A stretch of 64,000 nt of DNA from Synechococcales cyanobacterium S06 (GTDB lineage Bacteria; Cyanobacteriota; Cyanobacteriia; Cyanobacteriales; JAABRE01). This document shows positions 1 through 64,000 of the stretch, one piece after another. Positions within the stretch are counted from its first letter, which is position 1. Every line of letters starts with the position of its first letter. The notes beneath the pieces were generated by a model. It saw nothing but the letters and a program-made list of their open reading frames with translations. It did no database searches and was not told where the DNA came from. The position numbers and the translations under genes are program-made. The stretch is from positions 1 to 64,000 of the forward strand of contig JAABRE010000006.1 in NCBI GenBank assembly GCA_011391125.1. Reading direction: 5' to 3'.

Positions 1-96
1 GTTCTTGATAATATAATTTAATCGGTTTATGGGAAGATTTAAGATTAAGAATTTGAGACATAATAGTTATTAGTTATTAGTTATTAGTTAACAGTT

Positions 97-222
97 ATAG
101 TAATTCCAAATAAAAATTAAACAAAAGTTTTTAGTTTGTTGTTGGACTTTAGTCCTAAGAAGCGCTAAAGCGCAACTACGAACCTATTTTTCAACTGTTT
201 TAATCTTAATTGGAATTACTAT
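97..222. repeat. MITE-like element, family 1, copy 1
   Basis: The element is 126 bp and is bounded by perfect 12-bp terminal inverted repeats: ATAGTAATTCCA at 97-108 and TGGAATTACTAT at 211-222. A second copy at 9218-9344 matches along its whole length, including the internal GAAGCGCTAAAGCGC block. There is no coding capacity. The ends and a possible TA target duplication resemble MITEs mobilised by IS630/Tc1-type transposases; that assignment is inference. Confidence 0.8.
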
Positions 223-303
223 ATATATCCCTCACCCCCCAACCCCCCTCATCCCAAGGGGAGAGGAGGAAAAAGAGATAAAATATAAACTAAAAATGCT
301 ATA
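223..303. repeat. G/C-run MITE-like element, family 2, truncated copy
   Basis: Read on the minus strand this matches the element at 12799-12903: a TATAGCATTTT end (here 293-303), a pyrimidine stretch, then G-runs separated by short spacers and a TATATA tail. The other end is missing, because the element stops where the family 1 MITE at 97-222 begins. This suggests the MITE inserted into it or that recombination occurred at the junction. Confidence 0.65.
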
Positions 304-687
304 TTCAGTTAACAGCTTAACAGTTAATTGTAAGATAAATCTTTGTCTTTTTTGTGTTAAAAAATATTAAGATTCAAGCATAAATTCGGTTTTTTGATTG
401 TTGTGTTTTAGCTGTAAAATAGTTAGCGCTAAAGTGTAATAACGAACGCAATTTATGTGTAAAAAAGTTGTAATTTTATTCCATGGCTTGGAGGCTAACG
501 ACGGCCTATATTTTCAGACATTGCTGTAATCTCGCAAACGAATAACAATGTTTAAATAGGCCAATACCGGTGTTACCATGACTAAACAATTTGAAGTTGG
601 AAGTTTGAAAAGCGAGCTATTTTTTTGATCAATCAGATCAAATTGTAACCTTCTCAAGTATAATGACAATCAAAAATATTTAACACC

Positions 688-1491
688 ATGAAATTACTGA
701 TTAGTAACGACGACGGAATTTTTGCTTTAGGAGTGCGAACCTTAGCTAATACATTAGCAGAGGCTGGTTACGATGTCACCGTAGTTTGTCCCGATACGGA
801 AAGATCAGCAACGGGACATGGTTTAACTTTACATCATCCCATTCGGGCGGAACTCATTGAATCTGTATTCCATCCCAATGTGACGGCTTGGTCATGTTCG
901 GGAACTCCCGCAGATTGTGTTAAATTTGCTTTAAGTGCAGTCATGGAAACTAAACCGGATTTTGTGGTTGCTGGAATTAATCACGGACCGAATTTAGGCA
1001 CAGATATTATTTATTCTGGTACGGTTTCTGTAGCGATGGAAGGATTATTAGAAGGAATAACCAGCATAGCAGTTAGTTTAGCAAATTATACAAGTTTAGA
1101 TTTTCAACCTGCGGCTAATTTTACCGTTAATTTATTAAGACAATTAAAGGGACAAAATTTAGATAATCCTACTTTATTTAATGTTAATGTTCCGGCAGTA
1201 AAAGCAGAAGAAATTACGGGAATTGTTATTACTAGACAGGGTTTGAGAAGATATATTGAAACATTCCAAAAGCGTTTAGATCCACGAGGAAAAAGTTATT
1301 ATTGGTTAACAGGTGAAGTGATCGAAGAACTTGATCAACCAGAAAATTCACACTTACCTAAAGATATTTTAACCGATGTGCAAGCTATCAAAAATAATGC
1401 CATTACTATCACTCCTTTACAATACAATTTAACTGATATTAGCACGGTTCAAAGTTTGGTCAATAATTCAGATCAATTTACCTTAGAATAA
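688..1491 (+). CDS. surE: 5'/3'-nucleotidase SurE
   Basis: SurE is a metal-dependent cytoplasmic phosphatase acting on nucleoside 5'- and 3'-monophosphates. The 267-residue protein has the family's N-terminal SNDDG motif. The expected metal ligands are visible as Asp8, Asp9, Ser40 and Asn98 (in [18 protein letters not shown]). Length is normal for the family. Translation starts at an ATG soon after a repeat-rich upstream region. A toxin-antitoxin pair follows 25 bp downstream on the same strand, with no evident functional link. Confidence 0.95.
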
Positions 1492-1515
1492 GAAAAAAAT
1501 AGGAGAATAATTATC

Positions 1516-1740
1516 ATGAATAGTCTCAAATTAAATACTCATATTGGTGAAGATGGTTTATTACAAGTTAAATTACCAGTCCAAAATCAAGATTTAGAAA
1601 TAATGGTAGTTTATCAAGAAATTCCTAAAAAAAACCATTCAGAAATGAAAGTTAGATTTGAAAAAATACGTCAGCAATTTGGTGATCAAATTTTTAGTGA
1701 TAGTGTAGAACTCTTAAGAGAGGATAGACAAGGTGAATAA
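1516..1740 (+). CDS. VapB-like antitoxin, putative
   Basis: A 74-residue protein directly upstream of a PIN-domain toxin gene and overlapping it by 8 bp, the standard antitoxin-toxin layout. The N-terminal half reads like a short swapped-hairpin beta segment (THIGEDGLLQVKLPV) and the C-terminal half is charged and probably helical, as in antitoxins that wrap a toxin. A GGAG ribosome site lies about 11 bases before the ATG. The role comes mainly from its neighbour; the sequence alone is not diagnostic. VapB-type proteins usually repress their own operon. Confidence 0.75.
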   Translation: MNSLKLNTHIGEDGLLQVKLPVQNQDLEIMVVYQEIPKKNHSEMKVRFEKIRQQFGDQIFSDSVELLREDRQGE

Positions 1741-2167
1741 ATATGTTATTGATGCCAATATTGCCATAAAATGGGTAATTAATGAAGTTTATACAGACAT
1801 TTCATTGCGTTTATTAGATGATGATAGGAATATTTTATTAATTCCTGATTTCTTTTTTCCAGAAATAACAAATATTCTTTGGAAAAAAGTTAGAAAAGGA
1901 GAAATAACTTTAAAACAGGCCCAAGAAATGCTAAATGAATTAAAAAAAGTTAATTTACAAATAAGTGAATCTTACCCTTTAATGAGTAATGCTTTAAATA
2001 TTGCTGTGAGGATACAACAAGCAGTTTATGATTGCGTTTATCTCTCTTTAGCTATTAAAAATAATTGTCAAATGGTGACAGCAGATAACCGTTTTGTTAA
2101 CGCTTTAAAGGGAGATGAATTATATAATTATGTTTGTTGGGTGGAAGATTTACCAGTAATAAATTAG
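1733..2167 (+). CDS. vapC: PIN-domain ribonuclease toxin, VapC-like
   Basis: A 144-residue PIN-domain protein. The acidic residues expected to bind catalytic metal are Asp7 (VIDANI), Glu44 (PEITNILW), Asp100 (YDCVYLSLA) and Asp118 (TADNRF), all in family positions. VapC toxins cleave RNA, often initiator tRNA or the sarcin-ricin loop, when free of antitoxin; the target here is unknown. The start overlaps the end of the upstream antitoxin frame, implying translational coupling. All acidic residues are present, so it is probably active. Confidence 0.88.
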   Translation: MNKYVIDANIAIKWVINEVYTDISLRLLDDDRNILLIPDFFFPEITNILWKKVRKGEITLKQAQEMLNELKKVNLQISESYPLMSNALNIAVRIQQAVYDCVYLSLAIKNNCQMVTADNRFVNALKGDELYNYVCWVEDLPVIN

Positions 2168-2185
2168 TAATTAATTCACTAAAAA

Positions 2186-3082
2186 ATGAACAAAATTAAA
2201 GCCTTATTTTATACCACTTTTGTCATCGGAAATATCCTCTTTTGTCCCCAGATAAAAATAATAGCTAATCCTCCTATTTCTCAAGCAATTATTAACAAAA
2301 ATATTGCCCAAGAATTAGCTAATTATTACTTACAAAAAACCCCCATTACAACTAATCCAAATTTAACCAGAGAAAACGCAATTCAAGTTCAAAATCAATT
2401 TATTGAATATTTAACCACAACTTTAGGGAAAATTGTCGGTTATAAAATAGGTTTAACAAATCCACACGCACAAAAGCGGTTTAATGTCAATACCCCGATC
2501 GCAGGAATTTTGTTAGAAAAAATGTTACGGCCGAATAATTCCGTAATTCCCGTTAAATTTGCCAGTATTCCCCGGCTGGAAGGTGACTTAATGGTCAGGG
2601 TAGGAAATGACAAGATTAATAATGCGAAAACCCCCGCAGAAATACTCGCGAATTTAGACACAATTATCCCTTTTATCGAGTTACCAGACTTAATTTATAG
2701 CCAAGAAGTTAACCTCGATGCTAATAGTTTAATTGCGGTAAATGTGGGCGCAAGATTAGGAATTATGGGGGAAGAAATACCATTAAATAATGATAGTAAT
2801 TGGCTCGAAAAAATAGCTAAAATTAACTTAACCCTTGTCAATGAAAATAATCAAGAAATCGGTCAAGGAAATAGCGAATTACTATTAGGAAATCCGTTAA
2901 ATGTGGTACTTTGGTTAAAAAATGACCTGCAAAATCAGGGTAAAAAATTAAAGAAAGGGGACCTAATTTCATTAGGAACAATTACTCCCATGATACCAAT
3001 AACAAAAAACGAAAAAATAACCGCTAAATATAAGGGTTTAAGGGAAAATAAAACAGTAGATATTTCGGTGACTTTTAAATAG
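2186..3082 (+). CDS. Exported 2-keto-4-pentenoate hydratase/FAH-fold protein
   Basis: A 298-residue protein with an N-terminal hydrophobic signal-like segment (about residues 5-27) followed by a domain resembling MhpD-type hydratases of the fumarylacetoacetate hydrolase superfamily. Recognisable blocks are [12 protein letters not shown], the acidic [10 protein letters not shown] and [10 protein letters not shown] segments, NVGARLGI, and [14 protein letters not shown] near the C terminus. Cytoplasmic members use a metal to hydrate 2-oxopent-4-enoate; the signal segment suggests this one acts outside the cytoplasm, so its substrate is uncertain. It ends 8 bp inside the tail of the convergent cysA gene. 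Confidence 0.72.
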
Positions 3083-4118
3083 AAAAATCATAACCGACAA
3101 ACTTTTTTGCGGTTTCATCCTCATTAAAAACTTGAGCAGAAAGCGGTTTAATAAATACAAATTGCTCTGTTTTTAGGTTTAATCTCGTGAATTTTTCCTT
3201 ACTTACATGGGCAAATACCGTTAAATTGTCTGGTAAAATTAGCTCTATTTGAACTTCCCAACCTAAATGGGTAATTCGTTTAATTTGTGCCTTAGTATTG
3301 CTACCATTTAACTCAGTTTGAATGTCGAATTCATGGGGGCGGATGAAAACATCAGATGTCAATTTATCAGGGTAATTTTTAAACCAAGGAGAGTTACTTG
3401 GTAAGACATTCACTTCACCAATGAAACTCATGACAAAAGGTGTGGCTGGGTGATCATATATGTCGGCGGGTGTGCCAATTTGTTCGATTTTTCCTTGACT
3501 CATGACCACGATTTCGTCAGCAACTTCCATCGCTTCCTCTTGATCGTGGGTTACAAATACGCTGGTAACATGGACTCGGTCATGTAGGTCTCTTAACCAA
3601 GTGCGCAATTCCTTCCTGACTTTGGTGTCTAAAGCGCCGAAAGGTTCATCTAACAATAAGACTCCGGGTTGAACAGCTAAGGCACGAGCGAGGGCCACCC
3701 GTTGACGTTGACCTCCAGAAAGTTGACTGGGATAGCGATTTCCTAATCCTGATAATTGGATTAATTCTAATAGTTCATTCACCTTTTCTTTAATGATGTT
3801 GGGTGCAATTTTTCTAATTTCTAAACCAAAAGCTATGTTTTGACGAATAGTTAAATGTTTAAATAAAGCGTAATGTTGAAACACAAAACCGATATTACGT
3901 TTTTTCACATCAATATGGGTACTATCACGGCCATTAATAATAATTTTACCCGTATCGGGATTATCTAAACCAGCAATTGCTCTTAATAAAGTGGATTTTC
4001 CTGAGCCCGAAGGACCAAGTAAAGCGACAATAGTTCCATCTTTGATTTCTAAATTAATATTATTTAAAGCTTGAAAACTACCAAAACTTTTATACACATT
4101 TTCTACTAAAATACCCAT
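3075..4118 (-). CDS. cysA: Sulfate/thiosulfate ABC transporter ATPase CysA
   Basis: The ATP-hydrolysing subunit of the sulfate importer, 347 residues. Walker A is GPSGSGKST at 35-43, the signature LSGGQ at 133-137, Walker B LLLDEPF at 154-160 and the H-loop histidine at 191. A C-terminal TOBE-like regulatory region follows. It is the last gene of the minus-strand cluster sbpA-cysT-cysW-cysA. A 65-bp inverted-repeat element lies between cysW and cysA and could lower expression of cysA relative to the upstream genes. Other CUT1-type ATPases look alike, but the adjacent permeases and binding protein fix the substrate class. Confidence 0.93.
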
Positions 4119-4190
4119 GATTTTAAATCCTTTTTGCTTATATTTGTGTGAAAAAATATTATTTTTTACCGTGGTACAATGATATTTATG

Positions 4191-4255
4191 GTAAGGTGGG
4201 CAATTATTTTAACTTTAATGGTTATTACTTAAATATAAATAATTGCCCACCCTAC
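4191..4255. repeat. Inverted-repeat element between cysW and cysA
   Basis: Arms of 18 bases, 4191-4208 and 4238-4255, pair with one mismatch; the right arm ends TTGCCCACCCTAC. The same GTAGGGTGGG ends bound elements at 18121-18200, 24654-24798, 34395-34472 and 43685-43748. Here the hairpin lies in the 148-bp gap inside the cys operon, where it could act as an attenuator or RNA-stability element; that role is inference. Confidence 0.7.
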
Positions 4256-4266
4256 ATTTGGGAAAA

Positions 4267-5079
4267 TTAATTATCAACACGACGCTCTAAAAATTCCTTA
4301 CCAATTAAGGTTAAAAGTCCCAATAAAGCGAGAATTGCTGCTGCCGAAAAAGCCGCTTCTGTTTGATAATTCTTATAGGTTTGCTCCACAAAAATTGGTA
4401 ATGTTGCAGTTTGTCCTAAAATACTTCCCGAAACCACAGAAACCGCTCCAAATTCTCCCATTGCGCGGGCATTTGTGAGTAATAAACCATACAATAAACC
4501 CCAACGAATATTTGGTATAGTAACGCGCCAGAAAATTTGCCAATCAGATGCTCCTAAAATTCGGGCTGCTTCCTCTTCTTGGGGACCAATTTCTTCTAAA
4601 ACGGGGATAATTTCTCTAGCGACAAAAGGTAGGGTAACAAACATGGTTGCTAACACCATTCCGGGGAGGGCAAAAATAATTTTTATCCCGACACTTGCCA
4701 AGATTCCACCTAACCAACTGTTTTTTCCATACAATAATACTAACATTAAGCCTGCTACCACGGGAGAAATGGAAAAAGGGACATCAATAATACTGAGTAA
4801 TAAAGCCCTTCCTCGGAATTGATTTCGGGCTATTATCCAAGCCGCCGAAAGTCCGAATATGGTATTAAGAGGAAGGGTAATTGCTGTAATAATTAAAGTT
4901 AACTTGAGGGCTTCTTGAAACTCCACACTTTGTAGGGAATCTAAAAAAGGTTGAAAACCCTTATGAAAAGCCTCAAAAATTAAAGTTACAACGGGTATTA
5001 AAAGGATAAAAGTGAAATACACAATCGCGATAAGAATTAAGATTGTTTGGTAATTTTTACCCTTATTACTGGATTGCAT
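4267..5079 (-). CDS. cysW: Sulfate ABC transporter permease CysW
   Basis: One of the two inner-membrane permeases of the sulfate/thiosulfate importer, 270 residues with about six hydrophobic segments. The EAA loop that contacts the ATPase is visible as EEEAARILGASDWQIFWRVTIPNIRWGLLYG. The start overlaps the end of cysT by 14 bp, typical of co-translated permease pairs. It resembles its partner CysT in fold; operon order and the LLTNARAMGEFGAVSVVSG region support the CysW assignment. Confidence 0.93.
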   Translation of the reverse strand: MQSSNKGKNYQTILILIAIVYFTFILLIPVVTLIFEAFHKGFQPFLDSLQSVEFQEALKLTLIITAITLPLNTIFGLSAAWIIARNQFRGRALLLSIIDVPFSISPVVAGLMLVLLYGKNSWLGGILASVGIKIIFALPGMVLATMFVTLPFVAREIIPVLEEIGPQEEEAARILGASDWQIFWRVTIPNIRWGLLYGLLLTNARAMGEFGAVSVVSGSILGQTATLPIFVEQTYKNYQTEAAFSAAAILALLGLLTLIGKEFLERRVDN

Positions 5080-5917
5080 AACGACGACTCCATTGTTGTA
5101 AAAGGTTAATTCCTAACAGAGAAATTAAGGCAAAAAGTAACAAAATTGTCCCGATTACTGTCGCTCCTGCATAATTATATTCCTCCAGATATTGAAACAC
5201 CAAAACTGGGGCAATTAAATCCTGAAAAGGAATATTAGAAGCCACTAAAACCACTGAACCATATTCACCGACAGCACGGGAAAAACCTAGGGCAACTCCT
5301 GTTAAAATTGGGGGTATTAACGGAGGTAAAATTACTTTAGTAAAAGTCTGAAACTCATTAGCACCAAGACAAGCAGCAGCTTCTTCTACTTCCCTTTCCA
5401 TTTCCTGTAACACAGGTTGTAAAGTGCGTACAATAAAAGGTAAAGAAATAAATAACATCGCTACAAAAACACCTAAACGAGTGAAAGCAATTTTCACACC
5501 AAATATGCCAAAAAACTTACCTAAAATTCCTTGATTACTATAGACAGTTGCTAATACTAAACCTGCGACAGAAGTGGGTAATGCAAAAGGTAAATCGATC
5601 GCCCCATCAATTATCTTTTTACCCGGAAAATCATATCTTACTAAAACCCAAGCAATTAACGTGCCCATTACCCCATTAATTGCAGCAGCAAATAATGCCG
5701 TAAAAAAAGTAACATTGTAGGCAGAAATGGCAATTTTACTGGTAGCAATCCGCCAAAATTCTTCAGGTCCTAAGCTGAAAGATTTAGTAATTAAAGCAGC
5801 ACTGGGGAATATTAAAATTAAAGTTAAATAGCTAATTATAATCAGCCAATTAACATTAAATTTTGGCAATTTATCGGTAAATTTTAAGTCAGGATTACTC
5901 ACGTTTTTAATTAACAT
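5066..5917 (-). CDS. cysT: Sulfate ABC transporter permease CysT (CysU)
   Basis: The other inner-membrane permease of the sulfate importer, 283 residues with six predicted membrane spans. The EAA loop reads EEAAACLGANEFQTFTKVILPPLIPP, and SRAVGEYGSVVLVASNIP is characteristic of CysT. It lies 64 bp downstream of sbpA on the same strand and overlaps cysW, so all four transport genes are probably one transcript expressed when sulfur is limiting. Confidence 0.93.
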   Translation of the reverse strand: MLIKNVSNPDLKFTDKLPKFNVNWLIIISYLTLILIFPSAALITKSFSLGPEEFWRIATSKIAISAYNVTFFTALFAAAINGVMGTLIAWVLVRYDFPGKKIIDGAIDLPFALPTSVAGLVLATVYSNQGILGKFFGIFGVKIAFTRLGVFVAMLFISLPFIVRTLQPVLQEMEREVEEAAACLGANEFQTFTKVILPPLIPPILTGVALGFSRAVGEYGSVVLVASNIPFQDLIAPVLVFQYLEEYNYAGATVIGTILLLFALISLLGINLLQQWSRRYAIQ

Positions 5918-5981
5918 TTTTATTTCCTTAAAGTAACATAAAAAATTTAAATATTTCTCTTTTTTAGCCCTCTTCTTTCAA

Positions 5982-7001
5982 TCATTTTTGCAAAATTTTA
6001 TCAAATACTGCACCATCTTCAAAAAACTTACTTTGAATTTTATTCCAGCCACCTAAATCCGCCACAGTAAACAGCTTTTTAATTGTCGGATATTGGCTCG
6101 CAAATTCCTTTTCTACCGTCGCATCCACCGGGCGAAAACCTACTTGAGCAAACTCTTTTTGAGCAGCAGGAGTAAACAAAAATTTAGTAAAAGCTTCCGC
6201 AACTTCCCTAGTACCATTTTTGTCCACATTACTATCAACAACTGCCACGGGATTATCAATGGAAATATTGTAATCTGTCGGGACAAAATAGGGTAAACTT
6301 TGCCCTTTTTGATTAGCTAAAATTACCTCATTTTCATAGTTAATTAGCACATTTCCTTGACCTTGTTTATAGAAAACATCACTAGCTTCCCGGGCATCTT
6401 TTGGTAAAACTGGCGTATTTTTCATTACTTGACTGACAAATTTTTCAGCTTGTGCTTCACTTCCGCCAGCTTGGCTAACACTTCCCCACAAACCGAGGAA
6501 ATTCCACCTCGCTCCTCCCGAAGTCTTGGGATTCGCTGTGATTACCTTAATATCAGGGTTAGCCAAATCCGACCAACTGTTGACCTTAACTTGCTCGTCT
6601 CTTTTGACAATGGCAGCTACGGAGCGATGAACAATAGACTCATTTGGCAATTCCTGCTCCCAACCCGGTTGAATTAAACCTGCTTTTTCAATTTTTTGGG
6701 TATCCAAAGCTAAGGCCAAAGCAACAACATCCGCTTCCAAACCATCAATTACCGCACGGGTTTGACTACCCGAACCACCATAACTTTGCTGAAAAATGAC
6801 CTTTTGACCAGTTTTCGCTTCCCACTCCTGCACAAATTGGGGAATGATTTTTTCATAAGCTGATTGAGTAACAGCATAGGAAACCAAGGTCAAAGTAACC
6901 GGTTTTTCGCCGGTTTCAGCGTTAGGATTACTGGCGCAATTCGTAAGCCCCACACTGGTTATAGCACCTAAAAGCATCAAAACTAAGGGTTTCATCGTCA
7001 T
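5982..7001 (-). CDS. sbpA: Sulfate-binding lipoprotein SbpA
   Basis: The periplasmic substrate-binding component, 339 residues. A signal peptide ends in a lipobox-like LTNC with Cys22, so the protein is probably lipid-anchored. Mature-protein motifs match the sulfate-binding family: TLTLVSYAVTQ, QSYGGSGSQTRAV, ADVVALALALD, NPKTSGGARWNFL and VLINYENE. It is the first gene of the operon and is divergent from the Crp-family regulator at 7146, with a 144-bp shared promoter region. It would deliver sulfate to CysT/CysW. Confidence 0.94.
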   Translation of the reverse strand: MTMKPLVLMLLGAITSVGLTNCASNPNAETGEKPVTLTLVSYAVTQSAYEKIIPQFVQEWEAKTGQKVIFQQSYGGSGSQTRAVIDGLEADVVALALALDTQKIEKAGLIQPGWEQELPNESIVHRSVAAIVKRDEQVKVNSWSDLANPDIKVITANPKTSGGARWNFLGLWGSVSQAGGSEAQAEKFVSQVMKNTPVLPKDAREASDVFYKQGQGNVLINYENEVILANQKGQSLPYFVPTDYNISIDNPVAVVDSNVDKNGTREVAEAFTKFLFTPAAQKEFAQVGFRPVDATVEKEFASQYPTIKKLFTVADLGGWNKIQSKFFEDGAVFDKILQK

Positions 7002-7145
7002 TGGAATTCATCTCTACTTAATTCGTGACTCGATACTAACACAGTCTAAAAAAAAATACAATACATTTACAAAACATTTTTACTCCGAAACGAAAACATC
7101 ACCAAGTGTGGCATGATAAAGATATGAAAAGCGTAGGATGCAAAT

Positions 7146-7922
7146 ATGGCAAAAGCCACCAAACAACCAGAAAACAACCTTTACAGACTGCTGATCAAAA
7201 ATAACTACCTCTGCCAAGGATTAGATGAACAATGGTTAGCCGAATATGTCAGCTTTAATGATTTAAAAGTCGAAAAGCTGTTTTCTAATCGCCCGGTTTA
7301 CACCGCTTTCATGCCCGAAGAAACGCTGGATGTGCTTTATTTGGTGGTCAATGAAGGTTTAGTAATCACCCGCAGCGCTCCCCTTGATCGAATCATCTCT
7401 ATCACTTATCCGGGGGGAAGTTTTGGCATGAGAAATCTACATTTTAGCTACGGTTTAGCCAGCAAAACCTTTCCTAGTCTGGTGGAAGCGTATAAAACCA
7501 CCGAAGTAATCAAGATTCCACTGCACATTATTGAAAATATTTACAACAATAGCGAAATTTTCCGCGAGCGTTATCGGATGACCTTTGAATTGCGGGAAAA
7601 ATTCCAATATCACCTGTTAAACTGTAGTAGTTATCCTCCTCAAGCCGTTGCTTCTTTGTTGCGCGCCTTGGTGTATCAGGAAAGAGAGCTCAGACATGAA
7701 CTTGGCGGCGACAATAGTTCGGTATTTGATTTGCCTATCGACGTGATTGCGCGTGCCTGTCAATTGAATCAACGCACGGTGGAACAAGTATTAAAAGGAA
7801 TGCAAAAAGTCGGCTTAATTAAAATGTTAACAGGAGATAATCTTAAAGTATTAGATCCCGAAGCTTTAAAAGAGGTTTATAGTGCGACGAGGGATAAGGT
7901 TTCTTGGTGGCCATTGCGTTAA
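7146..7922 (+). CDS. cysR: Crp/Fnr-family regulator, CysR-like
   Basis: A 258-residue protein with a cyclic-nucleotide-binding-like beta barrel in the N-terminal half and a winged helix-turn-helix near residues 190-235 (IDVIARACQLNQRTVEQVLKGMQKVGLIKM). The effector pocket is poorly conserved, so cAMP binding is doubtful. CysR of this family controls sulfur-starvation genes in Synechococcus, and the divergent position against sbpA-cysTWA supports the same job here. The name rests on context and family. Confidence 0.82.
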   Translation: MAKATKQPENNLYRLLIKNNYLCQGLDEQWLAEYVSFNDLKVEKLFSNRPVYTAFMPEETLDVLYLVVNEGLVITRSAPLDRIISITYPGGSFGMRNLHFSYGLASKTFPSLVEAYKTTEVIKIPLHIIENIYNNSEIFRERYRMTFELREKFQYHLLNCSSYPPQAVASLLRALVYQERELRHELGGDNSSVFDLPIDVIARACQLNQRTVEQVLKGMQKVGLIKMLTGDNLKVLDPEALKEVYSATRDKVSWWPLR

Positions 7923-7938
7923 AATATAGACATTGATG

Positions 7939-7995
7939 GAAATCCGCTCTCCCCCTCTCCCTTTGGGATGAGGGGGTTGGGGGGTGAGGGATTTC
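7939..7995. repeat. G/C-run repeat, family 2, possible terminator after cysR
   Basis: An imperfect hairpin with GAAATCC at one end and GGATTTC at the other encloses the pyrimidine/G-run core (CTCTCCCTTTGGGATGAGGG) seen at 228-270 and 12832-12875. It starts 17 bp after the cysR stop codon and could end its transcript, although no long T tract follows. Four G-runs with short spacers fit the usual G-quadruplex pattern. Confidence 0.6.
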
Positions 7996-8028
7996 TTGAC
8001 CCAACTTTTTACTTATTAAATAATAATT

Positions 8029-9192
8029 ATGTCCTTAAAAATCCTTCCTTTAATAATAATAATTACCTTAAATTTACTAACAGCTTGTAATGGAAATAAT
8101 ACAGCTGAAAAGTTTTTTGCTCCCGATGCAAAACTGAATGAAAAAAACGAAAACCCAGTAACACCGCCGGTAATTCCTAACACTAATACCGTGAAATTGC
8201 CAGATAATTTTCCTCCCGAAATTCCCACCTATTCTAATGCCAAATTAGTCGCTACAGAAGCAGGAGAAAATCAGGGAGAAACCCAAACATTTTGGACAAC
8301 TTCTGATAATATTGACGCTATTTTTGCCTATTATGAAACACAATTAACTGGCTGGGAAATTAAGAAGATTGAGCAGAAATTATTAGCGAATAAAGGGGAA
8401 TTATCTTTAGAAATATCCTTAGTTACTAGCACTCCTGAAACAAAATTTTTGCTTAAATATAGCCGTAAAAATATTTCACAACAACCTCCTCTCGAAAAAC
8501 CACCAGAAACTGTTACTAATACACCAGAAAAACTGCCCGTTGATAATACAGCTAATTTAACGAATATTCCTGATAGTTTAAAGCAATATGTAAGCGATGT
8601 AAATTCATTGGGAATAATCGAAAACCAAGACTTAAATCAACCAATTACAAGGCGAGAATTTGCCCGTTGGTTATTGAAAATTAACAACCTTTTATTTCAA
8701 GATACTCCGGGTAAACAAATCCGTTTAGCTTCAGAAACTTCCCCCTCTGTTTTTACCGATATTCCTAAAACTGATCCCGATTTTTCCCTAATTCAAGGAT
8801 TAGCTGAAGCGGGAATTATTCCCTCTAAATTAACCAATGATTTAACAATTGTTACCTTTAATCCTAACAGTAACTTAACCAGAGAAGACCTAATTTTATG
8901 GAAAATTCCCCTGGATATTCGGCAAGCATTACCAACAGCTTCTCTTGAGTCAATTAAACAAACTTGGGGTTTTCAAGATGCTGCTAAAATTAATCCTAAA
9001 ACCTTACAAGCGTTATTAGTTGATTTTCAAAATGGAGAGCAATCAAATGTGAAAAGAGTTTTCGGTTTTACTACCCTTTTTCAACCAAAAAAAATCGTAA
9101 CTCGTGCTGAAGCTGCCGCAACTTTATGGTATTTTGGTTATCAAGGTGACGGAAAAAATGCGCAACCAAATCAAACAACTAATACCAATTAA
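8029..9192 (+). CDS. SLH-domain lipoprotein
   Basis: A 387-residue secreted protein. The signal peptide ends in LLTAC, a good lipobox with Cys20. A low-complexity linker, a small alpha/beta segment near residues 65-150 (IPTYSNAKLVATEAG...WTTSDNIDAIFAYYETQL) and SLH-type repeats follow; REFARWLLKINN, FTDIPKTDPDFSLIQGLAEAGII and TRAEAAATLWY are the SLH hallmarks. SLH modules usually bind peptidoglycan-linked polymer, so the protein probably sits at the cell wall or outer membrane. No partner gene is evident. Confidence 0.8.
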   Translation: MSLKILPLIIIITLNLLTACNGNNTAEKFFAPDAKLNEKNENPVTPPVIPNTNTVKLPDNFPPEIPTYSNAKLVATEAGENQGETQTFWTTSDNIDAIFAYYETQLTGWEIKKIEQKLLANKGELSLEISLVTSTPETKFLLKYSRKNISQQPPLEKPPETVTNTPEKLPVDNTANLTNIPDSLKQYVSDVNSLGIIENQDLNQPITRREFARWLLKINNLLFQDTPGKQIRLASETSPSVFTDIPKTDPDFSLIQGLAEAGIIPSKLTNDLTIVTFNPNSNLTREDLILWKIPLDIRQALPTASLESIKQTWGFQDAAKINPKTLQALLVDFQNGEQSNVKRVFGFTTLFQPKKIVTRAEAAATLWYFGYQGDGKNAQPNQTTNTN

Positions 9193-9502
9193 AAATCCGA
9201 TTTCTGAATTAATTTTTATAGTAATTCCAAAATAAAAATTAAACAAAAGTTTTTAGTTTGTTGTTGGAATTTAGTCCTAAGAAGCGCTAAAGCGCAACTA
9301 CGAACCTATTTTTTAACTGTTCTAATTTTAAGGGGAATTACTATTTTAAAAAAGTAAGCAAGAAATCTATTCGGTTAAGACGGGGAAACTTGCATCGGTG
9401 TTGAAAATTAGGATTTTATAACTTAAAATAGTGCATCAGATTGTTCAGTTAATTATTAAAGCAATAATTATTATTTAATTTATTTTTCAACTTGACAAGT
9501 TT
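9193..9502. other. Intergenic region with family 1 MITE
   Basis: About 310 bp between the SLH protein and the LpxB-related gene. The left part is occupied by the MITE copy at 9218-9344. From 9345 to 9502 there is AT-rich sequence that presumably carries the promoter of the downstream gene; I see no RNA gene there. Confidence 0.5.
9218..9344. repeat. MITE-like element, family 1, copy 2
   Basis: A near-identical copy of the element at 97-222, in the same orientation. It starts ATAGTAATTCCA at 9218 and ends GGGAATTACTAT at 9344, so one base of the inverted repeat differs. It shares the internal TTTAGTCCTAAGAAGCGC block. No open reading frame. Confidence 0.8.
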
Positions 9503-10765
9503 ATGTCTAAAAAAGATATTGTTATTTTATCCAATGGTCCGGGAGAGATTACTACTTGGGTTTATCCAGTGGTGAAAAAATTGAGGCAAACTTTCAAGGA
9601 TACGGTGCGAATTTCGGTTATTTTGTCTCCTTGTCCTAATTCCACGGGAAAGGAAGGAGAAATTGTTAGTAGTTATTCCGAAGTTGATCGAGTTCAAAAT
9701 GCTGCCGATTTTTTGCCCTTTTTACTACTAGGAAAAACGAAGCAGAATTGGGATTGGTATGAGCATGGTTTGGTTTTATTCTTAGGAGGTGATCAGTTTT
9801 TTACGCTGATAATCGGTAAACGTTTGGCTTATAAAACGGTAGTTTACGCTGAATGGGAGGCGCGTTGGTATCGTTTTCTTGATAATTTTGCGGTTATGAA
9901 TTGCTCAATTATTGATAGTATTCCCGCAAAATATCGCAATAAATTTAGCATTGTTGGCGATTTAATGGCTAATGTTGATTTTGATCCATGCTCGCCAGAT
10001 AGCCCTCACCCCCAACCCCTCTCCCCCCAGGAGAGGGGAGAACTGATCGGCTTGTTGCCCGGTTCAAAAGCGGCTAAATTAAGCCAAGGTGTGCCGTTGA
10101 TGTTGGCGATCGCCCAAATTCTTAAACAACAAAAGCCACACATTGATTTTATTCTACCTGTTGCACCAACTATAAATTCGGCAACCCTCGCCAAATATTC
10201 GGATGCACACTTTAATCCGTTTGTCAAGACCTTTGGGGGAATTTCTGCTAGTTTAAGGAAGGAAAATCAGCGAGAATTTTTAGTAACAAATGAAGGGTTA
10301 AAAATAGAATTAATAACTGAATTTCCCTGTAATGAAAAGTTAGTTGAATGTGATATTTGTTTAACGACGGTGGGGGCAAATACGGCACAATTAGGAGCGT
10401 TATTAATCCCGATGATTGTATTATTACCTACCCAACAATTAGACGCAATGCGATCGTGGGATGGTTTGCCCGGAATTTTCGCAAATTTACCGATAATTGG
10501 CACTTATTTTGCGAAGTTAATTAACTGGTTTATCTTAAGCCAAAAACGGCTTTTTGCTTGGCCGAATATTTGGGCAAAATCGGAAATTGTCCCAGAATTA
10601 GTTGGGGAATTAAAAGCCGAAGAAGTGGCAAAAATGCTGCTTAATTTATTAGAAAATCCCGCAAAATTAGAGGAAATTCGGAATAATTTGCGTGGAGTTA
10701 GGGGGGAATCAGGAGCAGCGGAAAAAATCGTAAATATTATCAGCGAAATATTATTCATACCTTAA
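9503..10765 (+). CDS. Lipid-A-disaccharide synthase-related protein with an embedded repeat
   Basis: A 420-residue protein with the N terminus IVILSNGPGEITTWVYPVVKKL and the block LIGLLPGSKAAKLSQGVPLMLAI, found in the cyanobacterial branch related to LpxB glycosyltransferases. LpxB joins two acyl-glucosamines in lipid A synthesis; the true substrate of this branch is not known to me. Between the N- and C-terminal halves, at about residues 168-181, sits SPHPQPLSPQERGE, encoded by a copy of the G/C-run repeat (10003-10040). The frame stays open, so the insertion appears tolerated in an interdomain linker. Confidence 0.8.
   Translation: MSKKDIVILSNGPGEITTWVYPVVKKLRQTFKDTVRISVILSPCPNSTGKEGEIVSSYSEVDRVQNAADFLPFLLLGKTKQNWDWYEHGLVLFLGGDQFFTLIIGKRLAYKTVVYAEWEARWYRFLDNFAVMNCSIIDSIPAKYRNKFSIVGDLMANVDFDPCSPDSPHPQPLSPQERGELIGLLPGSKAAKLSQGVPLMLAIAQILKQQKPHIDFILPVAPTINSATLAKYSDAHFNPFVKTFGGISASLRKENQREFLVTNEGLKIELITEFPCNEKLVECDICLTTVGANTAQLGALLIPMIVLLPTQQLDAMRSWDGLPGIFANLPIIGTYFAKLINWFILSQKRLFAWPNIWAKSEIVPELVGELKAEEVAKMLLNLLENPAKLEEIRNNLRGVRGESGAAEKIVNIISEILFIP
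10003..10040 (+). repeat. G/C-run repeat inside a coding sequence
   Basis: CCCTCACCCCCAACCCC followed by a short GAGAGGGG arm, the same family as the intergenic copies at 228-270, 7947-7990, 12832-12875 and 38124-38162. It is read through in frame as HPQPLSPQERG inside the LpxB-related gene. This peptide is a familiar sign of a repeat captured in cyanobacterial coding sequences. Confidence 0.85.
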
Positions 10766-10806
10766 CCAGAAATAAGTTCATTTCGAGGTAATCGCACCTC
10801 GAAAAA

Positions 10807-11127
10807 TTAATTTTTAATAATTCGGGGAGATTTTCTGACTTGATAGGCTAAATTTTCGAGTATTTCATATTTAATACCCTTAAGAGAAAGGTCAAATTGT
10901 TTCTCTGTTTTGTTAATATCTTCTTGGGGAATTGCTTGCCAAAGTTCCCGATTTTCCCAATAAACAATTATCACTAATTCGGCAGAATTATCGGGATTGA
11001 GCCAAACTTCTTTACCTAAAAAACCTCGATATTTACTTTGCATTGGTGTCCAAATTTCGGCATCTTTTTGAATAAAAAGTTCTCGAAATTCTTCACTAAT
11101 TTTAAACTTTAACCATTCGATGAACAT
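10807..11127 (-). CDS. Conserved cyanobacterial protein, TIGR03792-like
   Basis: A 106-residue soluble protein of the type MFIEWLKFKISEEFRELFIQKDAEIWTPMQSKYRGFLGKEVWLNP, which matches my memory of an uncharacterised cyanobacterial family (TIGR03792). The pattern (sheet, helix with ELFIQKDAEIW, sheet with VIIVYWENRELW) is like a small ferredoxin-fold monooxygenase-type or ABM domain. No catalytic residue can be named. It sits 40 bp upstream of nadK on the same strand order and converges with the LpxB-related gene. Confidence 0.7.
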   Translation of the reverse strand: MFIEWLKFKISEEFRELFIQKDAEIWTPMQSKYRGFLGKEVWLNPDNSAELVIIVYWENRELWQAIPQEDINKTEKQFDLSLKGIKYEILENLAYQVRKSPRIIKN

Positions 11128-11166
11128 AATTAATAATTTCAGGAATTTTTCTGATTTTAACTAACA

Positions 11167-12087
11167 TTAATTGTGATGATTATTATCATATCTAATTCTC
11201 GCTCCTGCCCATTGTAATTTTTCCCTTAATGTTTGATAAAAGGAATAATTTTCCCGCAAAATAATGAATTTAGCATAACAGTCGGCCATGGTAACACTTA
11301 CCCATTGACCTGGCCAAATGGATGTCCCTAAACTGCCATCTGTCCACAGTTTGTTATTTAATTCATAATCGCCGAAAGGCCAAATATTGACCACTGCTCC
11401 TGCTGGTAAAACGATTGGGCGACTTGATAGACTCAATGGGCAGATTGGCGTAACGACCAGGGCATCCATCCCAGGGTGTAAAATTGGTCCGTTGGCCGAG
11501 GCTGTGTAACAGGTTGAGCCAGTTGGGGTTGCCACCAATAAACCATCGCCGTGATATTGATCGACTATTTCGCCATCGACTTCGATTTCGATGACGGAGG
11601 TGGGCATTCGATCAATGCTTGCTGGTTTAACGCACATTTCATTTAATGCTAAAAACCGATTACTTTCTATGACTGGATTAGTGCGATCTCCTTCACACAA
11701 AAAAGCTTGTAACATCATGCGTTTTTGCATGGCATAAAGGTCATTTTTGAGGCGATTCCAAACATTTTCAGTGTCTATAAATACGTCCAAAGGTTCAGTT
11801 AAAAAGCCTAAATGTCCACCGACATTTACTGGTAATATTGGTATATTTTCGGGGGCTAAATGTCTTGCAGCAGCTAAAACGGTGCCATCTCCACCTAATA
11901 TTATCGCTAGGTCTATTTTGCTATTAACAGAAGCTAAAAAAACTGGGTAAGGGTTATCTTTAAAACCACTGGGACCCATTAATACTTTACAACCTTGTTG
12001 CTTTAATTCTTCGGCACATTTATCAGCCCATTTCTTACTAATTTTATCACTCGCTTTATGGGCGATAATTACTTGATTTAGTTCCAT
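11167..12087 (-). CDS. nadK: NAD kinase
   Basis: Phosphorylates NAD to NADP using ATP. The 306-residue protein has the diagnostic GGDGT motif at 65-69, preceded by DLAIIL, and the second conserved region PTGSTCYTASANGPILHP followed by PICPLSLSSRPIVLP. Length and motif spacing are typical of the cyanobacterial enzyme; cyanobacteria usually carry two NAD kinases, and I cannot tell which of the two this is. The hypothetical exported protein at 12116 is just upstream on the same strand (28-bp gap) and may be co-transcribed. Confidence 0.95.
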   Translation of the reverse strand: MELNQVIIAHKASDKISKKWADKCAEELKQQGCKVLMGPSGFKDNPYPVFLASVNSKIDLAIILGGDGTVLAAARHLAPENIPILPVNVGGHLGFLTEPLDVFIDTENVWNRLKNDLYAMQKRMMLQAFLCEGDRTNPVIESNRFLALNEMCVKPASIDRMPTSVIEIEVDGEIVDQYHGDGLLVATPTGSTCYTASANGPILHPGMDALVVTPICPLSLSSRPIVLPAGAVVNIWPFGDYELNNKLWTDGSLGTSIWPGQWVSVTMADCYAKFIILRENYSFYQTLREKLQWAGARIRYDNNHHN

Positions 12088-12115
12088 TTTTTTTACTTTT
12101 ATCTATATATTAGGG

Positions 12116-12772
12116 CTAAAGTCCAACAAAATTTGAGAGCTTTAATGTAGTGATACTTTGTTCAAACATGGGGAGATTTTGCTCAAATTGGTCGGCATTT
12201 GTGGTATAAGTTACTGTCCAAAATTTACCAGATTTTTCGAGAATATAATATAATTGTTTAACTATGATATTTTCTTGGGTATAATCAGCGATAATTTTTT
12301 CCGCCATTAGATTATCTTTTAAGGTTATTTTTTCCGACAGTTTAATATTGGCAAAAATCTGGTTTTTATTCTGTTGTGAAATATACTGAGCTAAAGATAA
12401 TTTATCCTGATTTTCTTGGGAAACAATATTAACATTATCGATCAAATTTATCTTGTCAATATTTGTGTTAAAAGCTAATAAATTAATGGAGTTTAAATCC
12501 TGTTGTTTAATCGGTTGTAAACGATGAGCTAAACTGGGGTTAATTTGCTCTAACTTCGTAGTTAAGTCGTCTAAATCTTGGGCAGGATTTCCGCCAATAT
12601 ATCCAGAAGGTAAGGATAAAGAAACTTCATTTCCGGTAATTATTTCCCACTTATTATTAATGGTTTCCACTTGATTTATCTTGGCTGTTACGGGTAATGT
12701 TTGCCAGAAAATTACACTGATAAATAGTAATAAAAAGCAGCTTATCAATTTGATTTTTTTTGTTTTTAACAT
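12116..12772 (-). CDS. Exported hypothetical protein
   Basis: A 218-residue protein with a clear signal peptide (MLKTKKIKLISCFLLLFISV, cleavage probably after VTA). The mature part includes LPSGYIGGNP and ends with FWTVTYTTNADQFEQNLPMFEQSITTLK, a pattern seen in PsbP/DcrB-like folds; that resemblance is weak. I chose the ATG at 12772 because GGGAG lies about 8 bases upstream, while the longer frame would start at a TTG (12787) without a site. Its function is unknown. Confidence 0.65.
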   Translation of the reverse strand: MLKTKKIKLISCFLLLFISVIFWQTLPVTAKINQVETINNKWEIITGNEVSLSLPSGYIGGNPAQDLDDLTTKLEQINPSLAHRLQPIKQQDLNSINLLAFNTNIDKINLIDNVNIVSQENQDKLSLAQYISQQNKNQIFANIKLSEKITLKDNLMAEKIIADYTQENIIVKQLYYILEKSGKFWTVTYTTNADQFEQNLPMFEQSITTLKLSNFVGL

Positions 12773-12798
12773 TTTTTTTACTCCCAACTAATTGGTAT

Positions 12799-12903
12799 TA
12801 TAGCATTTTTAGTTGATATTTTGCCTCTTTTTCCCCCTCTCCCTTTGGGATGAGGGGGGTAGGGGGTGAGGGGGTATATAACACTTAATCAGAAAATGCT
12901 ATA
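12799..12903. repeat. G/C-run MITE-like element, family 2, complete copy
   Basis: A 105-bp element with perfect 11-bp terminal inverted repeats, TATAGCATTTT (12799-12809) and AAAATGCTATA (12893-12903). The core is CCCCCTCTCCCTTTGGGATG followed by G-runs. A truncated copy is at 223-303, and core-only copies occur at 7947, 10003 and 38124. The inverted ends suggest past transposition in trans. The G-runs could form a quadruplex on the plus strand. Confidence 0.75.
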
Positions 12904-13034
12904 TTTTATGATTATTAATAAAAATGATTAGGTTTTGAGTATATTAATAAATTGGTAAAAATTTGAACTAAAAATTGAGACTTTAAAACCCACTAAAGAT
13001 TAAATTTATTTTTGCTAATCTAGTGGGTTGACCT

Positions 13035-14381
13035 TTAATAACTACGAGCGCGCCATTTATTTAACTGTGTTTCTCCGATGTTTGCTAAGGTTTGTAATTG
13101 AATTAAGGTGTTTTCTAAGGATTGAATTTGATTAGTTTTATGGTTTAAATCTCGTCTCAAAACACTATTGTTTGTCATTTCTTGGTTAAGTAAATTTTCC
13201 TGTTGTCCTAATCTAATTTGTAATTGTTCAAATTCTTGAGTTAGTTTGTTTACTTTTTGTTTTTCTTGTTCTTCTATTTGATTAATTTTTGTTTTAAATT
13301 CCTCCATTTGCTGATTTTTCTCGCTTAATTCTGTCTCTAAAGACTGAATTTTAGTCTGAGTTTCACTGACTAAATTAGTTTGTGTTGTTAATTGGTTATT
13401 TAACTGTTCAATTTGACCATTTTTCTCGCTTAATTCTGTCTCTAAAGACTGAATTTTAGTCTGAGTTTCACTGACTAAATTAGTTTGTGTTGTTAATTGG
13501 TTATTTAACTGTTCAATTTGACCATTTTTCTCGCTTAATTCTGTCTCTAAAGACTGAATTTTAGTCTGAGTTTCACTGACTAAATTAGTTTGGGTTGTTA
13601 ACTGGTTATTTAACTTTTCAAGTTGACCATTTTTCTCGCTTAATTCTGTCTCTAAAGACTGAATTTTAGTCTGAGTTTCACTGACTAAATTAGTTTGTGT
13701 TGTTACTTGGTTATTTAACTTTTCAATTTGACCATTTTTCTCGCTTAATTCTGTCTCTAAAGACTGAATTTTAGTCTGAGTTTCACTGACTAAATTAGTT
13801 TGTGTTGTTACTTGGTTATTTAACTTTTCAATTTGACCATTTTTCTCGCTTAATTCTGTCTCTAAAGACTGAATTTTAGTCTGAGTTTCTGACTCGGATT
13901 GTTCCCGTTTACTTAATTGATCTTGCAAACTGTCAACTTGTTCATTTTTACTGTTTAAATCCTTGGTTACTTTTTCTAATTCCGTAATTTTTTGCCCAAT
14001 TTCTTGTTCTAAAGATTTAATTTTTTCTAACTGATTTTTCAGCTCATTTGTGTTAACTTTTAATTTTTCTTCTAACTTACTTATTACTGAATTATCCACC
14101 GATTTAGCCACGGTTTCCGTAGTCGTTTCGGTTTTTTCTGTGATAATGCCATTTTCAGGGTCAACCGATTCATCATCTAATTTAATGGTTAGATCAGCTT
14201 TGCTACTGGCGATCGCCACTGTTCCCCTCGCCAACCTTTCCACCAACTCTGATTTCGATAATCCGGCTTCAGTTGCTATTTGACTCAATAATTCAAGTCC
14301 CGTGGGGGTCAAACTAAGTCCTAATTGAGATTTAGCTTCTAAGTCTGAAGAAGTGTTAGGATTTTTACGCCTTTTCGTCAT
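13035..14381 (-). CDS. Coiled-coil protein with near-identical 35-residue repeats
   Basis: A 448-residue protein. Residues 1-60 hold a compact predicted domain (LGLSLTPTGLELLSQIATEAGLSKSELVERLARGT), a motif I know from several cyanobacterial proteins that may bind DNA or mediate assembly. From about residue 100 on it is a long coiled coil. The middle has five full copies and one partial copy of a 35-residue unit (ETQTKIQSLETELSEKNGQ...), exactly five heptads. The C terminus ends NKWRARSY. The role is unknown; filament or scaffold function is an inference from the coil. Confidence 0.75.
   Translation of the reverse strand: MTKRRKNPNTSSDLEAKSQLGLSLTPTGLELLSQIATEAGLSKSELVERLARGTVAIASSKADLTIKLDDESVDPENGIITEKTETTTETVAKSVDNSVISKLEEKLKVNTNELKNQLEKIKSLEQEIGQKITELEKVTKDLNSKNEQVDSLQDQLSKREQSESETQTKIQSLETELSEKNGQIEKLNNQVTTQTNLVSETQTKIQSLETELSEKNGQIEKLNNQVTTQTNLVSETQTKIQSLETELSEKNGQLEKLNNQLTTQTNLVSETQTKIQSLETELSEKNGQIEQLNNQLTTQTNLVSETQTKIQSLETELSEKNGQIEQLNNQLTTQTNLVSETQTKIQSLETELSEKNQQMEEFKTKINQIEEQEKQKVNKLTQEFEQLQIRLGQQENLLNQEMTNNSVLRRDLNHKTNQIQSLENTLIQLQTLANIGETQLNKWRARSY
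13321..13890. repeat. 105-bp tandem repeat array in coding sequence
   Basis: The unit starting TCGCTTAATTCTGTCTCTAA recurs at 13321, 13426, 13531, 13636, 13741 and 13846, an exact 105-bp period. Copies differ at only a few positions (Ile/Leu and Lys/Gln exchanges), which implies recent expansion or homogenisation. The period is a multiple of three, so copy-number change keeps the frame. Confidence 0.95.
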
Positions 14382-14724
14382 GATTGGTCTCCTCCGTTAG
14401 CCTACAAACTTATAATTGTAAAGATTATGCTTAACTTAACGCAAGCATTTTTAATAAATCTTTTTATTTAATTACCGTTTTCGAGTTAATTCTCAGGGGT
14501 TAAATTAGCAATTCTTAATTTTTGTTAACAAAAGAATTAATTTAGGACAGCGTAAGGTTTAATGGGTCATAGCTCTAACCTAAATGGGGTCTTGACTTAG
14601 TTCAAGTCTTCACGACAAAGAGCGAATTGTGGAAGCACGCATCCTAGATTTACTAGGCAATTAAGGCGGCTTAAAAAACTAACAATTAACAAACTTAAAT
14701 CACTTTATAGAGGACACTTAAGAA
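14382..14724. promoter_or_regulatory. Leader region upstream of cpcC
   Basis: A 343-bp divergent gap. It has no cpcB or cpcA remnant. It contains a short inverted repeat CTTGA-CTTAGT-TCAAG near 14592-14607 and CCTAG-ATTTA-CTAGG near 14642-14656. AGAGGACAC about 15 bases before the cpcC ATG is the probable ribosome site. A long untranslated leader fits highly expressed phycobilisome genes, but no -10/-35 pair stands out. Confidence 0.45.
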
Positions 14725-15588
14725 ATGGCGATTACCACAGCAGCATCACGTTTGGGCACTTCTGCTTTTAGCGATGCCAGCCCCGTTGAATTACGCCCCA
14801 TTGCTAGTCAAAATGATATTAAAACGGTGATCAATGCCGTTTATCGTCAAGTTTTAGGCAATGACTATATCATGAAATCTGAGCGTTTAGTCGGTGCTGA
14901 ATCTCTGCTCACTAATCGCGAAATCTCCGTTCGCGAATTTGTCCGCGCGGTCGCTAAATCTGAATTATATAAGACTAAGTTTCTCTATCCTAACTTCCAA
15001 ACTCGGGTTATTGAGTTAAATCTCAAGCACTTACTCGGTCGCGCTCCTTATGATGAGTCTGAAGTGGTATATCACTTAGATACCTATCAAAATGAAGGTT
15101 TTGAAGCTGATATTGATGCCATCATTGATTCTGAAGAATATAGCGCTAGTTTTGGCGAGAACGTAGTTCCTTACTACCGTGGTTTTGCTACCCAAACCGG
15201 CCAAAAAACCGTGGGTTTTACCAGAATGTTCCGCTTATATCGTGGTTATGCTAATAGCGATCGCTCTCAGTTGGGTAATGCTTCTCGTTTAGCTGTTGAA
15301 CTCGGTCGCAATACTTCTTCGGCTGTTGTCGCTCCTTCTGGTGGTAATTCTGGTTGGTCTTACGTTGCGTCTGAGCGCAACACTCCCAACAACTTGGCTT
15401 TTGCCAATGGTAATCTCTATGGAGACGACAGAGTTTATCGCATTGAAGTTGCTTCCGCTAACTTGCCAAGATACCCCAAAGTACGTCGCGTTAACCGCGT
15501 TTTCTTAGTTCCCTATAACCAACTTAACGATAAATTGCAACAAATCAATAAGTTAGGTGGCAAAGTTGCCAGCATTACCCTTGCCTAG
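14725..15588 (+). CDS. cpcC: Phycobilisome rod linker polypeptide CpcC
   Basis: A 287-residue rod linker that joins phycocyanin hexamers in phycobilisome rods. The N-terminal linker domain spans about residues 15-150 ([55 protein letters not shown]). The C-terminal CpcD-like domain covers about 232-285 ([31 protein letters not shown]). cpcD follows 51 bp downstream. The usual upstream cpcBA genes are absent here, so the linkers form a separate unit. Whether it is the first or second rod linker cannot be decided. Confidence 0.95.
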
Positions 15589-15639
15589 ATTGTTGGTCTT
15601 ATTATTCTAGTCTAAATTAAGCAAAAGGAGAGTTTAAAG

Positions 15640-15876
15640 ATGCTTCAATCTACCATGGTTAGTGCGGCCAATACCCCTTCTAACAGTCGGGTTTTTGTTT
15701 ATGAAGTTGCAGGTTTACGCCAAAATGACAACACAGATCGCAATAGTTTCGCTATTCGTGAAAGTGGCAGCACATTTATTAAAGTTTCCTACAAAAACAT
15801 GAACGAAACCATGAGACGTATTTCCGCTAATGGTGGTCAAATTGTCTCGATTCGTCCTGTAGAAACTGCCGAATAA
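15640..15876 (+). CDS. cpcD: Phycobilisome small rod-capping linker CpcD
   Basis: A 78-residue linker that caps the distal end of phycocyanin rods. Motifs FVYEVAGLRQNDNTDRNSFAIRESGSTFIKVSY and MRRISANGGQIVSIRPV are typical. A strong AAGGAGAG site precedes the ATG. It is co-directional with cpcC and is followed 10 bp later by a GC-rich hairpin that should end transcription. Confidence 0.95.
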   Translation: MLQSTMVSAANTPSNSRVFVYEVAGLRQNDNTDRNSFAIRESGSTFIKVSYKNMNETMRRISANGGQIVSIRPVETAE

Positions 15877-15886
15877 TTAATAGGAT

Positions 15887-15913
15887 AGAGGGGATTTCAT
15901 GGATTTCCCCTCT
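15887..15913. terminator. Bidirectional terminator between cpcD and the bilin lyase gene
   Basis: AGAGGGGA at 15887-15894 pairs with TCCCCTCT at 15906-15913 around a short loop. It lies in the 41-bp gap between two convergent genes and could serve both. T-rich flanks are short on the plus side (CTTAAATT). Confidence 0.7.
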
Positions 15914-15917
15914 TAAA

Positions 15918-16481
15918 TTAAGGCTGTTTTTTTTCGACTCCAAAACCGACTAAAACAACGTTTTCTAATGGTTGTTCTGGTTCTGGTTTAAGATAATTAA
16001 TTATTTTTCTAATCCGTAAATTGGGGTTAATTAAAGTAATGGAATCAACGGCAACTATTCTCGTGTAATTAGTTGTCATTAATAGCTCTTTACGATTAAG
16101 ATTAAAGCAAAAATGGGACACAATGGGTTTAGCTTCTTGATAGGCCATATCTCGTAAATAATCTCCTTCTAAATAACCATCTTTTTCTATTTTTGGTACA
16201 AACATTAAATTAAGATTTTGTGAGACTTGTTCTCCTTTGTCAGAAATAGTATGAAATTCCAAGTTAAAACCAGGATAATCATTAATATTGCTCAGGTTTT
16301 GTAAGTTATATTGATTATCAGCAATTACCTTTAATTTAATTGCTTCAGTTAAGGGATTAACGAAAAAATCAGTATGTGAGCGCTCCACTTCATTAGTAGT
16401 TAAATAGTGATAAGTTCTTTCCGTTTCCCACTTACCAACACAACAAGCAAAAAAATAGTTAAACAGTTCTAAATTCATCAT
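15918..16481 (-). CDS. CpcS/CpeS-family phycobiliprotein bilin lyase
   Basis: A 187-residue protein whose start, NYFFACCVGKWETERTYHYL, matches the lipocalin-like CpcS/CpeS lyases (usual start ...SVGKWRSQRTYHYL). These enzymes attach phycocyanobilin to a cysteine of phycobiliproteins. The middle reads YLEGDYLRDMAYQEAKPIVSHFCFN, then LLMTTNYTRIVAVDSITLINPNLRIRKI, as in the family. It is convergent with cpcD. It may be the CpcU-like, non-catalytic subgroup; sequence reading alone cannot tell. Confidence 0.8.
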   Translation of the reverse strand: MMNLELFNYFFACCVGKWETERTYHYLTTNEVERSHTDFFVNPLTEAIKLKVIADNQYNLQNLSNINDYPGFNLEFHTISDKGEQVSQNLNLMFVPKIEKDGYLEGDYLRDMAYQEAKPIVSHFCFNLNRKELLMTTNYTRIVAVDSITLINPNLRIRKIINYLKPEPEQPLENVVLVGFGVEKKQP

Positions 16482-16597
16482 TAATTATCCTGTCAAGTTA
16501 GAGATTAAATTCTATTATTTTTCTGTTACAATACTAACAAATTTTCTAACCAAGTGATAAAATTATCATAATTTTAAAAAAAATTAACAAAAAAAAC

Positions 16598-17281
16598 ATG
16601 GACATTAAAGAAATAGAATCTTATTTAGAAAGTAGTGATCCTCAAAAAAGATTAAAAGCCTTAACCGAATTAAGAATAAATAACTATAAACCAGAAATAG
16701 CAGTACCCTTAATCTTAACCAGAAAAGAGGATAAGGAATTTATAATTCGGTCATTTGTAGCGATGGCCTTAGGGAGAAAACAAACTCCAGAAGCCTATTT
16801 AATTTTATTAGAAATAGCCAAATTTGATCAGGATTATAACGTGAGAGCCGAATCCGCCAATTCCCTATCTTTATACGGTGAAATTTCCATTTCCCATCTA
16901 CTTGACTTATTATATCAGGATACTAATTGGTTAGTTAGAATTAGTATTTTAGCTGGTTTATTTGAGCTAAATTGTCCAGAAGAAATATTTAAAGCTTGTC
17001 TTTGTGTTTTAGAAGGTCAGGAAATTGCCGTTAAAGAATCTGCCATTAATGGCCTAGGTTTACTGGCTAATTCTGTTAAAAATGACCAAGCTTTAAGCGA
17101 ACTTTTAAAATTAGTTAATGCGGCAGATTGGAGCATTAAAACAAGGGTTGCTTATGCTTTAAAAGAGTTTTCAGAAATAGAAGCAAAAGAAGCTTTAGCT
17201 TTGTTAAAACAAGATACAGATCATCGCGTTGTCGCAGCTGCTTTGGAAACTTCTGTGATTAATATTGAAGGCCGATCTTGA
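16598..17281 (+). CDS. HEAT-repeat protein, NblB/lyase-like
   Basis: A 227-residue all-helical protein built from HEAT or phycobilin-lyase-type repeats (FIIRSFVAMALGRKQTPEAYLILLEIA, YNVRAESANSLSLYGE, WLVRISILAGLFELN). Related cyanobacterial proteins include CpcE/CpcF bilin lyases and NblB, which helps dismantle phycobilisomes. Its place next to a bilin lyase gene and cpcCD supports a phycobilisome role, though short HEAT proteins can serve many functions. Confidence 0.65.
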   Translation: MDIKEIESYLESSDPQKRLKALTELRINNYKPEIAVPLILTRKEDKEFIIRSFVAMALGRKQTPEAYLILLEIAKFDQDYNVRAESANSLSLYGEISISHLLDLLYQDTNWLVRISILAGLFELNCPEEIFKACLCVLEGQEIAVKESAINGLGLLANSVKNDQALSELLKLVNAADWSIKTRVAYALKEFSEIEAKEALALLKQDTDHRVVAAALETSVINIEGRS

Positions 17282-17323
17282 TTGTCTCACGCAAAGGCGC
17301 TAAGGCGCAAAGGGGTTTAATTT

Positions 17324-18115
17324 ATGCTTACGAGTTTACAAAATCCTTTGATTAAACAATTAAGGAAATTGGGTCAAAGTAAGGAACGTAAAAGGGAAAA
17401 TTTATTACTTTTAGAAGGTACTAATTTGATTGAGTCTGCTTGTCAAGTTAGTTATCCTTTGCTTACGGTTTGTTGTACTGAAAAATGGGCGCAAAATTAC
17501 CCTTTTTTGCATCAAAATCTGTTAGCAAATGCCGAAAAAGTGGAGTTGGTTTCTTCGGAAGTTCTGGAGGCGATCGCCACGACGGTTAATCCGGATGGGG
17601 TGATTGCAACGGCACATCGTCGAGAGACAAATTTATCTTATAATCCTAATCTTAGTTTAGGTTTAGTGTTAGAAAAGTTACAAGACCCGGGTAATTTAGG
17701 CACAATTATTAGAAGTAGTGTGGCGACTTCTGTCGATAATTTATGGTTAAGTAATGGTAGTGTGGAGCTAGATAATCCCAAGGTTTTACGCGCTTCTGTC
17801 GGTCAATGGTTTCGCTTACAAATGGGAGTTTCTGATGATTTGATTTCTTTAATTAATAATTATAAATCCTCACAAAATGTTCAGGTTATTGCTACTTTAC
17901 CCCAGGCAACTAAAACCTATTGGGAATTAGATTTAACTAAACCTAGTTTAATCTTATTAGGTAACGAAAGTGCCGGTTTATCTGAGGAATTAACTTGTTT
18001 AGCTGATGAATTAGTTACTATTCCTCTACACAATGGAGTCGAATCTTTAAATGTAGGAATAGCTGCTAGTTTGTTGTTATATGAAGCACAAAGACAACGC
18101 ACTTTAATTAAATGA
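17324..18115 (+). CDS. TrmH/SpoU-family RNA 2'-O-methyltransferase
   Basis: A 263-residue SPOUT methyltransferase. The N-terminal substrate domain starts with LTSLQNPLIKQLRKLGQSKERKRENLLLLEGTNLI. The knot domain carries the three motifs: LEKLQDPGNLGTIIRSS, LLGNESAGLSEEL and IPLHNGVESLNVGIAASLLLYE. Such enzymes methylate a ribose in rRNA or tRNA using S-adenosylmethionine; the exact nucleotide is unknown. The 42-bp gap upstream carries an ACGCAAAGGCGC repeat fragment. Confidence 0.88.
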   Translation: MLTSLQNPLIKQLRKLGQSKERKRENLLLLEGTNLIESACQVSYPLLTVCCTEKWAQNYPFLHQNLLANAEKVELVSSEVLEAIATTVNPDGVIATAHRRETNLSYNPNLSLGLVLEKLQDPGNLGTIIRSSVATSVDNLWLSNGSVELDNPKVLRASVGQWFRLQMGVSDDLISLINNYKSSQNVQVIATLPQATKTYWELDLTKPSLILLGNESAGLSEELTCLADELVTIPLHNGVESLNVGIAASLLLYEAQRQRTLIK

Positions 18116-18605
18116 ACATTGATGGTAGGGTGGGTTAGCAGCGAGATTAATTTAGACGAAAAACTAGGGAGTTTTGATTCGCAGCGTAACCCACCATTTT
18201 AAATCTGGTATCCAATTCTCTATTTTGCCCACTAAGTTTAGTTATAGTTACCTATTAATTAATAAGCCAAAAATTTTGGTAAATTTATCGAAATTTTCGG
18301 TTTTTTTTCTCAAAAAAATGTTATTATCAAAATAGGAAAATAAATATTTTTTTTGGGGTTAGTTTCTGTTTTAGGTTAGGAAAGTAATCAAACATTTGAG
18401 TAGCAACAAAATAGTTTTTGTTCATGGCGAACAATTTTTAATTGTGCGCAACTTGGATGTTTTGCGAGCTTCAAACCTTGGCGGTTTTCCCCTAACATTG
18501 CGCCCGGAAATTTTCGCGCGACCAACCGTAATATTTTTTTCATTTACCTGACTTAATTGTAACAAATCAAGGTAAAAATTGCAAGTTTTGTAACAAAAAT
18601 TTACC
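18116..18605. other. Intergenic region with a MITE copy
   Basis: The left part (18121-18200) is an inverted-repeat element described separately. The region 18205-18605 has AT-rich flanks around a more GC-rich stretch (18430-18535) without a plausible gene on either strand. A small RNA is possible there, but I can name no family. It lies just downstream of the minus-strand glycosyltransferase gene. Confidence 0.4.
18121..18200. repeat. GTGGGTTA-type MITE, family 3
   Basis: Begins GGTAGGGTGGGTTAGCAGCG and ends GCGTAACCCACC. The element at 34395-34472 is the same sequence in the opposite orientation, sharing the ends and the GCGAGATTAATT block and a TTTTGATTCGC block. About 80 bp, no coding capacity. 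Confidence 0.75.
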
Positions 18606-21600
18606 TTAATTTTTGATAACTTGATGGGAAATAGAGAAAGTAGCTAAAGGAATAAAAGTATGATCGGGGAAAAAACCATGGAGTGATAATTGACAGTGAG
18701 AAGGCAAATTATAGATAGAGAAAAAAGAGAAAGAAAAACCGCTGTTAATAGAGTGAAAAATATCGGGAAAAAGGGTAGCAATATCAGGGCGAATATGCTG
18801 AACTGGAATAGTAGCAATTATGTTCTGATTATGCAAAATTTTCAGTTCAGAAACGGGGTAATTACGGCCAACAATCCAACCAGAAAAAGATAAAAACGGA
18901 GTTTCTAAAATACCAACTTTGGGTAAATCAAAAGAAAAAGCGGCCAATTTTTCAAGATTTAGGGGATTTACCGATATATCTAATACTTGAATACGGGTAT
19001 TTAGAGCCAAAGAATAATCTTCTCGAAGTCTAGTTAAATTAGGATGATAACAAGGATCATTTTTAATAAAAGTATCCCATTTTGTTCGGGTAATATTTAT
19101 TTCTTGTTGGAAGCGTTCTTGTTTTTCGGGAGTGTTTTCATAACCCCGACTTTGGGATTCAAAGTGATATAAAGTAACGTGGGGAAGACAGATAATTTGA
19201 TAGCCTTTTTCTCGGATTTTCAAACAGAAATCCACATCATTAAAAGTGACTTTCAAACTGTCATCAAAACCAGAAACTTGGTTAAAGACATCACGACGAC
19301 ACATTAAACAAGCACCGCTAACAGCCGAATAATTATTAACCGAGATTAACTGGCCAAAATAGCCGAAATCTTGAGCTGAAAAATAGCGATGGCCATGACC
19401 AGCAACTGCACCAATTCCGAGAATTATTCCAGCGTGTTGAATGGTATCGTCAGGGTATAATAAAGTAGCGCCAACTGCTCCTATAATTGGTCTGTGTGCT
19501 TGTTCCACCATAGCGTTTAACCAATCAGAATTGATAACTTCGGTATCATTATTGAGGAAAAGTAGATAATCACCCTGAGAAATTGATACGCCATAATTAT
19601 TAAGCTGAGAGTAATTAAAAGGCACATCTAAACGATGAAAACTAAAGCGTTTTGGTTCTAATTTTTGCCAATAATTAAAGACTTCTATTGTTTCAGTTTC
19701 ATCGCTACCATTATCAATAACAATTACCTCATAATTAGGGTAAGTAGTTTTAGTAAAAATGGACTGTAAACAGCGATTTAAAACATTACCTAAATTGCGA
19801 GTAGGAATAATAATACTAACAAGTTGATAATCAGTTATTTCATAGCGAACAGTATAAAAACCTTTGACGGTATTATGAGGAATAATAGTCCCTTTTTCTC
19901 CTCTGCGGAATAAAGCATCTTGTAAAGCTTTAATAGCAGTTTGATTATTTTCAGAGGCTAATTTTAAAGTATTACGAGAATGATATAAAATTTTAGGAAT
20001 ATGAAAAATATGCTGAGTTTTTTCAGTTAATCTTAGGACTAAATCATAATCTTGACTTCCCTCGTATCCGAGACGAAAACCTCCTATTTGTTTGAGCAAA
20101 GAATGACGATAAACTGCTAAATTTCCGGTGTACATTCGGGAGAGGAAAGAATCGGGACACCAATCTGGTTTAAAATGGGGATTATCTAATGTACCCTGAT
20201 CATTTATGTTATCTTCATCAGAATAAATAAAATCGGCTTCGGGATGTTGATTGAGCAATTTAACTACTTGAAAAAGGGCATCCGGTGTTAACAAATCATG
20301 GTTAGAGGGCACACAAATAAATTCACCAGTAGCTAAAGTTAAAGCGGAATTTAAAACAGCAGAAATAGCTTGATTTTCCGAGTTTAAAATAACTTTAATT
20401 CGGCCATCTTTTGCGGTATATTGATTTAAAATATCTTGGACATAAGGGTTAATGCTAATATTATCAACAAAAGTCAATTCCCAATCAGGATAAACTTGAG
20501 CTAAAACTGATTCAATGGTATCTCGCAAAAAGTTTTCACTGGTGTGATAAACTGGGACAATAATACTAATAATAGGCCGATATTTAAAAGTATAAATTTC
20601 GTGACTAAAAGCTAATAAATCTTCAGTTTGAGGAGCATTAGTTTCCCACCAAAGTTGATAAATTTGGGGAGCAAGGGAAGTGGAATTAAATGATTTAGGT
20701 ATTAATGTTTCTTCCTGATTAAGTAATATTTTTAATTGGTTTGTTTGCTGATAGGATTCTAAATCAGTGGGGTTGGCCATTATTATTTGTTCATAATAAC
20801 TCAATGATTGATTTAAATAATCAAGCCCTTGTTGATAAAATGCCCTAGCTAATTTTTGGGTAACAAATGGCAAATTTGGTTGACGATTAAGAGCTTTATA
20901 ATAATTAATAATTGCTTGTTCCCATTGTTTTAAATGCAAAAAAGCTTCAGCTAAATTATAATAGGACCAGACAAAATCAGGATTTAATTTAATAGCTTGA
21001 TGATAACATTTAACAGCATTTTGCCACTGTTCTAATTTCAAAAAAGCATCACCTAAATTATGATAGGACCAAGAAAAAGCGGGATTTAATTTAATAGCTT
21101 GATGATAACATTTAACAGCATTTTGCCACTGTTCTAATTTCAAAAAAGCATCACCTAAATGATGATAAAGTTGTGATTCTAAAGGGGTTATTTTGAGTAA
21201 TTCCTGATAACAAGTAACCAAATCTTCCCAAGCTTCTAATTTCAACAATTGATTGGCTAAATGATGATAAACTTGAGGGTGTTCTGGTTTAAGTTTTAAA
21301 ACTCGGCGATAATCTTCAAGGGATTTGGGATATTGGTTTTCTTGTAGAGAATAATTGTCTAATTTTAATTTCTCGTTCTCTTCATCTTTAAGGGTAAGAA
21401 TTTCGTTTATTTTTTCTTGAAAAGTAATAGAATTAGGATAAAAAATTAAGGGAATTTGACAAATCACGATCGCCTCATCAAGCTGTTTATGATGAATTAA
21501 AGCTTGGACTAGACCGAAATACAAATCAAGATTTCTCGGTTGAAATTCTAAAAGTTTATGATAATGAATTAATTTATTAGGATATTCTTTAATACCTTGA

Positions 21601-21893
21601 AAATGAAGATTTAAAAGAATTTCTTTGGTAGTTTCCGCTTGTTTTTGTAAAACAGAAGCAAGTTTACGATGAATAAAAGGCAATTTAGGATCAAGTTGTT
21701 TAGCCTTTTTATAAGCTTGAACCGCTTTAGGATATTGTTGTAAATTAGCAAAAAGATCGCCTAAAATAAGATAAAATTGGGGACGATCTGGTGCTAATTG
21801 AATAATTGATTCATAAGCGGTAATCGCCCCTAAAAAGTTATCTTGTTTAAGATAATCTTCAGCTAATTTAAGATAGATTGAAATATTGTCCAT
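18606..21893 (-). CDS. TPR protein with two GT2 glycosyltransferase domains
   Basis: A 1095-residue protein. Residues 1-390 are tetratricopeptide repeats (LAEDYLKQDNFLGAITAYESIIQL and others). A first family 2 glycosyltransferase domain starts near 440 (PIISIIVPVYHTSENFLRDTIESVLAQVYPDW), with YSDEDN as the metal-binding acidic motif. A second starts near 690 (LVSIIIPTRNLGNVLNRCLQSIF) with LLFLNNDTEV. Two adjacent TPR units are nearly identical at DNA level (102-bp period, about 20977-21177). It probably builds surface polysaccharide; donor and acceptor are unknown. Confidence 0.82.
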   Translation of the reverse strand: MDNISIYLKLAEDYLKQDNFLGAITAYESIIQLAPDRPQFYLILGDLFANLQQYPKAVQAYKKAKQLDPKLPFIHRKLASVLQKQAETTKEILLNLHFQGIKEYPNKLIHYHKLLEFQPRNLDLYFGLVQALIHHKQLDEAIVICQIPLIFYPNSITFQEKINEILTLKDEENEKLKLDNYSLQENQYPKSLEDYRRVLKLKPEHPQVYHHLANQLLKLEAWEDLVTCYQELLKITPLESQLYHHLGDAFLKLEQWQNAVKCYHQAIKLNPAFSWSYHNLGDAFLKLEQWQNAVKCYHQAIKLNPDFVWSYYNLAEAFLHLKQWEQAIINYYKALNRQPNLPFVTQKLARAFYQQGLDYLNQSLSYYEQIIMANPTDLESYQQTNQLKILLNQEETLIPKSFNSTSLAPQIYQLWWETNAPQTEDLLAFSHEIYTFKYRPIISIIVPVYHTSENFLRDTIESVLAQVYPDWELTFVDNISINPYVQDILNQYTAKDGRIKVILNSENQAISAVLNSALTLATGEFICVPSNHDLLTPDALFQVVKLLNQHPEADFIYSDEDNINDQGTLDNPHFKPDWCPDSFLSRMYTGNLAVYRHSLLKQIGGFRLGYEGSQDYDLVLRLTEKTQHIFHIPKILYHSRNTLKLASENNQTAIKALQDALFRRGEKGTIIPHNTVKGFYTVRYEITDYQLVSIIIPTRNLGNVLNRCLQSIFTKTTYPNYEVIVIDNGSDETETIEVFNYWQKLEPKRFSFHRLDVPFNYSQLNNYGVSISQGDYLLFLNNDTEVINSDWLNAMVEQAHRPIIGAVGATLLYPDDTIQHAGIILGIGAVAGHGHRYFSAQDFGYFGQLISVNNYSAVSGACLMCRRDVFNQVSGFDDSLKVTFNDVDFCLKIREKGYQIICLPHVTLYHFESQSRGYENTPEKQERFQQEINITRTKWDTFIKNDPCYHPNLTRLREDYSLALNTRIQVLDISVNPLNLEKLAAFSFDLPKVGILETPFLSFSGWIVGRNYPVSELKILHNQNIIATIPVQHIRPDIATLFPDIFHSINSGFSFSFFSIYNLPSHCQLSLHGFFPDHTFIPLATFSISHQVIKN

Positions 21894-22063
21894 TAATAAT
21901 CATTGAAGGTAAATAAAGTAAAAAAATTGCGCTTGTTTTTGCCATAAAGCAGAAAAAAGGGAACTATTTAATGAGCAAATTCTCGGCTAATTTTAAGAGC
22001 AGTTTCTAGGATTTTAAGCTTATTTTTTAAGCAGAAAAAACCCAGAAAACCACCCTAAAATAA

Positions 22064-23317
22064 TTAAACAGTCGCTGTGGATAACAAAGCTTCTTTTAAC
22101 AATTGTGCCTTATCAGTAACTTCCCAAGGTAAGTTTAAATCAGTACGGCCAAAATGCCCATAAGCTGCCACATCCTGATAAAATCTGCCGTTATTTTCTG
22201 AAGGTAAATCCCGCAAATTAAAAGCTTGAATAATACCAGCAGGGCGTAACTCAAAATGTTCTTTTACTGCTTCTAAAAGTTTCATTTCATCGACTTTAGA
22301 AGTACCAAAAGTTTCCACCATAATACTAACAGGACGAGCGACACCGATGGCATAACTGACCTGTACTTCACACTTATCGGCTAAACCAGCAGCAACGATA
22401 TTTTTAGCAACATAGCGACAAGCATAAGAGGCGCTACGATCTACCTTAGTGGGGTCTTTGCCAGAAAAAGCACCGCCTCCATGACGGGAATAACCACCAT
22501 AAGTATCAATAATAATCTTCCTACCGGTCAACCCCGCATCACCTTGGGGACCACCAATGACGAATTTACCAGTAGGATTAACTAAAAACTTAGTTTCCTC
22601 AGTGGGTTTAATGACATCTTCAGCAAAGACCTGTTTAACCACATGGTCCCACAAATCGGCTTTAATTTTAGCTTGTACAGCGCTAGTCTCGCTAATTTCC
22701 CCAATGGTTTCGTCATGTTGGGTAGAGATTAAAATGGTGTCAATGCCAACAGGTTTGCCGTCTTCATAAGCGATGGTGACTTGAGTTTTTCCATCAGGTC
22801 TCAAATAGGGTAAATCACCATTTTTACGGACAACACTTAAACGACGGGAGAGACGGTGTGCTAAACTAATGGGCAAAGGCATCAATTCGGGAGTTTCGTT
22901 ACAAGCATAACCAAACATCAAACCTTGATCCCCTGCACCAATATGATCTAATTCGTCTTCGCTAAGTTGATGTCTTCGCTCTTGGGCATGGGTGACACCT
23001 TGGGCAATATCGGCAGATTGTTCATCTAGCGCCACTAAAATGGAACAACTGTTAGCCGAAAAACCGTTATCAGCGTTGGTATAACCAATCTCGGCAATCT
23101 TTTTGCGAGTAATTTCAACAAAATTGACATGGGCGTTGCTGGTAATTTCACCAGTAATCAAAACCAAACCAGTATTGACTACCACTTCGGCGGCGACTCG
23201 ACTCATGGGGTCAAGGGTGAGCAAAGTGTCTAAAATAGTATCAGAAATTTGGTCACAAATTTTATCAGGATGACCTTCGGTAACGGATTCAGATGTAAAA
23301 AGATAGCGATGAGACAA
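22064..23317 (-). CDS. metK: S-adenosylmethionine synthase
   Basis: Makes S-adenosylmethionine from methionine and ATP. The 417-residue enzyme has GHPDK at 15-19, [12 protein letters not shown] in the middle and [16 protein letters not shown] near residue 275-290. Length is normal for cyanobacterial MetK. It is transcribed alone on the minus strand. The 561 bp upstream contain two copies of an 82-bp repeat. No SAM riboswitch fold was recognised. Confidence 0.97.
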
Positions 23318-23445
23318 TTTTCCAGATTCCCTTTTTTGGTAAAGTTAAACTCTAATTTTAACAGCCATTTTGTGACTATAGTAATATTTGTAACGTAATC
23401 TAAGTGGGCGATCGCTTTTTACAAATAACAATAATTGAATTTTAC

Positions 23446-23527
23446 CTGAATATAATGATGTACCCCCCTACTCCCCCTCGCGAGGGGGGAAGTTACCCGT
23501 GTTTTTTTTGATTGTAATTTAGGGCAA
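23446..23527. repeat. 82-bp direct repeat, copy 1
   Basis: Starts CTGAATATAATGATGTACCC and has a CCCCCTCGCGAGGGGG palindrome in the middle, then a T8 run and TTTAGGGCAA. It differs from the copy 209 bp downstream at about three positions. The palindrome followed by T8 could act as a terminator for plus-strand transcription. Confidence 0.9.
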
Positions 23528-23654
23528 GCTAATTAGATAGCAGTAAGAAATCAGCTTGCAGTGCTCAAAGTCTGATTATTAAAGGAGTTTTGATTAATAG
23601 GCGATCGAGTCAGAGAAGAATCGATCGCCCTTGGGAAGTTAACTTGATTTTTAA

Positions 23655-23736
23655 CTGAATATAATGATGTACCCCCCTTGCCCCCCTCGCGAGGGGGGAA
23701 GTTACCCGTGTTTTTTTTGATTGTAATTTAGGGCAA
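23655..23736. repeat. 82-bp direct repeat, copy 2
   Basis: The second copy of the repeat at 23446-23527, same orientation. The central palindrome is CCCCCCTCGCGAGGGGGG. The spacing between copies is 127 bp and includes a GCGATCGAGT...ATCGATCGCC segment. Confidence 0.9.
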
Positions 23737-23878
23737 ATAAAACTAAATTTTGATTAGACAAGTCTAATAAAATGCTTGACAAGAAATATAAAAAGTGCCT
23801 AAAATAAAAAATAGGCTTAAAGCCTTGTGCAGGGTTTTTAAAAATTCTGCATAAAATCACATCTAAGGAAAGTATAAC

Positions 23879-24628
23879 ATGAATAGCAAAAAAGCGAAAG
23901 TAGCCGATGTAAAAATCGGCAACAAAATTATTGAAGGGATAATGCTATCTGATGGCAGTTTTGGTATTGCTATACCTCAAATTGCCAGCCTTGTTTGTAC
24001 ATCCAGCAACACAGCATCAAGAGACTTTAAACGCTTACTAGGAGAGGATTTTCGTCCATCCAAAGTATCAACAGAACTAGGAAACCAAAAAATAAATGTT
24101 ATTGATTTAATTGCCTTTGAACAGATTTTAGCCAAGTTAGATAGAAAAGGAAATTTTTTTGCTCAACAATTCAGAGATGACTTAGTGGGATTAAGCTTAC
24201 AACAATTATTCTGTGATGCATTTGGTCAAAAATTTGACTTAGAAGAGCGTCAACAATGGCTAAAAATCAGACAAGAAGGCAAAATCACTCGTCGTCATTT
24301 AACGGATGCTGTGGCCGACTACATTAAACGACATAATATCACAGGTAATAAAGCTACATTTTACTATAAACAAGTGACAGATAAAATCTACGAAGGATTA
24401 ACAGGGATAAAAACGACTAAGAAATTGAGGGAAAAATTAGATGTTCCTGAGAAACAAACACCAAGGGATTACATTAGCGATAATGATCTACTGCATATTC
24501 AGGAGGTAGAAGATACAGTTCAAAGATATATTGATAATCAGGATAGTTCACCTTTAGAAGCAGTAGATCAAGTGATTCGGGCCTTACTGCTTAAAGATTC
24601 AGGTTTAAGCCGAAAATTGAAACTGTAG
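23879..24628 (+). CDS. Unrecognised protein, possibly phage-derived
   Basis: A 249-residue soluble protein. I recognise no family firmly. The N-terminal 120 residues (AIPQIASLVCTSSNTASRDFKRLLGEDF, then GNQKINVIDLIAFEQILAKLDRKGNFFAQQFRDDLVGLSLQQLF) recall antirepressor/BRO-like phage proteins. The middle (KITRRHLTDAVADYIKRHN) and C-terminal half look helical. It is flanked by repeats on both sides, which fits transferred DNA. A strong AAGGAAAG site supports the ATG start. Confidence 0.5.
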   Translation: MNSKKAKVADVKIGNKIIEGIMLSDGSFGIAIPQIASLVCTSSNTASRDFKRLLGEDFRPSKVSTELGNQKINVIDLIAFEQILAKLDRKGNFFAQQFRDDLVGLSLQQLFCDAFGQKFDLEERQQWLKIRQEGKITRRHLTDAVADYIKRHNITGNKATFYYKQVTDKIYEGLTGIKTTKKLREKLDVPEKQTPRDYISDNDLLHIQEVEDTVQRYIDNQDSSPLEAVDQVIRALLLKDSGLSRKLKL

Positions 24629-25048
24629 GGGCGCAATGCTTGCGCCCTAGTTTGTAGGGTGGGTAATGGCGTAATTAATTGTTGTCATCGCCAAATTCGC
24701 TTAAATCGCCATTGCCCACTACGAGGATTAGGTAGGCAACACGAATATTTAATCAAGGGTGAGCATTACATAATTAATCGCCGTTTTACCCACCCTACAA
24801 GCTATAGTAGGGTATTTCACGCAAAGGCGCAAAGGGGTTATCTGTTTTCTATACTATAAGGTGGGTTAGGACCGCAAAGACGCAAAGGGGGTTATCGGTT
24901 TGTTGCTTTCTCCTTGGCTCAAGTAATACTAAATCGCTACAAACTAGGCCAGTCAAGGGGTTTCGTTACAATGAAAAAAAAAACAAAATTACCAAAATTT
25001 AAGCTATATTAAAAATTAACAATTTTTAGGAAGTAAAAGGAGTTAATT
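24629..25048. other. Intergenic region with a MITE and short repeat fragments
   Basis: Contains GGGGCGCAATGCTTGCGCCC (a small palindrome at 24629-24648), the element at 24654-24798, and two ACGCAAAGGCGCAAAGGGG-like fragments near 24820 and 24875. Nothing gene-like. AAGGAGTT at 25038-25045 is the ribosome site of the RTX gene. Confidence 0.6.
24654..24798. repeat. GTAGGGTGGG MITE-like element
   Basis: A 145-bp element with perfect 13-bp inverted ends, GTAGGGTGGGTAA (24654-24666) and TTACCCACCCTAC (24786-24798). The ends match the other GTAGGGTGGG elements in the window, while the interior differs from them. Confidence 0.75.
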
Positions 25049-26341
25049 ATGCTGTATGAAACTATTTTTCAAGACAATTTCGACACGGAAAACAATGGAG
25101 AATGGATGTATAATTATGAAAACCTAGCTAATTGGAATATCTTAAGGGGTAGTATTGATTTAATCGGTAATGGTGGCGACGATTTCCTCCCTGGTAATGG
25201 AATGTACCTTGATCTTGATGGTACAACCGGTAAGGCTGGGAAATTAGAATCTAAAACTGTCTTTAATTTAGATGCAGGAGAATATGTTTTACAATTTAAT
25301 CTTGCAGGTTCACAAAGGGGAGATACAAATACAGTAAAAGTTAGTCTAGGTGGAGTCTTTAGTGAAAAGTTTACTTTAACCAGTGATGAACCTTTTACTA
25401 CAATTACGCGCACAATTTCAGTGTCTGAAACAACACCTGGTACATTAATCTTTGATCACACAGGAGGAGGAGATCAAACTGGACTTTTACTAGATAATGT
25501 AGAATTGAAAAAAGTTGTCAGCGAACCTCTCAATTTAACGGGTACATCAGGAAAAGACACCCTTGAAGGTACGAACTTTAATGATACTTTAAACGGGTTA
25601 GGTGGTAATGACTATCTTGACGGAAAAGGTGGACTTGATTCCTTGGTCGGTGGAGTCGGCAATGATACTTATATTGTTGACAATGTAGGGGATATTGTGA
25701 CAGAATTAGCCGGAGAAGGTACAGATTTAGTTAAATCTAGTGTTAGTTATCAACTCCCTGATAATGTGGAAAACCTTACTCTGACAGGGAATGAGAATTT
25801 AACTGGTAAAGGAAACCAACTGAATAATAAGATCACAGGTAATACTAAAAATAATCGCCTTTTCGGTTATGGTGGCAATGATAACCTGATTGGGGGAGCG
25901 GGAAACGACTCCCTTTTTGGTGGAGCAGGAAATGATACCCTCAAAGGTGACACTGGTAATGATTATCTCAGTGGTGGTTTAGGTAATGATGAACTTACTG
26001 GTGGTGTTGGTAGCGATATTTTAAGTGGTGGTACTGGTCAAGATAATTTTATTTTCCTCAATCCCAATGAGGGTTTAGACATTATCACTGATTTTTCGAT
26101 CGCCGATGACACCATCAAGATCAAAGCTTCAGCGTTTGGTTTTAATTCCACAGGGGCGATCGCCCAAGACCAATTCGTCACAGGTGAAGGGGCGATCGAC
26201 AGCAATGATTATTTTGTGTATGATAACAGTACAGGGATTTTATCCTTTGATTCGGACGCAAATGGGGCTTTAGCTCCTGTACCTTTAGTCATGTTGGACA
26301 ATATTCCAGCCATTACGAATGCAGATATTGTCTTGTTTTAA
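25049..26341 (+). CDS. RTX-type calcium-binding secreted protein
   Basis: A 430-residue protein. Residues 1-155 form a beta-sandwich-like region (LDAGEYVLQFNLAGSQRGDTNTVKVSLGG...LLLDNVELKK). From about 170 to 345 there are glycine/aspartate nonapeptide repeats (GGNDYLDGKGG, GAGNDTLKGDTGNDYLSGG) that fold into calcium-binding beta rolls. The C terminus (DIITDFSIADDTIKI) resembles type I secretion signals. No signal peptide, as expected for that route. No transporter genes are nearby. Several HIP1-like GCGATCG sites occur in the 3' part. Confidence 0.85.
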   Translation: MLYETIFQDNFDTENNGEWMYNYENLANWNILRGSIDLIGNGGDDFLPGNGMYLDLDGTTGKAGKLESKTVFNLDAGEYVLQFNLAGSQRGDTNTVKVSLGGVFSEKFTLTSDEPFTTITRTISVSETTPGTLIFDHTGGGDQTGLLLDNVELKKVVSEPLNLTGTSGKDTLEGTNFNDTLNGLGGNDYLDGKGGLDSLVGGVGNDTYIVDNVGDIVTELAGEGTDLVKSSVSYQLPDNVENLTLTGNENLTGKGNQLNNKITGNTKNNRLFGYGGNDNLIGGAGNDSLFGGAGNDTLKGDTGNDYLSGGLGNDELTGGVGSDILSGGTGQDNFIFLNPNEGLDIITDFSIADDTIKIKASAFGFNSTGAIAQDQFVTGEGAIDSNDYFVYDNSTGILSFDSDANGALAPVPLVMLDNIPAITNADIVLF

Positions 26342-26427
26342 AAGGTTTGTTGTTGGGCTTCAGCCCAATCCAAGATAGCCCTAAAGCACAATAACGAGAA
26401 CTTGTTTTAAATGGTTCGTTGTTGATA

Positions 26428-27195
26428 CTAAAGCTCAAAAGAAGATAGGGCTAGAGCATCGACAACGAACTCTTTTAAATCGGCGATCGCCACATCAGCA
26501 TTGCGCAAATGGACAGCATTAGGTTTGCCCCAACAAATACCGATCGCCCCGGCGGCATTGGCTTGCTTCGCCATGACTATATCGCTTTCGGCGTCCCCGA
26601 TCATCAAAGTATTGGCGGGATCAACCCCGATAACTTGACAAGCTTCTAAAAACAACCGCGGATCAGGTTTAATGAAACCGTCGGGATCACTTCCGAGGGC
26701 AACTTGGACATAATTAGAGAGTTGGTATTGGGTCACAAAAAGGGTCACATTAGCGGTTGTATCAGCCGATACTATGCCTATTTTCAAACCCGACTCTGAA
26801 AAAGCCTTAATGGACTCTAAAACCCCGGCAAATAAAGGAGAAATTTCGGCGCGATTTTGGACAAATTGATCGGCTTCTTGAAAAGATTTTTGGGCAATGG
26901 CCAAAGATTCCAGCCAACCCCGTCCTGTTTCTGCAATATAGGCGGCAGCGGCAATTTCATTTTCATACCTTGACCCCACAGCCATCAATCCAGCTGGGTC
27001 GAGGTAATCATCTTGAATCCCAAAAGCCATTAATAAAGGTTCACCGATACCGGGGATTTGCGCATCAATTAAACGGGCGCGTTTAAGTCCCAATTCCCGC
27101 CAAAAATTGTGGGAATTTACCAAAGTGCCATCTTTATCAAAAATAATCGCTTCAATCTCAGGGAACTGGCGATCGCCACATTGAATTGTTAACAA
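26428..27195 (-). CDS. HAD-superfamily hydrolase, phosphoglycolate phosphatase-like
   Basis: A subfamily IA HAD phosphatase. Motif I is IIFDKDGTLVN, motif II is IGIVSADTT, motif III includes KPDPRLF, and motif IV is MIGDAESDIVMAKQANA. Such enzymes dephosphorylate small metabolites such as 2-phosphoglycolate; the substrate is not certain. I chose a TTG start at 27195 because AGGAG lies 6 bases upstream; a longer frame to 27273 would run through a GCGCCC repeat fragment and lacks a site. rpsA lies upstream on the same strand, with 92 bp between its stop and this start. Confidence 0.8.
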   Translation of the reverse strand: MLTIQCGDRQFPEIEAIIFDKDGTLVNSHNFWRELGLKRARLIDAQIPGIGEPLLMAFGIQDDYLDPAGLMAVGSRYENEIAAAAYIAETGRGWLESLAIAQKSFQEADQFVQNRAEISPLFAGVLESIKAFSESGLKIGIVSADTTANVTLFVTQYQLSNYVQVALGSDPDGFIKPDPRLFLEACQVIGVDPANTLMIGDAESDIVMAKQANAAGAIGICWGKPNAVHLRNADVAIADLKEFVVDALALSSFEL

Positions 27196-27287
27196 AACAT
27201 TCTCCTCGTTTCTTGTTGCATTTGGGCGCATTGCGTGCGCCCTAGAACAGATGTTCGTCCCTAGGGGAAACAACGAACACCGGTTAA

Positions 27288-28283
27288 CTATTCCACCGCA
27301 GCTGGGATTTCTTCTTCAATGACCACGGGTTCTTCAGAAGTTACCTCTTCGAGAGCGGATGTTTCTTCAGGGGTTAACCCCATGGCTTCAGCTCTCATTT
27401 TTTCGCGATATTTAGCGGCCATTTCGTCGGCTTTTTCAAAGACTAAATCGCGATTTTTCAACATATCGCCGGCTTCTGGTTCAAGCTGTTTAGTTGAGAG
27501 AGAAATTCGGCCTCTTTCGGCATCTAAATCAATGATCATTACTTTCAATTCATCATTAACATTAAAGACACTGTGGGGGGTATCAATATGGTCATGGGAA
27601 ATTTCAGAAATATGAAGTAATCCACTAACTCCACCAATATCAATGAAAGCACCATAGGGCTTGATTCCGCGTACTGAACCAATGACAACTTCTCCAACTT
27701 CCAAACCGTTCATCTTACGTTCAACCAAAGCGCGACGATGGCTGAGAACTAATCTATTACGGTCTTCATCAACTTCTAAGAATTTGAGGGGTAAATCTTG
27801 ACCAACTAAATCTTCCTTAGCTTGACGGGTGCTAATATGAGAGCCCGGAATAAAACCGCGTAATCCTTCGATGCGAACTAAAGCGCCACCACGATTAGTA
27901 GCGAAGACATTGGAGCGCACAGTTGCATCTTCTGCTTGTAATTGGCGAACTCTTTCCCAAGCGCGCATATATTCAATGCGACGAATCGAAAGAGTTAATT
28001 GTCCATCTTCATTTTCATCGGTAAGGATAAAAAATTCTCTAGTTTCATTGGCTTGTAAAACTTCGGTAGGATCATCAACTCGGTTAATTGACATTTCCTG
28101 AATGGGAATATATGCGGCTGTTTTTGCACCAATATCAATCAGAGCACCTCTTGGCTCCATGCTAAATACTGTACCGGCCACGACATCACCGGGGTTAAAG
28201 TGATAATCATATCTATCGAGAAGGGCTGCAAAATCTTCGTGAGTAAAGCCAATTTCTTGAGTTCTTGTTTTCTGACTGATCAT
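27288..28283 (-). CDS. rpsA: 30S ribosomal protein S1
   Basis: The cyanobacterial short form of S1, about 331 residues with three S1 RNA-binding domains: PGDVVAGTVFSMEPRGALIDIGAKTAAYIP, then DATVRSNVFATNRGGALVRIEGLRGFIPGS, then VGEVVIGSVRGIKPYGAFIDIGGVSGLLHISE. An acidic tail follows. It binds mRNA at the 30S platform. Homologues start at MISQKT-like sequence, so I prefer the ATG at 28283 over 28301; a GAGGAA stretch lies between them. Confidence 0.93.
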   Translation of the reverse strand: MISQKTRTQEIGFTHEDFAALLDRYDYHFNPGDVVAGTVFSMEPRGALIDIGAKTAAYIPIQEMSINRVDDPTEVLQANETREFFILTDENEDGQLTLSIRRIEYMRAWERVRQLQAEDATVRSNVFATNRGGALVRIEGLRGFIPGSHISTRQAKEDLVGQDLPLKFLEVDEDRNRLVLSHRRALVERKMNGLEVGEVVIGSVRGIKPYGAFIDIGGVSGLLHISEISHDHIDTPHSVFNVNDELKVMIIDLDAERGRISLSTKQLEPEAGDMLKNRDLVFEKADEMAAKYREKMRAEAMGLTPEETSALEEVTSEEPVVIEEEIPAAVE

Positions 28284-28301
28284 GGGCAAATAGTTCCTCA
28301 T

Positions 28302-28800
28302 TTTTATTTTCTTAATTTATTTTCCTCCTGTTGATGTAAACACCCGGCAGTGAGTGTAGCCTACACCTACATTTAGTCAAGCTCTGATAACTTGGGAGTG
28401 TGAGCATTCGGCTCATCAATTAGCTATCAGCTTTAAGCTGGTGGTTGTTGAGCTTGACATTTGAGATAATTTTCAATCGTTACCCAATCAGGAAAGTAAT
28501 GTTAATATTAATTAACTTAAGTTTCAAGGACGGGGGAGATCACGTCCGGAAATTAGTATGGGTTTAACGTTTTTTGTCAAAGTTCGGCTCCGAGTCCTTG
28601 GATTGTCAAGCTGAGCAAACTAAAAGTCTGTCTTCTTTTCCTCATTTAGGACAGAGAAGCTTTCCACACAGAATCATTATGATAACATATAAGCAGTATT
28701 TTTATTTTGATTTCCCTGATCACTTAACAACTTGATCCTGTTTAAAACATAAACACGAAGGTATGCTGTGAGAATTTGATGTCATTAAATTTTTAGTGAA
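28302..28800. other. Intergenic region upstream of rpsA
   Basis: About 500 bp without a gene on either strand. It contains the putative rpsA promoter (listed separately) and an AGGAGG at 28324-28329 that lies too far from the start to be the ordinary ribosome site. The rest (28400-28800) lies between rpsA and nrdR; I recognise no structured RNA there. Confidence 0.45.
28353..28380 (-). promoter_or_regulatory. Putative sigma-70-type promoter of rpsA
   Basis: On the minus strand TTGACT (28375-28380) and TACACT (28353-28358) are separated by 16 bases, a good match to -35 and -10 hexamers. Transcription would start about 65 bases before the chosen rpsA ATG. Confidence 0.5.
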
Positions 28801-29280
28801 CTAGAACTGGTTATTCGAGCAGGGAGGAGCTTGCTGCTGTAGCTGTTCTAAGGTTTCAATAAAGTCGGTAATTCCTTGAAATTGTCGATAAACACAGGCA
28901 AAACGAATGTAGGCTACTTCTGATTCTTGGCGTAGATAGCCTAGGACTAATTCCCCAATTTCGGCGGTGGTAATTTCTCTTTTGGGGCGTTGTTGTATGC
29001 AAGCTTCTATGTCATCCACCAAGGTTTCTAAGCGATTTTGAGAGATACCTGTTTTTTCGCAAGCGCGAAAAATGCCTCTGAGTATTTTGGAAGGATTAAA
29101 GGATTCTCGTTTACCGTCTCTTTTTATGACTGTAATCGGTACAAATTCGATTCGTTCGTAAGTGGTAAATCGGTGTTTACACTTGAGACATTCACGACGA
29201 CGGCGAATACTTTCCCCTCCTTCGGTGGAGCGGGACTCCAAGACTCGACTATCGCTATGTTGACAATAAGGACACTGCAT
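28801..29280 (-). CDS. nrdR: Transcriptional repressor NrdR
   Basis: A regulator of ribonucleotide reductase genes that senses ATP/dATP. The N-terminal zinc ribbon is [17 protein letters not shown] with the second pair in CLKCKHRF, and an ATP-cone follows ([29 protein letters not shown]). I place the start at the ATG at 29280, the conserved MQCPYC; a longer frame upstream runs through GTTGATA repeats and is not real. The protein is 159 residues, normal for the family. Confidence 0.94.
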
Positions 29281-29328
29281 AAAGAAGTAATAAGTAGGGT
29301 TTGCTGAATAAATGGCGGGTGAGGGCGA

Positions 29329-29356
29329 GTTGATAGTTGATAGTTGATAGTTGATA
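29329..29356. repeat. Heptanucleotide tandem repeat (GTTGATA)4
   Basis: Four perfect 7-base units, the short tandemly repeated class common in cyanobacterial intergenic DNA. It lies in the nrdR upstream region. Confidence 0.9.
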
Positions 29357-29588
29357 GTTTGACCGCGTCTTTTGACGAGCAAAAATCTTGATTAATCCCA
29401 GTAAATGTAAGGTTTTTTACTATTATTTGTTGAAATCCTTGCACTTAATTCAAGTCCCACCAACTTGAAAGTATTGATCTACATGTCGGTCAGCTTTTTT
29501 CAGTAAACCCTAAGTAATAAATAATAAGTAATAAGTAATAAAGTTAAGCGAAAGTAGGAAACATTTTTTTGAAAAAAAATAGCAATAT

Positions 29589-29635
29589 CTGAGCCGTTTT
29601 CTCTGGGGTTGATTCCTAGATGCAATACGGCTCAG
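29589..29635 (-). terminator. Possible psbT terminator hairpin
   Basis: CTGAGCCGT (29589-29597) and ACGGCTCAG (29627-29635) form perfect 9-bp arms 36 bp downstream of the psbT stop. Reading on the minus strand, an ATATTGCTATTTTTTTTC tract follows, fitting intrinsic termination. Confidence 0.65.
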
Positions 29636-29670
29636 AATATAAGCTGGTTAAATTATGCTTTTTTTGTCGA

Positions 29671-29766
29671 TTATTTTTGAATGCGAGGGGGTTCGCGGAA
29701 GGCGATCGCAAAAAAGAGAACTCCTAAAGCCAAGGTCAAAACCAGAATGTAAGCAACACTCTCCAT
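29671..29766 (-). CDS. psbT: Photosystem II reaction centre protein T
   Basis: A 31-residue single-span membrane protein, [19 protein letters not shown] followed by [12 protein letters not shown], the typical PsbT sequence. It sits near the photosystem II monomer interface and helps stabilise the dimer. It lies 207 bp downstream of psbB on the same strand, as usual in cyanobacteria, but a strong hairpin separates the two. Confidence 0.96.
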
Positions 29767-29847
29767 AATAAAAAGCCCTAATTACTAAAATTACATTAAT
29801 CACTTAGTGTATCAAGAAATTAGCAGTCTTAATAATAAGATTTAATG

Positions 29848-29882
29848 AAAAAAGGAGTTGATCAAGGATCAACCCCTTTTTT
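29848..29882. terminator. Terminator-like hairpin between psbB and psbT
   Basis: Arms of 16 bases (29848-29863 and 29867-29882) pair with one mismatch around a 3-base loop. A6 and T6 runs at the ends let it work as an intrinsic terminator on either strand. It lies 91 bp after the psbB stop and 81 bp before psbT. Confidence 0.8.
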
Positions 29883-29973
29883 GACCTAAATTAGAAGTAT
29901 TAGTGCAGTAAAAAAGTAATTAGTCGTCAGTAATTTTAACTTTTTACTTCTTACTTCTTGCTTCTTACTTTTA

Positions 29974-31506
29974 TTAGATCGGTTCTTCACGACGGGTAGT
30001 TTTGTCACCCACTTTTTGGAAGAAGCCCCACTCAACTTGTTGTTCAGAGAGTTCAGGGTCAACACCGGCGAATACGTCACGGTAGAGAGTACGAGAACCA
30101 TGCCAAATGTGGCCAAAGAAGAACAAGAGAGCAAATACAGCGTGACCGAAAGTAAACCAACCTCTGGTAGAAGTACGGAATACACCGTCAGAACCAAGGG
30201 TTTCGCGATCGAAGTCAAACGCTTCACCTAACTGAGCTTTACGGGCATATTTTTTCACGAGTTGAGGATCGCTAAAAGATTGGCCGTCTAAAGTACCACC
30301 GTAGAAACTAACGGTAACACCACTTTGCTCAATACTGGTTTTTGATTCAGCACGTCGGAAAGGAATATCAGCGCGAACGACACCGTCAGCATCACTTAAG
30401 ATAACGGGGAAGTTTTCAAAGAAGTTAGGCATACGACGAACAAAGAGTTCACGGCCTTCAGTATCTTTAAAGACAGCGTGCCCTTCCCAAATTTGGGCGA
30501 TACCGTCACCTTTAACCATGGGACCAGTACGGAATAAACCACCTTTAGCGGGGCTATTACCAACATAGTCGTAGAAAGCGAGTTTTTCAGGAATTTTGTT
30601 CCATGCTTCAGAGAGACTGTCACCTGCTGCTAAATTAGCTTCAACGCGACGCTCAATTTCTTGGTGGTAATAACCTTGGTCCCATTGATAACGGGTAGGG
30701 CCGAATAATTCCACGGGAGAAGTTGCACTACCATACCACATAGAACCAGCTACCACGAAAGCGGCAAAGAATACTGCGGCAATACTGCTAGAGAGAACCG
30801 TCTCAATGTTACCCATTCTAAGAGCTTTGTAGAGTCTTTCAGGGGGACGAACACTCAGGTGGAATAAACCTGCAATAATTCCAACAATACCAGCAGCGAT
30901 GTGGTGAGCAACGATACCACCGGGGTTGAAGGGGTTAAACCCATTCGGACCCCATTCGGGAGCTACCGGTTGTACATGGCCAGTGAGACCATAAGCATCA
31001 GATACCCACATACCAGGTCCCCAAACACCAGTCAGGTGGAAAGCACCAAAACCGAAACAGAGAAGACCAGATAAAAAGAGGTGAATACCGAACATTTTGG
31101 GTAAATCTAAAGCGGGTTGACCGGTACGAGAGTCAACAAATAGCTCTAAATCCCAATAAACCCAGTGCCAACAAGCAGCAAGGAATAATAAACCAGAAAG
31201 GATAATATGAGCTGCAGCTACGCCTTCAAAGGACCAGAAACCAGGGTTAACGCCAGTTTCGCCGGTAACGCTCCAACCGTTCCAAGAACCAGTTACACCT
31301 AAACGGGCCATGAAGGGGAGAACAAACATTCCTTGTCTCCACATGGGGTTTAAAACAGCGTCACTGGGGTCAAAAGTTGCTAATTCATATAGAGCCATTG
31401 AACCAGCCCAACCTGCCACCAATGCAGTGTGCATAAGGTGTACAGAGATTAGACGACCTGGGTCATTCAGGACGACTGTATGTACTCGATACCAAGGTAA
31501 TCCCAT
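29974..31506 (-). CDS. psbB: Photosystem II CP47 chlorophyll-binding protein
   Basis: The core antenna subunit CP47, 510 residues with six membrane spans. It opens [20 protein letters not shown] and shows the conserved histidine-rich spans ([39 protein letters not shown]) that bind chlorophyll a. The large lumenal loop lies between spans 5 and 6, and [24 protein letters not shown] is the last span. GGAG lies about 11 bases before the ATG. The transcript may or may not extend into psbT. Confidence 0.98.
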
Positions 31507-31704
31507 CGACTACGATTCTCCTGTTGATGTTAAATTAAGTATGTGCGACTTTGTTTGCTATGGGTTTTGATTTTATCTCCAGTTTGGCAGCTGGTAAAAC
31601 AAGCCCCTTAAGGAAATTTTAAAACAATTATCCCATCTAAAACGGAAGATTATTTAAAGAAGTTTAACTATTGTTAGACCCTATTGCAATACTATAATTG
31701 ACAA
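31507..31704 (-). promoter_or_regulatory. psbB upstream region
   Basis: A 198-bp gap that should hold the psbB promoter and leader. AT-rich blocks occur near 31610-31690; no confident -10/-35 pair was assigned. The convergent end of the neighbour does not enter it. Confidence 0.35.
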
Positions 31705-32022
31705 TTACCAATTATTTTTCTTGACTAATGACTCTGACTTGTTGATTTGCTCTAATACTTGTTCTGGGGTGCTGAGTCGTTTTAAGACTACTTGACCAAT
31801 GCTGTGAACTACGCCGCTTTGTTCCATGGGGGTTACTTCCACCATTAAGACGGGGTCTTCTACTTGATATAACCACAAAGTTTGCCCTTGTTCAATTATG
31901 CCGATGTTTAATTGTTGAATATGGGGTTCTCTACGCCATTCTTCATAGTTCCACAAACCGCCAAATTCCCACACTCGATCATAGGTCCATCCCTCTGCTA
32001 AAAAAAAGTATTTCATAATCAT
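31705..32022 (-). CDS. Conserved cyanobacterial hypothetical protein
   Basis: A 105-residue soluble protein with no signal or membrane segment: FFLAEGWTYDRVWEFGGLWNYEEWRREPHIQQLNIGI is strongly patterned and looks like a conserved family, but I can give no function. A second in-frame ATG at 32016 is an alternative start. It lies upstream of psbB on the same strand and is divergent from the RM controller gene, with the controller operator starting 18 bp away. Confidence 0.6.
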   Translation of the reverse strand: MIMKYFFLAEGWTYDRVWEFGGLWNYEEWRREPHIQQLNIGIIEQGQTLWLYQVEDPVLMVEVTPMEQSGVVHSIGQVVLKRLSTPEQVLEQINKSESLVKKNNW

Positions 32023-32040
32023 TGGTTAATAAATGTACTG

Positions 32041-32075
32041 ATGCTAATTATAGTATGTAGAATTATAGTTAGCAT
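32041..32075. promoter_or_regulatory. C-box-like operator of the MamI-like RM system
   Basis: A dyad with 14-base arms (ATGCTAATTATAGT at 32041-32054; complement at 32062-32075) with 12 of 14 matches. Within it AATTATAGT occurs twice as a direct repeat with a 15-bp period. This layout resembles operators of RM controller proteins. It covers the first ATG of the open frame, arguing that translation starts further down, at GTG 32113. Confidence 0.65.
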
Positions 32076-32112
32076 TTTATTAAGATTCAGTAAAAATAAT
32101 AAAGCTAAAATA

Positions 32113-32325
32113 GTGAAAAAAGCAATATTAATTAAGTTTGGAAACAAAGTCAAAGAGATAAGATTAAAACAAAATATATCTCAAGAAAAATTAGCAGAAA
32201 AAGCTAATGTACATAGAACTTATATTGGTATGATTGAGCGTGCAGAAAGAAACATTACTTTAGTTAATATTGAAAAAATAGCGAATGCTTTAGGTATTCA
32301 GATAGCGGATTTATTTATTGATTAA
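32113..32325 (+). CDS. RM controller protein, XRE-type helix-turn-helix
   Basis: About 70 residues from the GTG start I prefer; the open frame itself reaches back to 32041 but the extra part overlaps an operator and reads as non-protein-like. The helix-turn-helix is KVKEIRLKQNISQEKLAEKANVHRTYIGMIERAERNITLVNIEKIANAL, the classic C-protein pattern. These dimers bind their own operator and time expression of the restriction enzyme after entry into a new host. The endonuclease gene begins 4 bp after its stop. Confidence 0.85.
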   Translation: MKKAILIKFGNKVKEIRLKQNISQEKLAEKANVHRTYIGMIERAERNITLVNIEKIANALGIQIADLFID

Positions 32326-32329
32326 AAAT

Positions 32330-33280
32330 ATGCAACCTAATCTTAATTTAATCACCATTGATAATAACCTAAATCTGAGTCAAGAATTATTACAAGAATT
32401 AGTTTTAGAACCAAGAATTAATGCTTTAAAATGGTCAGAAATTACCCATCAAACTCCTAATCTTAAAATCGGTTATCCGGGGCAACATTTAGCATCTTTA
32501 ATTACAGGAATCAAAGGAAAAAAAACAGGTGCTAGAGGAGATGATTTAGAAGATGGTACGGAGGTGAAATCATGTTCAAGGATAGATCAAATGGATAAAT
32601 GTAAACAATGTGAAGCTCCAGTTGCTCGTAGAGAAAAAACTTGTTTTGAATGTGGTTCATCTAATATTGAAAGAAAAAATGATTCTAAATGGTTATTTAC
32701 GATTAGAAGCGAAAATGATTTAAAAGTATTAACAGAATATGTCCCTAGAATATTATTAATATTAGGAGATTATTCTAATTTTTATCAGGAAGATTTTAAC
32801 ACTTTAAGATTTCAATGTTTTGAAATTTGGACAAATAATGAGCGTCAGAAAAGATTTAAAGAAATTATGAATAATAATTATTATTATAACATCTATTTAG
32901 AAAATAAGAAAAATCATCCGAAAAAAACTCCTGCTCCTCAAAATTTTTGGCCTTATAAGTATCAATTTTATCTTTGTAATCCTATATTAACTTTTTCTTG
33001 TTTAGTTAACAAAGCATCTACTCAACCAGAAATTATCATTAATCATTATATACCACCTCATATTAATAGAGCTAATATAGACTCTATTTTAATGCCAATT
33101 AATCTTCTTTATCAAGAGGAAAAAAATTTAATTAAAGATTATCTTAACATCGAAAATGATCACGATTTACCAGAAATGATTGATGAAAATACTAGAAATA
33201 TTTTACCTTTAAGACCAATTAATAAAGGTTTTAGCCCTAAAAAACCTTATTCTCGCTCTTCAAAAAAGGACAAATTTTAA
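32330..33280 (+). CDS. Type II restriction endonuclease, MamI-like
   Basis: A 316-residue protein from the ATG at 32330 (a TTG at 32318 is less likely). GYPGQHLASLITG, TGARGDDLEDGTEVKSCSRIDQ and DSKWLFTIRSE match my memory of the MamI restriction enzyme family. The acidic-ExK core of a nuclease is visible as DD at 71-72 and Glu78-x-Lys80. A zinc ribbon follows, with Cys91, Cys94, Cys105 and Cys108. MamI cuts GATNNNNATC; specificity here is untested. The methyltransferase is convergent, 18 bp away. Confidence 0.75.
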   Translation: MQPNLNLITIDNNLNLSQELLQELVLEPRINALKWSEITHQTPNLKIGYPGQHLASLITGIKGKKTGARGDDLEDGTEVKSCSRIDQMDKCKQCEAPVARREKTCFECGSSNIERKNDSKWLFTIRSENDLKVLTEYVPRILLILGDYSNFYQEDFNTLRFQCFEIWTNNERQKRFKEIMNNNYYYNIYLENKKNHPKKTPAPQNFWPYKYQFYLCNPILTFSCLVNKASTQPEIIINHYIPPHINRANIDSILMPINLLYQEEKNLIKDYLNIENDHDLPEMIDENTRNILPLRPINKGFSPKKPYSRSSKKDKF

Positions 33281-33298
33281 GTTTTATTCCCTTAAGTA

Positions 33299-34273
33299 TT
33301 AGCCAAAATTCAATAACATTTGTTCTGATTTTTCAGTATTTTGTGATTTCTTCTTTGTGTTTAAATTGCTTAAATTGTTAAGCAAACTGGATTGATATTC
33401 GTCTATTCTTTCTTTTATTTTTTTAATATATTTTTCCTCTTTTTCAATTCCTAAATAATGACGATTAAGATTTAAACAAGCTAAAGCTGTTGAACCTGAA
33501 CCCATAAAAGGATCTAAAACCAGCATATTTTCATTACTACTTGCTGTAATAATTCTTTCAATTAATTGAATCGGTTTTTGGGTTGGATGGTATCTTTGTT
33601 CTTGGTAAAAATTAAGATCACTCCAAACATCTGTCACACCCATTTCAATGTTAAAAACTGATGCTATGTCTTCATAAGGATATTGAAAATCCAGAATATT
33701 TTGTAATTTTTCCCACATTTCTTTGGTGGGAACTTGAGCTAAAATATTATTACCTGTGTAGAGTGACCACATTCCACCTCCATTAGATTTAACTCCTAAT
33801 TTTTCATTAATTTCTAATGATGTTAAACCTAATTCTTTTTGTCTTTGTTTGAGAATTTTTTTGATAAAAGGACGACTATCATAAATAAAAAATAATAAAC
33901 TTTCTGTCACATTAGGAAACATTTTATATCCTTTGGTAGCACGTCCTCCTATTGCCTTGATTCCTTTATCTATAATAATTTGTTGTCGAAAATTAAATCC
34001 TAAATCAATTATTGGTTGATATAAGTAAAATAAGTTTCTTAAATAACCAAATAAATATAAACTTCCCGATAATTTAATTACTCTTGATATTTCAGGAAGC
34101 CATTGTAAACACCATTTTACATAATCTTCTTCGGTTCGCCATTGATAATCCCATTTTTGTTGTACCACTTTCCAATAAGGAGGATCAAGAATTATTAAAT
34201 CCATACTTCTATCTGGTAATTCTTTTAATATTTCGATGCAGTCACCATGAATAATTTGATCGATATATTTCAT
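33299..34273 (-). CDS. DNA adenine methyltransferase of the MamI-like system
   Basis: A 324-residue DNA methyltransferase with DPPY at 30-33 and the S-adenosylmethionine motif LDPFMGSGSTALACLNLNRHYLGIE near the C terminus. The order (DPPY first) marks the beta class, which methylates exocyclic amino groups, here probably adenine N6. HPTQKPIQLIERII is the usual motif before the FxGxG region. Its convergent position against the endonuclease supports the pairing; it protects host sites from cleavage. Confidence 0.85.
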   Translation of the reverse strand: MKYIDQIIHGDCIEILKELPDRSMDLIILDPPYWKVVQQKWDYQWRTEEDYVKWCLQWLPEISRVIKLSGSLYLFGYLRNLFYLYQPIIDLGFNFRQQIIIDKGIKAIGGRATKGYKMFPNVTESLLFFIYDSRPFIKKILKQRQKELGLTSLEINEKLGVKSNGGGMWSLYTGNNILAQVPTKEMWEKLQNILDFQYPYEDIASVFNIEMGVTDVWSDLNFYQEQRYHPTQKPIQLIERIITASSNENMLVLDPFMGSGSTALACLNLNRHYLGIEKEEKYIKKIKERIDEYQSSLLNNLSNLNTKKKSQNTEKSEQMLLNFG

Positions 34274-34394
34274 TTTATTTTCCTTTAATTTTTTTAAAAC
34301 AATAAACTATATTATAGCACTTTTCAAATGGATAAACCACCTTGTTGGTAAGGTTAACGGGAGAGTCTGTCAATATATTAGACTCTAATATTTA

Positions 34395-34472
34395 AGATGG
34401 TGGGTAACTACGCGAATCAAAATTTAGTCGTTTTTCCTCACAATTAATCTCGCTGCTAACCCACCCTACCAT
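34395..34472. repeat. GTGGGTTA-type MITE, family 3, inverted copy
   Basis: The reverse complement of the element at 18121-18200, with shared ends (GCTAACCCACCCTACC on the right here) and shared blocks. It lies between the RM methyltransferase and the transporter gene, both transcribed toward or away from it on the minus strand. Confidence 0.75.
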
Positions 34473-34479
34473 GTATTCT

Positions 34480-35445
34480 TTAATAAAAAATATTGTACCA
34501 AAATAAAGGCGAAAAATTAGGAATTAAATTTGTTATCGTTAGACAAATTACACCAATAACCATAATCAAAGAGGCCAAAATTCTTTCTTGAAAATGGGCT
34601 TCTTTAAATAACAAATTCCCGAAGATTACTTTGAAAATGTTACTTAATCTTTTGACGGCGATGGCATATGCTGTTACAGTCAAATTTAAAGCCACCATTT
34701 GAGAAAACATTACTCCTGCATTAATTAAACCTATACAAATTAAAATTAACCACTCTTGAGGTTTAGGAAAATTCGACGCATTTTTAATTTCTTTAATCAC
34801 AAAAGGAAACAGAAAAATCCCAATGGTAAATAAGACAATACAGCCCCAAAAAATGGTTTTTTGGAATTCATTTGTTCCTGTAAGACTACTAAGTGCAACT
34901 TTGGATAAACTCATGGTTACACTCCATAAAAAGGCTGCGATAACGGTGTTTCTTAAATTCGGATTAATCCAAATGGATTTCAGTGGTTCTAAATAATTTT
35001 TATCTAAACTTTCAAGATTAAGAATATAAGAGCCAATAAAAATCAAAAAAACGCCAATTATTCCGCCAAAACTAGGTAATTCAGTGGCAATATTATAATT
35101 AGAAATAAACAGAAATAGGGGCGAAATAAATAGTAAAAATACAGGAGTTAAGCAAGTTAAAGGAGCGATTAAAGATAAATCGGCATTTTGTAAAGAACTA
35201 TAATAATTTCCATAAGCAATTACATTAAAAATCCCACATAATAATAAACAAATCCAAAAAATATAACTATCAATGCTGGGAATACCTAACCAAATCACAA
35301 AGGGAATTAGAAACAAACTACCAAAGAAAGTTATGCCCCAGCTAATGGTATAAGGTAAAAAATTAGCATTTTTTAAACCTTTGGTACTAATCAGATCTAT
35401 GATGGTATCAAAAATGGCTGAACTCAAAGCAAAAGCAAACCACAT
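34480..35445 (-). CDS. EamA/DMT-family transporter
   Basis: A 321-residue integral membrane protein with about ten hydrophobic spans arranged as two EamA repeats, the second beginning near residue 165 (NTVIAAFLWSVTMSLSKVAL). The conserved end AYAIAVKRLSNIFKVIFGNLLFKEAHFQERILASLIMVIGV is typical of drug/metabolite exporters. The substrate cannot be read from sequence. No operon partner is apparent. Confidence 0.8.
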   Translation of the reverse strand: MWFAFALSSAIFDTIIDLISTKGLKNANFLPYTISWGITFFGSLFLIPFVIWLGIPSIDSYIFWICLLLCGIFNVIAYGNYYSSLQNADLSLIAPLTCLTPVFLLFISPLFLFISNYNIATELPSFGGIIGVFLIFIGSYILNLESLDKNYLEPLKSIWINPNLRNTVIAAFLWSVTMSLSKVALSSLTGTNEFQKTIFWGCIVLFTIGIFLFPFVIKEIKNASNFPKPQEWLILICIGLINAGVMFSQMVALNLTVTAYAIAVKRLSNIFKVIFGNLLFKEAHFQERILASLIMVIGVICLTITNLIPNFSPLFWYNIFY

Positions 35446-35631
35446 AAAATAATTTTCCTAATCAAAAATGTCAAGACATCTAATACCAATTAATTTCCTT
35501 TAATCTGTAATACGCTAATTTTCATCCAATTTTTTGAATATTTATTTCAGGAAAATCGGCTTGCTATTCCTCTGGCCAATTGTAGTAGTAATTGTCCGAA
35601 TTACTACTACAATTTAATCTTTTCCGATTAG

Positions 35632-36558
35632 TTATTTAACAATTTCTACAGGAGAAACTGCTAATTTAACTTCACTTTTGGTCACGGTTTTTTCTAATTT
35701 TTGTTTGATAAATTCCTGTTGTTTTGAACGAGCGATCGCGTATAAAATTATCGCTGGACCTAATCCTAAAATAATACCTAAACCCACGGGGATATAAATA
35801 CCTCCAGCTATGCTCATAATCATGGCAAAACCGAAGTTTCCAACATACACTATTAAGGGTAAATTTAGGTTAAGATCCGCTAATTTTACGGGCTTCAAAT
35901 TCCAAATTAAAGTTGCCACGGTCATAAAAACAACCCCAGTTCCAAACCAACCCGCAAAGTTTTGATAGGGCATTCCAAAAAAGGCGCCGGGTTGATCCCA
36001 TGCCCAAAATGGCACTGAAGTTTGACTCATGGCTGGATCTAGGACAAAATCCCAAGAAGTTAGCAGTAAAGAACCAAGGGCGATCGCCCCTGTGGTAGTT
36101 AACCAACTTGCCTTAAACCTACTTTCCAAGCCAACTCTGGCTAATAAATAGGCGCTAAAACCAAGATAAAACCATGATAAAGGAATGGTAAAAGGTACTA
36201 AACCCGCAATTTTATAGCCCAAATTTTCAAGATAATGATAATGACCGAAGGGGAAACCAGTGCTAGTGCCTAATAATTCACTGCTGAGAGAAAGACCAAT
36301 AGAAGGAATCATAAAACCTAACCAGTGTTGGAGTCCCAAACTACGGTAGGCGTAAATAGCGACGGAGATGGTGGCCAACACCATATAAACCACAGCTCCA
36401 CCGGCCATTGACCAACGAAACACCACTTGTCCAAATTCTGATAAACCCAGAATTACATTAAGATTAGGGATAACAAGCAAGATGCCGATCAAGCCAAAAG
36501 CCATGGAAATCAGATGACCAATCAAAAACCAATTCTCAATACTTACTGTTTTTTTCAT
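35632..36558 (-). CDS. cruF: Carotenoid 1'-hydroxylase CruF-like
   Basis: A 308-residue membrane protein with about eight spans, matching the carotenoid biosynthesis family that includes CruF: STGFPFGHYHYLENLGYKIAGLVPFTIPLSWFYLGFSAYLLAR and LLTSWDFVLDPAMSQTSVPFWAWDQPGAFFGMPYQNFAGWF. CruF hydroxylates the psi end of gamma-carotene on the way to myxoxanthophyll. Conserved histidines and aspartates in these blocks are presumed active-site residues. The partner glycosyltransferase CruG is not next to it here. Confidence 0.82.
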   Translation of the reverse strand: MKKTVSIENWFLIGHLISMAFGLIGILLVIPNLNVILGLSEFGQVVFRWSMAGGAVVYMVLATISVAIYAYRSLGLQHWLGFMIPSIGLSLSSELLGTSTGFPFGHYHYLENLGYKIAGLVPFTIPLSWFYLGFSAYLLARVGLESRFKASWLTTTGAIALGSLLLTSWDFVLDPAMSQTSVPFWAWDQPGAFFGMPYQNFAGWFGTGVVFMTVATLIWNLKPVKLADLNLNLPLIVYVGNFGFAMIMSIAGGIYIPVGLGIILGLGPAIILYAIARSKQQEFIKQKLEKTVTKSEVKLAVSPVEIVK

Positions 36559-36766
36559 CTAAAATTTATCCTTTTTTCTAAGCATTATCCATTTGATTAA
36601 TTATAGTTTATAAAGTTTTGTTACATTTTTTGTATTTTTGTATAGAAAAGGGTTCTTAATTTCGAGAGAAAGCGGGAAAATTAATCTCAATAGCTACAAA
36701 AATGGTTAAGATAAAGGCAATTGACAAATGATTTATAATGCGCTTAATCGCAACTAAAAACTAATT

Positions 36767-37987
36767 ATGAATATAACTTCTAAAAATAAACAAATAATAA
36801 TTCGGCCGGTACAATATCGAGACTTAGAGTCCATCGCACTTTTAGCCACAAACCATTGTAATAGTCAACAGGAAGCGGAAACTTTAGTACAACAATTGAT
36901 ATCCATTCGTCCCTGGTATCCTCTATTCAAGTTTTTAAGTTTATTTCCGAATCCGTTGAGACATGATTTTAATGTCTATATTGCGGAACAGAATGAACAA
37001 TTGCGAGGTTTAATCCAAGTATGTCCCTTTAATCGTACTCGTAGTACCTGGAAAGTGGAGCGTATTTTAGTTAATAATAATGTGTTTCAAGACACTTTAT
37101 TAACAGGAAGAAAAAGCGTTGGTACTCAATTATTAAGATACTGTTTAGAACACATTTGGGAAGCGAGAACATGGGTATTAGAAGTTAATATTAATGATGA
37201 CAAAACTTTAGCAATTTATCGGGAAAATGGCTTTCAACCTTTAGCAGAAATGACCTATTGGGAATTAAAGCCAGAATTGTTAAGTAAATTAGCAGAAACT
37301 GAGCCTGATTTACCCAATTTATTAAATGTTAGTAATGCGGATGCTAACTTATTATACCAGTTAGATTGTGTGGCCATGCCGCCGATTTTAAGACAAGTTT
37401 TTGATCGTCATTTGAACGACTTTAAAACTGGTTTATTCGCCTCTTTAATTAATAAATTAAAACACTGGTTTGGTAAAAGGGAAATTGTGAAGGGATATGT
37501 ATTTGAACCGCAAAGAAAAGCGGCGATCGGTTATTATGAATTAGAACTTTGTAAAGATGGAACGACAGCACATAAAGCGCAATTAATAGTGCATCCAGCC
37601 TATACTTGGTTATACCCTAAATTAGTGTGTCAAATGGCACAAACCGTAAACAATTATCCCAATCAAAGCTTAGAATTAGCATCAGCAGACTATCAACCAG
37701 AAAGAGAAGAATATTTAACCAAAATAGGCGCTTATCCTCTTGACAATACTTTATTGATGTCACGTTCAGTCTGGCATAAAATCAGAGAAATTAAGCCATT
37801 AGAGGCCTTACAATTATCAGAAGTATTGCAAGGACTTCAACCAGTTAGAACACCAATACCCAGTCGATTTTCCTGGTTACAAAATTCAGTAAACTTAAAA
37901 CATATTCATGAAAAAAACGAAGCTAAAAACCATACTTCGGGGAAAAAAGAAAATAGCAATTTAACGGATTTTGAAGATCAAAATTAG
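36767..37987 (+). CDS. GNAT-family acetyltransferase
   Basis: A 406-residue protein. The N-terminal 170 residues form a GNAT domain (IIRPVQYRDLESIALLATNHC, VGTQLLRYCLEHIWEARTWVLEVNINDDKTLAIYRENGFQPLAEMTYW), where acetyl-CoA binds. The rest, to about residue 370, has a second GNAT-like fold (KAAIGYYELELC..., LTKIGAYPLDNTLLMSRSVWHKIRE). The substrate is unknown. The polar tail (residues 380-406) looks unstructured. Confidence 0.8.
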   Translation: MNITSKNKQIIIRPVQYRDLESIALLATNHCNSQQEAETLVQQLISIRPWYPLFKFLSLFPNPLRHDFNVYIAEQNEQLRGLIQVCPFNRTRSTWKVERILVNNNVFQDTLLTGRKSVGTQLLRYCLEHIWEARTWVLEVNINDDKTLAIYRENGFQPLAEMTYWELKPELLSKLAETEPDLPNLLNVSNADANLLYQLDCVAMPPILRQVFDRHLNDFKTGLFASLINKLKHWFGKREIVKGYVFEPQRKAAIGYYELELCKDGTTAHKAQLIVHPAYTWLYPKLVCQMAQTVNNYPNQSLELASADYQPEREEYLTKIGAYPLDNTLLMSRSVWHKIREIKPLEALQLSEVLQGLQPVRTPIPSRFSWLQNSVNLKHIHEKNEAKNHTSGKKENSNLTDFEDQN

Positions 37988-38298
37988 ACTCCCCCTCTCC
38001 TCGTGGGAGAGCAAGGAAACTGTTTCAAAGTAAATTTTGCTATTTTTGAAACTCTTGCCTAATATGAGTTTAAATACCTTTTTCATAATATTTAAAAAAC
38101 AGGTTTTAACTATTATGAAATATTCTCCCCTCACCCTCAGGGAGAGGGGTTGGGGGTGAGGGTCTTAAAATTTTGAGATTGACGCAACAAACGGTTTCCC
38201 TGTGTGGGAGAGAGTTGGGGGTGAGGGTCTTAAAATTTTGAGATTGACGCAAGAAACGGTTTCCCTGTGTCGGAGAAGGGTTGGGAGTGAGGGCAAAC
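37988..38298. repeat. Repeat cluster: G/C-run elements and a 65-bp tandem unit
   Basis: CCCTCACCCTCAGGGAGAGG and related G-runs start near 38124. The block GGTCTTAAAATTTTGAGATT occurs at 38161 and again at 38226, a 65-bp period, each followed by AACGGTTTCCCTGTGT and GTTGGGGGTGAGGG-type sequence. The left part (37990-38013) is a partial family 2 core. The rightmost copies run up to the rsmI stop. An open frame at 38202-38420 through this region is not credible. Confidence 0.8.
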
Positions 38299-39153
38299 TC
38301 AAAGAGTCAAAGCAATTTGATAAATGTAATTTCGACTCTGGGAAATTAACTCAGTTAAATGACGACTTGCTTGAGTTTTACTCATACCTTGAGCTAATAA
38401 TTGTTGTAATTCGGCCTTAATTTCTTCATCGGAAAGATCGGGGATATTCTGCTCATTATTACCCGCAACTATCAGGGTAAATTCGCCGAGAATTTGCGTT
38501 TTATTTTGATATAAATTAACAGCATCTTCTAAATTTCCGCGCCAAAATTCCTCATATAACTTAGTTAATTCCCTAGCAATAGTAATTTTTCTTTGATCAC
38601 CAAAAACCGTTTTTAAATCGGTTAAAGTTGCCAAAATTCGATGGGGAGATTCATAAAAAATAATCGTTCGAGACTCACTTTTAAAACTTTGTAAATGGGC
38701 AATTCTTGGCTTACTTTTAGGAGGTAAAAAACCCTCAAAAATAAACTTATCAGTGGGTAGGCCTGACGCAACTAAAGCAGTAATTGCAGCCGTCGGACCA
38801 GGAATGGGAATAACAGTAATTCCCTCATTTATACAATAATTAATTATCTCATAACCGGGGTCAGAAATACCCGGCATTCCTGCATCAGTAACTAAGGCAA
38901 TATTTTCCCCCTCTTTTAAGCGATTTAATAACTCATTTTCCCGCAATTTACTATTATGTTGGTGGTAACTAATTTGGGGAGTTTTAATCTGAAAATGATG
39001 TAAAAGTTTACCAGTGTGTCGGGTATCTTCTGAGGCAATTAAATTAACATTTTGTAATATTTTCAAGGCCCGAAAAGTAATATCCTCTAAATTACCAATG
39101 GGAGTACCAACAATATATAAAATACCGACTTTAGTTGAGTCTTGACTGTTCAT
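38299..39153 (-). CDS. rsmI: 16S rRNA 2'-O-methyltransferase RsmI
   Basis: Methylates the ribose of C1402 in 16S rRNA. The 284-residue protein shows the tetrapyrrole-methylase fold motifs LYIVGTPIGNLEDITFRAL, ASEDTRHTGKLLHHF, LVTDAGMPGISDPGYE, PIPGPTAAITALVASGLPTDKFIFEGFLP and FYESPHRI. I chose ATG 39153; the longer frame begins at TTG 39165 with only MLLK extra. Confidence 0.94.
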   Translation of the reverse strand: MNSQDSTKVGILYIVGTPIGNLEDITFRALKILQNVNLIASEDTRHTGKLLHHFQIKTPQISYHQHNSKLRENELLNRLKEGENIALVTDAGMPGISDPGYEIINYCINEGITVIPIPGPTAAITALVASGLPTDKFIFEGFLPPKSKPRIAHLQSFKSESRTIIFYESPHRILATLTDLKTVFGDQRKITIARELTKLYEEFWRGNLEDAVNLYQNKTQILGEFTLIVAGNNEQNIPDLSDEEIKAELQQLLAQGMSKTQASRHLTELISQSRNYIYQIALTL

Positions 39154-39349
39154 TTTAAGCAACAAGATATTGTGACTATTAATAATATTTGCTAGTTAAA
39201 AATAAAAGGTAAAATGTAAAGTAATATTACAATATATGAGATTTTTGGTTTTTATTTTTGTAGCCATTGCTATAATAAAAAAAAATTATCATACCTACTT
39301 TTTTAAGTTTAACTAATAAAATATCTTAATATTATCCTAAAATAAGGCT

Positions 39350-40036
39350 ATGAACACAGAAAATAAAACACCAATTAAGATCGATCAATATTTTATGAAT
39401 GCTCGCACAAGATTCGATTTAATTGACTTAATACCCAATGATGTAACGAGAGTTCTGGAAATTGGTTGTGGAATCGGTAAGACTGGTAAAGCTCTTTTTG
39501 AGAAGAAACAATGTAAAATAGTTGGTTTAGATATTAGTGATCAAGTTATTTCAATTGCTAACCAACAAAATTGTTATGAAAAATTAATTGTCGCTGATTT
39601 AGATCAATCATTTATTCCCACAGAAATTGAAAACGAAAAATTTGATTGTATTCTATATCCAGATGTTTTAGAACATTTAAAAGACCCCTGGAAAGTTGTT
39701 AATATTCATACTAATAATCTCTTAAATGCCAACGGATATCTGATTGCTAGCATTCCGAATATTCGACATTTTTCTATTCTTAAAGACTTATTTTTAAAAG
39801 GAAATTGGCAATATCAAAATATGGGAATTTTAGATCGAACTCATCTTCGTTTTTTTACAAAAAAAACCATGGTAAATTTATTTCAGCAATCAGATAACCA
39901 ATTAACAATTAATCTGGTAAAATCCAGAGGTTTATCTGGTCCAAAATATCTCAAAATGCTTAATAAATTAATGTTTAATTATTTAGAAGAATTGTTAACT
40001 ATTCAATATTTAATTGTGGCACAAAAAAAAGAGTAA
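39350..40036 (+). CDS. Class I SAM-dependent methyltransferase
   Basis: A 228-residue methyltransferase with the glycine motif VLEIGCGIGKTGKALF, then IVGLDIS and the post-motif DCILYPDVLEHLKDPW. The C-terminal half (LRFFTKKTMVNLFQQS) resembles small-molecule or sugar O-methyltransferases. Six bases separate it from the next gene, so it is likely part of a short glycan operon with the following GT2-like and PfkB genes. Confidence 0.82.
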   Translation: MNTENKTPIKIDQYFMNARTRFDLIDLIPNDVTRVLEIGCGIGKTGKALFEKKQCKIVGLDISDQVISIANQQNCYEKLIVADLDQSFIPTEIENEKFDCILYPDVLEHLKDPWKVVNIHTNNLLNANGYLIASIPNIRHFSILKDLFLKGNWQYQNMGILDRTHLRFFTKKTMVNLFQQSDNQLTINLVKSRGLSGPKYLKMLNKLMFNYLEELLTIQYLIVAQKKE

Positions 40037-40041
40037 AAACG

Positions 40042-40800
40042 ATGAAAAATTTAGTTATTATATCCTTGTGGACAGAAGGTAGTATTCAACCGCTGTTAAA
40101 TTTACTTAAACAAATAACTATCATTGAAGCAGGAGTAGATTTTGAACTGGCAATTGTTTGCAATACCAATAATTCAAATCAAGAAAAATTTTTATTAAAT
40201 TTAGAATCTAAAAAAATAAAAATTTTAATCCGAGAAAATACAGGTTTTAATATAGGAGCTTGGGATTATGGGTGGAGAAATTTACCACCTTCGGATAATT
40301 ATTTATTTCTCCAAGATGATTGTTATATCTTACGTAGAGGATGGCTTAAAGCATTTGTAGATAAATTTGAGCAAGACTCAAATATGGGACTTTTAGGAGA
40401 ATCTTTGAATTGGAATTTTTTATGGGAAAAAGCCCCTCCTAGTAAGAAAGAAGATGCCATATTGTATAGAAATTTTTTGGCGAAAAATCAAATACCAGAA
40501 GGAGATACTGCAAGACATTTACAATCTTTGATATTATTTACATCACGTTCAATTTTAGAGCAAATTAATGGTTTTATAATTGCTGATACTTATAGAGAAG
40601 CGATCGCGTCTGAAATTGCCATTTCCCAAAAAGTAGAAGCTTTAAATTATGAAATAAATCAAGTAAAACCTAATCATCCTTTTTACTATATTTGCCATCC
40701 TCAATGGAAAAATAGAAGGCGAAAAATGGATAGATTAACTAATTTTATTGCTAATCCATATTATCCTTTTTTAATCGAAAACATAAAAAAAATATTTTAA
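40042..40800 (+). CDS. GT2-like glycosyltransferase-type protein
   Basis: A 252-residue protein with a GT-A-like core: NLVIISLWTEGSIQPLLNLL, ENTGFNIGAWDYGWRNLP and the acidic motif YLFLQDDCYILRRGWLKAF, which would bind metal and the nucleotide sugar. GFNIGAWDYG recalls rhamnan/surface-glycan enzymes. Substrates are unknown. No membrane segment or signal is seen. Five bases after the methyltransferase stop. Confidence 0.65.
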   Translation: MKNLVIISLWTEGSIQPLLNLLKQITIIEAGVDFELAIVCNTNNSNQEKFLLNLESKKIKILIRENTGFNIGAWDYGWRNLPPSDNYLFLQDDCYILRRGWLKAFVDKFEQDSNMGLLGESLNWNFLWEKAPPSKKEDAILYRNFLAKNQIPEGDTARHLQSLILFTSRSILEQINGFIIADTYREAIASEIAISQKVEALNYEINQVKPNHPFYYICHPQWKNRRRKMDRLTNFIANPYYPFLIENIKKIF

Positions 40801-40823
40801 GTATAAAAAAATAATAATGAATT

Positions 40824-41681
40824 ATGAAAAAACAAGGCTTATTTATCGGATTAACCACCTTAGATTTCATTTATTTAAGTGAAAAATTACCCGGAATAAA
40901 TGAGAAAATTGTCGCAGAAAATGACACAATTGCAGCAGGAGGACCGGCTACAAATGCAGCAGTTACCTTTAGTTATTTAGCCAATGAATCCAAATTAGTT
41001 ACAGTTTTAGGTAAACATATCATTAGTAATTTAATTAAGGCAGATTTAGCGGATTTTAATATTAATATTTGTGATGTTTTTCCTGATAATTGTAGTTCTC
41101 CTCCCGTATCTTCCATTATAGTTAATAAAGGGACAGGATTACGCTCAATCATCTCCATAAATGCCACCAAAATTCAGGGAAAAAAGGAGCAATTACCTGC
41201 TAATATTTTAACGGGAATAGATATTATTTTAATAGACGGTCATCAAATAGAAATCAGCGAATATTTAGCTAAATTAGGTAAGCAAAATAATATCCCCATT
41301 GTCATAGATGGTGGAAGTTGGAAAACTGGTTTTGAGCGAATTTTACCCGTTGTCGATTATGCAATTTGTTCCGCTAATTTTTATCCCCCAAATTGTCATA
41401 ATCAAGAAGAAGTTTTTGCTTTTTTATCTACTTTTAATATCCCGAATATTGCCATTACCCAAGGAGAAAAACCACTGCAATATTTAACTAATAATATTCG
41501 GGGAGAAATCACAGTCAATCCCATTAAACCAGTGGATACATTAGGAGCAGGAGATATATTTCATGGCGCATTTTGTCACTATATTTTACAAGAAAATTTT
41601 ACCACAGCCTTACAATCTGCGGCTAAAATTGCTTCCTATTCTTGTCAATATTTCGGTACAAGAAACTGGATGAAAACCTAG
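40824..41681 (+). CDS. PfkB-family sugar kinase
   Basis: A 285-residue ribokinase/PfkB-family kinase. GGPATNAAVTFSYLA is the N-terminal substrate motif and DTLGAGDIFHGAFCHYIL is the PfkB signature with the catalytic aspartate of GAGD. It phosphorylates an unspecified sugar or nucleoside with ATP. It is third in the probable plus-strand cluster and converges with the next gene, 1 bp apart. Confidence 0.85.
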   Translation: MKKQGLFIGLTTLDFIYLSEKLPGINEKIVAENDTIAAGGPATNAAVTFSYLANESKLVTVLGKHIISNLIKADLADFNINICDVFPDNCSSPPVSSIIVNKGTGLRSIISINATKIQGKKEQLPANILTGIDIILIDGHQIEISEYLAKLGKQNNIPIVIDGGSWKTGFERILPVVDYAICSANFYPPNCHNQEEVFAFLSTFNIPNIAITQGEKPLQYLTNNIRGEITVNPIKPVDTLGAGDIFHGAFCHYILQENFTTALQSAAKIASYSCQYFGTRNWMKT

Positions 41682-41682
41682 T

Positions 41683-42660
41683 TTAATTAAGTTTAAGTCT
41701 GGTTTTCATTCTGTCTATTTTTAACCTAAAATAGCGTTTAAAAAATAAACTTCTTCTCTGCAAATCAGACATTTTTATCCATTTTTTATACTCAGGAAAA
41801 GCATAATTTTCAAAAAAATTGATCCAATCTTGAGTAATTTTTTCCTGACTAAATTCCTGAACTCTTTCTTGTCCATTTTTTATCATAGACAAATATAATT
41901 GGGGATCATTTTTTAGCATTTTTATAGCTTCAATTGTCTCGTCAAGAGAATTAACCATCAGGAAATCTAACTCAGATTTTCTCACCGCTAAAAAACCAGA
42001 TTCTGGAGCTAAAATTGCCGGAACTTTACCTAACCAAGCATTAATTAATTTGATTGCTCCTTTATTAATATAAATCTTTTTTTGAAAATCCCTAACTGCG
42101 ACAATAACATCAATGTTACTGTAATCATTCCATTTATTGCTCTGAAAAATAGGCAACCAATTGCAACCAATATCTTTTAATTTATCTATCCATTGTGAGG
42201 ATAATAAAACTTGATCTAATTGGCCTTTACTCCCTATATAAGCGATATTTTCGATCAAAGAACCACGTTTTTCTTGACGAGGTATTATTCCCGACATTGG
42301 CCAATGTTGTAAATAATAAGGAAACCAAATTGAATTAATATTTTGCTGAAAATCATTGATATTATGAGTAATATGTATATGAGCTGAAGGATGATATTCT
42401 CGATCGCTTTTTGCACAAATTAACATTAGCTTTTCCAAAAAAGGATAACTATTTCCTAATGTATCTCGATCTGCTAAAATAATTCCTTCAGTGGGCATTT
42501 TGGTAGCAATTTCACAAGGTAAACCGGCTTTTTTAAAATTAAAATATGTTTGTCCAATCCAAGGTGTAAAATTACTATGATGAAAAACCCATTGACGATA
42601 ATCCTTTTCCAATAATTCCTGCTGTTGTTTACTGGGACCGTAAAAATAAATTTTTTCCAT
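41683..42660 (-). CDS. Glycosyltransferase-like protein (GT-B-type)
   Basis: A 325-residue protein. The C-terminal half resembles GT-B glycosyltransferases (INAWLGKVPAILAPESGFLAVRKSELDFLMVNSLDETIEAIKML), with a donor-site-like glutamate in PESGFLAV. The N-terminal half is unfamiliar (FYGPSKQQQELLEKDYRQWVFHHSN). It converges with the PfkB gene and probably works in the same surface-glycan context. The substrate is unknown. Confidence 0.6.
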   Translation of the reverse strand: MEKIYFYGPSKQQQELLEKDYRQWVFHHSNFTPWIGQTYFNFKKAGLPCEIATKMPTEGIILADRDTLGNSYPFLEKLMLICAKSDREYHPSAHIHITHNINDFQQNINSIWFPYYLQHWPMSGIIPRQEKRGSLIENIAYIGSKGQLDQVLLSSQWIDKLKDIGCNWLPIFQSNKWNDYSNIDVIVAVRDFQKKIYINKGAIKLINAWLGKVPAILAPESGFLAVRKSELDFLMVNSLDETIEAIKMLKNDPQLYLSMIKNGQERVQEFSQEKITQDWINFFENYAFPEYKKWIKMSDLQRRSLFFKRYFRLKIDRMKTRLKLN

Positions 42661-42720
42661 TTTTTTTCCTTATTGTCTCAATTATTTTTTAAAATAACAC
42701 AAGTTTAATTAACCAAAAAA

Positions 42721-43668
42721 ATGTCCTATACTCACGAAAAACAAATCGCCATTGAAGCTTGCATCGCTGCTGCTAAAATATGTGAACAAGTCCGCCAACA
42801 TATCCCGGAGGCGATCGAAAAAAACGATCGCTCCCCCGTCACCGTCGCTGATTTTGGCGCACAGGCGATCGTCTGTAAAGCTTTAGCAGAAGCATTTCCA
42901 GCCGATCCCGTTGTCGGGGAAGAAGAGGCCGCCACCCTGAAAACCAATCCTGAAACTTTGGCCAAAGTAACGGAATATGTACAAGCAATCATACCCGCAG
43001 CCACCCCAGATAATGTCGTCAACTGGATTGATCACGGGAAAGTTGAGTTGGGAAACCGTTATTGGACATTAGACCCCATTGACGGAACAAAAGGATTTTT
43101 GCGCCAAGACCAATATGCGATCGCCCTTGCGTTGATTGAAGAAGGCGAGATTAAAGTCGGCGTATTAGCCTGCCCAGCCTTATCATTCAACGGTGAAAAG
43201 GGTTTGTTATTCGTTGCCGTAAGGGGCGAAGGTGCAACCATGGTCAACCTAGCTGGCGGTACACCCCAACCCATAAAAGTAAGCGAAAGTCCCGAAAAAA
43301 TGAGGTTTGTGGAGTCAGTGGAATCAGGACATGGTGATCAAAGCAAACAAAATGCGATCGCCCAGCAAGCTGGAATAACCAGTCCATCTTTGAGGATGGA
43401 CAGTCAGGCAAAATATGCGGCTGTCGCAGCAGGGGAAGCGGCCTTATATTTGCGTCTCCCTTCGCCAAAAACGCCCGATTACAGGGAGAAAATCTGGGAT
43501 CATGCGGCCGGAGTCATTGTGGTGGAAGAAGCGGGCGGAAAGGTCACAGATATGGAGGGAAAACCCCTTGATTTTAGTTTAGGGGCAAAACTGATTAATA
43601 ATCAGGGAGTTATTGTTAGTAATGGCGTAATTCATGACACTGTAATTGCAGCTTTACAAGGGAATTAA
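42721..43668 (+). CDS. 3'(2'),5'-bisphosphate nucleotidase
   Basis: A 315-residue inositol-monophosphatase-fold enzyme that removes phosphate from PAP and PAPS, recycling the by-product of sulfate assimilation. Metal motifs are VVGEEEAA, YWTLDPIDGTKGFLRQDQYAIALALIE and WDHAAGVIVVEEAGGKVTD. The long form with LRMDSQAKYAAVAAGEAALYLRLP is like plant SAL1/yeast Hal2. It fits functionally with the sulfate uptake genes at 3-7 kb, though it is not linked to them. Confidence 0.88.
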   Translation: MSYTHEKQIAIEACIAAAKICEQVRQHIPEAIEKNDRSPVTVADFGAQAIVCKALAEAFPADPVVGEEEAATLKTNPETLAKVTEYVQAIIPAATPDNVVNWIDHGKVELGNRYWTLDPIDGTKGFLRQDQYAIALALIEEGEIKVGVLACPALSFNGEKGLLFVAVRGEGATMVNLAGGTPQPIKVSESPEKMRFVESVESGHGDQSKQNAIAQQAGITSPSLRMDSQAKYAAVAAGEAALYLRLPSPKTPDYREKIWDHAAGVIVVEEAGGKVTDMEGKPLDFSLGAKLINNQGVIVSNGVIHDTVIAALQGN

Positions 43669-43684
43669 AGCCATTTAAAATGAG

Positions 43685-43748
43685 GGAAGGTGGGCAATAA
43701 ATATAATTATTTTCTGATCAGAATAGATTAAAAAATTGCCCACCCTAC
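43685..43748. repeat. GTGGGCAAT inverted-repeat element
   Basis: GGAAGGTGGGCAAT (43685-43698) and ATTGCCCACCCTAC (43735-43748) pair with two mismatches. The ends match the element inside the cys operon. It lies between two convergent genes and may also stop transcription. Confidence 0.7.
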
Positions 43749-43758
43749 TTAAGATTAC

Positions 43759-44034
43759 CTATAACTTATGTTCTGCTAATATTTTTTCCACCTTCGCTTC
43801 TTCAATTTTAGAACTAATTTTATTAGATTCATGAATATCCCTTTGGGTTTTAGTCAAACTCACCGTAGAACCCACGGTAAATAATAAACCCATCCCCATA
43901 TAACCCTTAATCCAATTATCCACAGGAAGATAGATAATGCCCAGGGAAGTAGCACCAATTGAAACCACAAAAGATAACCATGTTTGAAGAATCCATGCGG
44001 TGCTATGATCTTGATTAATAACTTGTTTTGCCAT
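43759..44034 (-). CDS. YiaA/YiaB-family inner membrane protein
   Basis: A 91-residue protein with two membrane helices (WLSFVVSIGATSLGIIYLPVDNWIKGYMGMGLLFTVGSTVSL), the YiaAB two-helix pattern. The conserved loop LPVDNWIKGYMGMG is shared with the paralogue at 44140. The function of the family is unknown. The C-terminal tail is charged and helical. The two genes are probably a tandem duplication. Confidence 0.82.
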   Translation of the reverse strand: MAKQVINQDHSTAWILQTWLSFVVSIGATSLGIIYLPVDNWIKGYMGMGLLFTVGSTVSLTKTQRDIHESNKISSKIEEAKVEKILAEHKL

Positions 44035-44139
44035 TTTTTATTACCTCGAAAAAAATAAAATTATTAAAGAATAACTGCGTCACAATTAACAATTATTAAT
44101 TTTAAAAAATTGGTCTGTGTGACACACCCGACAAAATGA

Positions 44140-44373
44140 TTAAATTCCAGAATTAAGTTTTTTGGCCTCAGATAAATCTGGTTGGGTTTTGGTAAAAATA
44201 AGGGAAGAAGCCAGGGAACAAATTAACCCCATGGCCAGATAACCTTTAACCCAATTATCCACAGGAACATAAAAAATTCCGATGGAAGTAATTGTAATAG
44301 AAAAGATAAAAAATATTACTGTAAAAAATACCCAACTAGGAGTAATGCCTAAATTTGCCATTTGCTTTGTCAT
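44140..44373 (-). CDS. YiaA/YiaB-family inner membrane protein, paralogue
   Basis: A 77-residue protein with the same two-helix layout (FFIFSITITSIGIFYVPVDNWVKGYLAMGLICSLASSLIF). I start it at the ATG at 44373 because AGGAGG lies about 6 bases upstream; the frame can extend to 44388 but without a site. It sits 105 bp upstream of its paralogue on the same strand. Confidence 0.8.
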   Translation of the reverse strand: MTKQMANLGITPSWVFFTVIFFIFSITITSIGIFYVPVDNWVKGYLAMGLICSLASSLIFTKTQPDLSEAKKLNSGI

Positions 44374-44657
44374 AACTAACCTCCTCATAAATCTATGGTT
44401 TTATCATAATTGCCAATTTTTAATTAGAGATTAACCAGTATGACACTTTGATAACTGTCTCGACCAGAAAAATATAATTAAACGGAATCAAACTAAAAAA
44501 TGTTATGAAAATTAGATATTGATCACCTAAATATTTAGATAAAGAAATGTAACAATAAATTGTATTAAATATGAATATAATTTATTTTGAAATAGTTAGA
44601 AAAAAGAGATGGTTGTCACTGTATTCTTACTAATTAGTAAATTTAGATAACGAAAAA

Positions 44658-45740
44658 ATGGGAGCTAAAAAACGTATTGGAATTTTGACCAGTGGAGGAG
44701 ACTGTGCTGGTTTAAACGCTGTCATTCGCGCCGTTACCCACTGTGCTATTAGTGTTCATGGTTGGGAAGTGATCGGGATTTGTAAAGCAACCCTTGGATT
44801 AATGACCAATCCGCCCCAACTCATGCACTTAGATGTCAACAAAGTTGACCGTTGGTTAACCATGGGGGGGACAATGTTGGGAACCACCAACAAAGGTGAT
44901 CCTTTCGCCTTTCCCATGGCTGACGGTTCAGTCAAAGACCGTTCCCAAGAAATCATTGACAATTATCATCAACTTGGTTTGGATGCTTTAATCGGCATTG
45001 GTGGCGACGGAAGTTTGGCCATTTTGCGCAAATTGGCCCAACAAGGTGGCATAAATTTAATTGGCATTCCTAAAACTATTGATAACGATGTCGGAGCGAC
45101 GGAACGTTCCATCGGTTTTGATACGGCGGTCAATATTGCCACCGAAGCCTTAGACAGGTTGCATTTTACTGCTGCTAGTCATAATCGAGTGATTATTGTT
45201 GAAGTTATGGGGAGAGATGCGGGTCATATTGCTTTAAATGCCGGTATTGCTGGCGGAGCCCATGTCATTCTCATTCCCGAAATTCCCTACAAATTAGAAA
45301 ATATTGCTACTTACTTGACCAAACGACAAGCTGAAGGTCAGGATTATTCAGTCATCGTGGTTTCGGAAGCAGTTTGCAGTGAAAATGGGCAACCAATTCA
45401 ACAAATGCAAGCTTTTGGTCAAGCTCGTTTAGGCGGAATTGGTCAATATTTAGCGGAAAAAATCGCTGACCTGACTAATGCTGAAACTAGGGTGACAGTT
45501 TTAGGTCATACCCAACGTGGGGGCATTTCTTCACCATTAGATCGGATTTTAGCGTCATCTTTTGGCGTCGCTGCTGTGGAATTAATCGCCCAAGAAAAGT
45601 ATGATCAAATGGTAGTCTGGCAAAATCGTCAGGTTGACTATGTCCCCATTGCCGAAGCGATTAAAAATTACCGCAATGTCGATTCTGAAGGCACTTTAGT
45701 TAAAACGGCTAGAGGTTTAGGAATTTGCTTGGGAGATTAA
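44658..45740 (+). CDS. pfkA: 6-phosphofructokinase
   Basis: Phosphorylates fructose 6-phosphate in glycolysis. The 360-residue protein has TSGGDCAGLNAVIRA at the N terminus, GIGGDGSLAILRKL, then IPKTIDNDVGATERSIGFDTA, EVMGRDAGHIAL and LGHTQRGGISSPLDR. The glycine in GGDGS fits ATP use, while lysine in PKTIDND is typical of group III and PPi-type enzymes, so the phosphate donor should be tested. Cyanobacteria often have two pfkA genes; the other is not in this window. Confidence 0.93.
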   Translation: MGAKKRIGILTSGGDCAGLNAVIRAVTHCAISVHGWEVIGICKATLGLMTNPPQLMHLDVNKVDRWLTMGGTMLGTTNKGDPFAFPMADGSVKDRSQEIIDNYHQLGLDALIGIGGDGSLAILRKLAQQGGINLIGIPKTIDNDVGATERSIGFDTAVNIATEALDRLHFTAASHNRVIIVEVMGRDAGHIALNAGIAGGAHVILIPEIPYKLENIATYLTKRQAEGQDYSVIVVSEAVCSENGQPIQQMQAFGQARLGGIGQYLAEKIADLTNAETRVTVLGHTQRGGISSPLDRILASSFGVAAVELIAQEKYDQMVVWQNRQVDYVPIAEAIKNYRNVDSEGTLVKTARGLGICLGD

Positions 45741-45746
45741 CGACTT

Positions 45747-45813
45747 AATAGACATCTTGGGAAACTCAAAAAATTGATCTTTTCACTTGACTTAGTTTAA
45801 CAAGATGTCTATT
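45747..45813. terminator. Long-armed inverted repeat after pfkA
   Basis: AATAGACATCTTG (45747-45759) and CAAGATGTCTATT (45801-45813) are perfect 13-bp arms with a 41-base loop, 6 bp after the pfkA stop. There is no T tract, so it may be a processed 3' end, an operator or a MITE remnant rather than a simple terminator. Confidence 0.5.
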
Positions 45814-45850
45814 GACTAGATTTAGGGAGGGTAGAGCGCATTTTCAGCTC

Positions 45851-46243
45851 TTAAAACTTCAGGCCAATTTGGCCATTAATACCACGAATTGAATGATAAC
45901 CCGCACCTAAAACAATATTGCTAGACACATCAAAATGCACCCCCGCCGAATAGGCGAAGTTTTCATCACCAGAATAATAACCGACACCCACATAAGGAGA
46001 AACTGCGGGTAAACTGATAAATTTGAGGATGTCGCCACCAGTTGCACCGTCTTTTCCCGTGCCGATTTCCACACCAAAGCCAAAAAATTTCGCTCCGATT
46101 CCATAGCTGATATCTTCATCCTTGACTCCCGCAGTGCCCCAAACTTGGGGAAGAAGCTGACTTTTGGCTTCTTGACAGGGTAAAATAGCGAAACCAGCCA
46201 TTAAAAGGCCACAAAACCAACTTTGTTTGATTAAATTTAACAT
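45851..46243 (-). CDS. Exported hypothetical protein, outer-membrane-like
   Basis: About 130 residues with a signal peptide ending near QEAKSQ. The mature part alternates glycine and aromatic residues (SYGIGAKFFGFGVEIGTGKDG, VSPYVGVGYYSGDENFAYSAGVHFDVSSNIVLGAGYHS) like a short beta-barrel or beta-sheet surface protein. I chose ATG 46243; a GTG at 46252 is also possible. Function unknown. Confidence 0.55.
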   Translation of the reverse strand: MLNLIKQSWFCGLLMAGFAILPCQEAKSQLLPQVWGTAGVKDEDISYGIGAKFFGFGVEIGTGKDGATGGDILKFISLPAVSPYVGVGYYSGDENFAYSAGVHFDVSSNIVLGAGYHSIRGINGQIGLKF

Positions 46244-46380
46244 TTTTCTCACACCAATAAATTACCTTTTGATTTCATTATAGAATCTTATTCTACTAAA
46301 AATGTTCCCTTAATTTTTGGGGACAATAGTTCAGTAAAAATAAATAAATTAGGCAAAATTTTGAGAAAATTAAGTTCAAA

Positions 46381-49300
46381 TTATAAGAAAACTTTAATAG
46401 TTTCCATTAAATTTTGCATTTTTATTTCCAGTAAAGCATTATTACCAAAAGAAATTAATCTACCTCCATAACCTCGAGTTGGTTCATTGAAAGTTAAAAT
46501 ATTACCACCGTGAGATTGTACCACAATTGTTCCGATGATTATTTCTTTAGTTTTGCCATCGATTCTAATTTCTTTTCTAGTTAAAGTATCCTTAATCGTT
46601 AACTGTTGAATTAAACTAAACAACTCAATAATTAAATAATTAATTTCAAAATTAACTACATTTCCCTTAGTATGAATAACTATTCCTTGAGGAAGTCCAA
46701 TAATTTTGCCTTCAATTAATTCAGGGCGATTTGGAGGAGATTGGGGTATTTCTTGGTTAATTAAAGTTAAATTAATGGTCCAAATTTCGGCTTGTTTTTC
46801 TAATTCAGAACGAATTTTTTTGAATTGATTAATTTTTAATTGCGCTTTAAACTCCTGCTCTTGTTTTAATTTAGTCGCTAACCAACGATGACGAGCAAAT
46901 TCGCGAATTTTGCCATCTTCTGAATTGATATAGTGCTGGTAAAAATGCAAAGTTGCTTCAAGAGCGCCAATTTTTTCCAATGCGATACCTAAATGTGGTA
47001 TTAGTAAATATTTTTGCCAATGATGACTGACAATTATATTTTTCCTGATAATTTTTTCATAATTATCCTTATCTTTTTTACTAAGATTTTGAGGTTTTAA
47101 TTCTGAACAAGCTATTTCATAAATAAAGTCATATTTTAAACCCGTATTTTCCGCTTCCACACTGGTTAAAATCGGTAAATATTTATTTAAAGCTGATAAT
47201 AAATCAGCCCAATATTGATTACGAGTATAAAATCTAAGTAAAATTACCACCGGTTTAATTGTCACTTTATTTTCCGTTGCTTTGTCAAAACATTCTTTAA
47301 CTTTTTGATAATTTTTTAAGATACAATAACCGACAAATGCTTGTTTATAAAATTGTTTAGCTTCAAAAGCTGGAATCACATATTCTAACCAAAATATTTC
47401 TTGGGGTTTACCATTTTGTTCCCATTTTTGAATAATTTGTTCATTTTGTTGAGCCGTACTTAAAAGAGCTAATTCTTGTTTAATTAGCTCTTCTTTTTTA
47501 TTGTCTTCGACAATTTTTTGAATAACTTTATTGAGATTTTGTTTATTTTTATCTGCCAAAAATAAACAAGATTGAGCGATTTCTTTAACGGGTAAAGATG
47601 CTACATGACTGAGATGAATTAACACATAACCAATGCGTTTTAATTGCTCTGGAGGCCAGATTTTACTAGAATTGATAATGTTATTAACAACTTCAATGTA
47701 AGCATCAATGGCGGTTTGCCATTGTGGATAAGGTAGCAAATTTTTCAAATTATAAGATTCATTACTAATTAAAACAGTAAACTCTTTTAACTGGCTATTT
47801 ATCTTGGTTTTATTATCATCAGTGATAAACCAAGCCATAAAATTAATTAAAGGTTTAACTTTTTGAACAGCATCAGTCAGCAAATCAGGGGATTTATTTT
47901 GAGCTAAAATGACTAAATTTGCCCAATCACAACCTTGCCAAAAACAGTCCCAAGCTTCCCTAATTTTTCCTTGACTTAATAATAATTCACCGGCTTGAGA
48001 GAAATTTCTTTCTAATTTTAAAGCTTGAGCTTCACAAAATATAGCTTGAGTTTGATCATTTAATTTTTGATAAGCCCCACCAGCTCGCCTTAATAAGTCG
48101 GGATTTTCGGAATTTATCCCCTCAATTTCTAAAGTCTTGGCAATGGCAACTAAATCATGATCGGCCAGGGCTTGTGGACTTTTGCCCCAAGCAATTAAAC
48201 AAATTAAATCTCGCCATTGTTGGTGATTTGTTTTCGGTGGTAACTTATTAATAAATAAGTCTAATTCTGCTTCAGAAACTGCGTGTTTCCAAATCTGATT
48301 TTCCCCTAATTCTGAATCCACAATAAATAATCTTTCCGTAGCACGAGAAGCCGCCACATAAAGCTTATTTAAAAAGTATTTTCCCTCCTCAGTAGTTTGC
48401 TCATTTGCCAACCATAAATCCGGGGGACAAACTTCACCAAACTTATATAAAATAACCTGTTTAAATTCCAAACCTTTAACAGAAATTGCGCTTAAAATAT
48501 TCCAAGGAGCGGTTTGGGAATTAGGAGGAATAAAACTAGATAATAATTCATCTCCTTTAATATAATCAATTTCTCCACCTTCATCACAAGGAATAATAAC
48601 CACAGTATCCTGTAACAAAGGTTTAATAATTTCTCGACTAATATTAACATCTAAAATAAATTTTTCGGGTTGAAAATCGCCATATTTTCGGGCTTGTTGG
48701 GGCATAATATCAGAAATATGACACAATTCTCTTCGCCATAACTGAATTAAATTACTAACACCAACAATCGCTTCTATAGAGCGATAATTAAATTTCAATT
48801 CGACAAAATTCATCTCTAAATTTAACGTACCAGTGGGAGCTAAAGCCGTAATAATCTCATTATAAAAAGTAGCTTTCAAAGCACTCCAGCGAAAACCAGT
48901 CGGGTTTAAAGTTTGTAAAGGATCTCCAGCAAAAGCAAAGGGCAAACATTCGATATATTCATGTTCTAAATCATAATTACAAAACACAGATAAACGCATC
49001 ACTAATTGTAACTCTAAACGAGTAAAATCTTGGGCCTCATCACAAAAAATCGCCGTATATTCAGGCCGATAATATTTAGACTGTAAAACAATTCTAATTA
49101 AATCCTGATCATCCCATTCTCCCTCTTGTTTCGTATATTTTTCATACCATTTCCACACCGTATGATAAATATTTTCAAACTCCTCCACAGAAACAACACG
49201 CTCTTTTTTCGGGATTTCTTGATAATCATTAATATCACTATAAGTATCCCGTTCATCTAAATGATAACCCTTAATAAAAGTTCTAATTACCAACCAACAA

Positions 49301-50652
49301 AGTTCCGCCGAATAATCAGGCCAAACTGACTTCATTAACTGACGAAAACGATAAAAAGAAACATATTTACGCTCCTGAAAAAGTTCCCTTTCAGATACAG
49401 GTAATAAATTTTTCAAAAATAAGCGAAAAGGTTGGAAAAAAGGACTCAAATTTGGTACTTCTTCTATAGTTCCTGTTTTCGCCAAAAAGCGATGATGAGA
49501 TTCTAATAAACGCATGACCCGATCTTGAGCATATTTAGTAATCGGTTCATTGTAAGCTAAAAATAATGGGTGAGGTTTTGTATAATAATCTAAATTATTT
49601 TCCCGACAAAAATGCAAATGACGATCGCAATAATCAGCAAAAAGATGAAATAATAAAGTCGATTTTCCACTACCAGCTCTACCATTTAAAAATAAAGGTA
49701 AAGAAGGATTAGAAGTCGAAACTGCGTGAAGTATTCCTTCTTCTTCCGCCGATAAAGCTAAATTGGTATTTTCATCATTTTCAATAGTTTGCCAAAGCTT
49801 TTCATCAGCTAAAAGATAACTAGGATAAGCTCTTCGGGCCAAAGAAGTTAAATCATCCCAGACAAATTCCGTGGTTAATAAATTATGATTAGTTTCGGGA
49901 ATAAATAATTGATGTTCCGATTTAATCGCCGTTAAATTATCAATAATTCCCGCTAATTCTTCCCCATTGGGTTCACTTAAAAAAGGAGCAATTAATAATA
50001 AAATATTTCGCGGAGGTTGATCGGCCGTCGTAATTAAACTAAACAATAAATAACAACCATTTTCACCATATAACTTAATATTAGACCAATTAGTATTCGT
50101 GCCTAAATTCCCTTCAGAATCGGCAATTTTTGAGATTAATTCACTATAAAAAAGCCATTTTTCTTGAATTTCTGGCACTTTAAAATTATCTAACCAAGTT
50201 TGACTTTCATAAATAACCACCCCATGATTATCAAATTCCCAACTAGGACGTTCTAGCCAAATTTGCAACTCATTACTTAGGGGTAACAGAGAAGAATAAT
50301 TTTTTTCTTGGGATGAACTTCGTTGCTTCAGCCATTCTTTGATTGTTGCGTCTATATTGTCTAAACTTTGATGGCCAAACTCACGTTTGAGCAAAAAATT
50401 CTCATAATCGCTATCTCCGCGACGAAAAATGGTTAACCAACACAAAACATAATCCTTACCAAAACGACGAATACGGGCAATTAAGCGCAAATTACCCTCT
50501 TTGCGCTTTAAATAGGGATAAACACGCTCAAAACGCGATTGTACCGCCTCCAAGCTCATTTTTTCTAACTCATGGCAGATTCTGTCGATATGCTCCTGAA
50601 TACCCTGGATGTCAACTTGATCATTAAAATAATTAGTCCTATAAACCAACAT
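46381..50652 (-). CDS. UvrD/Rep-like superfamily I helicase with a TPR-like C terminus
   Basis: A large protein of about 1423 residues. The helicase core has Walker A FLNGRAGSGKST near residue 325, DEAQD near 540, FAGDPLQTLNP, KFNYRS, ISVKGLEFKQVILYKFG and LYVAASRATERLFIV, the set expected for UvrD/Rep-type motors. The N-terminal 300 residues and the long helical C-terminal 600 residues (SQAGELLLSQGKIREAWDCFWQGCDWANLVILAQ and similar) are unlike ordinary repair helicases. GGGAG before ATG 50652 supports this start. A defence or repair role is inference. Confidence 0.75.
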   Translation of the reverse strand: MLVYRTNYFNDQVDIQGIQEHIDRICHELEKMSLEAVQSRFERVYPYLKRKEGNLRLIARIRRFGKDYVLCWLTIFRRGDSDYENFLLKREFGHQSLDNIDATIKEWLKQRSSSQEKNYSSLLPLSNELQIWLERPSWEFDNHGVVIYESQTWLDNFKVPEIQEKWLFYSELISKIADSEGNLGTNTNWSNIKLYGENGCYLLFSLITTADQPPRNILLLIAPFLSEPNGEELAGIIDNLTAIKSEHQLFIPETNHNLLTTEFVWDDLTSLARRAYPSYLLADEKLWQTIENDENTNLALSAEEEGILHAVSTSNPSLPLFLNGRAGSGKSTLLFHLFADYCDRHLHFCRENNLDYYTKPHPLFLAYNEPITKYAQDRVMRLLESHHRFLAKTGTIEEVPNLSPFFQPFRLFLKNLLPVSERELFQERKYVSFYRFRQLMKSVWPDYSAELCWLVIRTFIKGYHLDERDTYSDINDYQEIPKKERVVSVEEFENIYHTVWKWYEKYTKQEGEWDDQDLIRIVLQSKYYRPEYTAIFCDEAQDFTRLELQLVMRLSVFCNYDLEHEYIECLPFAFAGDPLQTLNPTGFRWSALKATFYNEIITALAPTGTLNLEMNFVELKFNYRSIEAIVGVSNLIQLWRRELCHISDIMPQQARKYGDFQPEKFILDVNISREIIKPLLQDTVVIIPCDEGGEIDYIKGDELLSSFIPPNSQTAPWNILSAISVKGLEFKQVILYKFGEVCPPDLWLANEQTTEEGKYFLNKLYVAASRATERLFIVDSELGENQIWKHAVSEAELDLFINKLPPKTNHQQWRDLICLIAWGKSPQALADHDLVAIAKTLEIEGINSENPDLLRRAGGAYQKLNDQTQAIFCEAQALKLERNFSQAGELLLSQGKIREAWDCFWQGCDWANLVILAQNKSPDLLTDAVQKVKPLINFMAWFITDDNKTKINSQLKEFTVLISNESYNLKNLLPYPQWQTAIDAYIEVVNNIINSSKIWPPEQLKRIGYVLIHLSHVASLPVKEIAQSCLFLADKNKQNLNKVIQKIVEDNKKEELIKQELALLSTAQQNEQIIQKWEQNGKPQEIFWLEYVIPAFEAKQFYKQAFVGYCILKNYQKVKECFDKATENKVTIKPVVILLRFYTRNQYWADLLSALNKYLPILTSVEAENTGLKYDFIYEIACSELKPQNLSKKDKDNYEKIIRKNIIVSHHWQKYLLIPHLGIALEKIGALEATLHFYQHYINSEDGKIREFARHRWLATKLKQEQEFKAQLKINQFKKIRSELEKQAEIWTINLTLINQEIPQSPPNRPELIEGKIIGLPQGIVIHTKGNVVNFEINYLIIELFSLIQQLTIKDTLTRKEIRIDGKTKEIIIGTIVVQSHGGNILTFNEPTRGYGGRLISFGNNALLEIKMQNLMETIKVFL

Positions 50653-50727
50653 AGTCAATTCTCCCTAAACTACTATTATCTATTGTGATGCAGCAGGGAA
50701 ATTATTAGAGTATCAATAAGCTTATGT

Positions 50728-50946
50728 TTAGATTTTCAATCCTTCCTTACTCTGTTTTAACTGCTTCCACAAATCTTGTATTTTTTGATAAGCTTCCTCA
50801 GAGGATAACTTTCCTGCGGTATGTAAAGAAGAAATATAAGCTATTTTAGTGGCAAATTCCTGTAAATTACTGTTAAAAGCCAATGTATTTGGACGAAAAT
50901 GACCCCGATAACGGCTTGACCCATAAAGAAAACTGTTCTGATCCAT
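50728..50946 (-). CDS. Small conserved cyanobacterial protein
   Basis: A 72-residue protein with DQNSFLYGSSRYRGHFRPNTLAFNSNLQEFATKIAYISSLHTAGKLSSEEAYQKIQDLWKQLKQS, a pattern I know from short cyanobacterial hypothetical proteins. Helical, soluble, no motif of known function. It lies 75 bp upstream of the helicase gene on the same strand and could share its transcript. Confidence 0.65.
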   Translation of the reverse strand: MDQNSFLYGSSRYRGHFRPNTLAFNSNLQEFATKIAYISSLHTAGKLSSEEAYQKIQDLWKQLKQSKEGLKI

Positions 50947-51464
50947 TTTTTCTTAAACTGACTATAGGGTTATTAATGATTTTTTATTTATATTTCTTAA
51001 TTATATCTTAATCTTGGTTGGATTCTTGTTCATCTATCTTGCTTACCTTGACTAATTTTTAAATAAAAGACAGCTCCAAAAAAATATATTTGATCGTCAG
51101 CAAACCAGGGTAGAGACATACAATGGTAGATATCTATCATGGTTTTTCCCAGATGTCTAATGACAGCAGTTTGGTTGATCAATTTGTCTGAATGCCAACG
51201 CTACCATAATTATATGGGACTAAACTAATCAAATATCAATTATTTATATTTCCTAATATTTAGTTATTTAAACTTTATTAAATTATTTCTCCTCAACCGA
51301 AATAACTTGATATAATTCTCTGACTAGGCCTACTTAACCTTTTCCTAACAGGGTGAACAATCGATCGCCCTTCCCAAAAAAGTCAGCAACTAAATACCAA
51401 GTTAGTTCACAGACTACAAAACGCGTAACTTTATTTACTTATTATTGAAGATAATAGAACTTCG
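50947..51464. other. Divergent regulatory region of gltB
   Basis: A 518-bp gap without genes. GGTAGATATCTATC near 51127-51140 is partly palindromic. A good NtcA box is at 51425-51438. I see nothing else that can be named. Confidence 0.45.
51425..51438. promoter_or_regulatory. Putative NtcA-binding site upstream of gltB
   Basis: GTAACTTTATTTAC is an exact GTA-N8-TAC, the consensus for NtcA, the cyanobacterial nitrogen regulator. It lies 26 bp before the chosen ATG. GATAAT follows only 11 bp downstream, closer than in classical NtcA-activated promoters, so it could repress instead, or translation may start at the second ATG (51489). Confidence 0.5.
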
Positions 51465-54400
51465 ATGCACCATAACGAAACTGTCTCCATGAATCATCAA
51501 CTGCCAGAAAAACAAGGACTATACGATCCACAATTTGAACATGATGCCTGCGGTGTAGGTTTTATTGTTCATCAGAAAGGGCAAAAATCCCATGACATTG
51601 TCCAACAAGCACTGACCATCTTAATTAATTTAGATCACCGGGGAGCTTGTTGTGAACCGAATACCGGTGACGGAGCGGGAATTTTGATGCAAATTCCCCA
51701 CAAATTCCTGACCAAAGTAGCCGCCGCCGAAAACATCAGCTTACCAGAAGTAGGCAACTACGGCGTTGGCATGATTTTCAGTTCACCCGATCCCGAAAAA
51801 CGCCAAAAAGCAAGACAACTTTTTGAGGAAATTGTAGCCGAAGAAGGGCAAAAAGTCCTCGGTTGGCGGATAATTCCCACGGACAATTTATCCTTGGGCA
51901 AATCAGCAAAAGCGTCAGAACCCTTTATGCAACAGGTGTTCATTGATCGCCACCCGGAACTGAAAGACGATTTGGCATTTGAACGCAAATTATACATCAT
52001 CCGAAAAAGGACCCACTTTGAAATTCACCGCGAAGGAGGAGACAAACACTGGTACGCGGCGAGCATTTCCTGTCGTACCCTAGTCTATAAAGGGATGTTA
52101 ATGCCCGAACAGGTCGGCAAATATTACCTCGACTTAAACGATCCTGACATGGAAAGCGCCCTGGCCTTGGTCCATTCGCGTTTTAGCACCAATACTTTCC
52201 CCAGTTGGGAACGATCTCACCCCTACCGTTACATCGCCCATAACGGTGAAATTAACACCATGCGAGGTAACATCAACTGGATGAATGCGCGTCAGTCGCT
52301 TTTTGAGTCAGAATTATTCGGCGATGACCTCAAAAAAGTGCGCCATGCGATCAACATTAACGGTAGTGACTCAGGTATTTTCGACAACGCCCTGGAATTG
52401 TTGACCTTGTCAGGGCGATCGCTCCCCCACGCTGTTATGATGATGGTACCCGAACCTTGGTCAGGTCACGAGTCCATGAGTCCAGAGAAAAAAGCCTTCT
52501 ATAAATACCATTCCTGTTTAATGGAACCATGGGACGGACCGGCGAGTATCGCCTTCACCGATGGTACAATCATGGGAGCAGTGCTAGATCGCAACGGTTT
52601 ACGACCTTCTCGGTATTATGTCACCAAAGATGACCTCGTAATTATGGCATCGGAAGCGGGAGTTTTACCCATCGAACCTGAAAGAGTAGCATTCAAAGGT
52701 CGTTTACAACCCGGTAGAATGTTCCTAGTTGACATGAAAGAAGGCCGAATCATCGACGACGAAGAAATTAAGGCCAAAATTGCCACCGAAAAACCCTATC
52801 AACAGTGGTTAGACGCTAATTTAGTGGAATTAGACAGCTTACCCGACGCTGAAAATGTCCCCAGCAGCGATCTTGCAACCATTACCCAACGTCAAATGGC
52901 CTTCGGTTACAGCTTTGAAGAAATCAGAATGTTGCTGAGTCCCATGGGTAAAAACGGCGTTGAAGCAACCGGCGCAATGGGTACAGATACCCCATTAGCA
53001 GTGCTTTCCAACCGTCCGAAAATCTTGTACGATTACTTCCAGCAGCTTTTTGCCCAAGTTACCAACCCGCCGATTGATTCAATCAGGGAAGAAATCATCA
53101 CTTCCGCCGTCACCACCATTGGTTCTGAACACAATTTATTAGCACCAACCCCCGAAAGTTGCCATTTAATCGAACTAAAAAGCCCAATTCTCAGTAACGC
53201 TGACTTAGCCAAAATTAAACAGCAAACTGAATTTAGCAATGTTACCCTTGAGATTCTTTTTAACCCCAAAAATGAGGTAAAAGGTCTTGAAGAGGCATTG
53301 GATGGTGTTTTTAGCGCTGCTGACAAGGCAATTAGCGAGGGATGCAGCCTCATCATTCTGAGCGATCGGGGTATCAGCAAAGACAAAGCACCAATTCCTG
53401 CCTTATTGGCAGTTGCTGGCTTACATCACCACTTGATTAGAACCGGTACTCGCACCCGTGTTGGCATTGTCCTCGAATCAGGAGAACCTCGGGAAGTCCA
53501 CCATTGCGCAGTTTTAATCGGTTATGGTTGTGGCGCAATTAATCCCTATTTGGCCTTTGAAACTTTAGAGCAAATGATTGCCGAAGGTTTATTGGTCGGC
53601 GTTGATCACAAAACCGCTTGTAAAAATTATATCAAAGCAGCCACCAAAGGAGTCACCAAAATTGCCTCTAAAATTGGCATTTCTACCCTCCAAAGTTATC
53701 GCGGAGCCCAGATTTTTGAGGCGATCGGCCTGAATAAATCAGTCATTGACAAGTATTTCAGTTGGACTGCTTCGCGGATCGAAGGTTCAGATTTGGCGGT
53801 CATTGCCAAGGAAGCGATTTTACGCCATAGTCATGGTTTCCCCGAACGTCCCACTGCAAATCCTACCTTGGATGTTGGTGGCGAATATCAATGGCGCAAA
53901 GATGGCGAAAAACACCTGCTGAGTCCCGAAGCAATTCACACCTTGCAAAAAGCGGTCCAGTTAGGCGATTATAACTTGTATAAGAAATATGCCAGTGAAA
54001 TTAACGAGCAGAATCAGCAAACCTTTACCCTGCGCGGTTTATTGGACTTCAAAAAACGCGAGTCCATTCCTTTAGAGGAAGTTGAACCCCTCGAAGCGAT
54101 CCTGAAACGCTTTAAAACAGGGGCTATGAGCTACGGTTCAATTTCTAAGGAGGCCCATGAAGCGTTGGCCATTGCCATGAATCGCATCGGCGGTAAATCC
54201 AACACCGGGGAAGGAGGGGAAGACCCCGAACGTTACACCTGGACCAACGAAAAAGGGGACTCTAAAAATAGTGCCATCAAACAGGTTGCTTCGGGTCGTT
54301 TTGGGGTGACCAGTTTGTACCTTTCCCAAGCTAAGGAAATTCAGATCAAGATGGCGCAAGGGGCAAAACCCGGCGAAGGTGGTCAACTTCCGGGGTTAAA

Positions 54401-56063
54401 AGTCTATCCTTGGATTGCCAAGGTTCGTCACTCAACCCCCGGTGTCGGCTTAATTTCACCCCCTCCTCACCACGATATTTATTCCATTGAGGATTTGGCG
54501 GAGTTAATCCACGATCTAAAAAATGCCAATCGGGAAGCAAGGATCAATGTGAAGTTGGTTTCAGAAGTTGGCGTAGGTACAATTGCGGCCGGTGTAGCCA
54601 AAGCTCATGCTGATGTTGTCCTCATTTCTGGCTTTGACGGAGGAACTGGTGCATCGCCTCAAACTTCAATTAAACACGCAGGATTACCTTGGGAGTTAGG
54701 TTTGGCGGAAACTCACCAGACTTTGGTCCTCAATAATTTGCGTAGTCGGATTGTGGTGGAAACTGACGGACAGTTGAAAACTGGTCGGGATATTGCGATC
54801 GCTGCGTTACTCGGAGCGGAAGAATTTGGCTTCTCCACCGGTCCTCTGGTCACGTTAGGTTGTATTATGATGCGAGTTTGTCATCTAAATACTTGTCCCG
54901 TGGGAATTGCGACCCAAAATCCCGATTTACGGGCGAAATTCACCGGTGATCCCGAATATACGGTGAATTTCATGAAGTTTATCGCGACGGAATTGCGCGA
55001 AATTATGGCCGAGTTGGGTTTCCGTACTTTAACGGAAATGGTTGGCCGGACCGAGGTTTTGGAAGCGAAAAAAGCGGTGGATCATTGGAAAGCTAAGGGA
55101 ATTGACCTTTCTAACCTGCTTTATCAACCCGAAGTCGGTCCTGAAGTCGGTCGCTATTGTCAGATTCCCCAAGACCACGGGTTGGCAAAATCCCTCGACA
55201 TGACGACTTTGTTAGATTTGTGCAAAGGGGCGATCGAAAATGGTGAGAAAGTTTCTGCAACTTTGCCCATTACCAATGTTAATCGCGTAGTCGGTACGAT
55301 TTTGGGTAACGAAATCACCAAAAAACATTGGGAAGGTTTACCAGAAGACACCGTCCACCTCAAATTTAATGGTAGTGCAGGTCAAAGTTTAGGCGCGTTC
55401 GTACCCAAGGGTGTGACCATTGAATTAGAAGGCGATGCTAATGATTATTTAGGTAAGGGTTTGAGCGGTGGCAAAATCATCGTTTATCCGCCCAAAGTGT
55501 CAACTTTTGTCGCTGAGGAAAATATCATTGCTGGTAATGTTGCCTTTTACGGTGCAACCAGTGGGGAAGCCTACATTCGCGGTGTCGTTGGCGAGCGTTT
55601 CTGTGTGCGCAATTCCGGCGTTGCTGCGGTGGTTGAAGGCGTGGGCGATCATGCTTGCGAATACATGACCGGTGGTAAAGTTGTCGTGTTAGGTAAAACT
55701 GGTCGCAACTTTGCTGCGGGAATGAGCGGCGGTATTGCATACATCCTCGATGAAAACGGCGACTTTGCCCAACATTGTAATACCAGTATGGCGGATTTGG
55801 AAACCCTTGATCCCGAGGATATGGACACAGTGCATACATTAATCAGCAATCACGTCAAATATACGGAAAGTTCAAAAGGTGCGCAAGTATTAGAGAACTG
55901 GGAATCAATGTCCGCTAAATTCGTGAAAGTGATGCCCCGGGATTACAAACGGGTGTTAAACGCGATTAAGGAAGCGTTGGAAGCGGGTTTAAGCGGTGAT
56001 GACGCACTTAATGCAGCTTTCGAGAAAAACGCGGCCGATGTCGCCAGAATTGGTGGTAGCTAG
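51465..56063 (+). CDS. gltB: Glutamate synthase large subunit
   Basis: Makes glutamate from glutamine and 2-oxoglutarate. The 1532-residue protein has the N-terminal nucleophile Cys29 in HDACGVGF (after propeptide removal), the glutaminase domain, the FMN-binding synthase domain ([34 protein letters not shown]) and an iron-sulfur motif [24 protein letters not shown] glycine-rich beta-helix forms the C terminus. It could be the NADH- or ferredoxin-dependent type; no small subunit is adjacent. Its last 16 codons are duplicated at 60253. Confidence 0.95.
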
Positions 56064-56089
56064 GTTCGTTGTTGCGCTTTAGCGCTAAC

Positions 56090-56113
56090 GTAGGTGGGCA
56101 TTGCCCACCCTAC
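56090..56113. terminator. Hairpin after gltB
   Basis: GTAGGTGGGCA and TTGCCCACCCTAC form a near-perfect hairpin 26 bp after the stop, followed by TAATCTTTCC. It shares ends with the GTGGGCAA element family and is preceded by the CGTTGTTGCGCTTTAGCGC repeat. Confidence 0.55.
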
Positions 56114-56195
56114 TAATCTTTCCCGTTATTTCGTTATAAAAAACCAATTTGCATTATAATTAAACTTATGTTATTAACTATGAAATATAAAGTCA

Positions 56196-56702
56196 ATGAA
56201 AAAAAACACATTAACTGTAATTGGGATTTTCTTATTAATTTTTGGTGTGCCATTCTTAATAGAATCTTTTAGAGTTCAAAAATTTCTTAATACACTTAAT
56301 AGAATTTCTGATAAATCTTTTTCTGATCAGAAATTAACTCAAGAAGAGATAAACAATGTATCAAGCTATTATAATTATTATGGAGGAGATGTTAAGGCAA
56401 TAAATACAGGTCAATTTTTATGTCAATTAATCAAAGAAAGATACCCTTTACCTCCCTTTATTACAGTAAATGAAGTTACTAACCGCGAATATTTAGATGG
56501 ATATTTAGGTTTTTATGTAATTTCACCTTTTTATGCTGGTTTTGCTTTTTCTAATGGAGAATTATATAAAAGTCTTAGTTATACTGAAGATTTATTTACA
56601 ATTGTAGATGATCAAGTTCCTGAAAATTTTGATGTATTATCTTCAGCTATTTTTGCAGCTTCTGTGGAGGTTTATTGTCCTAAATATAAATTTAATGAAT
56701 GA
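56196..56702 (+). CDS. Hypothetical membrane-anchored protein
   Basis: A 168-residue protein with one N-terminal hydrophobic segment (LTVIGIFLLIFGVPFLIESF) that is probably an uncleaved anchor. The rest is soluble and tyrosine-rich (VSSYYNYYGGDVKAINTGQFLCQLIKERYPLPPF). No family is recognised. It is the first gene of the accessory island after gltB, and the first intergenic repeat copy follows 18 bp after its stop. AT content is higher than in gltB. Confidence 0.45.
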   Translation: MKKNTLTVIGIFLLIFGVPFLIESFRVQKFLNTLNRISDKSFSDQKLTQEEINNVSSYYNYYGGDVKAINTGQFLCQLIKERYPLPPFITVNEVTNREYLDGYLGFYVISPFYAGFAFSNGELYKSLSYTEDLFTIVDDQVPENFDVLSSAIFAASVEVYCPKYKFNE

Positions 56703-56719
56703 TATTTTCTAACTAAAGT

Positions 56720-56792
56720 TGTTAAAATTTAGCACAGGTTAGCTATTTTTAGCTTACAATATTAACAGATAAATAGGGCGATCGCCCTTTCT
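56720..56792. repeat. Island intergenic repeat, copy A
   Basis: The core is CTATTTTTAGCTTACAATAT, then TAACAGATAAATA and the palindrome AGGGCGATCGCCCT. Here the core spans 56743-56792, and the TTAAAATTTAGCA arm shared with copy B starts near 56722. It lies 3' of the hypothetical gene and 5' of hicB. Confidence 0.9.
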
Positions 56793-56818
56793 AATAAATT
56801 TTATTTAAGGAGGTAATT

Positions 56819-57031
56819 ATGACTAATACCTATACGGCAATTATTCAGGAAGATGGAGATTGGTGGATTGGTTGGATCGAAGAAATTCCGGGGGTAAATT
56901 GTCAAGAAAAAACCAGAGAAGAATTATTGAAAACCTTAAAAATTACCCTAGAAGAAGCTTTAGAATTTAATAGACAAGATGCTATTAATGCAGCAATTGG
57001 TAACTATCAAATTGAAAAAATTGCCGTATGA
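56819..57031 (+). CDS. hicB: HicB-like antitoxin
   Basis: A 70-residue protein with the partially degraded RNase H-like fold of HicB: YTAIIQEDGDWWIGWIEEIPGVNCQEKTREELLKTLKITLEEALEF. It blocks HicA and probably represses the pair. A strong AAGGAGG site lies 5 bases before the ATG. The next gene overlaps by 4 bp (ATGA). Confidence 0.88.
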   Translation: MTNTYTAIIQEDGDWWIGWIEEIPGVNCQEKTREELLKTLKITLEEALEFNRQDAINAAIGNYQIEKIAV

Positions 57032-57216
57032 AACGTAAAGAATTTATCCAATATTTGCGTTCTCAAGGTTGCGAAATAATTAGGGAAGGAAGTAATCATT
57101 CTTGGTGGTGTAATCCAGAATTTAATACTAGAAGTGCTATTCCTCGACATAATGAAATTAAGGATATTTTGGCTAAAAAAATCTGTAAAGACCTTGGAAT
57201 TCCACCAATTAAGTAG
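57028..57216 (+). CDS. hicA: HicA-like mRNA interferase toxin
   Basis: A 62-residue double-stranded-RNA-binding-type toxin: KRKEFIQYLRSQGCEIIREGSNHSWWCNPEF has the conserved GSNHSWW with the catalytic histidine; RSAIPRHNEIKDILAKKICKDLGI follows. It would cleave mRNA when HicB is lost. The pair forms the second module of the island. Confidence 0.9.
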   Translation: MKRKEFIQYLRSQGCEIIREGSNHSWWCNPEFNTRSAIPRHNEIKDILAKKICKDLGIPPIK

Positions 57217-57218
57217 CT

Positions 57219-57300
57219 TAAATTAGTTAAAATTTAGCAAGGGTAGCTATTTTTAGTTTACAATATTAACAGATAAATAAGGGCGATCGCCCTTCCTACC
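57219..57300. repeat. Island intergenic repeat, copy B
   Basis: Starts 2 bp after the hicA stop with the TTAAAATTTAGCA arm and continues through GCTATTTTTAGTTTACAATA to GGGCGATCGCCC. Nearly identical to copy A over about 75 bp. Confidence 0.9.
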
Positions 57301-57332
57301 AAATTTTAAATATATATTATTGTTTAATCAGA

Positions 57333-58178
57333 ATGCTTACACAAGAAATAATTAATTTAGGTGAACCATATTTTCAGAGTGAAAATTGTTTGATTTATAA
57401 TTTAGATTGTTTAGAATCAATGCTAAAAATGCCGTCTGAATGTATTAATTTAACAGTGACAAGTCCACCTTATAATATTGGTAAAGAATATGAAAATATT
57501 TTACCTTTATCGGATTATTTAAAATGGTGTGAAAAATGGATTCAACAAATTTATAAATTAACCGTTAATGATGGTTCTTTTTGGCTAAATTTAGGTTATT
57601 TATCAATTCCAAATTCTGCTAAAGCTATTCCTATTTCTTATTTACTTTGGGATAAAATTCCTTTTTATTTAATTCAAGAAATTGTCTGGAATTATGGAGC
57701 AGGAGTAGCCGCCAAAAACTTTTTTTCTCCCCGCAATGAGAAGTTTCTTTGGTATGTTAAAAATCAGGAAAATTATACTTTTAATTTAGATGAAATTAGG
57801 GATAAAAATGTTAAATATCCTAATCAAAAAAAGAATGGTAAAATTAAAGTCAATCCTTTAGGAAAAAACCCTACTGATGTTTGGCAAATTCCGAAAGTAA
57901 CATCAGGAAAAGATAGATCATCTCAAGAAAGAACCTCTCATCCTGCTCAATTTCCTTTGACAGTAATTGATCGAATTATTAAGGCTTCTTCTCATCCTAA
58001 TGATCTAATTTTAGACCCCTTTTTAGGATCAGGAACTACGGCGATCGCGGCTTTAAATTTAAACAGAAAATTTATCGGTTTTGAAATACGTCAAGATTAC
58101 TGCGATCTTGCAGTTAATAGAATTAATAATTTTTGCCAAAATGAAACTATTAAAAAGTCTCAATTATCTTTATTTTAA
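57333..58178 (+). CDS. DNA N4-cytosine methyltransferase of a ScaI-like system
   Basis: A 281-residue DNA methyltransferase. SPPY at 44-47 (rather than DPPY) indicates cytosine N4 methylation. The cofactor motif is LILDPFLGSGTTAIAALNLNRKFIGFE near the C terminus, preceded by HPAQFPLTVIDRIIKASS. Enzymes of this order belong to the beta class. Its tail overlaps the convergent endonuclease gene by 9 bp, so the two form an RM pair. Confidence 0.85.
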   Translation: MLTQEIINLGEPYFQSENCLIYNLDCLESMLKMPSECINLTVTSPPYNIGKEYENILPLSDYLKWCEKWIQQIYKLTVNDGSFWLNLGYLSIPNSAKAIPISYLLWDKIPFYLIQEIVWNYGAGVAAKNFFSPRNEKFLWYVKNQENYTFNLDEIRDKNVKYPNQKKNGKIKVNPLGKNPTDVWQIPKVTSGKDRSSQERTSHPAQFPLTVIDRIIKASSHPNDLILDPFLGSGTTAIAALNLNRKFIGFEIRQDYCDLAVNRINNFCQNETIKKSQLSLF

Positions 58179-58775
58179 AGGTAATTCTAATAGTTTATAA
58201 CGTTGGACTTCCGGACTTAATCTAGCCTGTTGTCCAGTTTGAGCTTTTTGACCTAACCAGTCAAACTCATCTAACCAACCAAAACGAATTTTATTAATTT
58301 TAGGTAGTTCATTTTCAATTTTTGAGTTAATTTTAGGAAAATTTACTGCTAAATAATAACCTGATTTATTTTTTTTTGTTTGTTGTCCAGTAGTGCTTTT
58401 TTGTGCGTAACTACGATTACCATAAATACTACCAGAACTAGAAGAAGTTTTTAATTCTATTGAAAAATAATCATTAGGAATATAAACAATATCTTTGTCA
58501 TAATCTTTGTCTTCTTTTCGCCATAATTCAGGATATCTCGTCGCAAATTCTAAAGGGATAAGTTCATGTAATAATGTTCCTAAAAATTGAGGACGAGGGA
58601 ATAAATCTATACCTATTTTATACTTTCTACTTGTAATTTCAGAGGTAAATAATTCTGCCCACATTTTATTAACTATTTCCACTATTTCTTCCGTATTAAT
58701 AGGGTGTTGGGCAATTAATTCTTTTGTTTTTGTTTCCCAATTTTCTGTTGATATTCCCTGATATGGTGAAATCAT
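58170..58775 (-). CDS. Type II restriction endonuclease, ScaI-like
   Basis: A 201-residue protein that matches my memory of the ScaI family: SPYQGISTENWETKTKELI, KIGIDLFPRPQFLGTLLHELIPLEFATRYPELWR, IELKTSS, GNRSYAQKSTTGQQTKKNKSGYYLAVNF and GQKAQTGQQARLSPEVQRYKLLEL. The nuclease core is Asp95 and Glu107-x-Lys109. ScaI cuts AGTACT and its methylase makes m4C, consistent with the SPPY partner. The start codon follows the controller stop directly (TAAATG). Confidence 0.78.
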   Translation of the reverse strand: MISPYQGISTENWETKTKELIAQHPINTEEIVEIVNKMWAELFTSEITSRKYKIGIDLFPRPQFLGTLLHELIPLEFATRYPELWRKEDKDYDKDIVYIPNDYFSIELKTSSSSGSIYGNRSYAQKSTTGQQTKKNKSGYYLAVNFPKINSKIENELPKINKIRFGWLDEFDWLGQKAQTGQQARLSPEVQRYKLLELPLK

Positions 58776-58997
58776 TTATTCAATTCCTTTAAATAATTCA
58801 CTTAATGACATTTCCAAAGTGGTAGCAATCTTTAAAAGATTCAAAAAAGCAACGTTTCTTTCACCTCTTTCAATTCCACCAATGTAATTACGATGTAGTC
58901 CACATAATTCGGCAAATTCCTCTTGAGATAACCCTTTTGCCATTCTGAGACTACGCACTTTTACACCTAATTTTTTTAACTCTGAATTTTGTTTCAC
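58776..58997 (-). CDS. RM controller protein, XRE-type helix-turn-helix
   Basis: A 73-residue C-protein: [60 protein letters not shown]. It starts with GTG only 4 bp from an operator-like dyad, and no ribosome site precedes it, so its mRNA may be leaderless. It is translated just ahead of the endonuclease and divergent from the m5C methylase, so it probably controls both sides. Confidence 0.85.
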
Positions 58998-59000
58998 ATC

Positions 59001-59047
59001 CCCACTATATGGGATCAGAGTTCTTTTTCCTACACACTATGAGTGTG
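59001..59047. promoter_or_regulatory. Paired operators of the ScaI-like system
   Basis: Two dyads, CCCACTATATGGG (59001-59013) and CACACTATGAGTGTG (59033-59047), share a CACTAT core and are each followed by GATC. They lie between the controller and the m5C methylase genes, the expected place for C-protein binding. Minus-strand CATATAGT and CATAGT within them could be -10 elements. Confidence 0.6.
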
Positions 59048-59097
59048 ATCCGTGTTTTTGTGTTAAACTAATTTTGTTATTGATTTATTTAAGTAAA

Positions 59098-60183
59098 ATG
59101 CAAAAAAATAATAATTTGTTAAATAAACACCCTTATAAAATCCTTAAAAATCCCCAATCAACTAACTTTAATGTCATGGAATTATTTGCCGGTTGTGGGG
59201 GAATGGCCTTGGGTTTTGAAAATGCAGGTCTTCAAACTAAATTATTAGTAGAAATTGATAAAACCTGTTCTGAAACTTTGGCAAAAAATCGCCCTCATTG
59301 GCATATTATTAATCAGGATGTTACCCAATTAAAGTTTAGTGAATATAATAGTCAAGTTGACATTGTCGCTGGTGGTTTTCCTTGTCAAGCTTTTAGTCAT
59401 GCTGGGGAAAGAAAGGGTTTTTTAGACACTAGAGGAACTTTATTTTTTGAGTTTGCTAGATGTGTAAAGGAAGTAAACCCCAAAATGGTGATCGCCGAAA
59501 ATGTGCGCGGTTTAATTACCCATAAAAATGGCGAAACTTTAGCGATAATTTTAAATACTTTAGATGAATTGGGTTATAATTGTAGTTATAAATTACTTAA
59601 TGCGAGTTATTTAGATGTTCCTCAAAAAAGAGAGCGAATTTTTATTATTGCCACCCAAAAAGACCTTAATATTAAACCAATTTTTCCGACTGAAAATTCC
59701 TATATTATTACTTTAAAAGAAGCCTTAAAAGACTGTCCAAAATCACAGGGAGTTAGCTATAATCAGAGGAAAAAAGAGATTATGGACTTAGTACCCGAAG
59801 GAGGAAATTGGCGTAATTTACCCGAAGAAATCCAAAAAGAATATATGAAAAATAGTTACTATCAAGGAGGAGGAAGAACGGGTTTTGCGAAAAGATTATC
59901 ATACAATGAACCTAGTTTAACCGTTACTTGTTCTCCTGCTCAAACACAAACTGAAAGATGTCATCCCACGGAAACCAGACCTTTAACAGTAAGGGAATAT
60001 GCGAGAATTCAAACATTTCCTGATAGTTGGGAATTTATGGGTTCATTAACTGGCCAATATAAACAAATTGGTAATGCAGTTCCTGTTAATATGGCCTATC
60101 ATATTGGTAAATGTTTAATAGAAATGTTAACAGGAAAATCAGAAAGTTATCGCCAAGAATTAAGGCAATTATCTTTATTTTAA
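59098..60183 (+). CDS. DNA C5-cytosine methyltransferase
   Basis: A 361-residue m5C methylase from the ATG at 59098 (the frame extends to a TTG at 59074). Motif I is MELFAGCGGMALGFENAGL, the catalytic Cys96 is in GGFPCQAFSHAGERKG, ENV is in VIAENVRGL, and the C-terminal motifs are LTVREYARIQTFP and QIGNAVPVNMA. All key residues are intact. Its target is unknown. Bases 59143-59415 are identical to the start of a second methylase at 63728-64000. Confidence 0.92.
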   Translation: MQKNNNLLNKHPYKILKNPQSTNFNVMELFAGCGGMALGFENAGLQTKLLVEIDKTCSETLAKNRPHWHIINQDVTQLKFSEYNSQVDIVAGGFPCQAFSHAGERKGFLDTRGTLFFEFARCVKEVNPKMVIAENVRGLITHKNGETLAIILNTLDELGYNCSYKLLNASYLDVPQKRERIFIIATQKDLNIKPIFPTENSYIITLKEALKDCPKSQGVSYNQRKKEIMDLVPEGGNWRNLPEEIQKEYMKNSYYQGGGRTGFAKRLSYNEPSLTVTCSPAQTQTERCHPTETRPLTVREYARIQTFPDSWEFMGSLTGQYKQIGNAVPVNMAYHIGKCLIEMLTGKSESYRQELRQLSLF

Positions 60184-60251
60184 TCTTGTAATTATACTCT
60201 ATTTTTAGCTTAGAATATTAACAAATAAGTAGGGCGATCGCTTTTTCTATT
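60184..60251. repeat. Island intergenic repeat, copy C
   Basis: Starts right after the m5C methylase stop. The core CTATTTTTAGCTTAGAATAT lies at 60199-60218 and GGGCGATCGC ends at 60241, so the right half of the palindrome is lost. The gltB 3'-end copy begins within 2 bp of the end of this repeat. Confidence 0.85.
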
Positions 60252-60252
60252 T

Positions 60253-60300
60253 GCTTTCGAGAAAAACGCTGCTGACGTAGCCAGAATTGGTGGTAGTTAG
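60253..60300 (+). pseudogene. gltB: Displaced copy of the gltB 3' end
   Basis: Sixteen codons ending in TAG, reading [15 protein letters not shown], identical in protein to the end of intact gltB (56016-56063). Five codons differ, all synonymously (GCG/GCT, GCC/GCT, GAT/GAC, GTC/GTA, AGC/AGT). Homology continues about 28 bp beyond the stop through CGTTGTTGCGCT. There is no upstream gltB sequence, so it is a fragment left by insertion or recombination. Confidence 0.9.
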
Positions 60301-60440
60301 GTTCGTTGTTGCGCTAAAGCGCTAAGGTAGGTTGGCAGTGCAACGGCCTACCAACTAATTATTAACAAAAATTGTTTAATATACAGATTTATTGTAAAAT
60401 ATAACAAGGTTAAATTTAAACAAAAAATAAAGTAAAAATT

Positions 60441-61022
60441 ATGGCAACTAAACTTTTACCTGCAAAAGTACAGAAAGAAATTGCTAGACTCTCTGAAAAA
60501 TCTCAAAATACCATTACCCGTGACGACCTAGAAAAATTAGTTTTACTTGTCTATCCTAGTAAATCTGAACAGAAATCTAACCATAATATTAAACTATCTA
60601 TTTCAGAAAAACCTTTAAAACTTGCGGAAATTAAAGAAGCAATATATAAACGTTTTGATGTTAAAAATACTGACGAATTAAAGAAATCAGGCCAATTTCA
60701 AATGGCCACTGATGGACTGGGAAAATTAAATTTTAATAACAAAGAAACATGGGAAATGTTATATCGTAAATGGATTGATATTCTTCCCGATGAAACCAAT
60801 CAAGAAGGTTATGGTTGTATTAATGGTATTGACATTTTTAAATATTCTCGACCTTGGCAAGTTTTTAATTTAGACGGAAAAACTGCCACTAAAGAAGATG
60901 TCAAAAAAGCTTTTTATCAATTATCTAAAATTTATCATCCTGATAATCAAGAAACAGGCGATCGAAAAATCTTTGAACGTCTTAATAAAATGTATGATAG
61001 TTTAATTGCAGGAATATCTTAA
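60441..61022 (+). CDS. J-domain-containing protein
   Basis: A 193-residue protein whose last 60 residues form a DnaJ-like J domain: RPWQVFNLDGKTATKEDVKKAFYQLSKIYHPDNQETGDRKIFERLNKMYDSLI with HPD at YHPDN, the motif that stimulates Hsp70. The N-terminal part is unfamiliar and lysine-rich. A J domain at the C terminus of a small island protein suggests recruitment of the host Hsp70. A ribosome site is weak. Confidence 0.7.
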   Translation: MATKLLPAKVQKEIARLSEKSQNTITRDDLEKLVLLVYPSKSEQKSNHNIKLSISEKPLKLAEIKEAIYKRFDVKNTDELKKSGQFQMATDGLGKLNFNNKETWEMLYRKWIDILPDETNQEGYGCINGIDIFKYSRPWQVFNLDGKTATKEDVKKAFYQLSKIYHPDNQETGDRKIFERLNKMYDSLIAGIS

Positions 61023-61103
61023 GGCGATCGAAAAATCTTTGATAGTTTTAATCCAATTTAATTTAAAATAGTCTAAATTGCTAATTACGGGAGTGTCTTA
61101 GAA

Positions 61104-62373
61104 ATGACAAATTCAAACATAATTAACAGAGAAGATTTTTTTTATTACTGAAGAATACGTTTTAAAAGGTCTGGAAATAAATAAGGAAGTTTTAGAAATA
61201 ATTATAGCCACCATAGAAAAAGATGAAAGTTTTATCTGGGAAGAAAATGTCCATTTCAGATATGTTCCTAAAAAGAATAAAACTAGACTTTTTGCTAGAC
61301 AAGGTCTCATTGTGATGGGAGAATTTTTTGATACTTCTTTTGATACTTCTGAAGAATTAACAAAATTAAAAACACTACTACAAAAAAAAGACAACGAGAT
61401 AGAATTAATTAAAATTGACCATGAAATTATTGAGAATACTTTAAAGGTTTTAGGTAATAATTCAGATAAAATCTTAGTTAAAGGAAATCGCCATTGGATG
61501 AATTTTAGCGATGTCCGCAAACTCTTTAAAACCACTACACCTCGTTTAAATCAGGCCTTTGAAGATATTGCCCGTTCTGATCTACCATTATTTATAGAAG
61601 AAGATTTTGATGACATAGAAGATCAACGTTATTATTCTTTTTCAGGTTTAGAAAGAATTGGTAATGAATTATCTAATACCTTAACTAGAAAATCTAAAGC
61701 TTTATTTGTTAACAGAGCCAAGAAAAAATCTCCTGACCAAATACAAAAAGTCTATAGTCCTATTCTTCCCTCAGAACAGAAGATTACAAGTGCTATGACA
61801 CAAGCAAGAACACAACAAAATAAGGTCTGTCAAGTTACAGGGGAATCTGATCCAAAATTAGCAGTACATCATCTTTATGATAAAAGTACCTATCCTGAAT
61901 TAGCTATAGATCAAGATAATCTTATCCTGATTAAAGAGCCAATACACCATAATTTTCATGCTTGGAATGAAGGTTTTGATAAACCCTGTACTATAAATGA
62001 TTTTATCTCTTATATCAAAACAATGCAACCTGAATTTTATGAGCATATTGCATTTGAACTTGATAAACGTCAACTAGCTTTACAAACAAAATTAAAATAC
62101 CGTTCTAAATTCAAACCATTAGAACCAGCTTCAACCAAATCCATTGATACAGAATCACCTAAAAATAAGATAACTTCTCAGGAATCAATTAATAGAAATA
62201 TTCTTGGCAAAACTACTTTTGCAAATATCAATAATGAACAAGTAGAAGGTAAAATCTTAGCAATTTCTACTACATACGGTTCAGATCAAAAACCAATTAT
62301 TTCTCTTTGTTTTCAAAAAAAGGAACATAAATATGGAATTTGGTTGCCTTCTTCAGCTTTTATTAATCAATAG
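61104..62373 (+). pseudogene. HNH endonuclease-like protein, frameshifted at a T8 tract
   Basis: A reading of about 423 residues. Translation from ATG 61104 gives MTNSNIINREDFF, then the frame breaks at a run of eight T (61136-61143). With seven T it continues FITEEYVLKGLEINKEV into the intact downstream frame; the first ATG in that frame is 61309 (61312 is the next). An HNH-like centre lies near residue 250: CQVTGES, VHHLYDKS, DNLILI and HHNFHAWNEGF. The C terminus has a small beta-rich domain. It may be phase-variable, inactive or an assembly error. Confidence 0.75.
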
Positions 62374-62374
62374 C

Positions 62375-62487
62375 TGATTAGAGCGGTTTAAAATGCTAAG
62401 AATTGCGATCTATTTTTAGCTTACAATATTAACAGATAAATAGGGCGATCCCGCCGGAATCCGCGCGGAGCAGGTGCGCCCTTTCTA
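62375..62487. repeat. Island intergenic repeat, copy D, with a GC-rich insertion
   Basis: The core runs 62410-62487. Between GGGCGATC (ending 62450) and GCCCTTTCTA (from 62478) lies a 27-bp insertion with about 78% GC, CCGCCGGAATCCGCGCGGAG plus 7 bases, absent from the other copies. It lies just after the HNH gene stop and before xisH. Confidence 0.9.
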
Positions 62488-62521
62488 GTTAGTAAATATT
62501 TGAGGAAAAAATTTTATTTCT

Positions 62522-62962
62522 ATGCCATCAAGAGACATTATTCATAATATTGTTAAACAAGCAATCATTAAAGATGGCTGGAAAATAACCGATGATCCCT
62601 ATACTATTTCTTATGGGGAAAGATTTTTATTTATTGATTTGGGAGGTCAGCAAATTAAGGAAAATTCTCAAGGAGAGTTTATTGGAGCAGAAAAAGAAAA
62701 TCGAAAAATTGCCATTGAAATTAAAGATTTTCGCAGTAAATCAGATATTTCTGCTTTACAACAGGCCATCGGCCAATATACTCTTTATCAACTTCTTTTA
62801 AAGGAAATTGAACCTGATAGAAATATTTATTTGGCCATCACAAATTTTACTTATGACAATATTTTTTCTGAACCTATTGGTCAATTAGTTATTAATAAAC
62901 TTCCCTTAAAATTAATTGTTGTAAATTTAGCAAAAATGGAGGTTAAATTATGGATTCATTAA
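62522..62962 (+). CDS. xisH: XisH-like protein
   Basis: A 146-residue protein like XisH, first described as a factor controlling excision of the fdxN element in heterocyst-forming cyanobacteria. It has a nuclease-like core (ERFLFIDLGGQQI, AEKENRKIAIEIKDFRSKSDI, LQQAIGQYTLYQLLL), with an E-I-K motif resembling PD-(D/E)xK enzymes. No fdxN element is in this window, so a TA-like or defence role is possible. Its stop overlaps the xisI start. Confidence 0.88.
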   Translation: MPSRDIIHNIVKQAIIKDGWKITDDPYTISYGERFLFIDLGGQQIKENSQGEFIGAEKENRKIAIEIKDFRSKSDISALQQAIGQYTLYQLLLKEIEPDRNIYLAITNFTYDNIFSEPIGQLVINKLPLKLIVVNLAKMEVKLWIH

Positions 62963-63276
62963 CAAATAAACGCCAAATAATTAAAGAAGTTCTTAATTAT
63001 TATTCTCAATTTAAACCTTCCCATGGTGATATTCGTTTAGAAACTATTTTTGACGAAAATCAAGATAGATATGCTTTAATGCAAATAGGATGGGACAGGG
63101 GAAAAAGAATTAGGGGAAATTTAATTTATTTAGCTATTCGTGACGGAAAAATTTGGCTAGAATACGATGGAATAGAACAAGGAATTATTCAAGATTTAAT
63201 TAGTCAAGGTATCCCCGAAAATGAGATTATTTTAGGTTTTTTAACTGATGTTTCTTCTGTATCCTTAAGTGCATAA
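62950..63276 (+). CDS. xisI: XisI-like protein
   Basis: A 108-residue partner of XisH: QIIKEVLNYYSQFKPSHGDIRLETIFDENQDRYALMQIGWDRGKRIRGNLIYLAIRDGKIWLEYDGIEQGIIQDLISQGIPENEIILGF. It overlaps xisH by 13 bp, so the two are translationally coupled. XisHI pairs are common across cyanobacteria, and their biochemistry is unresolved. Confidence 0.9.
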   Translation: MDSLTNKRQIIKEVLNYYSQFKPSHGDIRLETIFDENQDRYALMQIGWDRGKRIRGNLIYLAIRDGKIWLEYDGIEQGIIQDLISQGIPENEIILGFLTDVSSVSLSA

Positions 63277-63283
63277 AAACGCC

Positions 63284-63338
63284 ATCTTTTTTAGCTTATA
63301 ATATACATATATCGGGGCGATCGATCGCCCTTTCTATC
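63284..63338. repeat. Island intergenic repeat, copy E
   Basis: CTTTTTTAGCTTATAATATA followed by GGGGCGATCGATCGCCCTTTCTA. The spacer is more diverged than in copies A-D and the palindrome has an extra GATC. It starts 8 bp after the xisI stop and ends about 21 bp before the next gene. Confidence 0.8.
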
Positions 63339-63359
63339 TGTTTTAATTTAATTAAAATA

Positions 63360-63704
63360 ATGATTTTTCCCCCTCGACCTATTAATAATGAACAAAAATT
63401 CATAACCACTCAAAATCGCCTTGATTTTCTCTTGGATAAACAGGAATTAAATCAAGATGAACGAGACTATCTTAAAATTTTAGGGATGTTAATTTACGAT
63501 TATGAGGAAAAATATGAGACTATTCCTAATCTTGAAGATATGGAAATAATTAGCTCACTTTTGACCGATTATAATTTAACAATTCAAGATTTATTACCAA
63601 TTTTTGTAGAGGAATCAACTATTATTAATATTTCGGAAGGAAAAAGAAAAATAACGTCAGAAGAAAAAGCAAAATTAGAGATTATGATTAATAATTTATT
63701 ATGA
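63360..63704 (+). CDS. HigA-like antitoxin-type protein
   Basis: A 114-residue protein with a HigA-like N-terminal part (NRLDFLLDKQELNQDERDYLKILGMLIYDYEEKY) and a short helix-turn-helix (LTDYNLTIQDLLPIFVEESTIINISEGKRKITSEEKAKL). No HigB toxin is adjacent. Its stop overlaps the start of the second m5C methylase by 4 bp (ATGA), so it may regulate that gene. Confidence 0.7.
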   Translation: MIFPPRPINNEQKFITTQNRLDFLLDKQELNQDERDYLKILGMLIYDYEEKYETIPNLEDMEIISSLLTDYNLTIQDLLPIFVEESTIINISEGKRKITSEEKAKLEIMINNLL

Positions 63705-64000
63705 TTAATAATGGTGAATATAAAATTCTTAAAAATCCCCAATCAACTAACTTTAATGTCATGGAATTATTTGCCGGTTGTGGGGGAATGGCCTTGGGTT
63801 TTGAAAATGCAGGTCTTCAAACTAAATTATTAGTAGAAATTGATAAAACCTGTTCTGAAACTTTGGCAAAAAATCGCCCTCATTGGCATATTATTAATCA
63901 GGATGTTACCCAATTAAAGTTTAGTGAATATAATAGTCAAGTTGACATTGTCGCTGGTGGTTTTCCTTGTCAAGCTTTTAGTCATGCTGGGGAAAGAAAG
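63701..64000 (+). CDS. Second DNA C5-cytosine methyltransferase, cut by the window end
   Basis: Starts MINNGEYKILKNPQ and runs to GERK at the window edge, 100 codons. From 63728 it is identical base for base to 59143-59415 of the first methylase; the first 9 codons differ. Motif I and the catalytic PCQ are present. The rest of the gene lies outside, so its integrity is unknown. Confidence 0.88.
   Translation, partial: MINNGEYKILKNPQSTNFNVMELFAGCGGMALGFENAGLQTKLLVEIDKTCSETLAKNRPHWHIINQDVTQLKFSEYNSQVDIVAGGFPCQAFSHAGERK

Follow-up and report, generated by a model that had tools for sequence, protein, structure and literature searches.

Behind gltB, the gene for the glutamate synthase large subunit, lies a row of some nine small modules, of defence and toxin-antitoxin types, with one spacer repeat (R) between them. 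The row begins in the window, a stretch of 64,000 nucleotides that opens contig C135 of a 4.81-Mb draft genome, apparently cyanobacterial, and continues beyond its right end (Table 1). Family matches bore out hicBA, the ScaI-like restriction-modification genes, the J domain and xisHI as named in the original prediction, whereas the HNH protein named there yielded only weak PADLOC matches. The first dcm gene has no counterpart in the 20 other ScaI stretches that we fetched, and so is probably a separate module. As read from the sequence, five boundaries carry no R: gltB/ORF168, HTH/dcm (which are divergent), J-domain/ORF353, ORF114/dcm copy 2 and Uma2/HTH remnant. Among the matches listed, plasmids and phages matched at the level of single genes only (methyltransferases, the ScaI set and xisHI), and none covered 80% of the island.

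Table 1. Genes, repeats and relics of the island, in contig order
Feature	Position	Strand	Remarks
gltB, left anchor of the island	51465..56063	+	sequence reading; DNA matches of ~71-75% in other genomes
gltB 3' end and flank	56016..56104	+	parent of the relic
ORF168, 168 aa	56196..56702	+	without confident family
R1 (copy A)	56736..56799	+	
hicB-like antitoxin and HicA toxin	56819..57216	+	PF21748 below its cut-off, PF07927 above
R2 (copy B)	57240..57304	+	
N6/N4 DNA methyltransferase, ScaI-like system	57333..58178	+	
ScaI-family restriction endonuclease	58170..58775	-	
HTH protein adjoining the restriction genes	58776..58997	-	similar neighbour in 13 of 20 other ScaI stretches
C5-cytosine methyltransferase (dcm), copy 1	59098..60183	+	
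R3 (copy C)	60192..60255	+	
gltB 3'-end relic	60253..60341	+	89% identity; final 48 nt of coding sequence and a further 41 nt
Protein with C-terminal J domain, 193 aa	60441..61022	+	
3' part of J-domain gene, tandem relic	61022..61060	+	starts at GGCGATCG
ORF353, 353 aa	61312..62373	+	weak PADLOC matches; frame apparently broken near 5' end
R4 (copy D)	62403..62493	+	GC-rich 27-bp insert (62451-62477) divides the palindrome
xisH and xisI	62522..63276	+	
R5 (copy E)	63278..63342	+	
ORF114, 114 aa	63360..63704	+	without family match
dcm copy 2, start	63701..64000	+	continues to C135:64745, frame break
Rx (decayed)	~64785		beyond window
Rpn-family nuclease			beyond window
R6	65757-65820		beyond window
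ParE/RelE-type pair			beyond window
R7	66351-66415		beyond window
Uma2			beyond window
HTH remnant			beyond window; reading only
R8	67301-67364		beyond window
CopM-type gene			beyond window

A repeat private to one locus

R is a locus-private spacer of about 50-65 bp. The five intergenic copies of the original prediction are all real, lie on the + strand and stand between modules; three further copies and a decayed one, Rx, which follows the second, broken dcm gene, lie on the same strand outside the window. When the 17-mer TTTTTAGCTTACAATAT was allowed up to three mismatches, it matched six times in the window, five of these being the R copies, against 1.45 matches expected, and none of 100 shuffles reached six. 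A search of the draft genome with R returned eight matches, all within 10.6 kb of C135 (56.7-67.4 kb), and a single match on the reverse strand, which overlaps R6; at E<=0.01 there was none elsewhere in the genome. As a control, the spacer behind gltB gave 47 genome matches, of which 45 were on other contigs. Across 84,980 species a 22-mer of R found just three unrelated single matches. A scatter of the repeat after unrelated housekeeping genes, the pattern that the original prediction set against its own reading, was not found: R turned up in this island only.

Among 121 loci passed through a repeat detector, at least five same-strand intergenic copies of one family were found in this island only (seven copies), the runners-up being three loci with four. 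One other family, in locus G059, is dispersed, with 36 matches in which some sites are counted twice, once per strand; we took the remaining families for simple repeats, coding sequence or dispersed repeats. Weak matches to R at C33, G021, G034 and G153 appeared by eye to be chance or bare HIP1 palindromes. No Rfam family reached its gathering threshold in the 84 kb scanned.

R does start close after a stop codon, with 40, 30, 15, 36 and 8 nt between the previous stop and the core in R1 to R5. That it follows every module holds only in part: R lies after module ends, but it equally precedes modules and is missing from the five boundaries given above. The distance from the core of R to the next start codon is 73-112 nt in eight of nine copies, with 242 nt for R3; because this spacing is at least as regular, the placement of R on the 3' side is ambiguous. 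R occurs only between genes arranged head to tail.

The terminal GGGCGATCGCCC palindrome is intact in R1 and R2 as predicted, but is broken on the right arm in R3, split in R4 and expanded to GGGCGATCGATCGCCC in R5; beyond the window it is altered in R8 and absent from R7. An exact HIP1 octamer is present in four of the eight intact copies (R1, R2, R3 and R6), the joints do not fall precisely there, and homology between copies mostly ends about 8 nt past HIP1. Conservation within R peaks in the TATTTTTAGCTTACAATATTAACA half and not at HIP1.

Duplicated gene ends at R and at HIP1

A copy of the gltB 3' end lies directly after R3, 4190 nt past the gltB stop codon, and is a gene-end relic, a truncated end of the anchor gene lying beyond foreign modules. 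It breaks away from HIP1: that stretch of gltB has no HIP1, and the HIP1 of R3 is 11 nt off. The two dcm copies also meet the repeat. Their homology fades inside it (R3 and Rx), with identity dropping at the start of R, and both carry R on the 3' side and none on the 5' side. The J-domain relic at GGCGATCG is a further duplication scar of the locus. Duplicated gene ends and a dcm copy are found at or near R, and the predicted recombination site gains from these scars, while the integron logic proper that came with it is not supported.

Gene-end relics were surveyed in 123 loci. An initial scan of 592 genes of at least 100 aa also returned paralogues and short-gene matches in dispersed repeats; the limit was then raised to 200 aa and relics of 30-300 nt were kept, which removed those rows. 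In these loci, which were picked around gltB and ScaI and not at random, relics belong to 14 of 136 gltB/gltD genes (the gltB described here included) versus 9 of 883 other genes. The J-domain relic, whose gene encodes 193 aa, falls outside the resulting 28 because of the 200-aa limit. Among the literature listings searched, none showed a report of gltB/gltD as an accretion hotspot.

The broken ends of relics coincide with HIP1 (GCGATCGC) above chance, including those of gltB/gltD relics in other genomes of the order. With a tolerance of 4 nt, chosen after the junctions were seen, 8 of 28 relics break at HIP1 where 0.84 are expected (P 5e-7), and 6 of 23 do so after likely shared events are collapsed (P 2.6e-5); the other 20 of the 28 break away from it. 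In a batch fetched once the HIP1 idea existed, three of four relics are near HIP1, though one of these three probably shares its event with a relic found before. Breaks at one anchor, acs, differ among relatives (-170, -153 and -44), which is unlike a fixed attachment site. At the 3' end of gltD, too, we considered a fixed attachment site and rejected it, since breakpoints there cluster yet vary.

Candidate origins of the array

We give about an even chance to the island being an accretion array built by integrase-free recombination at short homologies and HIP1, rather than an integron. Foreign modules (toxin-antitoxin pairs, the restriction system, xisHI, and Rpn- and Uma2-type nucleases) would have been joined successively behind gltB by recombination requiring short homology only, with the locus-private R and its GGGCGATCGCCC-type HIP1 palindrome at the junctions. 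R itself may recombine, through HIP1 or through homology between R copies, the incoming DNA may come from relatives, and the same process may have multiplied R. Conservation of the TATTTTTAGCTTACAATATTAACA half rather than of HIP1 is not explained by HIP1 recombination. A bolder version, which we put forward tentatively and think rather improbable, is a recombinase-free cassette system in which the HIP1-bearing R would be a working site that captures, shuffles and loses defence modules, with HIP1 acting likewise at gltB/gltD in other cyanobacteria.

It is unlikely, in our estimate, that R is instead a cis-regulatory unit, a promoter with a hairpin leader common to the modules, copied under selection for expression or co-regulation so that the array consists of R-plus-gene units. 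The regular spacing to the next start codon and the confinement to head-to-tail pairs fit such a unit, as does a TANAAT box in eight of nine copies (it is absent from R7), which differs among them at the third base only. However, the island shows no excess of sigma-70-like sites (58 against 56.9 expected), and the TANAAT box was flagged only in R6 and R8. Of the 20 stretches upstream of ScaI methyltransferases, 14 were inspected by eye and none has an R-like leader, and neither dcm copy has R in front. We also considered R as the native leader of copM, with the other copies as relics, and rejected this: leaders were obtained from 27 of 29 other copM loci, and 0 of 27 outscored their own shuffles when aligned to R.

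An integron-like arrangement, in which every cassette would carry R at its 3' end as the target of a recombinase encoded elsewhere, is improbable. Same-strand, locus-private repeats after nine module ends and the dcm copies with R at the 3' side only are what such an array would present, and the cargo is of a type known from cassette arrays. Against this, attC cores (RYYYAAC / GTTRRRY) occur in none of the nine repeats on either strand, DNA folding is inconsistent (z from -3.4 to +1.3, below -2 in two of eight copies), and several module boundaries have no R. The only tyrosine recombinase found in the draft genome is a partial Phage_integrase match on contig C117, which spans positions 8-100 of the 172 in the profile and has an interrupted frame; the three serine recombinases are all on other contigs, and the island proteins searched matched no recombinase family, except Rpn by name.

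We regard a miniature transposable element (a MITE or an IS200/IS605 derivative) that inserts after stop codons as very unlikely: almost complete inverted arms flank the palindrome position in R6 and R7, but most copies have none, orientation is constant, no common target duplication was apparent by eye, and no copies were found at unrelated loci of the genome. Hardly credible is a transcription terminator behind every unit (the original prediction offered a dispersed one as an alternative), since, although a GC-rich hairpin stands behind most module ends and terminator-like sites number 13 in the region against 5.4 expected, + strand flags fall only on R5, R8 and the insert of R4 (with opposite-strand flags at R1, R2 and R8), the hairpin is missing in R3 and R7, and the T run is short.

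Relation to known systems

Accretion by short homology would bear on two questions, the growth of defence islands without an obvious mobile element and the purpose of HIP1, at which the gltB/gltD relics break about nine times as often as expected. Should joints at R or at HIP1 prove mobile among strains, ordinary short-homology recombination would give an integron-like outcome in cyanobacteria. Chromosomal integron cassette arrays (attC, CALIN) share with the island lineage-private same-strand repeats at one locus, after the stops of small toxin-antitoxin and restriction modules; they differ in their attC cores, consistent fold and integron integrase, none of which was found here, and in the island some boundaries have no repeat. 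Minimal mobile elements and additive flexible genomic islands, which are defined by strain comparison, also place variable gene modules between conserved genes; they are not known to have a private inter-module repeat.

Duplicated gene ends that adjoin foreign modules and vary in their breakpoints fit homology-facilitated illegitimate recombination and small variable segments (PMC2884548). In the island, by contrast, many events are stacked at one locus, and the breaks in relatives fall at HIP1 above expectation. HIP1 (GCGATCGC / GGCGATCGCC), the highly iterated palindrome of cyanobacteria, is carried within R; it occurs genome-wide, whereas R adds a conserved half found at this locus only. 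Another report (PMC4390886) cites indications of a role for HIP1 in site-specific recombination and, less efficiently, in illegitimate recombination. Small dispersed repeats of the SDR5 type differ from R, which is longer and not dispersed. The GC-rich inserts in the R4 palindrome (27 bp) and in the HIP1 site of a gltD relic in another locus, L139 (25 bp), are a possible likeness to SDR5, which is said to insert between bases three and four of HIP1 (PMC4390886).

A repeat array behind gltB

All five intergenic repeat copies of the original prediction were recovered (R1 to R5), together with further copies past the window end, R6 to R8 and a decayed copy, Rx. The copies are all intergenic and lie on a single strand throughout. 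The best-conserved half of the repeat (R) is TATTTTTAGCTTACAATATTAACA, and the second half is the highly iterated palindrome of cyanobacteria (HIP1), which is altered in several copies. The source assembly has 4.81 Mb in 168 contigs, of which C135:1-64000 is the window. The island behind gltB is AT-rich (30% GC); the block at 52001-56000, mostly gltB, has 47% GC versus 29-41% for the remaining 4-kb blocks of the window. We counted 20 occurrences of GCGATCGC versus 0.16 expected and found the xisH and xisI families in the island by profile match. From the HIP1 abundance and from such families we take the host and its order-mates to be cyanobacteria.

Array order and coordinates of features, with distances from stop to repeat core and from core to start
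Feature	Position	Stop to core	Core to start	Remarks
gltB
Spacer directly behind gltB	56063-56135			GTTCGTTGTTGCGCTTTAGCGC...
ORF168
R1		40	76	HIP1 intact
hicBA
R2		30	86	HIP1 intact
Methyltransferase, ScaI-family nuclease, HTH	57333-58997
dcm copy 1
R3		15	242	HIP1 broken; 242 includes gltB relic
gltB relic	60253-60341			last 48 coding bases of gltB plus 41 more, 89% identical
J-domain protein
Duplicate of J-domain gene 3' part	61022-61060			from GGCGATCG onward
ORF353
R4		36	112	HIP1 split by insert; 112 includes insert
Insert in R4	62451-62477			27 bp, GC-rich
xisHI
R5		8	75	HIP1 expanded
ORF114
dcm copy 2				frame break
Rx		15	73	15 from copy 1 stop position; dcm copy 2 stops earlier
Rpn-family nuclease
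R6		120	90	HIP1 intact
ParE/RelE-type pair
R7		15	109	HIP1 lost
Uma2
HTH remnant				assigned by sequence reading
R8		6	87	HIP1 expanded
CopM-type gene	C135:67395-68036 (= L031 16396-17037)
comB-like gene				reversed
Locus L095	2248-6000			gltD, macro-domain-like gene, TIR-like gene, three gltD 3'-end relics
Locus L155, between gltB and gltD	2200-5800			methyltransferase-like gene, two Uma2-like genes, two toxin-antitoxin-like pairs, two relics of gltD 5' end
Locus L111	16400-17660			duplicated unit of gltD 3' end and toxin-antitoxin-like genes; second copy decayed

The array is real, private to its locus and exceptional within this sample. A covariance model made from eight copies found, in the source genome, those eight and one reverse-strand match overlapping R6. 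Of the order's 388 genomes, the 387 besides the source gave the same model one weak match in all (E 0.004), under stricter filters and with 13 candidates scored per genome, which may have hidden weak copies. When 60 genomes were searched by DNA, the source genome, which was among them, was returned together with two weak matches in others. A degenerate 22-mer of the repeat had three single matches, in unrelated bacteria, among 84,980 species (a search from which records of the source genome may be left out) and no match in viral contigs. Two repeats served as controls: the spacer that immediately follows gltB, which is dispersed with 47 genome matches (45 on other contigs, most covering just its first 24-36 bases), and a family of four copies at a different gltB locus, with 36 matches across its own genome. 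A scan of 121 loci for intergenic repeats on the same strand gave seven for the source locus, four for each of three others and fewer than four for the remainder, with a detector that missed two of the nine copies at the source locus.

The repeat had been proposed to be fixed 3' of each module. The distances from stop to core and from core to start do tie it to module borders, but they do not tell the preceding from the following module. For one module only, the C5-cytosine methyltransferase gene dcm, 3' linkage is favoured. The two dcm copies share high identity through the gene and 13 nt beyond the stop; it drops on entering the repeat, inside which it ends. Because the repeat is absent 5' of both copies, and because 20 further ScaI stretches, each 6.4-19.9 kb long, gave no dcm match, dcm is probably a separate module and not part of the ScaI set.

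Gene-end relics at gltB and gltD

Directly adjoining the end of R3 is a relic of gltB, that is, a truncated duplicate of a gene end lying away from its parent (anchor) gene. We scanned 20 stretches around ScaI homologues, 100 behind gltB and three source-genome loci for such copies within 12 kb. Relics accompany 14 of 136 gltB/gltD genes (source gltB counted) versus 9 of the 883 remaining genes (P 9e-8 by Fisher's test). The sample is non-random, and among the nine are four acs loci from a single genus as well as three loci that are orthologous. Modules of a similar sort separate anchor and relic; by sequence reading, L095 has TIR-like and macro-domain-like proteins, L111 has VapBC-like pairs, and L155 combines Uma2-like genes with pairs of toxin-antitoxin type. 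In L142 and L156, however, genes read as transposase-like also lie there. The relics are of 3' ends and, for gltD, of 5' ends too (L154, L155, L196, L210), which argues against an integrase that targets a single 3' end. Among the literature matches listed, from a library that lacks most subscription papers, neither this array nor accretion at a gltB/gltD hotspot is reported.

In L095 a similar block of ~70-80 bp precedes two of the three gltD relics, and the L111 duplicate has 91.6% identity over 427 nt. Four loci (L121, L122, L123 and L179) have an acetyl-CoA synthetase gene (by reading) and 3'-end relics with modules in between; break positions differ within one genus, and module order differs between L121 and L123.

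HIP1 at the joints and a proposed recombination mechanism

In eight of 28 relics the break lies no more than 4 nt from a HIP1 octamer, against 0.84 expected (P 5e-7); in the other 20 it lies elsewhere, and HIP1 is in reach of just 16 relics; the idea came from reading junctions, the tolerance was fixed after these had been seen, and L137, at 6 nt, is left out of the near count. The near count is 6 of 23 when likely shared events are collapsed (expected 0.68, P 2.6e-5) and 5 for the first 24 relics found. Three of four relics in L175-L214, loci fetched after the idea arose, are near HIP1; the L196 relic is probably the same event as that of L154, given the same genus and a similar flank, and the L210 relic carries an imperfect octamer. 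Since these joints lie at differing positions (acs -171, gltD -39 and +69, gltB -91), it is HIP1 and no single gene position that is common to them. As in R4, HIP1 is interrupted in a gltD relic of L139; this insert measures 25 bp and can be placed after the third base, like SDR5 in the description of PMC4390886.

The proposed likeness to integron cassettes holds for outcome but not for mechanism. The evidence speaks against an integron: neither attC core motif occurs in any of the repeats, single-strand DNA folding of the repeat is not consistently better than that of shuffles, and recombinase matches in the source genome are limited to other contigs: C117 has a single, partial match to Phage_integrase, and C112, C83 and C18 hold three to serine recombinases. 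The Rpn-family protein of the array matches TIGR01784 above cut-off, in a family named recombination-promoting nuclease; it was set aside as the recombining agent because nothing links it to the repeat.

Most likely, we infer, recombination occurs at a conserved gene end or at the repeat and is followed by closure at short homology. Incoming DNA sharing either one with the chromosome would recombine there on one side, and the other side would close at short homology, often HIP1, leaving a truncated anchor copy beyond the new module. Repeated events at gltB would stack modules; the repeat, containing HIP1, may have come to lie at most joints in this species and would from then on be a source of homology for further events. 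Homology-assisted illegitimate recombination of such a kind is described in PMC2884548. According to work cited in PMC4390886, there are signs that HIP1 takes part in site-specific recombination and, with lower efficiency, in the illegitimate kind; the paper also states that no evidence links HIP1 to homologous recombination. This mechanism leaves unexplained why the non-HIP1 half of the repeat is the best conserved. The obvious reason would be promoter function, as suggested by a TANAAT box and the regular distance to the next start, and this could coexist with the recombination mechanism.

CopM-type gene and ScaI set

The CopM-type gene follows R8. Leaders were read for 27 other copM genes, and none resembles the repeat; six of them carry a CTCCAG-CTAGAG operator-like motif, which is absent before the gene here. 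Part of the ScaI-type set has ~67% DNA identity to two E. coli plasmid records, and of the order's 388 genomes 49, the source genome among them, have a match to the ScaI nuclease. Both methyltransferases end in identical residues, QLSLF (58160-58178 and 60165-60183), which we take to resemble a sliding-clamp binding motif.

Follow-up and report, generated by a model that had tools for sequence, protein, structure and literature searches.

A frameshift near the start of an HNH nuclease gene

In the window analysed here (64,000 nucleotides at the beginning of contig JAABRE010000006.1 of Synechococcales cyanobacterium S06; features are on the forward strand unless stated otherwise), an HNH nuclease gene that is otherwise intact and stands second in a J-domain/HNH operon has probably (with a probability of about 0.6) been inactivated recently, by +1 slippage in a run of T close to the start codon. 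The gene is single-copy in its genome. Its frame-0 start remnant (61104..61151) runs from the ATG at 61104-61106 through 15 codons (MTNSNIINREDFFYY), with an N-terminus that matches the homologues, to a TGA stop at 61149-61151. The T8 run (61136..61143) contains one T beyond what the frame common to the homologues allows, and the body of the protein lies in the +1 frame (61141..62373), which begins F-ITEEYVLKGLEINKE... and stays open for 410 codons to 62370, with a stop codon at 62371-62373 and no further lesion. The initial annotation had proposed this frameshift, and it is borne out by relatives that read start and body in one frame.

HNH relatives were found in 46 of the 391 searched genomes of the same order; closer alignment of the genome contigs gave matches in 14 named genomes, and a single-protein scan of the same contig collection gave none. 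The closest relatives are those of genomes G246, G051 (Spirulina sp. CCY15215), G125 (Planktothrix rubescens PCC7821) and G005; relatives at 45-54% identity include Planktothrix, Spirulina and others. These four carry MAREDFFITEED, MVDNREDFFIRED, MALADFFITEED and MTSNNTIDRENFFIKEE, respectively, within one open frame through the whole protein, and their N-termini (in the same order M-AREDFFITEED, M-VDNREDFFIRED, M-ALADFFITEED and M-TSNNTIDRENFFIKEE) are all in frame with the body. The start common to the relatives, M..REDFFI, leads in frame into the same body as in the window copy, which is therefore a full-length gene with one extra T. Homologues with no shared upstream frame, which according to the initial annotation would have spoken against the frameshift, were looked for and did not turn up.

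At the Phe-Phe-Ile site where the window has T8, a comparison of tract length in 29 aligned relatives, as the initial annotation had suggested, found runs of only T2-T6, often interrupted by C or other bases, and no copy out of frame (0/29). The window lineage has TTT TTT at this site, plus one T too many. In a contingency locus, related genes would be expected to share a long homopolymer tract at the same place; with only two to six T in the relatives, the run is therefore not a conserved contingency tract, and the site appears to be a lineage-specific slippage hot spot rather than a conserved switch. In the window lineage, the conserved Phe-Phe-Ile codons may have become an uninterrupted T run by synonymous drift, after which replication slippage would have added one base; translation would then end after 15 codons, yielding little or no full-length nuclease. 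This best explanation builds on the observed shared ancestral frame, extra T, otherwise open body, conserved partner gene and erosion of HNH genes elsewhere.

Decay and alternative explanations

The window copy keeps every one of the 20 HNH-domain columns that do not vary among six relatives, and the break is therefore probably recent. Together with the absence of a second lesion in the 410 codons, this counts against the inactivation reading: either selection acted on the gene until recently, or expression may continue. In relative-rate tests with close outgroups, the window HNH protein shows 41-54 unique changes where its sisters show 15-23 (chi2 6.5-21), an excess of unique amino-acid changes of roughly two to three and a half times, whereas its J-domain partner shows no acceleration. 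The excess is gone with a distant outgroup (chi2 0.2-0.9), and for that reason the test is only moderate evidence of decay. The HNH gene is eroded or absent beside an open J gene in four other genomes as well as in the window: one copy (G190) has a 2-nt deletion at an A run and has lost its 3′ part, another (G057) is reduced to about 19 codons, a third (G174) is a fragment only, and in the fourth genome (G039) no HNH was found. Two more genomes (G337 and G382) retain about 25 HNH codons each, and there the J genes are damaged too. Simple decay, one of the explanations raised by the initial annotation, is accordingly the best fit, since several other genomes contain eroded versions of the same gene and a methyltransferase copy nearby is also broken.

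The initial annotation considered a sequencing error equally possible. Such an error, by which the true tract would be T7 and the gene intact, would fit the otherwise perfect body, the kept catalytic residues and the draft state of the assembly (168 contigs for this 4.8-Mb genome), but it is rather unlikely and not on an equal footing. The coding frame was compared on both sides of A/T runs in 1.04 Mb of the same assembly, a survey of runs other than the window T8, which only 32 nt of gene precede. A/T runs of at least 8 within coding sequence number 60 (53 A8/T8 and seven longer), and none of them breaks a frame, which weakens the error reading. Among about 270 runs of seven there were four apparent shifts, all at gene ends (gene junctions, to judge from the stops and starts close by). 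A candidate for slippage at window position 40023 was rejected, its stop-then-ATG being a normal gene junction. An A8 run within the HNH gene itself, common to the relatives, is read in frame. The signature of homopolymer error is absent from the 1.04 Mb surveyed. The same survey and the same alignment bear on a phase-variable switch, the on/off mechanism that the initial annotation had in mind, in which slippage between T7 and T8 would toggle a costly nuclease. Eight identical bases right after a start codon are typical of contingency loci in both length and position, and a nuclease is a plausible target; the run of eight is nevertheless absent from all 29 relatives checked, the tract being T2-T6 there, and no other coding run broken by slippage was seen in 1 Mb of the organism's own genome, making a switch quite unlikely.

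The intact HNH body would also be expected if slippage of RNA polymerase or ribosome on U8 restored some full-length protein despite the frameshift. There are precedents: one paper describes homopolymer-frameshifted genes of Blochmannia and Buchnera that are thought to be rescued by transcriptional slippage (PMC3017870), and another a chloroplast +1A oligo-A frameshift partly rescued by recoding (PMC8254509). The window gene resembles the frameshift pseudogenes and slippage-tolerant genes in the former in having a single indel in a poly-A/T run with the remaining gene intact; it differs in belonging to a 4.8-Mb cyanobacterial genome with no other broken coding run of 8 or more in 1.04 Mb. The tracts named in the passages concerned are longer (11 A) than U8. 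Slippage climbs steeply with run length, and deletions in homopolymer runs are rarer than insertions (PMC5574713), whereas a base would have to be skipped here. With no conserved slip site among the relatives, such rescue is very unlikely. It is most improbable that the functional product is a shorter protein starting at the first conventional internal start, GTG (61312..61314), which has AAGG 7 nt upstream (61301-61304), or at the ATG at 61315: a start at the GTG would cost about 57 residues of the N-terminal domain, the shorter protein would lack the first DNA-binding-like repeat, and the homologues do not share the ATG. Inactivation by one added T remains the preferred reading.

Domains and fold of the HNH protein

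With residues numbered in the translation from window position 61141, an AlphaFold model of the body (mean pLDDT 84.5, pTM 0.50) consists of two helix-helix-strand-strand-helix repeats, a beta-beta-alpha HNH domain and a small C-terminal barrel. The repeats (residues 1-70, 61141..61350, with pLDDT mostly above 80; residues 106-182, 61456..61686) may be read as winged-helix-like from their secondary structure and sequence pattern. They were not among the fold-search matches listed, but the Tudor-like tail filled that list, so their absence from it is no evidence either way. The HNH nuclease domain (residues 208-280, 61762..61980) has invariant C230, H243, H244, N260 and H273, with strand-strand-helix at 240-275 of the model. 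The "HNH-type" label of the initial annotation is thus sound, H243/H244, N260 and H273 being invariant among 15 homologues, though no Pfam or NCBIfam model matches the protein and its PADLOC matches are marginal HNH hits only. The C-terminal domain (residues 350-410, 62188..62370), present in part of the family only, groups with Tudor/chromo-barrel domains in VIA-align at a Z of about 8 over 53-64 residues, and the HNH part (model residues 208-312) aligns with EcoKMcrA (6ghc) at a weak Z of 6.9 (under 8; rmsd 3.6, 83 residues, 19% identity); both values are in the range that the tool calls middling.

EcoKMcrA (PDB 6ghc) is a modification-dependent HNH restriction enzyme that acts without a partner methylase. 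The window HNH protein resembles it in the weakly aligned HNH region and in having no partner methylase. Pairing of HNH with the C5-methyltransferase was rejected, that gene being near only a few homologues. The window family differs from EcoKMcrA in its other DNA-binding part, the tandem winged-helix-like repeats, and in its constant J-domain neighbour. On similar grounds there is no support for m5C methylation as a selective force against a methyl-dependent HNH: C5-methylase-like matches occur within a few kb of full-length HNH copies in three genomes (G129, G140 and G022). Septu PtuB and the HNH effector of retron Ec78 are also HNH nucleases, with weak Foldseek and PADLOC matches to the window protein. 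The partner in Septu is the ATPase PtuA, whereas that of the window HNH is a small J-domain protein: no PtuA gene was found beside HNH in the pairs examined, all 35 of which have the J-domain neighbour, and each AAA/SMC-type ATPase model matches at most two of the 72 genes that flank J-HNH pairs.

One HNH homologue of G246 (L002 1483-2808) is fused at its C-terminal end to an acyl carrier protein domain (PF00550 3.4e-14, with NCBIfam matches down to 4.7e-33), which is odd in a nuclease. In the Planktothrix rubescens homologue, the same linker (L034 9503-9740) has grown into Pro-Thr tandem repeats and the acyl-carrier part is missing.

The J-domain partner and the paired module

As a lesion the frameshift is nothing unusual; it is the paired module that deserves attention. 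The partner gene (60441..61022), which adjoins HNH in all pairs, encodes a protein with a Pfam DnaJ domain (PF00226 3.2e-9) whose HPD motif is intact (H166-P167-D168, invariant in 14 sequences); the pLDDT of its model is only 73. In known J proteins, the HPD motif activates DnaK. Among the 391 genomes, 50 contain J and 46 contain HNH, and 44 contain both, against a chance expectation of about 6. The two genes are adjacent and co-directional, J first, in each of the 35 pairs examined. In 20 of these pairs HNH begins 2 nt after the J stop codon, which suggests that the genes are translationally coupled; in the window this distance is 81 nt. All full-length HNH genes seen had a J gene with them, whereas J sometimes occurs without HNH, a pattern that fits a nuclease depending on or held by J. 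J and HNH form a conserved unit in which J keeps its HPD motif and HNH its catalytic residues. The unit, in which the gene of a small J-domain protein stands before that of an HNH nuclease, is apparently an undescribed cyanobacterial module; a literature search in a partial library found no paper on such a pair.

As to mechanism, the tandem winged-helix-like repeats would bind DNA and the HNH domain would cut it, and the J protein with DnaK might fold, hold or gate and restrain the DNA-binding nuclease. The nuclease may act in restriction-like or abortive defence, and could be dispensable or costly and easily lost, such that the J gene can persist without it. A possible but speculative reading of the whole is that J-HNH is an undescribed, cyanobacteria-specific and horizontally moving defence or toxin-antitoxin-like module, in which J gates a DNA-binding HNH nuclease via DnaK, carried as a repeat-bounded cassette whose nuclease half is repeatedly mutated off while its J half persists. 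The HNH nuclease family has no Pfam, NCBIfam or clear PADLOC model and always comes with its own J-domain protein; a dedicated co-chaperone would be an unusual control for a restriction or abortive-infection enzyme. Intact pairs are present in Planktothrix rubescens, Arthrospira and Spirulina, and make the idea directly testable.

Distribution and mobility

Matches were found in 30 of 386 genomes sampled across the phylum, all within the window's own class. The HNH tree scatters families, with Arthrospira (f2) and one copy from each of two other families (f8 and f9) as near neighbours, and G246 holds two distant HNH copies; on these grounds the J-HNH pair moves horizontally. In the plasmid collection there was no match to the J-HNH DNA region, the J protein or the HNH protein, and in the phage collection none to the HNH protein; two viral contigs have a weak HNH match only, without J. 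There was no convincing sign that the pair sits in defence islands elsewhere: most of the 72 genes that flank it in other genomes are ordinary, and a few give MADS and PDC matches.

Repeats and neighbouring genes of the island

In the whole genome of 4.8 Mb, the 24-nt core of a direct repeat, TATTTTTAGCTTACAATATTAACA, has seven copies; they share one strand, and none lies outside 56744 to 67332. Copies of the repeat (TATTTTTAGCTTACAATATTAACA..GGGCGATCGCCC) are spread over window 56744-62434 and further along the contig up to position 67332 (L031 744-11332). The copies precede successive genes or operons: a HicBA-like pair, the ScaI restriction-modification genes with a C5 methylase, J-HNH, XisHI and others. 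One copy stands before the J-HNH pair (60200..60223) and another behind it, before xisH (62411..62434), the pair occupying exactly one repeat interval (60200-62411). The integron integrase model TIGR02249 has no match in the genome, which speaks against an integron cassette array; the island resembles an array of cassettes that lacks such an integrase. No Rfam model matches in the island.

The ScaI-type restriction-modification system (57333-58997) looks complete: it has a DNA methylase (PF01555) and a ScaI endonuclease (PF09569), together with a small HTH protein encoded on the opposite strand. Two copies of the C5-methyltransferase gene (window 59074-60183 and contig 63701-64745, the latter L031 7701-8745) are 96% identical over their whole length, rising to about 99% across the initial 300 bases. 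One inserted nucleotide (near 64154) and a premature stop (near 64743) make the second copy a pseudogene. As direct repeats of about 1.1 kb, the two copies stand on either side of J-HNH-XisHI.

The J-HNH pair of Spirulina is also enclosed by repeats in the same orientation; these are 66 nt long, have GCGATCGC ends and differ in sequence from the window island repeat. They are located at L033 6347-6412, 7425-7490 and 9693-9758, and that genome contains 11 copies, several of them clustered.
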